Shown here: positions 1 through 42,663 of the stretch, in pieces
Layout of the letters: each line of letters starts with the position of its first letter
Position numbering within the stretch: position 1 is the first letter of the stretch
DNA from: Syntrophorhabdus sp.
Lineage (GTDB): Bacteria; Desulfobacterota; Syntrophorhabdia; Syntrophorhabdales; Syntrophorhabdaceae
Direction of reading: 5' to 3'
Assembly (NCBI GenBank): GCA_012719415.1
Contig: JAAYAK010000214.1
Coordinates: 1 to 42,663 of the forward strand
Length of the DNA stretch: 42,663 bases
Made by a program: the position numbers and the translations under genes
Notes under the pieces: model-generated
Seen by the model: only the letters and a program-made list of their open reading frames with translations
Told to the model about the DNA's origin: nothing
Database searches by the model: none

Positions 1-443
1 TCAGGCTTGCCCTTAACAACAAGGACAGGTGTACGCGTTTTGCCCAGAAGGCGCTGGGCGGTAGTGCCAAGGGCCAGGGTCCGTACCGGGTGCCGACCGT
101 GAGCACCCACCACGAGCAGGTCGTGATCTGAAGCAGCCTCGGCGATCCCGTCCAGCGTACTGCCCTTGCGGACCTGTGTCTTGAAGGAAAAACCCGATGC
201 CTGTCGGATCTCTTCGGCCAGTTCCACGAGGGAATTCGAAGCATCATCGATGATCCCGCGTTCAACCTCGGCCGGCGACCCGACGAACCGCTTCAAACTC
301 TCCAGCCATGATTCCTCCAACACGTGCAACAGCAACCCTCTCGGCACGCCCAACGTTGCACCGAGCATTGCCGTACGTTCCGCGGCATGGCGGGAATTGG
401 GGGAAAAGTCGGTTGCAGCCAGAATAGATCGGATACGTGTCAT
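1..443 (-). CDS. Universal stress protein (UspA family), cut at the window edge
   Basis: Minus-strand gene starting with ATG at 443 and still open at base 1, so the last residues are missing; 147 codons are visible. The N-terminus (MTRIRSILAATDFSP) is the usual first strand and Asp of the Usp fold. Near the C-terminus the sequence shows the ATP-binding pattern G-x2-G-x9-G-T/T (GAHG, then RHPVRTLAL, then GTT) followed by the hydrophobic last strand TPVLVV. Usual Usp length is about 140-160 residues, so nearly all of it is here. ATP-binding Usp proteins act in the cytoplasm under stress or starvation; the specific partner is unknown. An in-line TCA at 1-3 is out of frame and is not the stop. 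Confidence 0.9.
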   Translation of the reverse strand, partial: MTRIRSILAATDFSPNSRHAAERTAMLGATLGVPRGLLLHVLEESWLESLKRFVGSPAEVERGIIDDASNSLVELAEEIRQASGFSFKTQVRKGSTLDGIAEAASDHDLLVVGAHGRHPVRTLALGTTAQRLLGKTRTPVLVVKGKP

Positions 444-651
444 GTTCTAACCCTCCCGTGTCCGAGATGCACAGCGCCCCACTAAAAGAGATCTTCGTCC
501 GTTACACTTTACTCTGCCGTCAACTACCACCGTGATATCTTGTGCCAGCCCGAGGCTGCAGTTGCTGATAGAGTGAGCCTCCGCGTCCGGCATGTGTGAT
601 CCCACAAGGACATCACGCAACTGACCGGGTGGATCTCCGGCGTGCTTTGGC

Positions 652-999
652 TTAACAGCGAAGACTAAGGTTGTGCAGATATGCGCAGGTGGAGCCGGTA
701 GGACTGGTGAGGAGAGCTGCTACGGGACGTTTTCCTCCGGATGCGACAGGGATTGACCCGTTCTCCAGATATATTCCCGTATGAAACACTGAGGTCGACG
801 GCGGTCGGACAGGCCTGACGGCTGTCTTGCAGGATCCCCATTTCTGAGACAGAAGAAGGTTGGTGTGGCCAGAAACATCATTGCCGAAATCGTGCGGTAC
901 AGTGAAAAGGCTTGAACACAGAGGCCCTGAAGTCAGGGCGGCTATCAATAACAGGGCGAGAACAACGGCAGCACTACCTGCTGATCCATTTGCCTTCAT
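652..999 (-). CDS. Possible small secreted protein, unknown function
   Basis: ATG at 999 opens a 115-residue frame with an N-terminal hydrophobic run (about residues 10-24) that could be a signal peptide, then a Ser/Pro-rich stretch with a few Cys. I do not recognise a family. Support is mixed: codon use is less GC-biased than in neighbouring genes and there is no Shine-Dalgarno sequence. However, a promoter-like pair (TTGACA at 1034-1029, TGTAAA at 1012-1007) ends only eight bases before the ATG, so an mRNA would be leaderless or nearly so. It could be a real exported peptide or a chance frame next to a regulatory site. Confidence 0.35.
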   Translation of the reverse strand: MKANGSAGSAAVVLALLLIAALTSGPLCSSLFTVPHDFGNDVSGHTNLLLSQKWGSCKTAVRPVRPPSTSVFHTGIYLENGSIPVASGGKRPVAALLTSPTGSTCAYLHNLSLRC

Positions 1000-1006
1000 G
1001 AGATTG

Positions 1007-1034
1007 TTTACATTAACACCATATGATGTGTCAA
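1007..1034 (-). promoter_or_regulatory. Promoter-like element, third copy of the sulfatase/maturase promoter
   Basis: On the minus strand TTGACA (1034-1029) is followed after 13 bases by TAATGTAAAC (1015-1006). With TGTAAA as the -10 element the spacer is 16, the same as upstream of the sulfatase maturase. It points at the ATG at 999, which would make transcription start almost at the codon. Confidence 0.45.
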
Positions 1035-1227
1035 GCCGGATTGGAGTTCCAGATCCACTGCCTGGCTCTCGGTCCCCTCCCCGATGCAACCCCGGTCGGC
1101 CCACTGTGTCCGGGAAATAGATGAAAGTGTCTGTGGCGAGTTGCCTTTTGTTCTGCTAGAATCAAAGAAGGGAGGAGAAAAGAACGGGCAGCACCGAAAG
1201 TGTTTGTGAAGGATGAAGGGGGTAAGT

Positions 1228-1335
1228 ATGGGAGACAAGGGTAAGAAGGACAAGGAAAAGGGTCAGAAGCAAAACGTCCGGAAACAGCAGCAGAAAGAAG
1301 CGAAGAGACAGGAGAAACAGCCAAAAAGATTTTGA
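1228..1335 (+). CDS. Lysine/glutamine-rich 35-residue microprotein
   Basis: A short frame (starts MGDKGKKDKEKGQKQ, ends KQPKRF) with a strong AAGGGGG ribosome site six to eight bases ahead of the ATG. It is almost entirely Lys, Gln, Arg and Glu with no hydrophobic core, so it is probably disordered and may bind nucleic acid. It lies 52 bases upstream of the cold-shock gene on the same strand and has its own ribosome site, so the two are probably cotranscribed. I recall similar tiny Lys-rich proteins near cold-shock genes in related bacteria but cannot name a family. Function unknown. Confidence 0.6.
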   Translation: MGDKGKKDKEKGQKQNVRKQQQKEAKRQEKQPKRF

Positions 1336-1387
1336 TGGTCCAATCCGTCGTATTTTCGCACAAGAGAGTATCTCTTAAGGAGAAAAG

Positions 1388-1588
1388 ATGCCAGAAGGAA
1401 GAGTAAAGTGGTTCAATGATTCAAAGGGATTCGGTTTTATTGAGCAGGACGGTGGCAAGGACGTGTTCGTCCACCATTCCGCGATCCAGGGAGAAGGTTA
1501 CAAATCACTGTCCGAGGGCGACCGGGTCAGCTTCGATGTCGTTCAGGGCCAAAAAGGCCCGGCAGCAGAGAACGTCCGCAAGCTCTAG
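1388..1588 (+). CDS. Cold-shock protein, CspA family
   Basis: A 66-residue single cold-shock domain, the standard length. It shows the two RNA-binding motifs: RNP1 as KGFGFI (residues 14-19) and RNP2 as VFVHHSAI (26-33), plus the KWFN start. Cytoplasmic RNA chaperone that melts mRNA secondary structure. AAGGAG lies six bases before the ATG. It is followed within 30 bases by a strong intrinsic terminator, so it ends its transcript; the Lys-rich microprotein upstream is probably on the same RNA. Confidence 0.97.
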
Positions 1589-1615
1589 AACCTAAAGAAC
1601 TTCATCCTGCACTTA

Positions 1616-1643
1616 AAGGCCCCCACCCAGGGGGCCTTCTTTT
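1616..1643 (+). terminator. Rho-independent terminator after the cold-shock gene
   Basis: Perfect 8-bp stem AAGGCCCC (1616-1623) with GGGGCCTT (1630-1637), six-base loop, then a T-rich tail CTTTTT. Confidence 0.92.
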
Positions 1644-1690
1644 TCGTTCATTCAAGGGGGGCTCCGGGGTCACAGCAGGGGGGATAGTGT

Positions 1691-1717
1691 TTGACAATGG
1701 TTCTCCGATAATGTAAA
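1691..1717 (+). promoter_or_regulatory. Arylsulfatase promoter
   Basis: TTGACA (1691-1696) and TGTAAA (1712-1717), spacer 15, about 40 bases before the sulfatase start. The stretch TTGACA..TAATGTAAA..TGG.AAAA is closely matched upstream of the sulfatase maturase at 8769-8796, with one base of length difference, which suggests co-regulation. Confidence 0.6.
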
Positions 1718-1757
1718 CAAAGTCTGGAAAAAATACCTTCAGCGCAGAGGAGTGATG

Positions 1758-4181
1758 ATGGGACGAAGGGTCAGCTTTACGAGTTTGGGTATTGCCGTTG
1801 GAAGTATCATTGCTGCAGCGGCCGGGGCGCAGACGACGGTTGATCGAACCGCCTTGCCAGTATCGGAGCCTGATTACCCGCACAGCACCGTGCTGGATGT
1901 GCGGAAGGCGACACCTCCGCCGAGGTTTGAGGTGAAGGCGCCGAAGGGTGCTCCCAATGTGCTTGTCATACTCCTCGATGACATGGGGTTCAGCCAGCCG
2001 GGCACCTTTGGCGGGCCGATCCATATGCCCACCCTGCAGCGTCTGGCGGATCAGGGTCTGCGCTACAACAACTTTCATACCACCGGTGTCAGTTCGCCCA
2101 CGCGGGCGGCGCTTCTCACCGGGCGGAACCACCATACCTGCAACGCGTCGCTGGTGATGGAGATGGCAACCGCCTTCCCGGGGGCCACCGGCCAGCGCCC
2201 CGTCAGCGTTGCTCCCCTGGCGACGATGCTGCGCTACAACGGCTACGCCACGGCGGCATTCGGCAAGAGCCACGAGACCGCCGCGTGGGAGGTGAGCCCT
2301 TCGGGGCCGACGGACAGGTGGCCGACGCGCAGCGGCTTCGACAAATTCTACGGTTTCATTGGCGGCGAGGCGAACCAGTGGGCGCCCGCGCTCTATGATG
2401 GTATGACCAGGGTGGAAACGCCGAGCGACCCGAATTATCATCTTATGACGGACATGACCGATCAGGCCATCAAGTGGGTGCAAGCGGAGAAATCACTTAC
2501 CCCCGACAAACCGTTCTTTGTGTACTTCGCTCCCGGTGCGACCCACGCGCCCCACCATGTGCCGAAAGAGTGGATCGCGAAATACAAAGGGAAGTTCGAC
2601 CAGGGCTGGGACAAATTGCGGGAAGAGACGCTGGCGCGGCAGAAGAAACTGGGGGTGGTGCCTCCGGACACGAAGTTGGCGCCCAAGCCCAACGCCATCA
2701 AGGACTGGGACAAGCTGAGCCCTGACGAGAAAAGGCTTTTTGCCCGCCAGATGGAGATATATGCCGCCTTCGGTGAGTACGCCGATTTCGAGGTCGGCCG
2801 GCTCATCGATGCGATCGACAGCATGGGGCAATTGGACAACACGCTGGTCTTCTACATACCGGGTGACAATGGTGCCAGCGCCGACGGGGGCATGAGCGGC
2901 CTTTTCAATGAGATGGCCTTCTTCAACAAAGTGGATGAAAACATTGCCGATATTCTGAAGCGCATCGACGATCTGGGTGGGCCGATGACATACGGGCACT
3001 ATGCCGCGGGCTGGGCGGTTGCGGGAGACACCCCGTTCACCTGGACGAAGGCGGTGGCCTCCAATTACGGGGGCACCCGTAACGGGATGGTCGTCCGCTG
3101 GCCCGGGAGGATCAAGGCCAGGGGCGAGCTCCGCTCGCAGTGGCACCATGTGATCGATATCGCCCCGACCATCCTGGAGGCCGCGGGCCTGCCCGAGCCG
3201 AAACGGGTGGATGGCATCGAGCAGACCCCCATCGAGGGTGTGAGCTTCCTTTACACCTTTAACGACGCCCGGGCAAAAGACCGCCACCTGGTCCAGTATT
3301 TCGAGATAGCCGGCAACCGCGGCATCTACCATGACGGCTGGCTTGCCGGCACCGTGCACAAGGCGGTGTGGGAGGCCGCTCCCCGGGCTTCCCTGGAAAA
3401 GGACAGGTGGGAATTGTATAATACACGGACCGATTTCAGCCTCGCGTACGACCTGGCGGCAAAGCATCCCGACAAACTCAAAGAGATGCAGGACCTCTTC
3501 ATGACCGAGGCGGTGAAGTACCGGGTTCTGCCCATCGACGACCGTATTCAGGAACGCATGAACGCTGCCGTTGCCGGTCGTCCGGACCTGATGGGCGATC
3601 GGACGTCGCTCACCGTCTACGAAGGAATGCGGGGTATGTCGGAGAATGTTTTCATCAACGTGAAGAACCGGTCTCACTCGATTACCGCAGAGGTGCAGGT
3701 GCCCCGCGATGGTGTCCGGGGAGTTGTCCTCGCCCAGGGCGGACGGTTCGGGGGATGGAGTCTCTACGTCAGGGACGGAAAACCGGCATTCACTTACAAC
3801 TGGCTCGGTCTCAAGCGTTACACTGTCGCCTCTCCGAAGAGCCTGCCTTCCGGGAAGGCGACCATCCGTTACGAGTTCGTCTATGACGGCAATGGCTTCG
3901 GCAAAGGCGGTTCGGCCACGCTCACCGTCAACGGTGAGAAGGTCGCCGAGGGGCGCATCGAGGGTACGCATGCCTTCATCTTTTCACCTGACGAAGGGGC
4001 CGATGTCGGTCTTGACGGGGAGACGCCGGTCGTGGAGGACTATGGAGTCCCGGCACCCCACAGGTTCACGGGCAAGATCGACAAGGTCACCGTCGACGTG
4101 AAAGAGATGGAAAAAGCCGACAAAGCGGAGGAAGACAAACTGCGGGCAGACCTGGCCGGCAAGAAAGCAATGGCTGATTGA
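1758..4181 (+). CDS. Secreted arylsulfatase, serine-type active site
   Basis: About 807 residues; signal peptide in the first 25 residues (RR, then a hydrophobic run ending AAAAGA-QTT), so it acts in the periplasm or outside. Sulfatase domain: metal-binding DD in VILLDDMGF (about 74-75), the formylglycine motif SSPTRAALLTGR (about 112-123), further metal ligands in GDNGAS, then a long C-terminal beta-rich part. The modified residue is Ser (codon AGT) where many sulfatases have Cys. Ser-type enzymes depend on a radical-SAM maturase, and one is encoded at 8822. Reaction: hydrolysis of sulfate esters; substrate unknown. GTG at 1752, ATG at 1755 and ATG at 1758 are all in frame; AGAGGAG (1746-1752) best fits 1758. 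It converges on moaA. Confidence 0.93.
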   Translation: MGRRVSFTSLGIAVGSIIAAAAGAQTTVDRTALPVSEPDYPHSTVLDVRKATPPPRFEVKAPKGAPNVLVILLDDMGFSQPGTFGGPIHMPTLQRLADQGLRYNNFHTTGVSSPTRAALLTGRNHHTCNASLVMEMATAFPGATGQRPVSVAPLATMLRYNGYATAAFGKSHETAAWEVSPSGPTDRWPTRSGFDKFYGFIGGEANQWAPALYDGMTRVETPSDPNYHLMTDMTDQAIKWVQAEKSLTPDKPFFVYFAPGATHAPHHVPKEWIAKYKGKFDQGWDKLREETLARQKKLGVVPPDTKLAPKPNAIKDWDKLSPDEKRLFARQMEIYAAFGEYADFEVGRLIDAIDSMGQLDNTLVFYIPGDNGASADGGMSGLFNEMAFFNKVDENIADILKRIDDLGGPMTYGHYAAGWAVAGDTPFTWTKAVASNYGGTRNGMVVRWPGRIKARGELRSQWHHVIDIAPTILEAAGLPEPKRVDGIEQTPIEGVSFLYTFNDARAKDRHLVQYFEIAGNRGIYHDGWLAGTVHKAVWEAAPRASLEKDRWELYNTRTDFSLAYDLAAKHPDKLKEMQDLFMTEAVKYRVLPIDDRIQERMNAAVAGRPDLMGDRTSLTVYEGMRGMSENVFINVKNRSHSITAEVQVPRDGVRGVVLAQGGRFGGWSLYVRDGKPAFTYNWLGLKRYTVASPKSLPSGKATIRYEFVYDGNGFGKGGSATLTVNGEKVAEGRIEGTHAFIFSPDEGADVGLDGETPVVEDYGVPAPHRFTGKIDKVTVDVKEMEKADKAEEDKLRADLAGKKAMAD

Positions 4182-4230
4182 GCGATGGACCCCAGAGCTC
4201 ACTTTTCCTGATAGCCGCTTTTTCCCGGGG

Positions 4231-5211
4231 TCATCCACCGATGCGGTTCATGGGGCGTACACAATTGCGGGGCATCCATTCCCGCACTCCGTGGCTTGCC
4301 GGTTTGTTGAGAATGGTCTCTTCGATCAACCGGAGGAGGACGTCATCTCCTTCACCCCTTCTCAGGGGGGTCCTTATGTCGGTTTCGTCGTCGGAAAAAA
4401 GACACCCCCTCAGTTGACCGGAGGCCGTCAACCTGAGCCTGTTGCACCTTGCGCAGAAATGGTTGCTCAAGGCGCCGATAAAACCTATCATCCCGCGGGA
4501 CCCTTCAAGCCTGTAATAGTCGGCGGGTCCGTCGAGGGGCCCCGATCCCACGCGAACCGTCTTGCCGAGTGGAAGGATGCGAGCGAGGATCTCTTCCGCT
4601 GAGATGAATCTTTCCTTGCTCCAGCTGTTGTTCTCCCCGATGGGCATCATTTCTATGAACCGGATGCGGTAGGGTTTCTCAAGGGTCAATCGTGCAAAAT
4701 CGAGAACCTCGTCATCGTTGACGCCGCGCAAGGCGACCACGTTGATCTTGATGGGATCGAATCCGAGCGACTCCGCTTCTTCTATGCCTGCCCATACCTT
4801 ATCGAAGACGTCCCGCCGGGTGATGTGCGCAAAACGGTCTCTCCTCAAGGTGTCCATGCTCACGTTTATATGACGTATCCCGCATTGCCTCAGGCTGGAG
4901 GCAAATTCCTTCAAAAGAACCCCGTTTGTCGTTACGGCTATCTTCTCAAGCCCTTCGATCTTGTTGAGTTTTTCGATGAAACCGACGATCCCCTGTCGTA
5001 CAAGGGGCTCTCCCCCGGTCAGCCTCACTTTCCTGATACCTTTCCTGACACATAGTCTCACCACGCGAAGCATCTCTTCATACGTGAGAATATCGTTATG
5101 CGGAACGAATCGGATGCCCTCCTCCGGCATACAATAGATGCAGCGGAGATTACACCGGTCCGTCACCGAGAGACGGAGATAGTTGATGGTCCTGTTGTGA
5201 TTGTCAACCAT
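4231..5211 (-). CDS. moaA: GTP 3',8-cyclase MoaA (molybdenum cofactor step 1)
   Basis: Complete, 326 residues, the usual MoaA length. It has the radical-SAM cluster CNLRCIYC (C20, C24, C27), the SAM-binding TGGEPL stretch, a second C-terminal cluster motif CARC..(13)..C, and the diagnostic Gly-Gly C-terminus (NRIGG) needed for the reaction. It converts GTP to 3',8-cyclo-7,8-dihydro-GTP with MoaC. No other moa/moe gene is in the window, so it stands apart from its pathway. A hairpin lies in its leader, just after the ferredoxin gene, and no strong ribosome site precedes the ATG. It converges with the sulfatase with about 50 bases between them. Confidence 0.96.
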   Translation of the reverse strand: MVDNHNRTINYLRLSVTDRCNLRCIYCMPEEGIRFVPHNDILTYEEMLRVVRLCVRKGIRKVRLTGGEPLVRQGIVGFIEKLNKIEGLEKIAVTTNGVLLKEFASSLRQCGIRHINVSMDTLRRDRFAHITRRDVFDKVWAGIEEAESLGFDPIKINVVALRGVNDDEVLDFARLTLEKPYRIRFIEMMPIGENNSWSKERFISAEEILARILPLGKTVRVGSGPLDGPADYYRLEGSRGMIGFIGALSNHFCARCNRLRLTASGQLRGCLFSDDETDIRTPLRRGEGDDVLLRLIEETILNKPASHGVREWMPRNCVRPMNRIGG

Positions 5212-5228
5212 GGGCGATCGTGGAAAGC

Positions 5229-5252
5229 CCCGCCAGCCTTACGGCGGGTTTT
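5229..5252. terminator. Hairpin between the ferredoxin genes and moaA
   Basis: CCCGCC (5229-5234) pairs with GGCGGG (5243-5248) around an eight-base loop; TTTT follows on the plus strand and only CTTTCC on the minus strand. It could end ferredoxin transcripts weakly or act in the moaA leader. Confidence 0.4.
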
Positions 5253-5268
5253 CTCGGATCATCGAAGA

Positions 5269-5442
5269 TTACGGAAGCGAGACCGCGCCGTTCGTGCACG
5301 CCTCCATGCAAATACCGCATTCGACGCAGGTCTCGGGATCAGCCGCGGCCAGCCCGTCGTTCACCGTCATCGCCTCAAGAGGGCACGCCTCAGCGCAGGA
5401 ACCGCATCCGGTACATTTCGTGCTGTCGATGATAACTGCCAT
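5269..5442 (-). CDS. 2[4Fe-4S] ferredoxin
   Basis: 57 residues starting MAVIIDSTKC; GGAG lies ahead of this ATG, so the upstream in-frame extension is rejected. Two classical cluster motifs: C10-x2-C13-x2-C16-x3-C20-P and C39-x2-C42-x2-C45-x3-C49. Clostridial-type low-potential electron carrier for the cytoplasm. The stop of the larger Fe-S protein is two bases upstream, so the two are co-translated. A partner enzyme cannot be named from this window. Confidence 0.95.
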   Translation of the reverse strand: MAVIIDSTKCTGCGSCAEACPLEAMTVNDGLAAADPETCVECGICMEACTNGAVSLP

Positions 5443-5444
5443 TG

Positions 5445-5957
5445 CTATTTCTCCTTTTTCGTTGATAGTGGTGTTGTGTCTGCCGCGCGCGGTATCTCCG
5501 CCAGGCTTATGGCGTCCTGGGGGCATTCAGCAACGCACCGTCCGCAACCGGTGCATCTCATGGTGTCGATCGCGGCCGCTGACCCCACGGTGATGGCGCC
5601 GGCCGGACAGACCCGCGCGCATGCCCCGCAACCCGTGCACCTTTCGACATCCACCGACGCCTGGCGGCGGGGGCTGGTTCTTTGCGGACTTGCGGACCTG
5701 CCGGGGAAGGGCGAAACTCTCGGGCCCGCTGCCGGAAAACGGGTTGACCGCGCATCGTCGATCCCGTAGACCCCGCCGCCATCCTGTCGCGGCCCCGTGT
5801 GTCCTGACGGCATCATTCTGCCAAACAGGGCAAAGACAGAAGACAGGAACCCGGTCTTTGCGGTAGCCGAGGTCCCGCGGGCGCCGATACCGCGGCGGTT
5901 GCCGCCGCCCCCGCGCGATCCGGCTCCACGCCCGCCTCTTCTACCGCCTTTTCTCAT
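5445..5957 (-). CDS. Gly/Arg-rich protein with C-terminal 2[4Fe-4S] ferredoxin domain
   Basis: 170 residues from ATG at 5957, chosen because AAGAAGG lies eight bases before it; an in-frame TTG at 5963 is too close to that site. The first 30 residues are nearly all Gly and Arg, resembling RGG-type nucleic-acid-binding tails. A Pro/Ser/Arg linker follows (about 35-100), then two CxxCxxCxxxCP motifs in the last 65 residues. The ferredoxin part implies electron transfer; the basic tail is unusual for a ferredoxin and its role is unknown. It forms a two-gene operon with the small ferredoxin downstream. Confidence 0.85.
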   Translation of the reverse strand: MRKGGRRGGRGAGSRGGGGNRRGIGARGTSATAKTGFLSSVFALFGRMMPSGHTGPRQDGGGVYGIDDARSTRFPAAGPRVSPFPGRSASPQRTSPRRQASVDVERCTGCGACARVCPAGAITVGSAAAIDTMRCTGCGRCVAECPQDAISLAEIPRAADTTPLSTKKEK

Positions 5958-6245
5958 GTTCAAAACCTTCTTTCATGGCATGTGTCCTTGCCGGCCACGC
6001 ATCTCCGGAGATGTTATATCTCTCTGCCCATCGTGAGATCACGGGCCGCCTGCTGACCGACAACAGGTACCTTGCAAGTCCCATACCCTTGGCAGGGTTA
6101 TCAGCATAACACTGTAATCACTACATGTTAGAAAACAGACGGAGAGGACAGGTTGACCTGATAGACGCAATATGCACTCTTATAACGCGGGTGAAATTGC
6201 AGTATGCAATGTTAAAAGGGTCCGGAGACGGGATGAACCCGTGCG
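5958..6245. other. Intergenic region with a 14-bp palindrome
   Basis: No gene seen. CATCTCCGGAGATG (6000-6013) is a perfect palindrome. On the minus strand TATAAC (6018-6013) overlaps its edge and could be a -10 element for the Fe-S operon, which would place a repressor-type operator on it. I see no convincing -35. Confidence 0.4.
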
Positions 6246-7031
6246 TCATGTGAAGCAGGATCTGTCGATAACGCCGAAGATCCCGTCGATGCGATCCGAC
6301 GGCGGCAGGGCTTCGCGGATCATCTCAAGGTACCGACATTCCCTGACGCGGTCCAGCGTGGGTCTGAAATTGATGTCAAAGACCCATCCTATCTGAAGCA
6401 GTTTAAAATCGTTGAGGTTCTTTATGTGGCCTATGCTCACTATCCTCCTGTTCATGAGGTCATGATAGACCTCTTCCGAGAATCCAGGCGTGTCGGGCAG
6501 ATCAAGCTCGATGGCCGTGTTGCGGTCTTTATCCTTCCGGGAGTAATAGTCCGTAACCACCTTCCATATGTCCAGCTTGTCGGCGTCGCGCACCAGTCTT
6601 GAGTAGAAAAGACACGTTTCGGATTCGTCGGAGGGAAGCGAAGCCCTGTTGTGGTACCGAACAGACCTGACGATGAGGTCGCGTACCGCATCGTCAAAAA
6701 GCTCCAGTATCCCGGTCGCCGTGATTATGGCCACACTTAATTCGGCATGGTTCTCCGATCTTCCATCCACGAAGGTGTGATAGCGTGCGTACTGCTCGAA
6801 GCGGCCGACGTCATGGAGCATGGCGATGATCTCGGCCAGACGCAGCTCATCCTCGTTCAATCCCAGCTGTGTCCCGAGGGATGATATCTCCGCGCACACA
6901 CGCAGGGTGTGCCATTTCTTCATGTCGATGTTCTGCTGCCTTTCGGGCTCGCTGTACTGGAATGTGTGAACGTAATCCCAGAACCACCCCTTCAGTTCCT
7001 CAACCCTCTCACCGCTGACCGATATCCGCAT
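6246..7031 (-). CDS. HD-domain metal-dependent phosphohydrolase
   Basis: 261 residues from ATG at 7031 (AGGGG ten bases ahead); an in-frame ATG at 7055 would add eight residues but lacks a site at good spacing. The HD signature is visible as an early His (KWHTLR, about 41), MLHDVGRFEQ (about 71-80) and DADKLD in the second half, the H..HD..D set of metal ligands. Family members cleave phosphate or phosphodiester bonds in nucleotides; the substrate here is unknown. Last gene of a minus-strand series behind the J-domain gene. Confidence 0.85.
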   Translation of the reverse strand: MRISVSGERVEELKGWFWDYVHTFQYSEPERQQNIDMKKWHTLRVCAEISSLGTQLGLNEDELRLAEIIAMLHDVGRFEQYARYHTFVDGRSENHAELSVAIITATGILELFDDAVRDLIVRSVRYHNRASLPSDESETCLFYSRLVRDADKLDIWKVVTDYYSRKDKDRNTAIELDLPDTPGFSEEVYHDLMNRRIVSIGHIKNLNDFKLLQIGWVFDINFRPTLDRVRECRYLEMIREALPPSDRIDGIFGVIDRSCFT

Positions 7032-7085
7032 TTTCCGGTTTCCCCTGTTATCCATCCGTCGCTCTGACTGACCTTTCCCTGGTTC

Positions 7086-7388
7086 TCAGGGTTTCCCCCA
7101 CAGGGGGTCGCTGCCGAATTTCTCGAACCACCATTCCTCGGCGGACAGGTATCTCTTGACCTCTTCCTCGGCAAAGGAATACTTGTACTCCTCGCAGTAG
7201 CTGACAATGATGCCGTAGGCGGTGATGATCTTCCGCGTCATCTCTTCGCACCTGTCCTTGTCCTCCCGGCACCTGTCCGGGTGCCAGAGACTGATGAGTC
7301 GTCTGTAGCTCGATTTGATCTCGTCCATCGAGGCCCGTTCGGGCAATCCCAGGAGTTCCTTCGCCTCAAGAATGTCCTTGTACTTCAT
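7086..7388 (-). CDS. Small J-domain (DnaJ-like) protein
   Basis: 100 residues, essentially one J domain: helix I (ILEAKELLGL), helix II with basic residues (IKSSYRRLISL), and the HPD motif at residues 36-38 (LWHPDRC), needed to stimulate DnaK ATPase. There is no Gly/Phe region, zinc domain or client-binding domain, so it is a minimal type III co-chaperone that probably brings DnaK to a specific client. GGGGAGGAG precedes the ATG. Its neighbours, a methyltransferase upstream and an HD hydrolase downstream, are in the same operon but do not reveal the client. Confidence 0.9.
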   Translation of the reverse strand: MKYKDILEAKELLGLPERASMDEIKSSYRRLISLWHPDRCREDKDRCEEMTRKIITAYGIIVSYCEEYKYSFAEEEVKRYLSAEEWWFEKFGSDPLWGKP

Positions 7389-7406
7389 GATCGATGCTCC
7401 TCCCCG

Positions 7407-8051
7407 TCAATCCTTGCGGGCCCGGATGACGGCGAAGAGTCCCTCCCCGTGGCCGGTCCTCACCGTCTCGTCCTGACCGATGCGCGATGCCTGCTCAAAG
7501 ATGGTCTGTCGAAGGTCGAAGTCCCGGAAGCCCGTTTGGCGGAGCATATCGAGGACCTCGGCAACGGAATAGAACCTCGCGTGCCGGTAGAACGGGCTCG
7601 TCTGTTTCCGCTCCCCGTATGTCCGTCCCACCGGGCTCGCGCGGTCCAGCATCCCGATGACGATGGCACCGCCCCTTTTGAGGACCCTGAAGGATTCCTC
7701 AAATGCCCTGACCGCATCGGACACGAAACAGATGGCTGTCACCATCAGGATGCATCCCGCCGCCAGGTCCCTCACGGGAAGGTTCTCCGCGACGCCCCGC
7801 GCGACCGCGATTCCTCTTGCCCGCGCCATCCGCAGCATGCCTTCCGAAGGGTCGATCCCTACTCCGATCCCGAGAGGCGCCGCGAATCTGCCCGTTCCCA
7901 CGCCCACCTCTATCGCGGGATGAACCGTGGGTGCGAAAAGCGACCGGACCGCCCTCAACTCGGCATCATAGACGAACCGGTTCGCGTCGAACCGCTCGTC
8001 GTACCGTTCGGCACTGCTGGAGTAAGGATCATCGTCAACGATGCGCTCCAA
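7407..8051 (-). CDS. SAM-dependent methyltransferase (class I)
   Basis: 214 residues. SAM-binding motif I is EVGVGTGRFA (about 48-57), followed by the acidic IDPSEGML and, later, FRVLKRGGAIVIG, typical of the UbiE/small-molecule class I fold. Substrate unknown. The start is TTG at 8051 with GGAG about nine bases ahead; it begins four bases after the stop of the truncated ZIP frame, so translation is probably coupled. Confidence 0.85.
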   Translation of the reverse strand: MERIVDDDPYSSSAERYDERFDANRFVYDAELRAVRSLFAPTVHPAIEVGVGTGRFAAPLGIGVGIDPSEGMLRMARARGIAVARGVAENLPVRDLAAGCILMVTAICFVSDAVRAFEESFRVLKRGGAIVIGMLDRASPVGRTYGERKQTSPFYRHARFYSVAEVLDMLRQTGFRDFDLRQTIFEQASRIGQDETVRTGHGEGLFAVIRARKD

Positions 8052-8055
8052 GAGA

Positions 8056-8406
8056 TCAACTCCGTTGAAAGCAATACGCGAGGGCGAACATCAGACCGAG
8101 GCCGATGGCGAAGAACATGAAATGCAGTATGGCTCGCGAGAGCCTTTCCTGAGCCTTTATTTCCGGTATGAGGTCCGAGGCGGCGATGTAGATGAAACTG
8201 CCCGCGCCGAAGAGTACCAGCCCCGACACGCCAAAACTCTGTGACGCGATCCATGCGATCAGCCCTCCCAGGGGAAAGGTCAGGGCCGAGAACAGATTCC
8301 ACAGCAGGGCGCGGCGTTTGGGCCAGCCACCGTGGACAAGGACGCCAAAATCACCCAGTTTCTGAGGAAAAACCCCCGTTGGTTTACTGCCCGGCTTTCT
8401 TTTCAA
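8056..8406 (-). pseudogene. C-terminal fragment of a ZIP-family metal transporter
   Basis: Open frame of 116 codons (TTG start). From about residue 13 it matches the last half of ZIP transporters: FPQKLGDFGVLVHGG, the loop after the metal-binding fifth helix, then RRALLWNLFSALT and two more membrane helices with GSFIYIAASDLIPE. Full ZIP proteins are about 250 residues; the first four helices with the HxxxH metal ligands are absent, and the usual His-Glu before the PQKLGDF motif reads Val-Phe instead. The first dozen codons overlap the tail of the unrelated gene at 8384. This looks like a 5' deletion; alone it could not make a transport path. Confidence 0.75.
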
Positions 8407-8647
8407 GACCGACTATGTACTTCTGGCTTCCGTCGGGATAGGGAGGGTTGCACAATTGCCCATGCCATATGTTGCCCTTATCGTCCCTGAAATAGGCATC
8501 GCAGGATACGCTGTCCTCACCGTCCGGGTTGTCCCGTATGCAGTCGAAACCCGCGCAGGCGGCGACATACTCGACCACCTCGCCATAACCCCCATCGTCA
8601 TCTGACATTCCAGGCGGTATGACCACCATTATGCTTTGACGCCTCAT
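8384..8647 (-). CDS. Conserved-looking hypothetical protein
   Basis: 87 residues from ATG at 8647, chosen because GGAGG lies eight bases upstream; an in-frame GTG at 8731 would add 28 residues. It is acidic with no signal peptide or membrane helix. Visible features are VVIPPG near the start, GGYGEVVEYV, and a pair of short segments with Cys (ACAGFDCIRD and SVSCDAYF) before WHGQLCNPPYPDG. I do not recognise the family. First gene of the five-gene minus-strand series; it overlaps the ZIP remnant by 23 bases. Confidence 0.7.
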   Translation of the reverse strand: MRRQSIMVVIPPGMSDDDGGYGEVVEYVAACAGFDCIRDNPDGEDSVSCDAYFRDDKGNIWHGQLCNPPYPDGSQKYIVGLEKKAGQ

Positions 8648-8768
8648 CTCTTCATCCTCCGGCTCCTGTTGAGACACGCCTAAATGGTAATCCGATAACC
8701 CGAGGCATATCAACAGGATTCTATCCTCCACGCGCTCCCTTCGACGCGTTGGTTCTCAGGGATAGCAG

Positions 8769-8796
8769 TTGACAACGTTTCGCCCCTTAATGTAAA
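8769..8796 (+). promoter_or_regulatory. Promoter of the sulfatase maturase
   Basis: TTGACA (8769-8774) and TGTAAA (8791-8796), spacer 16, about 25 bases before the gene. The sequence TTGACAACGTTTC..CC..TAATGTAAA..TTTGG.AAAA parallels the arylsulfatase promoter at 1691-1717. Confidence 0.6.
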
Positions 8797-8821
8797 TAGA
8801 ATTTGGTAAAAGGGGAGGGAA

Positions 8822-10075
8822 ATGGCAGCGGAAGGCATTCATGTTATCGCTAAACCCATCGGTCCATCGTGCAATCTCCGATGCGAGTATTGCTTTTACC
8901 TCGAGAAGCACGGACTCTATCCTGAGGACGAGAAATACCGCATGACCGATGGCGTCCTTCGCGCCTTCATCGCCAACCATGTCGCGTCTCAGCCGACCCC
9001 CGTCGTCGAGTTTGTCTGGCAGGGCGGCGAGCCAACCCTTCTGGGACTCGATTTTTTCCGGCGCGTCGTCGAGCTCCAGAGGTCTCTTGGGGGCGCAAAG
9101 ACTATCACCAATTCCCTGCAGACGAACGGGACGCTCCTCACCGATGAATGGTGCTCCTTCCTGAAAAAAGAGAATTTCATGGTCGGTATCAGTCTCGACG
9201 GACCGAGGGAGGTCCACGACCGCTATCGCCGCGACCGCAAGGGAGAGGGCACCTTCGACGCCGTCATGCGGGGCCTCAGGCTCCTGCAGAAACACGGGAT
9301 CGAATACAACGTTCTTGCCTGTGTCGGGAGGGATACGGCCCGCCGGCCCCTCGACGTGTATCATTTCTTCAAGTCCGAGGGCATCGAGTTCATCCAGTTC
9401 ACACCGGTGGTGGAGCGCCTGGCGGACAGGGCCGGGGAGGACAGAGGCCTCAAGCTTGCCGGCCCCGCCGCCCTCGACAGGAAGGGGGAGGAGGCCAGGG
9501 TCGCTCCATGGTCGGTCGTTCCCGAAGAGTACGGCGATTTCCTCATAGCCGTTTACGAGGAATGGGTCCGCAACGACGTGGGCAGGGTGTTCGTCATGAA
9601 CTTCGAGTGGGCGCTGAACGCCTGGATCGGCAACCCTTCACCGGTCTGTGTTCACGCTGAGCGGTGCGGCCGGTCACTCGTCGTGGAACACAACGGGGAC
9701 GTTTACGCCTGCGATCATAGTGTCTATCCCGAATACAGGCTGGGCAACATCGGGACCGACAGGCTGACCGACCTGGCGGAAAGGTCGCTGCGGTCGGGGT
9801 TCGGGATCGCCAAGGAGACCGCGCTGCCTCGCTGGTGCAGGGAGTGTGACGTGCTTCGGGCATGCCGGGGGGGATGTCCCAAGCACCGCTTCATGACGAC
9901 CCCTTACGATGAACCCGGGCTTCACTACCTCTGCGAAGGGTACAGGAAGTTCTTTCTCCACATCAGAAAGTACTGCAGCGCCATGGCCCAGCTGCTGGAG
10001 AACGGCATCCCCGTCGCGCGGATCATGGACGCCATGAAGGGACCCCTGGTAATACGGCGCGGTCACAAGAGCTGA
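8822..10075 (+). CDS. Anaerobic sulfatase-maturating enzyme (radical SAM, SPASM)
   Basis: 417 residues. The radical-SAM cluster is CNLRCEYCFYLEK (C17, C21, C24), typical of anSME, with FVWQGGEPTLLG for SAM binding. The C-terminal SPASM part carries the further Cys set for two auxiliary clusters, including VYACDHSVYP, LPRWCRECDVLRACRGGCPKHRF and HYLCEGYRKFF. Members oxidise the active-site Cys or Ser of sulfatases to formylglycine without oxygen. The serine-type arylsulfatase at 1758 is the obvious client, and the two share a promoter design. Ribosome site AGGGGAGG. The general SPASM peptide-modifying class is the alternative, but the N-terminal motif and the nearby client favour anSME. Confidence 0.92.
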   Translation: MAAEGIHVIAKPIGPSCNLRCEYCFYLEKHGLYPEDEKYRMTDGVLRAFIANHVASQPTPVVEFVWQGGEPTLLGLDFFRRVVELQRSLGGAKTITNSLQTNGTLLTDEWCSFLKKENFMVGISLDGPREVHDRYRRDRKGEGTFDAVMRGLRLLQKHGIEYNVLACVGRDTARRPLDVYHFFKSEGIEFIQFTPVVERLADRAGEDRGLKLAGPAALDRKGEEARVAPWSVVPEEYGDFLIAVYEEWVRNDVGRVFVMNFEWALNAWIGNPSPVCVHAERCGRSLVVEHNGDVYACDHSVYPEYRLGNIGTDRLTDLAERSLRSGFGIAKETALPRWCRECDVLRACRGGCPKHRFMTTPYDEPGLHYLCEGYRKFFLHIRKYCSAMAQLLENGIPVARIMDAMKGPLVIRRGHKS

Positions 10076-10168
10076 TATTTCAAAATGATCCAGCTGATAT
10101 CATGGAGAACACAACCCGGACCGGAGACCCTGGAGTACAGGAAGCTCAGCGGTTTGTCGGCCAGGCGA

Positions 10169-11041
10169 TCAAGCTGACCGGGATACCCGGTCGACTCGCG
10201 TTCCAGGGGACCTCCTGGCTACAATTGCGAATTCACTGCTCTCGCTGTCGAACGGTGTGCCGGCGACATCGGAGAAGAGGGATTCGGTCTCGAAGCCGCA
10301 TTCCGCGAATTCTCTTTTCAGGGTTTCGGGACTGAAGTACTGGAGCCAGTTGTAAATGGTCCTTGTGCGGTGAGGCTCAACGATCGTGTACTTGTCGAGC
10401 ACCACCTTCTCCGTCTCGTACTTGAAAACGTTGAGGAATTCGCAATATTTTTCCGCCGACCAGAAGCCGCCCGGGAGATCTGGTTCGTACGTGGCGGTCT
10501 CCTTGCGACTTTCGAAGGCTTTCAAGGAATAGGCATCGAGGAGAACGTGGCCGCCCGGTTCGAGGATCTTGCCGAACTTTGCGAGCATCCTCCTTCTCTG
10601 GACGGGACTCAGCGCGCAATAGTCGCACATTATCATCATGACGAGGTCGAAGCGTTCGTCCGTCTCGAAGTCCAGGTAATCCTCGTTGATATAGTCGACC
10701 GACAAACCTCCCACCGCCGCCTCTTTCGCGTAGGCTATGGACCTCGGGGAGAAGTCTATACCGGTCACGCGGAGACCTTTTCTTGCCAGCCGCGTCGTGT
10801 ACAATCCCGGGCCGCACCCGAAGTCGGCTACCTTCATGCCGGCGGTCAGCGCGAAATGATCGGCGATCCACTCGACGGAACGTTCTATGAAAGTTTGATT
10901 GCGCGAAGCCGCATTGACGCCGGGGTCAAGGTGGAGTGACAGCATCTGTCGCGATGTGTGCCCGTCCGTCCACAGATCGCGCGCCGTATAGAATTCAAAC
11001 GGCTCCGGACGGGAATTGATCTCCTCAAGCTCCGCAAACAC
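10169..11041 (-). CDS. SAM-dependent methyltransferase
   Basis: 290 residues with a GTG start at 11041 (AGGAGGGAG about ten bases ahead). Motif I VADFGCGPGLYTTRLA (about 70-85), motif II acidic GIDFSPRSIAYA, and ILEPGGHVLLDAY are the class I methyltransferase set. An N-terminal region of about 65 residues (WTDGHTSRQMLSLHLDP) precedes the fold, as in a known group of uncharacterised methyltransferases. Substrate unknown. It converges with the sulfatase maturase; about 90 bases separate them. Confidence 0.88.
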   Translation of the reverse strand: MFAELEEINSRPEPFEFYTARDLWTDGHTSRQMLSLHLDPGVNAASRNQTFIERSVEWIADHFALTAGMKVADFGCGPGLYTTRLARKGLRVTGIDFSPRSIAYAKEAAVGGLSVDYINEDYLDFETDERFDLVMMIMCDYCALSPVQRRRMLAKFGKILEPGGHVLLDAYSLKAFESRKETATYEPDLPGGFWSAEKYCEFLNVFKYETEKVVLDKYTIVEPHRTRTIYNWLQYFSPETLKREFAECGFETESLFSDVAGTPFDSESSEFAIVARRSPGTRVDRVSRSA

Positions 11042-11174
11042 CGCGGTTTCTCCCTCCTGGGGCGGTATGGTTTGGGTCTATTTTCCCAGAATCCTTCCGG
11101 GCATGCAAATGGAATATGGGGCACATCCTCATTGAAAGGCAACTCGATTCCTTCGAATATCGCCGACCTGACCC

Positions 11175-11588
11175 TTAAGGGTTTGTGATCTCGGGGCCGA
11201 GTCCGAAATACGGCGATTGGCCTTGCTGGAAGGCTTCCAGGGTAAACTCGTAATCCCACACGTTGGCCCAGTTGAACTTGTAGCGTTCCATGACTTCCGG
11301 GCTTGTGATGTGCCGAAGGACGTGGTTCGGTTGAACGCCGTCCTTCAGGAAGATTGCCGGACTGCCAAGAAATCGGACCAGGTCGGCTGTTGATGGAATA
11401 GGTTCCCCCAGCTGGATCTTGACAATGTCTATATCGTCAACGATCCCGTCCCAGGTGGAGAACAGGAAATTGTAGACATCTTCACTCGGTATGTGGCGCC
11501 TCTTGCCCTGGTCGATCAGATAGATCGGGAAGGTGCCGGGGAGCCGCACCCGCAAACCGTTCAGGTCTGGCCGCAGATCTATTTCCAT
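11175..11588 (-). CDS. Hypothetical protein with two related Trp/Phe segments
   Basis: 137 residues, strong AAGGAGG before the ATG. No signal peptide. Two similar blocks can be seen: IYLIDQGKRRHIPSEDVYNF followed by a WDGIVDDIDI segment, and IFLKDGV..LRHITSPEVMERY followed by FNWANVW. The pattern (a displayed ligand or value, then basic residues, then I-P/T-S-x-x-V/T-Y) repeats in other bacterial proteins I have seen, but I cannot name the family. It lies between a methyltransferase and an alpha-amylase on the same strand. Confidence 0.75.
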   Translation of the reverse strand: MEIDLRPDLNGLRVRLPGTFPIYLIDQGKRRHIPSEDVYNFLFSTWDGIVDDIDIVKIQLGEPIPSTADLVRFLGSPAIFLKDGVQPNHVLRHITSPEVMERYKFNWANVWDYEFTLEAFQQGQSPYFGLGPEITNP

Positions 11589-11710
11589 AGTCCATTCCTC
11601 CTTATTGCGTTATGAATCCCTGGAGTTGCCTGTATTCGCGACACTTGTCTCGGTGGCTGAGATCACCCCGCCCGTCATTCAAGGGTGCTCCACGCATTTT
11701 TTCACCGAAT

Positions 11711-13048
11711 CTACGATTCCGGCCCGTAGACCACATAGCCCCTGGGCGGCGCCTCGACCTGGCACCATCCGTTCCCGTCGGTGGTGACCGTCGCCGGGCT
11801 CGTCGATGAATATCTTCCCCGCCAGGCCAGCGGTTTCAGCATCTTGTTCGGGAAGACCGTTCTTACCCTTTGCGAAACCGTCTCGCCCATGTTGTTCAGG
11901 GTGAACACCAGCCCCGGCTGATCCCCGAACCCGGTTCGCTCCATAACGTAGAAGACGTCATCGACATAGAGGACATTGGTGCCCCCTCCGGCGCGGCTCT
12001 CGTGGACCTTGGTCAGCCGTTCGATCCCGCTTGATTGTCCGGGCTCGGCCAAGCCGTAAGTGGACCAGTCTTTCCAGAAAACGCAGGGATACCCTTCATG
12101 TGTCAGGATGTACGCGTAGGCCATCATCTTGTCGTTGATGATCTCGTCGGAGCCGTCCCCGCGGAAGTCGTGGTTGTCCACGAAGGTCACCGCCTCGAAG
12201 GGCCGGTCCTTGGAAAGCACGCCGCCATTGGCAAGGTTTCGAAGGCTGAAGCCGTATGTGTCGCACATGTCCTTCAGCCGGTACCGGAGAGGGAAGTCGA
12301 AGGCGCCGACCCGGTGTTCAGCCCAGGCGTTTACCGAGTCGAGCCAGTTATCGATGCAATTGTCGCCGTCCCAGCACTCTCCGACGCCGAAGATGCTAAC
12401 GGGTTGACCACCCCGTTTGTATTTTCGGTCGTGGATCCCCCGCACGATCCAGGAGCCGAACCCTTTGACGAAGTCATATCTGAAGCCGTCGAAGCCGATC
12501 TCCTCAACGAGCCACCTGGCGTGGTTCAGGATGCCCGCCGAGACGCGGGGATTGATATGGCACAGATCGGGCATGTCGCCGAAGGCGCCGCTGGTGTATT
12601 CCGGAAAAGGGCTGGGGTTGAAACAGGTCCAGTCCCGGGTGAAGAGCTTGCTCGCCGGCTTGAACAGGGTCCACCGCTCCTGCCGGGCGATGGGATTGAA
12701 TTCCTTCCCGTCGGCCCCGTTGTTGTGGTTGAGGACCAGGTCCGCGTAGACCTTCATCCCCTGCTGGTGCGCCGTTTCGATCATAGCCCGCAGTTCATCC
12801 TCCGAGCCGAACCAGGTCTTCACCGATCCTTTCTGGTCGTATTTCCCCAGATCGTAATAATCATAGACGTCATACCCCATCGACATGCCGCCAATGTTGG
12901 CGGCCTTGCTCGCGGGCGGGAGCCAGAGTGCCGTAAAGCCCGCCGCCTTAAGGCTGGGGAGTTTCCCGGCAATGTGATTCCACCAGGTGAACTCCTGTTG
13001 ATCCACCCTGGGGCAGTCCCAGTAGAATCCTTGCATTATGACGCCCAT
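11711..13048 (-). CDS. Cytoplasmic alpha-amylase (GH13)
   Basis: 445 residues starting MGVIMQGFYWDCP; GGAGGGGG lies just ahead, so the longer in-frame extension to 13162 is rejected. All four GH13 regions are present: DLVLNHN, GFRYDFVKG (nucleophile Asp), GVGECW (acid/base Glu) and FVDNHD (transition-state Asp). The start and the run ALWLPPASKA..SMGYDVYDYYDLG resemble the archaeal/plant-type GH13_7 group. There is no signal peptide, so it probably degrades an internal alpha-1,4-glucan such as glycogen. A C-terminal beta domain ends in APPRGYVVYGP. No other glycogen gene is nearby. Confidence 0.95.
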   Translation of the reverse strand: MGVIMQGFYWDCPRVDQQEFTWWNHIAGKLPSLKAAGFTALWLPPASKAANIGGMSMGYDVYDYYDLGKYDQKGSVKTWFGSEDELRAMIETAHQQGMKVYADLVLNHNNGADGKEFNPIARQERWTLFKPASKLFTRDWTCFNPSPFPEYTSGAFGDMPDLCHINPRVSAGILNHARWLVEEIGFDGFRYDFVKGFGSWIVRGIHDRKYKRGGQPVSIFGVGECWDGDNCIDNWLDSVNAWAEHRVGAFDFPLRYRLKDMCDTYGFSLRNLANGGVLSKDRPFEAVTFVDNHDFRGDGSDEIINDKMMAYAYILTHEGYPCVFWKDWSTYGLAEPGQSSGIERLTKVHESRAGGGTNVLYVDDVFYVMERTGFGDQPGLVFTLNNMGETVSQRVRTVFPNKMLKPLAWRGRYSSTSPATVTTDGNGWCQVEAPPRGYVVYGPES

Positions 13049-13465
13049 AATCCCCCTCCATATGCAGGTTCTTGTCCATCTGGCCGGTTTTCGCCGGAGA
13101 TGTCCCACAAAGCGGATCCGAGATAGACGTGTTCTCGGTGCAGCAAAGCCTCTAACAGCCACTCGAAGCCTGATTAGATGTATATCAGGAATATGCTACA
13201 AGAATCAGTTCGTTCTGTCTGTCGCCCAATAAACAATTGTTGTGTAGTAATTCTAACAGCCATCGTGTCGTCATTTCTGAGAACGGGAATCCGTCCAGCT
13301 AAAGAAAAAAAAAGAGGAACCGGAGAGCGATGGGCGCAAAACATCGTCTCCCTGTCTACTGCGCTACGGTTAACAGGGCCTTGAAAAGCGTCTTGAGGAG
13401 ACGCTGTTGTTTCAAGGCCCTCTGAGTCTACGGCACAGCGGGATTCAAAGCGGCAAATGGTTCGT
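13049..13465. other. Intergenic region with a large hairpin
   Basis: About 420 bases with no gene I can support. It holds an A-rich stretch (13300-13320) and the two-part inverted repeat at 13375-13421. A 31-codon frame (13330-13425) runs across that repeat and is judged fortuitous. Confidence 0.5.
13375..13421. repeat. Two-step inverted repeat (structured RNA or terminator)
   Basis: Outer 12-bp perfect stem AGGGCCTTGAAA (13375-13386) with TTTCAAGGCCCT (13410-13421). Inner 7-bp stem AGCGTCT (13387-13393) with AGACGCT (13399-13405), five-base loop, GTTG bulge on one side. No T-run follows on either strand, so it is not a typical terminator. It lies just past the stop of the minus-strand gene at 13466. 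Confidence 0.7.
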
Positions 13466-13669
13466 TTAGTTCGCGCTGCTGAACTTGTCGAGCTCTTCCA
13501 CCATGTTAATTCCCACGAACATGGTGCCTTTCTTGAAGACGGTTCCGGGTGGTACCCTTATTATCTTTCCGGTCTTCATGGTTATGTCTGAGTTTGCGAC
13601 ACAGACCCAGGAACCATCCGGTTTCTTCTCGAATTCCTTCAGATTGACTTTTGCGATCTCGTCTTCCAT
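13466..13669 (-). CDS. Small conserved-looking hypothetical protein (67 aa)
   Basis: Starts at ATG 13669 with GAGGAG seven bases ahead; longer in-frame upstream codons cross the promoter and are rejected. Small, soluble and mixed charge. It has WVCVANSDI, KIIRVPPGTVFKKGTMFVGI and EELDKFSS, reading like a short beta-barrel segment with a Gly-Thr turn. I do not recognise the family. It has its own promoter and probably forms a single-gene transcript. Confidence 0.75.
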   Translation of the reverse strand: MEDEIAKVNLKEFEKKPDGSWVCVANSDITMKTGKIIRVPPGTVFKKGTMFVGINMVEELDKFSSAN

Positions 13670-13704
13670 TGTCCCACTCCTCTTTAAGATTGTTGCAATC
13701 ATAT

Positions 13705-13734
13705 TATATAGTAAACAAACACCGCCTCTGTCAA
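13705..13734 (-). promoter_or_regulatory. Promoter of the 67-residue gene
   Basis: TTGACA (13734-13729) with TATATA/TATAAT (within 13710-13703), spacer 18 to TATATA, about 35 bases before the start codon in an AT-rich island. Confidence 0.55.
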
Positions 13735-13787
13735 GAACCAAAGTGGCCCCGGGCTGGATCAGCGAGTGCCTGATCATCTTCTGCGAC

Positions 13788-13928
13788 ACGCCCTCAGGAG
13801 GGTGCAAGCTATCGGGTTGGGGCAAAGACCTCTCGAAGATGGTCCTCGACGAATACACGATGACCAAGCCCATCTATATCGATCTCACGGGCGAACGCGT
13901 GAAGCCCCGGTGCGGATTGCTGAGATAG
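13788..13928 (+). pseudogene. C-terminal relic of an aldehyde dehydrogenase
   Basis: One reading frame ends PSGGCKLSGWGKDLS..LDEYTMTKPIYIDLTGE, which is the final part of NAD(P)-dependent aldehyde dehydrogenases (the usual form is PFGG-K-SG-GRE, then LDxYxxxKxVYxxL). Only about 40 residues are left, with no start, no catalytic Cys or NAD fold, and unrelated sequence before it. It is not related to the intact mmsA at 29617, whose end is different. A decayed gene or rearrangement end. Confidence 0.65.
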
Positions 13929-13943
13929 GCGAAGCCGCAGCCC

Positions 13944-13972
13944 TTGTCGAATTGCGGGAGATACGGTAGAAT
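13944..13972 (+). promoter_or_regulatory. Promoter of the periplasmic-binding/PAS sensor
   Basis: TTGTCG (13944-13949), 17-base spacer, TAGAAT (13967-13972), about 50 bases before the start codon. Confidence 0.5.
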
Positions 13973-14021
13973 TTGTTGTGATGGCCGTTGCGGCGGGGTG
14001 GCGCGGAAACGAGATGATGAG

Positions 14022-15857
14022 ATGATGGACCGGCGCGGTATAAAGTGTTCAATCTGGTGTGCGTGCGCGCTGGTCGTCTTGTTGGCGTTGTGCGTTCCTC
14101 ACACCCTGGGTGCCCGGCAGGGCGCCAGGATCCTGCTCATCAATTCCTATCACGACGGGTTCAAGTGGTCCGACGACATCGTTTCCGGGGTGAGGTCGGT
14201 CCTCGGCAAGGACGATGACCTGAGGATCGAGTACATGGACGCGCGCAGGATCTCCACCCCGGAATACCTCCGCAGCCTGCGGGAGTCTTTCCGTATCAAG
14301 TTCAGGGGTCATCGGTACGACGTGGTCATCGTTTCCGACGACCCGGCCCTCGACCTGATACTGGACCTCGGAGAAGACCTCTTTCCCTCCACGCCCGTCG
14401 TGTTCTGCGGGATCAACGATTTCTCGGACGCGAGGTTGATGGGGAAAACCCCGTACACGGGGGTTGTCGAAGAGATAGACATCAAGGGCACCCTGGATGC
14501 GGCCCACGCGCTGCATCCGACGGCGGTGAGAGTGATCGCTCCCGTCAACTCCAACGTGACGGGAATCTCCAACAGGCACCTGCTGGAGGCCACGATCCCC
14601 GCCTTCAAGGGCGTATTCGAGTTCGAGATAGTGGAGGACCCCGAGCTTGGGCCCTTCCTTGAACGCTTGAAGGGCCTGCGAAAGGATGAGCACGTCATCC
14701 TGCTCACGGGGAGGTTCCGGTCGTCGGCCGGCGAGGGGATACCAATAGAGACGAGCACGCCTGAGATCGCTAAGGAGGGCATCCCTGTCTACAGCATGTG
14801 GGAGTACTACCTGGGTCACGGCATTGTCGGCGGAATGCTCACCAACGGTTTCTACCAGGGGAAGACGGCCGGCGAGATCGCCCGGAGGATCCTCGGCGGC
14901 GAAAAAGACATCCCGGTGGTCAGGAGGAGCCCCAATCAGTATACCTTCGATTTCAGGCAGCTTGAGCTCTTCGGCATCGAGGAGGACCTGCTGCCGGCGG
15001 GGAGCGTCGTCGTCAACAAACCGGTGTCTTTCTATGCCAGGCACGCCGACGCCGTTCACGCGGGCGCGGGCATCATCCTTTTTTGCCTCGCCGCCGTAGC
15101 CTTCCTGTCGATCCTTGTGGTCAAGAAGAACAGGGCCGAAAGGGAACTGCGCCGCTATCAGGACAACCTGGAGGTACTGGTGGAGGAAAGGACCGAGAGG
15201 CTGAACTTCGCCAACGCTTCATTGACCGCGGAGATACGGGAGCGGGAACAGGTCGAGGCGGCGCTCAGGGAGAGCGAGGAGAAGTACCGCATACTCATAG
15301 AAAAGGCGAACGAGGCGGTCATCATCGTGCAGGATGAGGTCCTCGTCTTCGCCAACCCCAGGGCGTACGAGCTCGCGGGTGTACCGGCAGGGACCCTGGA
15401 AGGAAGACCTTTCGTCGATCTCATCTGGCCCGAGGACAGGGACATGGTCATGGGGAAGTACAGGAAGCGGATCGCCGGCGAAAGCGTGCCCGACGCCTAC
15501 GATTTCAGGCTCGTCGGCCCCGGGGGCGCGTTCATCTGGGTTTTCCTGTCCGCCACCACGGTCCTCTGGAAAGGCAGACCGGCGACACTTAACCTGCTGA
15601 CGGACATATCGGACCGCAAGCTCGCGGAAGAGGAACGGGAAAGACTCATCGCCGAGCTTCAGGACGCCCTTTCCCAGGTCAAGACATTGAGCGGACTGCT
15701 CCCCATTTGCGCCTCGTGCAAGAGGATACGGAACGACGACGGCACCTGGGAGCAGATGGAGGCGTACATAAGGGACCGGTCGGAAGCGAAGTTCTCCCAC
15801 GGCATCTGCCCCGAGTGTGCCGGGAAACTCTACGCGGACCGATCCCGGAAGAAATGA
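14022..15857 (+). CDS. Membrane sensor: periplasmic ABC-type binding domain, PAS, C-terminal CxxC/CPxC module
   Basis: 611 residues from the ATG pair at 14022/14025; the ribosome site is weak. Order: signal peptide (1-31), an ABC_sub_bind-like periplasmic domain (about 35-340, beginning ILLINSYHDGFKWSDD), one membrane helix (about 345-366), coiled coil, PAS domain (about 425-540), a second short coiled coil, then a terminal module with C563-x2-C566 and C596-PE-C599. No kinase, GGDEF or HTH is present, so the output must be the Cys module or a partner protein. A ligand bound outside is presumably relayed inside. The same module ends the proteins at 22004 and 33695. It converges on the FIST/kinase operon, about 120 bases apart. 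Confidence 0.88.
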   Translation: MMDRRGIKCSIWCACALVVLLALCVPHTLGARQGARILLINSYHDGFKWSDDIVSGVRSVLGKDDDLRIEYMDARRISTPEYLRSLRESFRIKFRGHRYDVVIVSDDPALDLILDLGEDLFPSTPVVFCGINDFSDARLMGKTPYTGVVEEIDIKGTLDAAHALHPTAVRVIAPVNSNVTGISNRHLLEATIPAFKGVFEFEIVEDPELGPFLERLKGLRKDEHVILLTGRFRSSAGEGIPIETSTPEIAKEGIPVYSMWEYYLGHGIVGGMLTNGFYQGKTAGEIARRILGGEKDIPVVRRSPNQYTFDFRQLELFGIEEDLLPAGSVVVNKPVSFYARHADAVHAGAGIILFCLAAVAFLSILVVKKNRAERELRRYQDNLEVLVEERTERLNFANASLTAEIREREQVEAALRESEEKYRILIEKANEAVIIVQDEVLVFANPRAYELAGVPAGTLEGRPFVDLIWPEDRDMVMGKYRKRIAGESVPDAYDFRLVGPGGAFIWVFLSATTVLWKGRPATLNLLTDISDRKLAEEERERLIAELQDALSQVKTLSGLLPICASCKRIRNDDGTWEQMEAYIRDRSEAKFSHGICPECAGKLYADRSRKK

Positions 15858-15980
15858 ACCCGTTTACCGAAGCCCTCATTGCTCCAACCCCGATTGGCCG
15901 CCGGTGTGGCCGGGCCCATGTGCTTTGTGCCGGGGATATGAGCATGCTGAGGGCGTTCCCGGGACTCTCCGCTCCACCGT

Positions 15981-17753
15981 TCATTTCGTCAGCTCTTCTT
16001 TCAGGGCTTTGCCCAGCTTGGCGATGGTGTATGGTTTCTTGATGAAGACCCCCGCTCCCATGTGCTGGGCGGCGATGACGTCCTCGCTCATGGAATAGCC
16101 GCTTGCTATCACGGCCTTCTGTCCCGGATGGATCTCGCTTATCCTCCTGTATGTTTCCATTCCGTTCAGGCCCGGGTCCATGATCATGTCCAAAAGGACG
16201 ATGTCGACGGGACGGTCCTTCAGGTACTCGAGGGCCTTTTCGCCGCTTTCCGCGGAGTTGGCCACGTATCCGAGCTTTGTCAGTATGGCACAGGCGGTCT
16301 TCCTCTGGTCTTCGAGATCGTCGACGACGAGGACGGTCTCGCCGTTTCCCCGGTAATCGTCAAATCGCAGGAAGGAGGGCGTATCGGCCAGGGCTTCACG
16401 GATGGCGGGAAAGTAAAGGAGGAATTCCGTTCCCTCCGTGCCCGTCATCACGTCGACGTAACCGCCGTGGTCCTGCATCACGTTCCAGACGATGGTGAGG
16501 CCGAGCCCGGTGCCGCTCCTGCCCATCTTCTTCCTGGTATAGAAGGGTTCGAAGATGCGCTCCAGATCTTCCGGTGAGATACCGGTGCCGTTGTCACGCA
16601 CGGAAACGACGGCGTACTCGCCCGCCCGCACCTCCGTGTAAGCCTTGAGGGGCCTGTCGACGTACCTGTTTCCCGTTCTCACGAGGATCCGCCCGCTCCC
16701 TGTTCCCTGCAGGGCCTCGACGGCATTGTAGATAAGGTTCATCATGGCCTTCGTTATGTGGATGGGTGAACCCATGATGTTGAGGAGGTCGCCTCCGAGG
16801 TCCGTCTCTATCACGACCCCGTCGTCAGCCTCAAGCAGTCTCTGGTGCTCCGGTGATGACAGGTAGTTGTCGATGAGGGGGTTCAGGTTCAGAGGTTCCC
16901 TGGGGCTGGCCGCGCCCTTTGCCACCGTCAAGAGGTCGTCGACGACGGCGGCCGCGCGGAGTCCCGCGTTCCTGATGGCCTCGATCGCCTCTCTTTGCTC
17001 GGGCCGCATGTCATCGTCCATGAGCAGGAGGTCCGGATAGCTCACGATCCCCGTCAGGATGTTGTTCAGGTCGTGCGCCACTCCCCCCGCGAGAAGGCCG
17101 ACGGCCTCCATCTTCTTCGCCCGGGAAAGCTTCTGTTCACTTTCCGCCAGGCGGCGGTTCAGTTCGGCCATGCTTGCCTGCGTTTCCAGTTGCTTCTCGA
17201 GGTCCGCGAGCTTTTCGTCGGACTCGAGCTTTTGCAGCGCCTGGGTCGCCAGCACGGAGAAACGCCGTGCCAGGGTCACGTGGTTCTTGGAGAAATGCGC
17301 CCGGTCCGGATGCGTGCAGACGATGATGGCGTGGTTGTCTGCCGTTCGGATCGACAGGTGGAGGGCCGAGCGGGCTGCTCCCAGCACCTCTTCCGGCTGT
17401 TTGTTCCATTCTTCAACGAGATTTGTGTCGAAAACGGCGACAGGCTGGCCCGCGAGGACCCTTCGCAGCATGGCCGCCGGCCGCCAGACCCTGTGGGCGA
17501 AGACGGGATTGGAGGCCGTGAGCGTAACGAGGGCCCCGTCGTTGTTCTGAAGGAGGACAAAGGCCGAATCGAAATCAAGGGGTTCCTTCATGGCATCGAA
17601 GAGCTGAGCGAACAGGGTGTGCGGATCCTTGCCGGTGACAAGGACACGGAGTCCGTTGAGGAGCGCCTCGGCCATCTGCCGGTGGAGCGCTTCCTTCTTC
17701 CGGGCTTCCTCGAGATCAAGCAGGGCCTCCCGCAGTTCTTCCGATGTGCTCAT
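15981..17753 (-). CDS. Hybrid histidine kinase: GAF, HisKA, HATPase, receiver
   Basis: 590 residues, no membrane segment. GAF-like domain (about 35-175), coiled coil (178-212), HisKA with phospho-acceptor H227 in GGVAHDLNN, HATPase with N box MNLIYNAVEAL, G1 DNGTGIS and G2 GTGLGL, and a C-terminal receiver with phospho-acceptor D522 (VLLDMIMDPGLNG). It can autophosphorylate and pass phosphate to its own receiver, but no output domain follows, so it needs a further protein. It begins three bases after the FIST gene stop, so the two form an operon and probably one signalling unit. Confidence 0.93.
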   Translation of the reverse strand: MSTSEELREALLDLEEARKKEALHRQMAEALLNGLRVLVTGKDPHTLFAQLFDAMKEPLDFDSAFVLLQNNDGALVTLTASNPVFAHRVWRPAAMLRRVLAGQPVAVFDTNLVEEWNKQPEEVLGAARSALHLSIRTADNHAIIVCTHPDRAHFSKNHVTLARRFSVLATQALQKLESDEKLADLEKQLETQASMAELNRRLAESEQKLSRAKKMEAVGLLAGGVAHDLNNILTGIVSYPDLLLMDDDMRPEQREAIEAIRNAGLRAAAVVDDLLTVAKGAASPREPLNLNPLIDNYLSSPEHQRLLEADDGVVIETDLGGDLLNIMGSPIHITKAMMNLIYNAVEALQGTGSGRILVRTGNRYVDRPLKAYTEVRAGEYAVVSVRDNGTGISPEDLERIFEPFYTRKKMGRSGTGLGLTIVWNVMQDHGGYVDVMTGTEGTEFLLYFPAIREALADTPSFLRFDDYRGNGETVLVVDDLEDQRKTACAILTKLGYVANSAESGEKALEYLKDRPVDIVLLDMIMDPGLNGMETYRRISEIHPGQKAVIASGYSMSEDVIAAQHMGAGVFIKKPYTIAKLGKALKEELTK

Positions 17754-17756
17754 ATG

Positions 17757-18962
17757 TTACCCCGTTCTGCTGTGCCCCAGGAAGAGGGTGGCGATCATCA
17801 GGTTGCCATGGCGGTTCTCTCCGCCGATGAAACACCCCTGCTCTCCCAGGGTGAATGAACAGAGAAACGGCCTGTTCGGCAGGATGCCTTTCAAGTCCGC
17901 GACGATCTGGTCCATCCGGTCCCGGACAACAAGCATGCACCCGGCACAGAAGAGCATCAACGCCCCTTCCGTCTCGCTGGCGGAAAAAGGGGCGCTGTGG
18001 ATCGCCGCCTTCGCGACCCTCCCGGCCCTGCTGGCGAGACTCGCGGTAGTGCCCTTCATCAGCACGACCTCAGAGCCCTGCTGGATCTCGGCGAAGAGCT
18101 CAAGCCCCTTATCCGGGAGCGAAGCAGTCGGATAAGAGAGCTTGTGATAGACGACCCCTCCTACCTGCCCCACGGGCTGGCCAAGGGGTGTGAAGCTTGT
18201 CGTGGGCACGAGGCTTCCTCCCCCGCTGAGCGTGTCCGCGATCAGGCCATCCGTCCATTCATTGTAGACCGTTGCGGCGGGCCGGCCATCTATCTCGTGG
18301 AGAACACGGCCGGAAACACGGGTTGCCCGCCCCCTGTGCTCGGTGGGCTCGTAACCGCTGTGAAAGGCGTAGCTCGCATGTCCGGAGGGGAAGAAGACGG
18401 CCACGGACACTCCGTCGGAGACGACGCCCTCGTTCGCGAACTGTTCCCACTGACCGGTCATGTCGTTATCCGCGGAAGTCCCTCCCAGGATGGGAACGTC
18501 CGCTCCAAGGTAGGCCTCGATGGCGCGTATCATCGTTTCCTCGTTCCCGGGGCAACTTGTTATGACGATGGCGACCGGCAGTTCCCCCGGTCTGCCCGCC
18601 TGTTCGAGGGCCCGGGACAGGGCCGATACGGCGGCTTTCGCGGGGTCATCCCCCTGTCTCGCGATGCCCGCGCCATAGCTGCCATCGGGATCGCAAATGC
18701 CAAGAAGGCCGAGTCCGAACCCATCCTCTGTATGGAAACCTTCCTCGGTGACAACGCCGAGGCATGTGGTCCCTCCCTGCAGGGATGCGGCCGGGGCAAG
18801 TGAGCGGAGGCGCTTCAACACGATAGCGTTATCGTAGGCGCATGAGCTGTGAAGAAGGATGAAATGAGGGGTGTCGCCAAGCTTCGCGGACATTCTGCCA
18901 AAAGCTTCTTCGGCTGCCATCCCCGGGTCGGAATTGGTCGACCAGCCTGAGGCAAGTTTCAT
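17757..18962 (-). CDS. FIST-domain sensor protein
   Basis: 401 residues from ATG at 18962, preceded by GGAGG; an in-frame ATG at 18989 lacks a site. Both FIST_N (about 20-210, with TPHFILLHSSCAYDN, GGTTCLGV and PILGGTSADNDM) and FIST_C (about 215-385, ending PFLCSFTLGEQGC) are visible. FIST domains are predicted input domains for small ligands, possibly amino acids, usually fused to or encoded beside kinases or chemoreceptors. Here it is a stand-alone protein immediately upstream of the hybrid kinase, so it probably feeds that kinase. Confidence 0.92.
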   Translation of the reverse strand: MKLASGWSTNSDPGMAAEEAFGRMSAKLGDTPHFILLHSSCAYDNAIVLKRLRSLAPAASLQGGTTCLGVVTEEGFHTEDGFGLGLLGICDPDGSYGAGIARQGDDPAKAAVSALSRALEQAGRPGELPVAIVITSCPGNEETMIRAIEAYLGADVPILGGTSADNDMTGQWEQFANEGVVSDGVSVAVFFPSGHASYAFHSGYEPTEHRGRATRVSGRVLHEIDGRPAATVYNEWTDGLIADTLSGGGSLVPTTSFTPLGQPVGQVGGVVYHKLSYPTASLPDKGLELFAEIQQGSEVVLMKGTTASLASRAGRVAKAAIHSAPFSASETEGALMLFCAGCMLVVRDRMDQIVADLKGILPNRPFLCSFTLGEQGCFIGGENRHGNLMIATLFLGHSRTG

Positions 18963-19262
18963 TGTGAACCTCCAGGATGCTTTCATCAACTTACCGCATG
19001 CAATTATACAATGTTTTCACACGTGAAGTACATGGGAACCACGAAGTATCATATCTCTCGCGATCTTACGGGTACTTATCTTCCCGGGGTCCGGCGGGTC
19101 CGAGCCGGGGATCCGCGGGAAGGCGGGATGCCCCGACGGGTCCGATTATCGGGGTCATATGCCCAAACAGTGGAAAGATGGGCATGCCGGAGGTACAATG
19201 GAGAGGTGTCCGCAAAGGGTGGCACCGTCACGGATCCTCGAGGATCAACAAAGGAGGGGGAC
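18963..19262. other. Divergent intergenic region between FIST and dehydrogenase genes
   Basis: About 300 bases. On the minus strand TATAAT (19008-19003) is a good -10 for the FIST-kinase operon, beside a near-palindrome TTCACACGTGAA (19016-19027); no clear -35. For the plus-strand dehydrogenase I see only its ribosome site. Confidence 0.4.
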
Positions 19263-20330
19263 ATCGAAACGTACAGGATAGCGGTGATAGGCGGCGACGG
19301 GATAGGGCCCGAGGTGCTGGCCGAGGGGATCAAGGTCTTAAAGACGGTCGAGGAGCTCGACGGCGGGACGAGGTTCGCCTTCGAGCATTTTCCCTGGGGC
19401 TGCGAGCACTACCTGAGGCACGGCAGGGCGATGGACGATGATGGAATGGAACGGCTCGCGAAGTTCGACGCGATATACCTCGGCGCCGTGGGTTCACCGT
19501 CCGTTCCGGACCATATCTCCCTGTGGGACCTGCTCTTGAGAATACGGAGGGGATTCGACCAGTACGTGAACCTCCGGCCGGTGAAGCTGCTTAAGGGCGC
19601 TCCCTGTCCTCTCGCGAACGTGAAGAGGGAAGATATCGACATGATCGTCGTGCGCGAGAACAGCGAGGGGGAGTATGCCGGAGTGGGCGACAGGCTCTTC
19701 AGGGGCACGGACCGGGAGGTCGTCCTGCAGACGGGGGTATTCTCCCGGAAGGGAACGGAAAGGATCATCCGCTACGCCTTCGAACTCGCGCGGAGAGAGA
19801 AGAAGACGCTGTCGAGCATAAGCAAGGGCAACGCCCTCAATTATTCCATGGTGTTCTGGGACGAGGTGTTCGCCGCGGTGGGAAAGGAGTATCCCGACGT
19901 CGAGACGCGCTCGTACCTCGTGGACGCGGCGGCCATGTTCTTCGTGAAGGAGCCCTGGCGCTTTGAGGTCGTGGTCACCTCGAACCTTTTCGGGGACATA
20001 CTCACCGACCTCGGCGCCGCGATAGCGGGCGGGATGGGACTCGCCGCGGGGGCGAACATCAATCCCGAGAGGACGTATCCTTCCATGTTCGAACCCATCC
20101 ACGGCTCGGCCCCGGACATAGCGGGGAGGGGGATAGCGAACCCGCTCGCCGCCATATGGTCGGCAAGCCAGATGCTCGACTTCCTCGGTCGCGGGGACTG
20201 GGGCAAGAGGGTACTCGACTCCGTCGAAAGGGTGCTGATGGAGGGAAAGACCGTGACGCCCGACCTCGGCGGGACCGCGCGCACCCCCGACGTCGGGGAC
20301 GCGGTGACGGAGAGGCTCAGGACCGCTTGA
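19263..20330 (+). CDS. Tartrate/D-malate-type decarboxylating dehydrogenase
   Basis: 355 residues of the isocitrate/isopropylmalate dehydrogenase superfamily. RIAVIGGDGIGPEV begins the fold, PWGCEHYLRHGR and FDAIYLGAVGSPSVPDH are typical of the tartrate dehydrogenase (TtuC/DmlA) branch, ENSEGEY and the NLFGDILTDLGAAI stretch hold substrate and Mg2+ ligands, and GSAPDIAG closes the NAD site. It should oxidatively decarboxylate tartrate, D-malate or a related 2-hydroxy acid. Start: AAGGAGGGGG (19251-19260) points at ATC (19263), the position where homologues have Met before ETYRIAV. Upstream in-frame GTG at 19206 has no suitably placed site. The nearby 20339-20364 hairpin may end the transcript. 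Confidence 0.85.
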   Translation: METYRIAVIGGDGIGPEVLAEGIKVLKTVEELDGGTRFAFEHFPWGCEHYLRHGRAMDDDGMERLAKFDAIYLGAVGSPSVPDHISLWDLLLRIRRGFDQYVNLRPVKLLKGAPCPLANVKREDIDMIVVRENSEGEYAGVGDRLFRGTDREVVLQTGVFSRKGTERIIRYAFELARREKKTLSSISKGNALNYSMVFWDEVFAAVGKEYPDVETRSYLVDAAAMFFVKEPWRFEVVVTSNLFGDILTDLGAAIAGGMGLAAGANINPERTYPSMFEPIHGSAPDIAGRGIANPLAAIWSASQMLDFLGRGDWGKRVLDSVERVLMEGKTVTPDLGGTARTPDVGDAVTERLRTA

Positions 20331-20338
20331 GGTCTGCC

Positions 20339-20364
20339 AAACGTAACGATGTTGGGACGTTTTT
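20339..20364 (+). terminator. Weak intrinsic terminator after the dehydrogenase
   Basis: AAACGT (20339-20344) pairs with ACGTTT (20357-20362), with an inner AAC/GTT pairing, followed by a T run. Lies between convergent genes. Confidence 0.5.
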
Positions 20365-20409
20365 CACCTGATGACAAGGTCACGGATCCTGCGAGCACCT
20401 GCCCACCTG

Positions 20410-21936
20410 TTAGTGGCGCTCCGGTGTCTCTGCCGCCGGCAGATAGATATTGAAGGTCGTTCCCCTGCCCGGCTTGCTGGAGGCGTTGATGTATCCGTTG
20501 TGCTGCTTCACTATGCCGTAAACGATGGCAAGGCCGAGACCGGTTCCTTTCCCCGCCTTTTTCCTGGTGTAAAAGGGTTCGAATATCCTGTGCATCGCTT
20601 CGTCGTCAATGCCTTCTCCCGTGTCGGTCACGGAGATGAGGACGTATCTGCCGGGTGTGCCGTAGCCGTGAAGCTTGCGGAAATCCTCGTCGAGGTTGAC
20701 CGTTCTCGACCGTATGGTGATCATGCCGCCCCGCGGCATGGCGTCGCGGGCATTGGCGACGAGGTTCAGCAATACCTGGTCGATCTTCGGTACGTCCATG
20801 AGGACCGTCACATCCCTGCCTGCGAGCGTCATGTCGAGGTCGATGTTCTTCGGCAGCAGCCCCTCCAGGATGCGCACGCTTTTCCGGACCATCGCGTTGA
20901 TCGCCACGGGCCTGAGCGCTACGTCCTGTTTCCTGCTGAAGGTGAGGAGGTTCCTCGTGAAGCTCGACGCCTTCTCGATCGTGTCGGCGATCTGCCTCAC
21001 GCGTTCCTGCAGCGGACCATCCTTCGGGACCTGCATTTTCAGAATGCCGCAGTGGCCGAGAAGGACCTCGAGGATGTTGTTGAAATCGTGTGCGATGCCC
21101 CCGGCCAGTTTGCCGATGGCCTCCATCTTTTCCGATTGGCGGAGCCGCGCTTCGAGATGCCTCTTTTCCGTTGCGTCGCTCAGGGTTATGATGGTGAGCT
21201 CCTCGAGGCGGGTCGCCCACAGTGATATGACCTTTTCCCGTCCGTTCTTGCAGGCTATAGGGCGCCGCTCGGCCTCATAGGTGCTTCCCGGGGAACGGTT
21301 CCTCTTCCAGGCCTCCACCACCTTCTTCCTGAGTTCGTCGTCGGGGTATGCCCGGACAGCCCAATCCTTTTCGGTAGGCACATCATCGAGAGTGTAGCCG
21401 GTAATGCCGGTGAACCGCGGGTTCACATACCTGCCGGTCCCGGAGCGATCGGCGAGTATGATGCCGAGGGGGATGTTCTCAAGGACGGCCAAAAAGGTGC
21501 TTTTCAGCTCGAGGTCGGCAACCTCTGTGAGGCCCGCCGGTCCGCCGGTCCCATAACGGGGCTTTCCGGCTATGCGCTCCCTTTTCGGGACATCACGACA
21601 GAACGCAACGAGGTCCTTCCCGGATCCGCTGCCGATGCATGTGACGTTCATCTCGACAGGTGTGGTTCCGCCCTGCCCGTCGGTGTGGTCGATCTCGACG
21701 CTTCTGGCAAAACCTTTCTTCAGGCATCCGGCGAGTTCCCGGGAAAGCTTGCCACGGTCATGCTCTGCCGTCCAGTCAAGGACGTTCTTTCCAAGCACGT
21801 GATCGATGTCTCGTCGGCCTGCAAGGCGGGCGTATTTCGTGTTTGCGTCCACGACGACACCTTTCCTGTTGAGGACCACAAAACCGATATCTCTTGTTTC
21901 GATCAGCTTACGATACAACTCCTCACTTTGCCTGAT
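20410..21936 (-). CDS. Double-PAS histidine kinase
   Basis: About 508 residues, soluble. Two PAS domains (about 5-118 and 145-258), HisKA with H283 in GGIAHDFNN, HATPase with LLNLVANARDAM, DTGEGID and GKGTGLGLAIVYG, ending TTFNIYLPAAE. No receiver domain. The reading frame stays open far upstream into the preceding gene, but those codons are its out-of-frame shadow. The best ribosome site (GGGAGG, 21941-21946) precedes ATC at 21936; a GTG further upstream in frame has no site. It follows the PAS/CxxC protein by about 67 bases on the same strand, so the two are probably cotranscribed. Confidence 0.88.
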   Translation of the reverse strand: MRQSEELYRKLIETRDIGFVVLNRKGVVVDANTKYARLAGRRDIDHVLGKNVLDWTAEHDRGKLSRELAGCLKKGFARSVEIDHTDGQGGTTPVEMNVTCIGSGSGKDLVAFCRDVPKRERIAGKPRYGTGGPAGLTEVADLELKSTFLAVLENIPLGIILADRSGTGRYVNPRFTGITGYTLDDVPTEKDWAVRAYPDDELRKKVVEAWKRNRSPGSTYEAERRPIACKNGREKVISLWATRLEELTIITLSDATEKRHLEARLRQSEKMEAIGKLAGGIAHDFNNILEVLLGHCGILKMQVPKDGPLQERVRQIADTIEKASSFTRNLLTFSRKQDVALRPVAINAMVRKSVRILEGLLPKNIDLDMTLAGRDVTVLMDVPKIDQVLLNLVANARDAMPRGGMITIRSRTVNLDEDFRKLHGYGTPGRYVLISVTDTGEGIDDEAMHRIFEPFYTRKKAGKGTGLGLAIVYGIVKQHNGYINASSKPGRGTTFNIYLPAAETPERH

Positions 21937-22003
21937 GGTTCCTCCCTTCCTCCCCGCCGTGCAGATCCCCTCGACGCGAAACACGATCGATAGTGAGACG
22001 GTC

Positions 22004-22657
22004 TCATTTGAAATAGTTTGGATACGTTTTCTTTGCGCATTCCGGACAAATGGTGTGGGTGAACTCCGCCTCGGAATGCTCCCGTATATAGTCCTCCAGC
22101 GGCTGCCAGCGGCCCTCGTCATCGCGGATCCTCTTGCAGGAACTGCATATGGGCAGAAGGCCGGCCAACGTTCTGACCTTGAGCAGGGCCTCTTTGAGCT
22201 CCACGATAAGTCTTTCCCGTTCTTCCTCCATGCGCTTGCGCTCCGTGACGTCCCGGGCAACGCCCTGGGAGTAAAGGAAATGTTTCCGCGGAGTCGATAT
22301 GTCGTAATCGGGCACGTCCCATTTCCCGCGGGCGGTGAGCTCGACGGTGACCTGTGCCAGGGAATAGTCCTTTATCCCTTTGTTCTTCTTGACGAGGCGC
22401 ATCTCCAGCCTCCGCATGGACCTCGAGCCAACACGTCTTTCCACGAAATGGACCGGTCCCTTCCTGCGGTCGTCGGGGTGGACTATCTCGTCGAAGGGCT
22501 TCCCCGTGAGCTCCTGCGGGTCGTAGCCGAGCTGCCTGACGGCGTTGGAGATGAAGAGTATCCGCCCTTCCCTGTCCAGGCGATAGATGATATCGGGACT
22601 CAGGTCCACGAGCGAACGGTAGTGGTCTTCGCTCAAGAAAAACGTCCTCTCGAACAC
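22004..22657 (-). CDS. PAS-domain protein ending in the CxxC/CPxC module
   Basis: 217 residues with a GTG start at 22657; the site ahead of it is poor and no ATG is in frame. One PAS domain (about 12-135, YRSLVDLSPDIIYRLDREGR), a short coiled coil (ERERLIVELKEALLKV), then the terminal module with C171-x2-C174 and C204-PE-C207. No kinase, DNA-binding or cyclase domain. Immediately upstream of a double-PAS histidine kinase, with which it probably acts. The module matches those of the sensors at 14022 and 33695 nearly residue for residue (LPIC..CK.IR.D.G.W). Confidence 0.85.
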   Translation of the reverse strand: MFERTFFLSEDHYRSLVDLSPDIIYRLDREGRILFISNAVRQLGYDPQELTGKPFDEIVHPDDRRKGPVHFVERRVGSRSMRRLEMRLVKKNKGIKDYSLAQVTVELTARGKWDVPDYDISTPRKHFLYSQGVARDVTERKRMEEERERLIVELKEALLKVRTLAGLLPICSSCKRIRDDEGRWQPLEDYIREHSEAEFTHTICPECAKKTYPNYFK

Positions 22658-23123
22658 ATTGGATATTCTGCTTTCATTACAGCAAAGTTCATCTGTTCTT
22701 TTACGGGCTTACCTGATGTGCCGGGGCGTTCTCGCCAGATACCCCGGCATCACTTTGGGCCAAACGGGTTGGACGGCCCGACGAGATCGCTCTTCTCATC
22801 GGTGATATGGGACTGCCTGTCTTCTCGTACCCCGATCGAAAGGAACCCCTGTCTTTCTGACACCAGGAGCCTTCCATTGCGCCCTTGCTGGTCCCTTGCC
22901 GTTGTGATTCGTAATTGTATGCAAAAAGCCAGAAGAATGCTATAACAAATAACTTGCTATGGAATACGTATGATTTATTAGTAGTGCCATCCCCGGGAAG
23001 GGAACGCCGGATGCCTTGTCGACGGTGACCGGGCAGGCTCATTTTAAGCAAAACTGTAGAATGTTCGAACATTATGATAAGATTCCAGGCTCATCATGAT
23101 CGTATTGGGAAAGAAAGGGGCGT
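22658..23123. other. Divergent intergenic region, AT-rich in the middle
   Basis: About 465 bases between the PAS/kinase operon and the PAS-LuxR gene; no believable gene. A possible plus-strand promoter is TTGCTA (22954-22959), spacer 16, TATTAG (22976-22981). A 14-bp perfect palindrome lies at 23060-23073. Confidence 0.45.
23060..23073. promoter_or_regulatory. Perfect 14-bp palindrome, likely operator
   Basis: AATGTTCGAACATT, 50 bases before the PAS-LuxR start codon. The placement and symmetry fit a dimeric regulator site, perhaps for the regulator itself. Confidence 0.5.
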
Positions 23124-24014
23124 ATGAGGGCCATGCATGATATCACCAAAAGCGGGAGGTCGGAAGACTCCCTTCTCGAAAGGGTACGGAGATTCCGCGC
23201 GATATTTGACCACACGTTCCAGTTCATGGGCCTGTTGACGCCTGGCGGCAACGTGCTGGAGGTGAACAGGGCCGCGCTTGCCTTTGCCGGGGTTCGGGAA
23301 GAGGACGTGATGGGACACAAGTTCTGGCTGACGCCGTGGTGGTCCCATTCCAGGCAACTGATGAACACCCTGCGAAACGCGATAAAAGAGGCGGCAGGCG
23401 GCAGACTCATGCGCTTCGAGGCAACCCATCTGTCGCCGGAAGGCCGTCCCCACCATTTTGATTTCTCCCTGAAACCCGTGCCGGACGAGGACGGAAAGGT
23501 CTCCTTTCTCATCGCCGAGGGCCGCGACATAACGGACCGCAAGGAGGCAGAGGAAGCATTGAGAAAGAGAGAAGAGGAACTTCGGTTCAAGACGCGGAAC
23601 CTGGAAGAGGCGAACATAGCCCTGAAGGCCCTCGCGAGACACATAGAGGAGAACAGGCAGGAACTGGAGAAGAACATCGTCCTCAATCTCAGAACGCTCG
23701 TCTTCCCGTACATCGAAAAGATGCAGGTGTCGAACCTCAGTATCAGGCAGAAGATGTTCATGGAGATCATCGAAAAGAACCTTAACGACGTGATCGCGCC
23801 CTTCGTAAGGGCCATCGGACATTTCGGCCTCACACCCACGGAGACGCATATCGCGGGCTTGATAAGGGATGGAAGGAAGACAAAGGAGATCGCGGAATCG
23901 CTCCACATATCCCGCCGGGCCGTCGAGGTCCACCGTTACAACATCAGGAAGAAGCTGAAGATAAACAGGAGCAGGCACAACCTGTGCGCCTTCCTGCGCT
24001 CCATGGGGGGTTGA
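23124..24014 (+). CDS. PAS-LuxR transcriptional regulator
   Basis: 296 residues. N-terminal PAS domain (about 22-135, ending GRDITDRKEAEEAL), a coiled-coil middle region (about 140-225), and a LuxR/GerE helix-turn-helix at the C-terminus (LTPTETHIAGLI, then TKEIAESLHISRRAVEVHRYNIRKKLKI). It lacks a receiver domain, so it probably senses a ligand or redox state with the PAS domain. AAAGGGG precedes the ATG. The liv operon starts 180 bases downstream on the same strand and may be a target, which is inference from position only. Confidence 0.92.
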   Translation: MRAMHDITKSGRSEDSLLERVRRFRAIFDHTFQFMGLLTPGGNVLEVNRAALAFAGVREEDVMGHKFWLTPWWSHSRQLMNTLRNAIKEAAGGRLMRFEATHLSPEGRPHHFDFSLKPVPDEDGKVSFLIAEGRDITDRKEAEEALRKREEELRFKTRNLEEANIALKALARHIEENRQELEKNIVLNLRTLVFPYIEKMQVSNLSIRQKMFMEIIEKNLNDVIAPFVRAIGHFGLTPTETHIAGLIRDGRKTKEIAESLHISRRAVEVHRYNIRKKLKINRSRHNLCAFLRSMGG

Positions 24015-24044
24015 AGAAAGTTTTGGCCCTTGTCGATTTTTCTA

Positions 24045-24074
24045 TTGACAACTTTCTTAATCTCATAATCTAAT
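24045..24074 (+). promoter_or_regulatory. liv operon promoter
   Basis: TTGACA (24045-24050), spacer 18, TCTAAT (24069-24074). The inverted repeat TTAATCTC (24057-24064) / GAGATTAA (24090-24097) brackets the -10 element and could bind a regulator, such as the GntR protein encoded downstream. Confidence 0.55.
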
Positions 24075-24194
24075 ATATTATCAACTTCAGAGATTAACAC
24101 AATAACAGGAACAGTCTGAGTAAGCCAGGGAATTATTGACCTTTTTCGGGGATACTAGCGTGTTTCATCAAATAAACACTGTGGGGAGGTAGTC

Positions 24195-25433
24195 ATGAAA
24201 AGGTTTTTAGTACTTGCACTTGCATTGTTCTGTTTTTCATTCTTCTTCTTCGCATCACCGGCAATGTCCTATGACACGCTGAAGATAGGCGCACCGCAGC
24301 CCATGACCGGTTCGGACGCCCCCTTCGGGGCGAAGTTCAAGAAGGCCTATGACCTCGCGGTTGAAGAGATCAACCAGGCCGGCGGCATAAACGGAAAGAA
24401 GATCGAAGTGGTCATAGAGGACCACCAGGCGAAGAACCCGCTTGCCGCTACCGTCACGGAAAAACTCATCAACCAGTACAAGGTCCTCGTACTGACAGGC
24501 GGACGGGCCTCGGGTCAGGCGGTCGAGATCGCCTCGGTGGCCCACAGACTGAAGACGCCCTACGTCGTTGATCACCCTTCGGCGGACATCATAACCGCAA
24601 AGGGGTTTGAGTGGGTCTTCAGGAACAACCCCACGGGAACCATCTATCCCCAGGCGTTCAACAAGTTCATCAGCGAGACCCCGGGCGCCCTGCCAAAATC
24701 GGCGGCAGTGGTCTACGATAACACCGTGTTCGGGAAATCCATCGCCAATTCCGCCATGTCGTTCCTGAAGTCGAAGAACGTCAAGATAGTCAACGACGAG
24801 GCCTATCCCGTCAACACCCTTGATTTCAAGCCCATCATGACGAAGGTGAAGGCGAACAATCCCGACTTCCTCCTCATGGTGGCCGTTTCGACGACCGACG
24901 CCATCCTGCTCACCCGCCACGCGAAAGAGATGGGTGTTTCCCCGAGGGCCTTCGTGGGCTTCGGCGGCGGCTTCGGCGTCGCGGACTTCGCGACGGAACT
25001 CCGCAAACTGAGCGACAACGTCTTCTCATCGGCCGCCTGGTCGGGCAATCCGAACGATCCGAAGACGAAGGCGTTCTACCAGAAGTTCGAGAAGAAATAC
25101 GGTTTCCATCCGAAGGAACACGAGGTTGAAGGATACGCGATCATCTACATAATCGCCGATGCCATGAAGAGGACGAAGCTCACGGGCAACCTCGAAAAGG
25201 ACCGCGACCTTTTGCGCCAGTCCCTGCTGAAGACCAACATGTCGACAGTCTTCGGAAAGGTGAAATTCGGCAACTGGACAGGCCCCCTTGGGGACAAGTA
25301 CACGAACCAGAACATCTACTCTCCTGACCACTCCGTGCTTGCCCAGTGGCGTGACGGGAAACTGCTGAATGTGTACCCCAAGGCGAATGCGGAAGTAACC
25401 GCTGTGTTCCCTGATCCCTCAACAAAAAAATAA
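24195..25433 (+). CDS. livK: LIV-type ABC transporter substrate-binding protein
   Basis: 412 residues; signal peptide (about 1-25, very Phe-rich, ending SPAMS), then a type I periplasmic binding fold beginning DTLKIGAPQPMTGSDAPFG with INQAGGINGKKIEVVIEDHQ, diagnostic of the branched-chain amino-acid binding family. Strong GGGGAGGT ribosome site. It is the first gene of the livKHMGF operon. In anaerobes such systems also carry aromatic or short organic acids, so the substrate is open. Confidence 0.93.
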   Translation: MKRFLVLALALFCFSFFFFASPAMSYDTLKIGAPQPMTGSDAPFGAKFKKAYDLAVEEINQAGGINGKKIEVVIEDHQAKNPLAATVTEKLINQYKVLVLTGGRASGQAVEIASVAHRLKTPYVVDHPSADIITAKGFEWVFRNNPTGTIYPQAFNKFISETPGALPKSAAVVYDNTVFGKSIANSAMSFLKSKNVKIVNDEAYPVNTLDFKPIMTKVKANNPDFLLMVAVSTTDAILLTRHAKEMGVSPRAFVGFGGGFGVADFATELRKLSDNVFSSAAWSGNPNDPKTKAFYQKFEKKYGFHPKEHEVEGYAIIYIIADAMKRTKLTGNLEKDRDLLRQSLLKTNMSTVFGKVKFGNWTGPLGDKYTNQNIYSPDHSVLAQWRDGKLLNVYPKANAEVTAVFPDPSTKK

Positions 25434-25447
25434 CCAGCGGGTAGAAC

Positions 25448-26314
25448 ATGGAGACACTTGTCCAGAGCTTGGTAAGCGGCATACTGACGGGATCCCTGTA
25501 CGCGATGATAGGGGTGGGACTTACCATAATCTTCGGGGTGATGCGCATCATCAACATGGCCCACGGCGACATGGTGATGCTCGGGATGTACAGCTCCTTC
25601 TGGGCGCTGACCCTGTGGCACATCGACCCCTTCGTGTCGATCATTCTTTGGGTGCCCGTCGCCTTTCTTATCGGTATGCTCACATACCGTTTCCTTCTGA
25701 AGAAGATCGTGCCTGCGGGTGAACTCAACACCTTGCTTTACACGGCCGGTCTTTCACTGTTCGTATCGAACCTGGTGCTCCTTGTCTGGACAGGTGATTA
25801 TCGTACGATCAAGCTTGACTACGCGGTCATGCCTTTACGGCCATTCGGGATAGCCGTGCCGATCCCGCTCGCAATAGCGTTCGGTATGGCTATCCTGATC
25901 ACCGCGCTTTTATACTGGTTCCTCGTGAAGACCGATACCGGCAGGGCCATCAGGGCGACAAGCCAGGAACCCATGGCCGCGGCATTGATGGGTGTGAATG
26001 CCGCCCAGATGGAGATGCTCACCTTCGGCCTCGGGACCGCGCTGGCATGCGGGGCGGGAGTGCTGCTGGCCCCGTCTCTCTATCTCTACCCGACTGTCGG
26101 CGAGATCCTGGTGGCGAAGTGCTTCGTGATCGTCGTGCTGGGCGGTCTCGGCTCCGTCCAGGGGGCGATCGCGGGAGGGCTGCTCCTCGGGGTGGTGGAA
26201 TCCTTAGGAGCGGTCTACGTATCGGTTCCTTACAAGGATGCAATAGGGTTTGTCATCTTCCTGCTCGTTCTGCTGTTCAGACCTTCAGGACTTTTCGGGG
26301 TTGGTAAATCATGA
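25448..26314 (+). CDS. livH: LIV-type ABC transporter permease LivH
   Basis: 288 residues, about eight membrane helices. It begins with the LivH signature (LVSGILTGSLYAMIGVGLTIIFGVMRIINMAHGD shortened here: SLYAMIGVGLTIIFGVMRI) and has the cytoplasmic GRAIRATSQEPMAAALMG loop that contacts the ATPases. It starts 14 bases after livK and overlaps livM by four bases (ATGA). Confidence 0.94.
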   Translation: METLVQSLVSGILTGSLYAMIGVGLTIIFGVMRIINMAHGDMVMLGMYSSFWALTLWHIDPFVSIILWVPVAFLIGMLTYRFLLKKIVPAGELNTLLYTAGLSLFVSNLVLLVWTGDYRTIKLDYAVMPLRPFGIAVPIPLAIAFGMAILITALLYWFLVKTDTGRAIRATSQEPMAAALMGVNAAQMEMLTFGLGTALACGAGVLLAPSLYLYPTVGEILVAKCFVIVVLGGLGSVQGAIAGGLLLGVVESLGAVYVSVPYKDAIGFVIFLLVLLFRPSGLFGVGKS

Positions 26315-27288
26315 AAAAGACAGCGTTGATCATTCTGGGGTTGATCATTCTGGGAATAGCCCCGATCGTTATCCACTCGCCGTTCTTCGTGCACCTCATG
26401 ATCATGGTGCTCATGTGGACCGTACTCGGCGCGTCATGGAACATACTTGGAGGGTACGCGGGACAGGTCTCGTTCGGGCACGCGACGTTTCTCGGCGCCG
26501 GGGCCTACACGACCATGATCCTCTACCTGAAGTGCGGCATCGATCCATGGTACGGCATCTTCCTCGGCGGGCTAGTGGCCATGGCGATCTCGCTGCCGAT
26601 AGGCTTCATATGCTTTCGCCTGCGCGGCCCCTACTTTGCCCTGTCAACCCTTGCCGTCGCCGAGATCGTGAGGCTTGTGGCCCTCAACTGGGAATCGTTG
26701 ACGGCGGGCCCCGTGGGTCTCCTCATAACGACCCTTCCCAGGGTCAGCTTCCTGGGCCAGGCCATAAACTGGGAGAGCAAGGTCCCCTTCTATTATATCA
26801 TCGCCGTTATTACCTTGATCGCGCTGATCATAACCTATATAGTGTCGAGGACCCGTATCGGCGCGTACCTGCTTGCCCTGAGAGAGGACATCGACAGCGC
26901 CGAGTCCATCGGGATCAACACGGTGAAGGCAAGGGTTGTGGCACTCGCTCTGTCGGCGTTCCTGGCCGGGATAGCGGGGGGTTTCTACGCGATGTACCTG
27001 CGGTATGTCGACCCCGACGCCGTCTTCTCCATAGGCCTTTCCGTCGAGATGCTCTTCATAGCGATTGTCGGCGGGCTGGCGACGGTCGGAGGCCCCCTGA
27101 TCGGTGCCATCGTCCTCGTTACCCTCGGCGAAAGCTTCCGGGAGCATTTTCTCTCGGGCCACCTCATCTTCTATGGTTTTTTCATGATGGTTGCCATCAG
27201 GTACATGCCCGATGGAGTGTGGGGGCGCCTCAATGTGCTTTTCAAAAAACTTCGTTTGAAGAAGGATGCAAACCATGGCACTGCTTGA
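26311..27288 (+). CDS. livM: LIV-type ABC transporter permease LivM
   Basis: 325 residues, multiple membrane helices; the NILGGYAGQVSFGHATFLGAGAY motif (here split by a turn) and LREDIDSAESIGINTVKAR, the coupling loop, mark LivM. Together with LivH it forms the membrane channel. Its ATG overlaps the livH stop, showing tight coupling. Confidence 0.94.
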   Translation: MKKTALIILGLIILGIAPIVIHSPFFVHLMIMVLMWTVLGASWNILGGYAGQVSFGHATFLGAGAYTTMILYLKCGIDPWYGIFLGGLVAMAISLPIGFICFRLRGPYFALSTLAVAEIVRLVALNWESLTAGPVGLLITTLPRVSFLGQAINWESKVPFYYIIAVITLIALIITYIVSRTRIGAYLLALREDIDSAESIGINTVKARVVALALSAFLAGIAGGFYAMYLRYVDPDAVFSIGLSVEMLFIAIVGGLATVGGPLIGAIVLVTLGESFREHFLSGHLIFYGFFMMVAIRYMPDGVWGRLNVLFKKLRLKKDANHGTA

Positions 27289-28021
27289 TGTTCAGGGGCT
27301 CACCAAATGCTTCGGCGGCCTGAAGGCTGTTTCCGACCTTTCCTTCCAGGTGAATGAAGGAGAGATCCTCGGCCTTATCGGACCCAATGGTGCGGGCAAG
27401 ACGACCGTTTTCAGCCTGATAACGGGTTTCATTCCCGCCAACCAGGGCAAGGTCCTTCTCGAAGGCAAGGACATCGCGGGACTCAAGCCCTATTCGATCG
27501 CGCATAAGGGCATGGCACGGACCTTCCAGATCGTCAAGCCCTTCCGGAAACTGACGGTTCTCGAGAACGTGAGCCTCGCGGCCTTCCTGAGGCACTCCGC
27601 GAGAAAGGACGCCGAGGCACAGGCGCGCCGGGTGCTGGAACGGGTCGAGCTCAGCGACAAGGCCGAAGCTTATGCGTCGGATCTGACGTTGAGTGAACAG
27701 AAACGGCTGGAGATCGCCCGGGCCCTCGCGACGGACCCGAAGGTCCTTCTTCTCGACGAACCCATGGGAGGGCTCAACCCGACGGAGATCGATCACGCGT
27801 CGGTCCTCGTGAGGGACATCTGCAAGAGCGGTGTGACCATCGTCTGGGTGGAGCATGTCCTGAAGGCCATCATGAGTTCCTGCCACAGGGTCATAGTGAT
27901 ACATCACGGCGAAAAGATAGCCGATATGCCGCCGGAGGAGGTCGTCACGAACCCGGTGGTGATCGAGGCGTATCTCGGCAAGAAGGCCAATTCCTACAAA
28001 AAAGGCGAACCAATATGCTGA
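27275..28021 (+). CDS. livG: LIV-type ABC transporter ATPase LivG
   Basis: 248 residues from ATG at 27275; AAGGA spaced eight bases favours it over the ATG at 27266. Walker A GPNGAGKTT, signature LTLSEQKRLEIARAL and Walker B VLLLDEPMGGLNP, with the extra LivG-type segment GMARTFQIVKPF. The start lies inside the end of livM. Confidence 0.95.
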   Translation: MALLDVQGLTKCFGGLKAVSDLSFQVNEGEILGLIGPNGAGKTTVFSLITGFIPANQGKVLLEGKDIAGLKPYSIAHKGMARTFQIVKPFRKLTVLENVSLAAFLRHSARKDAEAQARRVLERVELSDKAEAYASDLTLSEQKRLEIARALATDPKVLLLDEPMGGLNPTEIDHASVLVRDICKSGVTIVWVEHVLKAIMSSCHRVIVIHHGEKIADMPPEEVVTNPVVIEAYLGKKANSYKKGEPIC

Positions 28022-28716
28022 AGATCGAGAATCTTGAAGTCTCCTACGGAAGGGCGCAGGTGCTCTGGGGTGTGTCCCTGAACATCAACGAAGGCGAGAT
28101 CATCGCCCTCGTCGGGGCGAACGGCGCGGGCAAGACAACGCTGCTGAAGACCATATCGGGGATCGTAAAGAAGAAGTCGGGAAAGATCAGCTACGACGGA
28201 AAATCCTTCGACAAGCTGAGTGCCCGTGATATCGTTAAGATGGGCATCGTCCAGGTCCCCGAAGGAAGAAAGCTCTTCCCCGAGATGAACATTCTGGAGA
28301 ACCTCATGATGGGTGCCTACAAGGTACCCGGGGAGGAAAGGGAAAAGAGGCTCGACCAGGTGTTCGCGCTGTTCCCGGTGTTGAAGGAAAGGATGAAGCA
28401 GCTTGCGGGCACCCTGTCGGGCGGCGAGCAGCAGATGGTCGCGCTGGCGCGCGGCCTCATGGCGGGTCCGCGGCTCCTGATGCTCGATGAACCGTCCCTC
28501 GGCCTCGCTCCCCTGGTGGTGGAGAGGATATTCGAGGCGGTGCTGAAGATACACCAGGAAGGGGTGACGGTGCTTCTCGTGGAGCAGAACGTGCATGAGG
28601 CACTGGAACTTGCAGACAGGGGCTATGTCCTCGAGAACGGCAAGATCGGCCTCGAAGGAGCCGGGAACGAGCTCCTGGGGAATGAACACGTGAGGTGTGC
28701 CTATCTCGGAATATGA
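28015..28716 (+). CDS. livF: LIV-type ABC transporter ATPase LivF
   Basis: 233 residues, usual LivF size. Walker A GANGAGKTTLLKTI, signature LSGGEQQMVALARG, Walker B LLMLDEPSLGLAP, and the LivF-typical GIVQVPEGRKLFPEM. It overlaps livG by seven bases. Last transporter gene; the regulator follows after about 90 bases. Confidence 0.95.
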   Translation: MLKIENLEVSYGRAQVLWGVSLNINEGEIIALVGANGAGKTTLLKTISGIVKKKSGKISYDGKSFDKLSARDIVKMGIVQVPEGRKLFPEMNILENLMMGAYKVPGEEREKRLDQVFALFPVLKERMKQLAGTLSGGEQQMVALARGLMAGPRLLMLDEPSLGLAPLVVERIFEAVLKIHQEGVTVLLVEQNVHEALELADRGYVLENGKIGLEGAGNELLGNEHVRCAYLGI

Positions 28717-28807
28717 GCAAACAGCCCCGGGTTTCCTGGAATTGGTTGTGCAGAGGCATGCGGACAGTGGCGGAAACATCAAATACTCAATAGACAGGAG
28801 AGAAGAG

Positions 28808-29563
28808 ATGAAGTATTCAACTTTTGAGCCGATCAACTACAAAAAGCTCTCCCTTTTGATCGAGAACAGCATCAAGGACCGCATTCTCGAGGGAGAATTC
28901 CCTCCCGGCAGCCGGCTTCCCAACGAGTTCGAGATCGGGAAACAGTTCGGCGTCAGCCTCGTGACGGTGAGGGAGGCCTTAAAGGGCCTTGAGACATTCG
29001 GTCTCATCGAAAAGCGCAAGGGTAAGGGGGGAGGCGTATTCGTCGCCGAACCGAGGAGCGATTATGTCAAGACCACCCTCTTTCATTTTCTGAACCACAA
29101 GAAGTTCACATCGAAGGACCTATCGGAGCTCAGGATGATCATCGAGCCCGTGGCGTGCAAACTCGCCTCGAAGCGCATATCGGAGACGGAGATATCCAGG
29201 CTTGAAAGGAACATCGAGTACTGCGAATCCCTGATAGAGAAGACGGGCGGGGCACTGTCGAGAGAGGATTTCTTCCGGCTGGAGGAAAGCAACATAGAGT
29301 TTCACAGCATCATCGGAGAGGCGACGCAGAACCCGGTCCTCGTGCTCACGATGGATTACGTGCTCGACTTCATGTTCAGCTTCAAGAAGACGGCGCTTGC
29401 GCCGAGCAGCGAGTTCTCCAACAGCATCATCAAGGACCACAAACTCATTCTGGAGCCGCTGAAGAAAAAGAAAGGGGCGTCCGCCGAGAAGATGATGATC
29501 GCGCATCTCGAGAACGTCGAGTACTACCTGAAGGAGAACGCAAAGGAGAGCCAGGACGGCTAG
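28808..29563 (+). CDS. GntR-family regulator, FCD (FadR) subfamily
   Basis: 251 residues from ATG at 28808 (AGGAG seven bases ahead). N-terminal winged helix (about 12-80; ILEGEFPPGSRLPNE and VSLVTVREALKGLE), then the all-helical FCD ligand domain (about 95-235) with ELRMIIEPVACKLAS and late His residues in EFHSIIGE and KDHKLILEPL that normally bind a metal and a carboxylic acid ligand. Between the liv operon and mmsA, it probably controls one or both in response to an organic acid or acyl compound. Confidence 0.93.
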   Translation: MKYSTFEPINYKKLSLLIENSIKDRILEGEFPPGSRLPNEFEIGKQFGVSLVTVREALKGLETFGLIEKRKGKGGGVFVAEPRSDYVKTTLFHFLNHKKFTSKDLSELRMIIEPVACKLASKRISETEISRLERNIEYCESLIEKTGGALSREDFFRLEESNIEFHSIIGEATQNPVLVLTMDYVLDFMFSFKKTALAPSSEFSNSIIKDHKLILEPLKKKKGASAEKMMIAHLENVEYYLKENAKESQDG

Positions 29564-29616
29564 ACAGAATCCGCGGTGCGGCAAAGCAAATACGAAGACA
29601 AAGGAGACAGGACAAC

Positions 29617-31107
29617 ATGGCCATTTTGGAAGAACCGATCAAGGGTATCAAAGAGGTCAGGAACTATATCAACGGGGAATGGGTCGATTCGAAGGGGAAG
29701 ATAGTGGACGTTGTAAACCCTGCGACGGGCAAAGTGATCGGCAAATGCCCCATCTCCACGAAAGAGGAGATAAACGAGGCCGTTGAGGCAGCGAAGGAGG
29801 CATTCCATGACTGGCGGAGGACGACCCCGCTCGCCCGCACCAGGATACTCTTCAGACTCAAGGAGCTTCTCGAGGAGAACTTCGAAGAGGTGAGCCGTAT
29901 CCAGACCATGGAGCACGGCAAGACGATCGATGAATCGAGGGGCGAGACCCGCAGGGGGATCGAGAATGTGGAGGTCGCCTGCGGCATCCCCACGCTCATG
30001 CAGGGGTATTACTCCGAGGATATCGCCTCTGGTATCGACGAATGGGTCATACCCACGCCCACGGGAGTCTTCGGGATCATCGGGCCCTTCAATTTCCCCT
30101 TCATGATACCTCTTTGGTCCGCGCCGTATGCGGTGGCGACGGGGAATACCATTGTCATCAAGCCGTCCAGCGAGGTCCCCTTCAGCCAGATGCGCCTTGC
30201 CGAGCTGGCGGAAGAGGCCGGGTTCCCTCCCGGGGTCTGGAACGTTGTGAACGGAGGAAGGACCGTGGTCGAAGGGATGCTCGATCATCGCGATATCAAG
30301 GGGATCACATTTGTCGGTTCAACACCCACCGGCCGTGACGTGATCTACAGAAGGTGCGGGGAAACGGGAAAGAAGGTCATCGCCCAGTGCGGCGCGAAGA
30401 ACTTCATGGTGGTCATGCCTGACTGCAACGTACGGGCGACCATAGCCGCATGCGGGACATCATTCTTCGGAAATGCCGGCCAGAGATGTCTTGCCGCCGC
30501 CAACCTCCTGATGGTGGGTGAGGACGAGGCCTTCTACAGGGATTTCGTCACACAGCTCCTGGAGATGGCGTCAAGGATACGTGTCGGGTACGGACTCGAT
30601 GACAACACCCAGATGGGACCGGTCAGGGACCAGGCAAAGAAGGCGAACATACTGAAGTACATAGAGATGGGGATCAGCGAGGGAGCGAAGATGCTCCTCG
30701 ACGGAAGGAAACCGAAGATAACAGGCGATTATCCGGAAGACTGTTTCCTGGGGCCCACGATATTCGAAGGCGTCGATCCCAACGGCCGGATCGGCTCGGA
30801 AGAGATATTCGGTCCCGTTATGAGCATCATGAGGGCGAAAGACCTCGATGAGGCGATCGAGATCTGCAACAACAATCCCTTTGGCAACGGGCACTCGATC
30901 TTCACCCAGAATGGCGGGTACGCGCGATACTTCACCTACAATGTCGAGAGCGGCAACGTGGGCACGAACATCGGCGTCGTCGCGCCCGTCGCTTTCTTCC
31001 CCTTCAGCGGGATGAAGGATTCCTTCTTCGGTGACCTTCATACCCAGGGCAAGGAAGCCATCCGCTTTTTCACGGAGAGCAAGGTAGTCATTCAGAGATG
31101 GTTCTAG
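29617..31107 (+). CDS. mmsA: Methylmalonate-semialdehyde dehydrogenase (CoA-acylating)
   Basis: 496 residues, full length. N-terminal NYINGEWVDS and VNPATGKVIG, NAD-binding IIGPFNFPFMIP, and catalytic Cys in GNAGQRCLAAANLLM. The general-base Glu stretch of other aldehyde dehydrogenases is replaced by QCGAKNFMVV, as expected for the CoA-dependent MmsA/IolA class, which makes propionyl-CoA or acetyl-CoA from (methyl)malonate semialdehyde, NAD and CoA. It acts in valine, pyrimidine or inositol breakdown. Beside a LIV transporter and a GntR/FCD regulator it most plausibly serves valine or a related branched acid. AAAGGAG precedes the ATG. Confidence 0.92.
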   Translation: MAILEEPIKGIKEVRNYINGEWVDSKGKIVDVVNPATGKVIGKCPISTKEEINEAVEAAKEAFHDWRRTTPLARTRILFRLKELLEENFEEVSRIQTMEHGKTIDESRGETRRGIENVEVACGIPTLMQGYYSEDIASGIDEWVIPTPTGVFGIIGPFNFPFMIPLWSAPYAVATGNTIVIKPSSEVPFSQMRLAELAEEAGFPPGVWNVVNGGRTVVEGMLDHRDIKGITFVGSTPTGRDVIYRRCGETGKKVIAQCGAKNFMVVMPDCNVRATIAACGTSFFGNAGQRCLAAANLLMVGEDEAFYRDFVTQLLEMASRIRVGYGLDDNTQMGPVRDQAKKANILKYIEMGISEGAKMLLDGRKPKITGDYPEDCFLGPTIFEGVDPNGRIGSEEIFGPVMSIMRAKDLDEAIEICNNNPFGNGHSIFTQNGGYARYFTYNVESGNVGTNIGVVAPVAFFPFSGMKDSFFGDLHTQGKEAIRFFTESKVVIQRWF

Positions 31108-31129
31108 GGTTTAGCAAGGGAGGGGAATC

Positions 31130-31567
31130 ATGACGATCAATACCTGTTCCGGCGCCATAAGTTTCTCACGGAAGCTGGAGACGGAGTCCGCGGTATTCTA
31201 CGAGGAGGCGGCGACCCGTTTCCCGGCAGATGCCGAGATGTTCGCGTCTTTCGCCAAGGAGAACAAGAAGTTCATCGCCCAGATCGAACGGGCGTACTAC
31301 GGCGTGATCACCGATGCCATTGAGGGCTGTTTCGCCTTCGACCTGGAGACCGATGGCTACGAGCTGGGAGAGGCCGCGTCCGGCGGGCCCGGCCGGGCCG
31401 ATACGCTGAAGGCTGCCGTGGAGATTGAAGAAAAGATCATCAGCTACTACAAGGAAGCGGCAGAGCAGTCGAAGCACCTGATGGCCGACGTGCCGCGATC
31501 GTTCAACCTCGTGGTCAAGAAGAGGGCCGACCGCGTTCCACGGCTCAAGGCGCTTCTGGGAACGTAG
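31130..31567 (+). CDS. Ferritin-like (rubrerythrin-related) helical protein
   Basis: 145 residues, predicted four-helix. Two segments carry the ferritin-like spacing: KLETESAVFYEEAATRF (about 16-32) and AAVEIEEKIISYYKEAAEQS (about 90-109). Glu and Tyr are in the right places, but not every metal ligand of a classical di-iron site is obvious. Families of this type handle oxidative stress or iron. It starts 22 bases after mmsA with its own ribosome site (GGGAGGGG), so the two are probably cotranscribed. Confidence 0.75.
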   Translation: MTINTCSGAISFSRKLETESAVFYEEAATRFPADAEMFASFAKENKKFIAQIERAYYGVITDAIEGCFAFDLETDGYELGEAASGGPGRADTLKAAVEIEEKIISYYKEAAEQSKHLMADVPRSFNLVVKKRADRVPRLKALLGT

Positions 31568-31660
31568 GACCCGGGTGGCAGTCCGGGAACGCGAAGAGCG
31601 GATCGAATCGAAGACTCCCCCGCCCCGGGATGGGGTCAACAAAAAAAAGGAGGCCCAGGA

Positions 31661-32149
31661 ATGCGTGCGTTGAAAGCAGTAACCCTTATCGGTATTTTGG
31701 TCCTCTTCATGATGACCGGTATCGCGATGGCACAGCAGATGCCGAACCCTTACGGTCCGAACGTCAATCTGGCAACGGCGAAGAAGGTCGCGGCGGCAGC
31801 GGCGGCCGAGGCGGCGAAGATCAAGATCAACGTCGTGATAGGCGTTGTCGACACGGGCGGCAACCTGGTCTATTTGGAGAGGTTCGACGTTGTCCAGTGG
31901 GGCAGCGTTGACGTGGCGGTCAACAAGGCAAAGAGCTCTGTCATGTTCAAGAGGCCCACGAAGGCCTTCGAGAACATCCTGAGCAGCGGCGGCAACATGA
32001 CGTACCTTACCCTCGATGGCATACGGGCCATTGAAGGCGGTGTCCCCATTATTGAGAACGGCAGGATCATCGGCGCCATCGGCGTCTCCGGCGGATCGTC
32101 CGCACAGGACGGCGTCGTGGCAAGGGCGGGCGCTGCGCAGGTACAGTGA
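31661..32149 (+). CDS. Secreted HbpS/GlcG-family (DUF336) protein
   Basis: 162 residues; signal peptide (about 1-24, ending GIAMA-QQ), then the HbpS/GlcG fold: LATAKKVAAAAAAEA, VIGVVDTGGNLVYLERFD, KAKSSVMFKRPT and GGVPIIENGRIIGAIGVSGG. Members bind heme or small organic ligands outside the cell, and the exact ligand varies. The upstream iron-type neighbour fits a metal or heme link, but this is inference. AAGGAGG precedes the ATG. Confidence 0.88.
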   Translation: MRALKAVTLIGILVLFMMTGIAMAQQMPNPYGPNVNLATAKKVAAAAAAEAAKIKINVVIGVVDTGGNLVYLERFDVVQWGSVDVAVNKAKSSVMFKRPTKAFENILSSGGNMTYLTLDGIRAIEGGVPIIENGRIIGAIGVSGGSSAQDGVVARAGAAQVQ

Positions 32150-32185
32150 CCCGGCAGAAACGTTTCTCCTCCTTTTATGTGAACG

Positions 32186-32236
32186 CCCCGCAGTGGAAGA
32201 GGTCTCCGCGTCCCATCGGGGGCCTCTTCAGCGGGG
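32186..32236 (+). terminator. Long hairpin after the HbpS-like gene
   Basis: CCCCGC (32186-32191) with GCGGGG (32231-32236) and GAAGAGG (32196-32202) with CCTCTTC (32223-32229). No T-run follows, so it may be a Rho-aided or structural end. Confidence 0.45.
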
Positions 32237-32319
32237 ACCCTCACGGGTCGGCTCCCGCGGGTGTTGACGCGTGGCGGCTGACTCCGTGCGTTGAGCCGCC
32301 GCCGACCTGCGCGGCATTT

Positions 32320-32529
32320 CTACAGCCCCCGTGAGAACTCCTGCGCCGGTCCAGCCTGCAGCTTTTCTAGGGCGGCCGCCCTGTCGCCCGGGGCGGGGTG
32401 GCTGGCGAAGATGTCGCTTTCGTTCCCGAACATGGCCTGAAGCCTGCGCAGTGCGCTTATGGCGGCCCCGGGAGCAGATGCCGAGACAACAAAGAGGCAC
32501 ATCAGCCACACAAAAAGCTTTTTCAACAT
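32320..32529 (-). pseudogene. Short exported protein, remnant of an M48-type peptidase
   Basis: 69 codons with a good GGAGGAGG site before ATG 32529. A signal peptide (MLKKLFVWLMCLFVVSASAPG) is followed directly by ALRRLQAMFGNESDIFASHPAPGDR, split here as the last 45 residues. That segment resembles the C-terminus of M48 metallopeptidases (their F-x-x-HP-x-x-x-R region). The HExxH catalytic core of about 150 residues is missing, so an in-frame internal deletion is likely. It may still be made and exported. Confidence 0.55.
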
Positions 32530-32697
32530 TCCTGCCTCCTCCATTCGAGTTCCTTCAGCGGCCACCCGCGATCCCCGGGAGGTCCCGCGGCCGATCGGAG
32601 GCGCGTGTTTGACCATGCTACGTCCCTCTACGGTTACCATGGAAGGAAAAGTTGCCGGGATGTCCCCCGGGGGGACGAAAGTGTCGTCCGTTTGTGA

Positions 32698-32725
32698 TTG
32701 ACGAGGTGCTGATCGATAGTGTACA
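32698..32725 (+). promoter_or_regulatory. Promoter of the HD-GYP gene
   Basis: TTGACG (32698-32703), spacer 16, TGTACA (32720-32725), about 40 bases before the start codon; same layout as the sulfatase-maturase promoter. Confidence 0.45.
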
Positions 32726-32767
32726 AGAAACTGGTACCCGGGGTAGACAAGCCCCGTGAGGTAGCTT

Positions 32768-33559
32768 ATGAACTCCGCCGAACTTGACAAGAGGCTTCTT
32801 GACATCATCTCCGACATTGCCGAAGGGCGGTACTCCGATGACATCATGGAGTTGACAAAGGACGATGTGCCGGAGACTGTCCGGACCATAGCCGAGGCCG
32901 TGGCGCTCATGATGGTCAAGGTGGAGGCCCGGGAGTTCCGCCTCCAGCAGCTCGTGGAGGAACTGAAGGACCTCAACGAGCAGGTCAGGAACAATACCGT
33001 GGCCGTGGTCACCGCTATGGCACACGCCCTGGCCGCGCGGGATACCTACACCGAGGGCCACGCGTCGCGGGTGGCGGAGCTTGCCCACGCCATCGGACGC
33101 GAGATGGGCCTTGCGGGCGAGGAGCTGGAATACGTTCGTCTGGGCGGGGCGCTTCACGATATCGGGAAGATCGGATTTCCGGACATCCTCTTCGGCGATC
33201 ACGAGGGGAAGCTCCCGTCGAACCTTGTGAAGGAGATAAACCGCCATCCCTCCATAGGCGCGAAGATCTTAAAGCCCCTCGATTTCCTGGGGCCCGCCGT
33301 AGACTACGTCTCGGCCCACCACGAACGGCTTGATGGACGCGGTTATCCCAGGGGGCTCAAGGACAACGAGATCCCGCTCGGGGCCCAGATCATATCCGTT
33401 GCCGACATTTACGACGCCATCACTTCAGAGCGTCCCTACCAGAAAACAAGAACGTCCGCCGAGGCCCTTGCGATCCTGCGCGACATCGCGGGCACGCGCA
33501 TCAGGACGGACATCGTCGAGACCCTGGAAAGGGTCCTGGCGAAGAGCGGCGCTCCCTGA
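32768..33559 (+). CDS. HD-GYP cyclic-di-GMP phosphodiesterase
   Basis: 263 residues, soluble. A coiled-coil N-terminus of about 75 residues, then HD-GYP: AARDTYTEGHASRVAELA, GALHDIGKIGFPD (HD) and HHERLDGRGYPRGL (GYP), with IISVADIYDAITSERPYQ. It should hydrolyse c-di-GMP with a metal centre. No receiver or other recognised sensor domain, so control may come from a partner such as the GAF protein next door. GAGGT precedes the ATG. Confidence 0.92.
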   Translation: MNSAELDKRLLDIISDIAEGRYSDDIMELTKDDVPETVRTIAEAVALMMVKVEAREFRLQQLVEELKDLNEQVRNNTVAVVTAMAHALAARDTYTEGHASRVAELAHAIGREMGLAGEELEYVRLGGALHDIGKIGFPDILFGDHEGKLPSNLVKEINRHPSIGAKILKPLDFLGPAVDYVSAHHERLDGRGYPRGLKDNEIPLGAQIISVADIYDAITSERPYQKTRTSAEALAILRDIAGTRIRTDIVETLERVLAKSGAP

Positions 33560-33694
33560 TGCGCAGGCCGCCGAGGCTCGCGGCCCCGATCAGGGTCCCG
33601 TGGGGAAGGTCCGGCTCCGGTCCTGTGTTTACTTATTCTATTTCCGGGCTATAATTGTGTTGACAGGGGCGAGAAGCACAGCAAGAGGAGGGGT

Positions 33695-34432
33695 GTGACC
33701 ATGAAACATGTTCCTGGGGCAGCGTCGGAGAAGAAGGAGGGCGCGGACGGGATCAAGATGAAAGACATGGAAATACCTTCCCGTATCGTTGATGTCTGGC
33801 AGGAGGTGGTAGACTCCATCTCGGTACTCCTGTCGGTGCCGAGCGTGATGATAAACCGGCTGGAGCCCCCGGAACTGGAGATATTCCGCTCAAATATCAG
33901 CTCCGACAACCCTTTCCCATCGGGAACGCGCATGGAAATGGCGGGCGTCTACTGCGAGGCGGCGGCAAGGAGACGGAAAATGGTCCAGGTGAAGGATGCC
34001 AGGGAGGACCCTGAATGGGCCGATTCACCCACCGCGAAGGCCGGCATCTTCTCCTACCTCGGGTTCCCCCTTTTCTGGCCCGATGGCGACGTCTTCGGGA
34101 CCATCTGCGCTGTCGATACCAGGAAACACGAGTGGGGGAAGCAATACAGTGACGTTCTCGCAACCTTCAAGGTCGCCATCGAGGCACACCTGGCCCTTGT
34201 CACCGCCATGGAGGAACTGAACCGGAAGAACGAGGAGCTTCGGAACGCGCTCGGTGAGGTCAAGACCCTCCGGGGGCTCCTGCCCATCTGCTCGGTCTGC
34301 AAGAAGATCCGTGATGACAAGGGATACTGGGACCAGATCGAGACCTACATCGAGAAGCATTCCGGCGCGCAGTTCACCCACGGGATATGCCCCGATTGCG
34401 TGAAGAACTTCTATCCTGAGCTGGACGAATGA
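33695..34432 (+). CDS. GAF-domain protein ending in the CxxC/CPxC module
   Basis: 245 residues from GTG 33695 or 243 from ATG 33701; AGAGGAGGGG favours either. GAF-like domain (about 25-165: EVVDSISVLLSVPSVMI, YLGFPLFWPDGDVFGTIC), a helix with MEELNRKNEELRNALGEV, then the terminal module with Cys 199 and 202 and, 30 residues later, CPDC. No enzyme domain. It follows the HD-GYP gene by about 135 bases on the same strand, so it may report to c-di-GMP turnover. Confidence 0.85.
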   Translation: MTMKHVPGAASEKKEGADGIKMKDMEIPSRIVDVWQEVVDSISVLLSVPSVMINRLEPPELEIFRSNISSDNPFPSGTRMEMAGVYCEAAARRRKMVQVKDAREDPEWADSPTAKAGIFSYLGFPLFWPDGDVFGTICAVDTRKHEWGKQYSDVLATFKVAIEAHLALVTAMEELNRKNEELRNALGEVKTLRGLLPICSVCKKIRDDKGYWDQIETYIEKHSGAQFTHGICPDCVKNFYPELDE

Positions 34433-34465
34433 TGCGGTCCCGCACAGGCGCCACCGGACCGGCGT

Positions 34466-36934
34466 TCAGCGGAGCCGGAGCCTCACCTCGGTGAGGCCGA
34501 GGGGCCTCTTGGAGGCGCGGAAGTTGAGTTTCTTCAAGAGGGCGAGCATCCTGATGTTGTCCGTGAGCACCGTGCCGTGTATCTCCTCTATCTCCCTTTC
34601 CTGCCCGATGCCGATCAGGACGTCGATGAGCTTCCATCCCAACCCTCTGCCCTGGTAATCGTCGTGTATGAGGACGGCGAACTCGCTCGTCTGCCCCGCT
34701 CCCACGATCAGGCTTGAAACGCCCCGTATCGACCTTTTCTGACCTTCCCTCACCTCTGCAACTATGACTATCTCCCGGTCGTAGTCTATGTTGCAGAACC
34801 GGGTGAGCATCTGATGGGTCCAGTCCTTGATCGGGCTGAAGAAACGCTCCGTTTCCGTCCGCTCCGACAGGGAGCCGAAGAGCTCGAAGAGGAGCGGTTC
34901 GTCTTCGGGCCGCACCGGGCGCAGCATGATCTCCGTGCCGTCCCTGAGTCTCCATGGCATCACGTACCGGACGGGATAGGGCGTGATGACGAGATGGGGA
35001 TAGGTCTTCCCCGCGGGAGGCGTGCCGGAACCGAGGGAAATGACGACGTGGTCTGCGGTTATTCCCCTCTTCGATACGGTCAGGGGGTCGATATCGATGC
35101 CGGTGATCTCCGGAAAGTCCACGATAAGGTTCGAGAAATTGACGATGACACGTTCGAGTTCCGATAGCACACCATCGGCCGCCCCGGCCCTCTTGCGCAA
35201 CATCGTGTACGCCCGTGAATCCTCCATGAGGCGCCGCGCCAGTGTCTGGTTGAGCGGAGGCAGGCCGACGGCGCAATCCCTGAATATGCTCCTGCCGATC
35301 CCCCCGATGCCGAACCTGATCACCGATCCGAAGTCCCTGTCCCTGGCCATGGTCAGGTAGAGGCCGTCCCCGGCATCATTGGCATCGGGTCCGGGATTCG
35401 GCGCTGCCTGTGTCTCCGGCCTGATGGGGATGCCGTAGGTGGCGAGAAAGGTCATCGATTCTTCAGATGTGAGACTGCCCCGGTCCTCCGTGAGCGCCCT
35501 CAGGATGAGCGTCTTGAGATGGTTCTTCGGCGGGGCCTGGTCTATGGGCAGGTCTTCCGGGGTTTCGTAGAGGAGTTCCAGGCCCTTTTTGTACGTGAAC
35601 ATCTGGAGGTACGTCCTGATGGCCTCCTCAGGCGTATCGTAGGTGGGGATGTTCTTCTCGTGGAGGATGGCGGCCGCCTTTTTCATCTCCTCACCACCGA
35701 TGAGGCTGACGATCACGGGTTTTCGCGTCCCCCGAGAAAGGGCCGAGATCGCGGTGGCGATGTCCTCGGCGATTATTGTGGCGTGGGGCGTGTAGATCAC
35801 GAGGACGGCGTCGACGGCGGGGTCATCGAGGCAGGCGGTGATCGCGTCCCTGTATTTCCGGGCATTGGCGGTGCCGCCGAGGTCAATGGGGTTCTTTCCG
35901 TTCCACTCGTCGTCAAGCTCTCTGACGAGGCGGTCGGTGCTGTCGGGACCGAGAGAGGCGATCGTCCCGCCAAGTTCGATGAGGAGGTCGGCCGCCAGGA
36001 CGCCCACGGTCTTCACGTTCCCGAGGATGGCGAGGCTCGGGCCCGCGGGCACGCAGCTCGAGTCGAGGACCTGGGCGGCGTTGAAGAGGTCCTTCGCCTC
36101 GCCCACCCTCACGACGCCGACGCGCTTGAAGGCGGCGTCGTAAGCTTCGTTGTCGCCCCAGGGGTCTTCCGCGGCGGAGACAGCTGCGGCCGTGCTCTCG
36201 GGAAAGCGGCCCGGTTTCAGCACGATGATCGGCTTCGAACGGGCGAAACCGCGCGCCGAGCTCATGAACTTCCTCGCATCCCGCACGCTCTCCATGCTGA
36301 GGAGAATGCTGCGCGTCGACAGGTCGTCCCCCAAAAGATCAATGACATCGCCGAAATCGACATCGATCTTCCAGCCGAGGGACACGAAGGCACTGAAACC
36401 GACGCCGGCCTCGATACCCCACTTCAGGGTGGCATCGCCGAGCTCGCCGCTCTGGGAGACGAAGGCGATATTGCCGAGCTTCGGATTGACGTTGAGAAAG
36501 CTCGTGTTGAGTCCGATATCGGGACTGATGATGCCCACCGAGCCCGGGCCGATGATCCGGATGCCAAAGCGGCGGCGGACCTCGAGCAGGCGTTCCAGGA
36601 GTTGCCTGTCCGGGGCGCCCCCACGGGTGAACATGGTCGATATGATGACAGCCCCCCGTATTCCCGCCCGGGCGCATTCCTCGATGGTATCGGGCACAAG
36701 GTCGGCCCCCACGACAACGACGGCAAGATCGACGGGCCGGCCGATGGCCGTAACGGAGCGGAAGCATTCCATTCCGAGAAGCGTCGTCCGTGCCGGATTG
36801 ACGGGGAATATCTCGCCCTTGAAGAAGTTTGCCAGGTTAAGAAGGATCGGTCTTGCCACAGACCCTTCCCCCTCGCTTGCTCCGACGAGGGCCACCGATG
36901 CGGGTTTAAGCAGTTTCTTCAGATCATCCGCCAT
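34466..36934 (-). CDS. Pat-type protein acetyltransferase fused to NDP-forming acyl-CoA synthetase domains
   Basis: 822 residues. Order: CoA-binding domain (about 5-130, KLLKPASVALVGASEGEGS), ligase/flavodoxin-like domains (about 140-450), a short remnant of the ATP-grasp domain (about 490-640), and a C-terminal GNAT acetyltransferase (about 655-822, with the acetyl-CoA loop YQGRGLGWKLIDVL). E. coli PatZ is about 880. Roughly 100 residues at the start of ATP-grasp, including the ATP-binding Lys and the HKSDVGG loop, are absent and replaced by a Pro/Asp/Asn-rich linker. Synthetase activity is therefore unlikely; the GNAT part should still acetylate lysines, for example of acyl-CoA synthetases. 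Confidence 0.88.
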   Translation of the reverse strand: MADDLKKLLKPASVALVGASEGEGSVARPILLNLANFFKGEIFPVNPARTTLLGMECFRSVTAIGRPVDLAVVVVGADLVPDTIEECARAGIRGAVIISTMFTRGGAPDRQLLERLLEVRRRFGIRIIGPGSVGIISPDIGLNTSFLNVNPKLGNIAFVSQSGELGDATLKWGIEAGVGFSAFVSLGWKIDVDFGDVIDLLGDDLSTRSILLSMESVRDARKFMSSARGFARSKPIIVLKPGRFPESTAAAVSAAEDPWGDNEAYDAAFKRVGVVRVGEAKDLFNAAQVLDSSCVPAGPSLAILGNVKTVGVLAADLLIELGGTIASLGPDSTDRLVRELDDEWNGKNPIDLGGTANARKYRDAITACLDDPAVDAVLVIYTPHATIIAEDIATAISALSRGTRKPVIVSLIGGEEMKKAAAILHEKNIPTYDTPEEAIRTYLQMFTYKKGLELLYETPEDLPIDQAPPKNHLKTLILRALTEDRGSLTSEESMTFLATYGIPIRPETQAAPNPGPDANDAGDGLYLTMARDRDFGSVIRFGIGGIGRSIFRDCAVGLPPLNQTLARRLMEDSRAYTMLRKRAGAADGVLSELERVIVNFSNLIVDFPEITGIDIDPLTVSKRGITADHVVISLGSGTPPAGKTYPHLVITPYPVRYVMPWRLRDGTEIMLRPVRPEDEPLLFELFGSLSERTETERFFSPIKDWTHQMLTRFCNIDYDREIVIVAEVREGQKRSIRGVSSLIVGAGQTSEFAVLIHDDYQGRGLGWKLIDVLIGIGQEREIEEIHGTVLTDNIRMLALLKKLNFRASKRPLGLTEVRLRLR

Positions 36935-37125
36935 GCATCATCCTTGCCCGGTGCGTGTCAACGTGGGAGGGTCGCCGGTGCTTCACGGCATTGTCATGCC
37001 CTTTCAGGCCCTCTGCGGTCCCGGCTATCTATTTTCTGCGAAAACTGTGTCGCTTTTCAAGACAAAAAGGGAAACGCGGTGCCTCCGGAGGAGTGGTGCG
37101 ACGCTCCCTGCCCGGCCACCCGTCC

Positions 37126-37152
37126 TTGACAATGCCGGCCGCTGATTCTAAC
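37126..37152 (+). promoter_or_regulatory. Possible promoter of the macrodomain gene
   Basis: TTGACA (37126-37131), spacer 15, TCTAAC (37147-37152), about 50 bases before the start codon. Confidence 0.35.
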
Positions 37153-37201
37153 ATGTAGGAATCCTGCCGGTGGCGGCTTGACTACATGGGGTGTTGGAAC
37201 A

Positions 37202-37948
37202 ATGGGGATCAAGATCGTAGATGGCGACCTGCTGGACCAGACGGTAGATGCCATAGTCAATCCATGGAACAGGAACCTGATTCCATGGTGGTTGTTGTTG
37301 CCCCGCGGGGTATCGGGCGCGATCAAGAAGCGCGCGGGCTTACGGCCCTTCGTCGAGCTCAGGCGCAGCGGCGTCCTCGCCCTGGGAGGCGCCTCGGTGA
37401 CCTCTGCGGGCCGACTGCCGTTCAAGGCCATCATACACGTGGCGGGCATCGGCCACGATTGGCGCTCGTCTGAAAAATCGATACGTGATTCCGTCTGTTC
37501 CGCCTTACGGGAGGTGGGGGCGAGAGGGTTCCGTTCCGTAGCTTTCCCCTTGATCGGGGCAGGAACCGGTGGAGGTTCCGAGGTCGATGTTGAGGGGTTC
37601 ATCGAGGAGGAATGCCGCCGCTCGGACTGGGATGGAGAGGTGGTCATCGTGCGTTACAGGAACGAAAAGTGGCCACCCGGACGCTGCCACTGCGACCTGT
37701 GGAAGAAGAGCCCGCAGACGCTGGCCAGCCAGGGCATTCCCGAAGGATTTTGCGGGCTCTGTGACGTCTGCGGCAAGCCGGGCCACATCCTGCACTTTCC
37801 CGGTTTTGTCCCGGTCACTCGCGTCTGGTGCAGGAAACACTACTACAGGGCCATGATACTGCATCCCGGCGGGTCGATAGGCATCTTCGTGTGGGCTTTT
37901 GGCGTTGCTGCCGCGATCGTACTGGCAATAGCGTTGCTCAAGGGATAA
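37202..37948 (+). CDS. Macrodomain protein with Cys-rich segment and membrane anchor
   Basis: 248 residues from ATG 37202 (an in-frame TTG at 37178 is less likely). Macrodomain about 1-155: IKIVDGDLLDQTVDAIVNPWN, written here as the opening strands with the ADP-ribose-binding Asn, then GVSGAIKKRAG and LIGAGTGGG. Next a Cys-rich part (about 160-215; RCHC, CGLCDVCGKPGH, VWCRKH) that could bind zinc, and a final hydrophobic helix (about 223-246). The macrodomain would bind or remove ADP-ribose or a related nucleotide on the cytoplasmic face. The three-part combination is one I do not recognise. Confidence 0.8.
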   Translation: MGIKIVDGDLLDQTVDAIVNPWNRNLIPWWLLLPRGVSGAIKKRAGLRPFVELRRSGVLALGGASVTSAGRLPFKAIIHVAGIGHDWRSSEKSIRDSVCSALREVGARGFRSVAFPLIGAGTGGGSEVDVEGFIEEECRRSDWDGEVVIVRYRNEKWPPGRCHCDLWKKSPQTLASQGIPEGFCGLCDVCGKPGHILHFPGFVPVTRVWCRKHYYRAMILHPGGSIGIFVWAFGVAAAIVLAIALLKG

Positions 37949-37999
37949 CTCAGCTACCGTCCGGCAATCGTCGGTTCCGGCGGCTGGCGATCTCACGGC

Positions 38000-38803
38000 T
38001 CACCTCGTCGTGTCTTCCTTCGTCCTGTCAGCGTTCAGGAGATATCTCTCCATTCCCCCGTTCTTCGCCCTTTTCGCGACATCGGCAGGGGTGGACCCCG
38101 CGGGAAAGATCATCCGGTCCCGGGTGGTACGGGCCCTTGTGTCTGCGCCATGCGAGACGAGAGTCTCCGCGGTCTCGGGCCCGCCTTCAAAGGCTGCCCA
38201 GTGGAGTGGTGTCCAGCCGGAGACGTCGCGGGCGTTCACATCAGCTCCGTGCGACAGGAGGAGACCAGCCAGTTCCTCCTTGTTCCAGTTTGCCGCGACA
38301 TGGAGCGGGGTCTTCATATGTTCGTCGCGGGCGTTCACGTCGGCACCGTTCCCGACGAGGAAACGGGCCTTATCCATGGCATCCCAGTAGACGGCCCACA
38401 TGAGGGGTGTCACCCCCTTCCTGCTTCGGGCGTTCACGTCCGCGCCCTTTTGGATGAGAAGCCGGGCAACAGTGACACCCTGGTTGAAAAGAGGTGTCAT
38501 CCCGTACTCGGCGTCTGTCGCGTTCACGTCCGCGCCGTGCTCGATGAGGACGCGGGCCACCTCTTCAGAGCCTGCCATGTGGAGAGCCGTCTCACCCATG
38601 TCCGTGCGGGCGTTCACGTCCGCTCCCTTCTCCAGAAGGTTCCTCACCCCCGTCAGGTCACCCTTTGTGGAGGCCGTGAGGAGGGCTTGATCGCGACCGT
38701 TCGTGTCCGCCCACGCAAGTAAACCCCCCGGCAAGAGCAGGAGGGCGAGGACGCCGATGATCGCTGCGAAATGTTTGCCCATCTTCATAACCTGTTTGTT
38801 CAT
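38000..38803 (-). CDS. Periplasmic ankyrin-repeat protein
   Basis: 267 residues; signal peptide (about 1-32, ending LLAWA-DT), then six or seven ankyrin repeats (about 38-230), each with the G-A-D-V-N-A signature, for example LLEKGADVNART and LLLSHGADVNARD. Ankyrin stacks bind proteins, so it is probably a periplasmic adaptor or inhibitor; the partner is unknown. GGAGAG precedes the ATG. The neighbours (macrodomain gene convergent, double-HhH gene divergent) give no clear hint. Confidence 0.88.
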   Translation of the reverse strand: MNKQVMKMGKHFAAIIGVLALLLLPGGLLAWADTNGRDQALLTASTKGDLTGVRNLLEKGADVNARTDMGETALHMAGSEEVARVLIEHGADVNATDAEYGMTPLFNQGVTVARLLIQKGADVNARSRKGVTPLMWAVYWDAMDKARFLVGNGADVNARDEHMKTPLHVAANWNKEELAGLLLSHGADVNARDVSGWTPLHWAAFEGGPETAETLVSHGADTRARTTRDRMIFPAGSTPADVAKRAKNGGMERYLLNADRTKEDTTR

Positions 38804-38869
38804 TGTGAAGTCTCTCCGGGGTTTTTGTCAAGGCCGGCAGGGAAGGATGCCGGACCGGACGGCTCACGC

Positions 38870-38896
38870 TTGACAAAAAGGGGGGTTGCGTCTAAA
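38870..38896 (+). promoter_or_regulatory. Possible promoter upstream of the double-HhH gene
   Basis: TTGACA (38870-38875), spacer 15, TCTAAA (38891-38896), about 165 bases before the coding start. Confidence 0.3.
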
Positions 38897-39059
38897 GAAT
38901 ACGGTATGTTCTCCAGTTCGGGCGCGTGACGAAGGTGGCCGTTATGAAGGATGTTCGCGACAACCTGACCCGCCATGGAGGAAGGTCTTCTCGGGGTACG
39001 CGAAACGCCGGGGTCCGTGCGCGAAAAGGTCACGAACGGCATATTCAGGGAGGTATCCG

Positions 39060-39638
39060 ATGAAAAAAGAGATGGGAAGAAGATATTTGCGGTATTACTC
39101 CATCTTTATCGTGGCCGGGCTTGCGGGGTTTCTGCTCGTCATCGGTGGTGTTCCGTGTTACGGGCAGGCCCAGAAGACGTCGGTGGATCTCAACACCGCC
39201 TCCGCGAAGGAGCTTGAGACCTTGAAGGGTGTCGGCCCGGCAACGGCGAAGAAGATCATCGCCGGTCGACCGTACTCGTCAGTCGAAGACCTGAAGAAGG
39301 CGGGCATTTCCGACAAGCTGATAGAGTCCATGAAACCTCACGTGAAGGTCGGCTCGGCCCCGGCGCCTACGAAAGGCCCGGTTCCGCCTGCGTCCGCGGG
39401 GAAGCCTCCCGGGAAAGCGCCGGCAAAGGCAGCCCCGGCGAGACCGGGGCAAAGTCAGAAGGTGAACATCAACACGGCAAGCAGGGAGCAGCTCGAAGCG
39501 CTTCCCGGAATTGGGCCTGTGAAGGCGCAGGCCATCATCGATGGACGTCCCTACAAGCAGATAGAGGACATCATGAAAGTGAAAGGGATAAAAGGAGGGA
39601 CTTTCGAGAAGATCAAGGGCGGGATCAGCATCAATTGA
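39060..39638 (+). CDS. Secreted double helix-hairpin-helix protein (ComEA-like)
   Basis: 192 residues from ATG 39060 (GGGAGG ahead). N-terminal hydrophobic signal or anchor (about 10-32), then two helix-hairpin-helix units: VDLNTASAKELETLKGVGPA (about 42-61) and VNINTASREQLEALPGIGPV (about 137-156), joined by a Pro/Ala/Lys linker (about 95-132). ComEA has one such unit and binds DNA outside the membrane during uptake. Two units with a flexible basic linker suggest a tandem DNA-binding protein, but no other competence genes are present. Confidence 0.9.
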   Translation: MKKEMGRRYLRYYSIFIVAGLAGFLLVIGGVPCYGQAQKTSVDLNTASAKELETLKGVGPATAKKIIAGRPYSSVEDLKKAGISDKLIESMKPHVKVGSAPAPTKGPVPPASAGKPPGKAPAKAAPARPGQSQKVNINTASREQLEALPGIGPVKAQAIIDGRPYKQIEDIMKVKGIKGGTFEKIKGGISIN

Positions 39639-39689
39639 TGTTGGTACAGTGCCCGCCTTGTGACAAAACAACAAAGGAGGATCACATCT

Positions 39690-40007
39690 ATGATCGCATG
39701 CGCCAGGGTTTTCTTGATCGTTATGGGAATGGTGGCCCTGCTGTCCTCGTCGGTGTTCGCGGCAGGTCCGAAGACGTATCAGGTAACGGGTCCCGTGCTG
39801 GAAATGACGGCCGATACCATCACGGTCCAGAAGGGCAAGGAAAAATGGGAGATCGCGAGGGACGCGGCGACGAAGGTGACGGGCGATCTGAAGGTCGGAT
39901 CGAAGGTGACCATCGAGTACACGATGAAGGCGGCTACCATCGAGGTCAAGGACACGGGCAAAACGGCAAAACCGAAAAAGACCGAGTCCGCTCCCGCGAA
40001 GAAATGA
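39690..40007 (+). CDS. Small secreted beta-rich protein
   Basis: 105 residues from ATG 39690, with AAAGGAGG nine bases ahead; the in-frame start at 39660 is rejected. Signal peptide (about 1-22, ending SSVFA-AG), then a short OB-like domain with VTGPVLEMTADTITVQKGKE, VTGDLKVGSKVTIEY and a Lys/Pro/Thr-rich tail. Similar small periplasmic proteins are common in related bacteria; function unknown. Confidence 0.78.
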   Translation: MIACARVFLIVMGMVALLSSSVFAAGPKTYQVTGPVLEMTADTITVQKGKEKWEIARDAATKVTGDLKVGSKVTIEYTMKAATIEVKDTGKTAKPKKTESAPAKK

Positions 40008-40104
40008 CGTGAGGCGCATCACCGCGGCGGCCATCGTCCCACCTGAAGGCCGCCGCGCTCTCCAACCGGCCGCGTGGAAGCGACCACAACAAAAGGGGGT
40101 CGTC

Positions 40105-40515
40105 ATGGGTTTTCTGGATGAGATCGTGAAAGCAGGAAGCCAGCTTCTCGGGGGTTCGGGCCAGGGGTCGGGATTGATGGAGCAGGTTCTGGGGATCATC
40201 AACGATCCGCGTACCGGCGGGCTCCCGGGTCTTGTCGAAATGTTCAGGAGCAATGGCCTGGGGGATGCCGTGTCTTCATGGATAGGAACGGGGGATAACA
40301 GCCCGGTCTCGGGTGACGAGGTAGCGGGCGCGTTCGGGAGCGACAGGATCGGGGAGATCGCCCGAGGACTTGGCGTGTCTGAGTCTGAAGCCTCAAAGGG
40401 CCTTGCCGACCTTTTGCCGCAGGTCATAGACAGACTCACGCCGGATGGGACAGTGCCTGAAGGCGGCCTGCTGGACCAGGCGCTCGATATGCTCAAACAG
40501 AGATTGTCGGGCTGA
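40105..40515 (+). CDS. YidB-like (DUF937) protein
   Basis: 136 residues, Gly-rich N-terminus (GFLDEIVKAGSQLLGG), then an all-helical part with GLPGLVEMFRSNGLGDAVSSW, shortened to its core NGLGDAVSSWI, GDEVAGAFGSDRIGEIARGLG and ADLLPQVIDRLTPDG, typical of the YidB family. Function unknown. AAAGGGGG precedes the ATG; the bidirectional hairpin at 40525 closes the transcript. Confidence 0.85.
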   Translation: MGFLDEIVKAGSQLLGGSGQGSGLMEQVLGIINDPRTGGLPGLVEMFRSNGLGDAVSSWIGTGDNSPVSGDEVAGAFGSDRIGEIARGLGVSESEASKGLADLLPQVIDRLTPDGTVPEGGLLDQALDMLKQRLSG

Positions 40516-40524
40516 AGGGGTCCC

Positions 40525-40557
40525 GCTTAAGCGGGGCGCGCTGAGCCCCGCTTAAGC
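40525..40557. terminator. Bidirectional hairpin between convergent genes
   Basis: Perfect 13-bp stem GCTTAAGCGGGGC (40525-40537) with GCCCCGCTTAAGC (40545-40557), seven-base loop; TTCTTCCC follows on the plus strand. Confidence 0.8.
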
Positions 40558-40584
40558 TTCTTCCCGTTGGCGACGCGGATGCAC

Positions 40585-41409
40585 TTATGTCGCCAGAGGC
40601 TTGTGGTAGATGACCTGGTTCGTCGACGGGGCCGGATAGCCCGCGGTCGCACAGACCTCCTGTATGGTTTTGTTGGTGTCGAAGAAGACCTGCCAGTAGT
40701 CCTTGTTGTTGCAGAAGGGCCTGACGGCAAGGACAGGCCCGGCCAGATTGAACTCCAGGATCTCAACGCTGGGCTCAGGGGCATCGATCACGTTGGGAAT
40801 AGCCTTTATCCTGTCCATGAGACGGTCCGCCGCCTCGCGGGGGTCGACGCCGTGGGCAAGTTGCGCCTTGAGGTCCACGCGCCGGAAGGGGTTGCGGGTA
40901 TAATTGATGATGTTGTCGGAGAGGATCTTGTTGTTGCCCACCACAACGCAGAGATTGTCCACGGTGTCGATCGTCGTCGCGAAAAGCCCGATCTCGCGCA
41001 CGTCCCCCGTGACCCCGGCGGCGGATATCATCTCTCCCACGTGAAAGGGCCTGAGTATGATGAGAAAGGCGCCGGCCGCGAAGTTGGCCAGGAGACCGCC
41101 CCAGGCGGCCCCGATGGCTATGCCGGCGGCGGCGATGAGCGCCACGAAGGATGTCGTCTGGATCCCGAAAATGGAGAGGATCGCGATGACGAGGACTATC
41201 TTCAATATGACGCGGATCGTCGCATCGAAATACTTCACGAGGGTAGGGTCGATCTTGTGGGCCCGCATGCCCCGCCCGGACAGGTTGCCGATGACCCTGA
41301 TGAGCCAGCTTCCCACGATCCAGAGGATTATCGCGCCGAGGACCTTCCACCCGACGGGAATGAGATAAACGGCCATGAAACGGTCAAGACTGGTGAGTGC
41401 GTCGAGCAT
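40585..41409 (-). CDS. MscS-family mechanosensitive channel
   Basis: 274 residues, close to E. coli MscS (286). Three N-terminal helices (about 15-38, 60-85 and the Gly/Ala-rich pore helix 88-120 with GIAIGAAWGGLLANFAAG), then a beta domain starting RPFHVGEMI and the cytoplasmic vestibule. It opens under membrane tension to release solutes on hypo-osmotic shock. AGGAGG precedes the ATG. A TATACT (41473-41468, minus strand) is a possible -10 element. Confidence 0.93.
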   Translation of the reverse strand: MLDALTSLDRFMAVYLIPVGWKVLGAIILWIVGSWLIRVIGNLSGRGMRAHKIDPTLVKYFDATIRVILKIVLVIAILSIFGIQTTSFVALIAAAGIAIGAAWGGLLANFAAGAFLIILRPFHVGEMISAAGVTGDVREIGLFATTIDTVDNLCVVVGNNKILSDNIINYTRNPFRRVDLKAQLAHGVDPREAADRLMDRIKAIPNVIDAPEPSVEILEFNLAGPVLAVRPFCNNKDYWQVFFDTNKTIQEVCATAGYPAPSTNQVIYHKPLAT

Positions 41410-41613
41410 AACGACCTCCTGTTATGTGTACGTGTCTTGCATTAACCGGTGTGTTCGGTCTTGTTTCAGTATATCATCGCGGCCGCCGGAAGAAAAGCTC
41501 GCGGTCTTGCCCTGCGCCTCGCGGGGCTTCAGACAAGGGTGCGAAAGCCCTGTGGCTGTGCCGGCCGCCGAAAATGGTTTGATTGTTCCTTCAAGATGTG
41601 GAAGAGTAGATGC

Positions 41614-42663
41614 ATGGGAACGGTCGCACGGGTCATCAGTTTTCTCGATCGAGGCGTCTGGGAGATCGGGCTAAAGGACCTTTCTCCCTGGAAGGCGTTC
41701 TCTGTCCGCTGCCTCCGGGTGGTCATCCTCTCGGTGCAGGGCTTCATGAGGAACGACTCGGTGAAGACCGCGTCGGTCCTCACGTACTATTCACTGCTCA
41801 ATATCGTTCCCCTGGTGGCCGTCTTCTTTGCGATAGCGAAAGGGTTCGGTCTCAGGAAGATCGTTGTCAGCTACGTGGTCCAGATGGCGGAAAGGGCAAA
41901 CCTTCAGGCCGATGTGACGAACCAGATCCTCACTTTCTCCAGTTCCCTGCTCACGCATGCCAAAGGAGGCGTCATCGCCGGCGTCGGTATTGCCCTTTTG
42001 CTCTGGACGGTGCTTTCCATCCTTGGGAGGATCGAGGACAGTTTTAACACCGTGTGGGAGGTGAAACGTCCGCGGACGCTGGTGAGGAGATTCACGGATT
42101 ACATCTCGATACTCGTCGTGGCCCCCATACTCTTCGCCGTCTCCACGAGCGCCACGGTCCTGGTGTCGGGCCGCGTGAAGGCGGTAATGGATGAGATCTG
42201 GATCCTGGGTGCCTTCAGCCCCGTCATACTGTTCCTCCTCAATCTCCTGCCCTATGTTTCCGTCTGGGTCCTTCTCATCGTGCTCTATGTGGTGATGCCG
42301 AACACCAGGGTGCCCCTGCGCTCAGGGGTACTGGCAGGCGTCGTTGCCGGCACGGGATTTCAGGTCGTTCAATTCGTGTACATCACATTCCAGATAGGTG
42401 TTGCCAAGTACAGCGCCATATACGGCAGTTTCGCGGCGCTCCCCCTCCTTCTCGTGTGGCTGCAGATAAGCTGGATGATCGTTCTGTTCGGCTCGGAGAT
42501 GGCCCACGCGAGCAACCATTACGAGACGTTCGGTCTGAATCCCGACTATTCCCGGTTGAGCGCCTCTTCACGAAGGTTCCTCATGGTGAGGGTTTTCCAT
42601 CTCCTCGTCAGGGGATTCCACATGGGAGAGAAGCCGCGCGGGGCAAAGGAGATATCAGTGGAA
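41614..42663 (+). CDS. YihY/BrkB-family membrane protein, cut at the window edge
   Basis: 350 codons from ATG 41614, still open at the right edge; an ATG at 41596 is also in frame, and neither has a good ribosome site. The family core is visible: SVKTASVLTYYSLLNIVPLV, then IEDSFNTVWEVKRPR, and five or six membrane helices up to PLLLVWLQISWMIVLFGSEMA. After that a cytoplasmic tail begins. Once mis-named RNase BN, these are integral membrane proteins of unsettled function. It diverges from mscS. Confidence 0.9.
   Translation, partial: MGTVARVISFLDRGVWEIGLKDLSPWKAFSVRCLRVVILSVQGFMRNDSVKTASVLTYYSLLNIVPLVAVFFAIAKGFGLRKIVVSYVVQMAERANLQADVTNQILTFSSSLLTHAKGGVIAGVGIALLLWTVLSILGRIEDSFNTVWEVKRPRTLVRRFTDYISILVVAPILFAVSTSATVLVSGRVKAVMDEIWILGAFSPVILFLLNLLPYVSVWVLLIVLYVVMPNTRVPLRSGVLAGVVAGTGFQVVQFVYITFQIGVAKYSAIYGSFAALPLLLVWLQISWMIVLFGSEMAHASNHYETFGLNPDYSRLSASSRRFLMVRVFHLLVRGFHMGEKPRGAKEISVE

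Follow-up and report, generated by a model that had tools for sequence, protein, structure and literature searches.

The locus and the question it raises

Upstream of an arylsulfatase gene and of the gene of its maturase, which lie 4.6 kb apart in a contig of Syntrophorhabdus sp., stands nearly the same promoter, which raises the question of how two separate genes came by it and whether it serves as a regulatory site of their own. The window, that is, the whole stretch of DNA that was analysed (42,663 nucleotides), is the entire contig C214 of a draft genome of 3.7 Mb in 329 contigs. The two genes and those that separate them are as follows.

1758..4181, plus strand: Ser-type arylsulfatase, 807 aa, with SSPTR motif (Pfam Sulfatase, 7.5e-60)
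4231..8731, minus strand: eight separating ORFs, namely MoaA, two ferredoxins, HD, DnaJ-like, methyltransferase, truncated ZIP and o115 (ORF list and profile searches)
8822..10075, plus strand: anaerobic sulfatase maturase, anSME (TIGR03942, 489.3 bits against a cut-off of 349.45)

The sulfatase was assigned to the Ser type by its Pfam Sulfatase fold together with an S-x-P-x-R motif, SSPTRAALLTGR in translation, which is common to the relatives that carry an anSME. Its best solved relatives are the arylsulfatases 4cxk/1hdh, and its ORF may instead start at GTG 1752 or ATG 1755. The maturase, whose solved relative is the anSME 4k36-4k39, has a shorter N-terminus than the operonic homologues compared. 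The identities proposed in a preliminary description of this DNA, a Ser-type sulfatase and a radical-SAM maturase, were thus confirmed by the SSPTR motif with the Pfam Sulfatase match and by a TIGR03942 score above cut-off, as was the separation of the coding regions by minus-strand genes (4181 to 8822, 4.64 kb, eight ORFs). With 4.6 kb and eight opposite-strand ORFs between them, the two genes do not form the usual operon of adjacent, same-strand, co-transcribed sulfatase and anSME genes. Dependence on an anSME for activity is established for the Ser-type family, so the window sulfatase would need its maturase and shared expression is expected.

Similarity of the two promoters

The motif reads TTGACA-N12-TAATGTAAA upstream of the sulfatase gene (1691-1717, plus strand) and TTGACA-N13-TAATGTAAA upstream of the maturase gene (8769-8796, plus strand), within the following segments.

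1681..1732, plus strand: sulfatase promoter segment, with -35 TTGACA at 1691-1696, a spacer of 17 and a probable -10 TAAACA at 1714-1719
8759..8811, plus strand: maturase promoter segment, with -35 TTGACA at 8769-8774, a spacer of 18 and a probable -10 TAAATA at 8793-8798

The near-identity first reported was upheld and extends further than described, since local alignment gave 39 identical columns out of 53 in the pattern GGGATAG-N3-TTGACA ... TAATGTAAA ... TGG-N-AAAA, in which the reported run matching at TGG and AAAA is included. Outside the -35 and -10 elements, 24 of 38 positions are identical, so the likeness reaches beyond the hexamers. The alignment scored 23.5, compared with at most 21.5 in 20,000 dinucleotide-shuffled pairs (Gumbel p ~2e-6 for the whole alignment), and the TTGACA-spacer-TAATGTAAA pattern did not arise in any of 100 dinucleotide shuffles of the window. 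For comparison with other upstream regions, a 479-kb sample was drawn from stretches across this genome, in which 10 of 22,366 pairs reached the score of the promoter pair. We take these ten to be repeated elements, presumed as such because the same few regions keep recurring. The next best partner of either promoter in the sample scored 13-15, and none exceeded 15. A search for an RNA element gave no match in Rfam.

Frequency of the motif and type of promoter

Across the entire 3.7-Mb genome, TTGACA-N10-16-TAATGTAAA occurs three times, each time inside the window. This genome search had been proposed at the outset, on the understanding that matches before many unrelated genes would mark the housekeeping promoter form of the organism; with just three exact matches, that reading was rejected. 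The looser TTGACA-N14-18-TGTAAA has five matches in the genome, and so has TTGACA-N17/18-TAAAYA, three of them in the window.

TTGACA itself is an ordinary -35 element in this genome, since 16 of its 43 occurrences upstream of genes have TAnnnT 16-18 bp further on, but only 2 of 132 within genes do (479-kb sample). The three window sites fit the same frame, their spacings being 17, 18 and 18, and their -10, TAAACA or TAAATA, is atypical. Against sigma70 criteria, the -35 is perfect and the spacing is 17 or 18, the -10 TAAAYA agrees with TATAAT at three of six positions, and a consensus scan did not report the promoters. The window promoters have the -35 and the spacing in common with the housekeeping sigma70 promoter of the genus (TTGACA-N16-18-TAnnnT) but differ from it in a -10 that is rare in the genome. 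Of note, a conserved promoter-like TTGACA-N16-TGTAAAAG was found in the genus, at loci L079 (in the window genome), L103, L101 and L107; it precedes a gene starting MLSARAASLKPSPTLAISAKEKALKAQGIDI in L079, and similarly in L101 and L107.

Distribution among sulfatase loci and the third copy

The third match, absent from the preliminary description, lies on the minus strand.

1034-1007, minus strand: third copy, TTGACA-N13-TAATGTAAA, an exact match upstream of an orphan ORF
652..999, minus strand: orphan ORF of 115 aa with a hydrophobic N-terminus

This ORF gave no match in Pfam or NCBIfam and has no known link to sulfate esters. Among the genomes searched it turned up in just four, which belong to a single genus and in which it is open with a dN/dS of ~0.4-0.55, and the third copy is kept upstream of it in G003, G008 and G010. 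Its ATG falls 8 nt past the TGTAAA, so that its mRNA would be nearly leaderless if the third site were its promoter; ahead of the ATG, too, the frame stays open, and the site could thus partly be coding sequence.

The proposal of a dedicated sulfatase regulatory site was not supported. The suggested check, whether the motif precedes other sulfatases or sulfate-ester genes, found it absent ahead of the other sulfatase-maturase operon that this genome has (G000:C272) and upstream of sulfatase orthologs at 71-77% identity in relatives, and the third match precedes the orphan ORF. A regulatory site common to sulfatases at large was rejected in the same way, as ~95 sulfatase loci lack the element upstream, G011 excepted. 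The exact motif is rare in relatives (7 of 60 genomes), and matches in G003, G004 and G009 (L005, L008, L011) were discarded, being judged from sequence to lie inside the ribosomal-protein S5 gene. Judged by where it occurs, the motif is neither the usual promoter form nor the mark of a sulfatase regulon.

Comparison with relatives and rearrangement of the locus

Most Ser-type relatives with a maturase nearby carry it on the same strand, directly downstream, usually ~2.5 kb after the sulfatase start, as in G009, G002 and the C272 operon; Cys-type relatives in the set have no maturase nearby. Given this usual arrangement, the window pair was read as a split operon. The earlier statement that the shared promoter is not a matter of operon sharing is true of the present arrangement; it missed the history, since sulfatase and maturase usually share an operon and the two promoters look like duplicates from its split.

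The sulfatase of G011 is 94% identical to that of the window over the first 160 residues, homology between G011 and the window begins at 1683, and upstream the gene carries TTGACA and TGTAAACA at the window spacing with a diverged spacer. Past about residue 160, an insertion sequence that contains a transposase-like ORF breaks the gene (L081:2883-4568). G008, rated 100% complete, has an intact Ser-type sulfatase (L076:5248-7671) and, 3.5 kb downstream, a degraded maturase remnant (11191-11653); its sulfatase may lack the modification, or else the system may be decaying. A maturase was sought in G010 and not found.

G005 has the same neighbourhood with neither sulfatase nor maturase, and the blocks compared are as follows.

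G005, 11735-12268: csp
G005, 13737-14089: o115
G005, 16424-17389: HD
G005, 17383-17759 and onward: ZIP, full length
Window, ~8357..8369, no strand: rearrangement junction beside the maturase, at which the ZIP block ends (G005 17759) and the o115 block begins (G005 13737)
Window, 8056-8406, minus strand: truncated ZIP transporter gene, which keeps the C-terminal 103 aa and has a new N-terminus from the o115 block

The order csp, o115, HD, full ZIP in G005 thus corresponds in the window to csp, sulfatase, the intervening genes, HD, truncated ZIP, o115 and maturase. ZIP is full length (247 aa) in both G005 and G011, so the window represents the derived state, and its truncated ZIP is probably a non-functional remnant. 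A head-to-tail junction of this kind, 17759 joined to 13737, is what tandem duplication leaves.

A probable split operon with duplicated promoters

We consider it reasonably probable (roughly 0.6), from sequence comparison, that the twin elements are duplicated sigma70-type promoters (TTGACA-N17/18-TAAAYA) that have kept the two genes co-expressed after their operon was split. In the proposed history, one such promoter would have driven an ancestral sulfatase-maturase operon, placed by inference between o115 and HD, and a unit of o115, promoter, sulfatase, maturase, HD and ZIP would have been duplicated in tandem. Copy one would then have lost o115 and the maturase, leaving promoter and sulfatase, and copy two the sulfatase and HD-ZIP, leaving promoter and maturase (the order of the deletions is likewise conjectural). 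The outcome would be the present gene order, with one promoter copy per gene and unrelated minus-strand genes between; a deletion that fused the promoter to the maturase would give the shorter maturase N-terminus. This account builds on direct observations: the promoters are alike, relatives mostly have the pair as an operon, ZIP is truncated, and the blocks stand head to tail with respect to G005.

Several points count against this history. Remnants of a deleted sulfatase or maturase were sought at the expected scars and none was found, nor did any genome have the operon at the place proposed, between o115 and HD. Both -10 hexamers have A as their last base in place of T. The promoter identity of 73% implies that the duplication would be old or that the promoter evolves fast, and G011 and the window also differ considerably in this promoter. 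The history leaves the third copy unexplained; its inclusion in the same promoter duplication was rejected because its likeness to the others is confined to the motif (scores of 13.5 and 10, which are ordinary). If the promoter was copied along with both genes, enzyme and activator would probably still be expressed together. Both promoters are predicted to be active and the genes co-expressed, and the co-expression envisaged earlier is plausible.

Alternative explanations

A regulator specific to these sites, or an alternative sigma factor, might read TTGACA-N15/16-TGTAAA and govern a three-gene local regulon of sulfatase, maturase and orphan ORF, which we regard as unlikely. The three exact matches of the genome all fall within 8 kb, the TAAAYA form is similarly concentrated here, and the third site is kept in three relatives; the half-sites TTGACA and TGTAAA are partly inverted repeats, and GATAG is common to both sulfatase-system promoters and G011. 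Against it, the ORFs annotated in the first 13 kb of the window include none recognised as a regulator gene, the 1-bp variation in spacing is more in keeping with a promoter than with the operator of a dimer, and the second sulfatase operon of the genome lacks the element. Moreover, G008 has the third site and none before its sulfatase; the region upstream of the G010 sulfatase is unassembled. The fuller form, in which a putative regulator acting through TTGACA-N15/16-TGTAAA plus GATAG would switch sulfatase, maturase and a possibly secreted orphan protein together, seems less likely still. If a local regulon were true, the orphan protein would be a new component of sulfate-ester use.

Unrelated sigma70 promoters, alike through a strong -35 and a similar -10, would agree with the ordinary standing of TTGACA in this genome and with other TTGACA-N15/16-TGTAAA promoters in related genomes, for example before a tRNA-Leu gene (read from sequence); they are improbable given the identity outside the elements, with either promoter clearly the best match of the other. 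Separate arrival of the maturase, for example by horizontal transfer that brought along a related promoter of some other sulfatase operon, has in its favour a locus that is highly variable among relatives (G005 has neither gene there and G010 no maturase), and is just as improbable, the o115/ZIP head-to-tail junction adjoining the maturase being explained more simply by local duplication.

Relation to known systems and significance

Gene pairs of a Ser-type sulfatase and a radical-SAM maturase, such as Klebsiella atsBA, have the same protein families and functional dependence as the window pair. They are adjacent and on the same strand in relatives, whereas in the window opposite-strand genes hold the pair 4.6 kb apart and a near-duplicate promoter stands before each gene. 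The break-up of operons with retained co-regulation is a known general process, in which once-adjacent genes become separate units with their own promoters, as in the window; the difference is that the second window promoter looks copied from the first, not newly recruited. Among the papers searched on promoters of sulfatase-maturase operons, on the duplication of promoters and on the break-up of operons, none had a title or abstract on this case.

The split pair is a neat instance of a known process and no new kind of switch. As an example it is easy to read, since the operon would have come apart with no obvious loss of the predicted co-expression. It also suggests that the expression of an enzyme can remain tied to that of its obligatory activator while in relatives one of the two is lost, as where the maturase is degraded in G008 or not found in G010, or the sulfatase is interrupted by an insertion sequence in G011.
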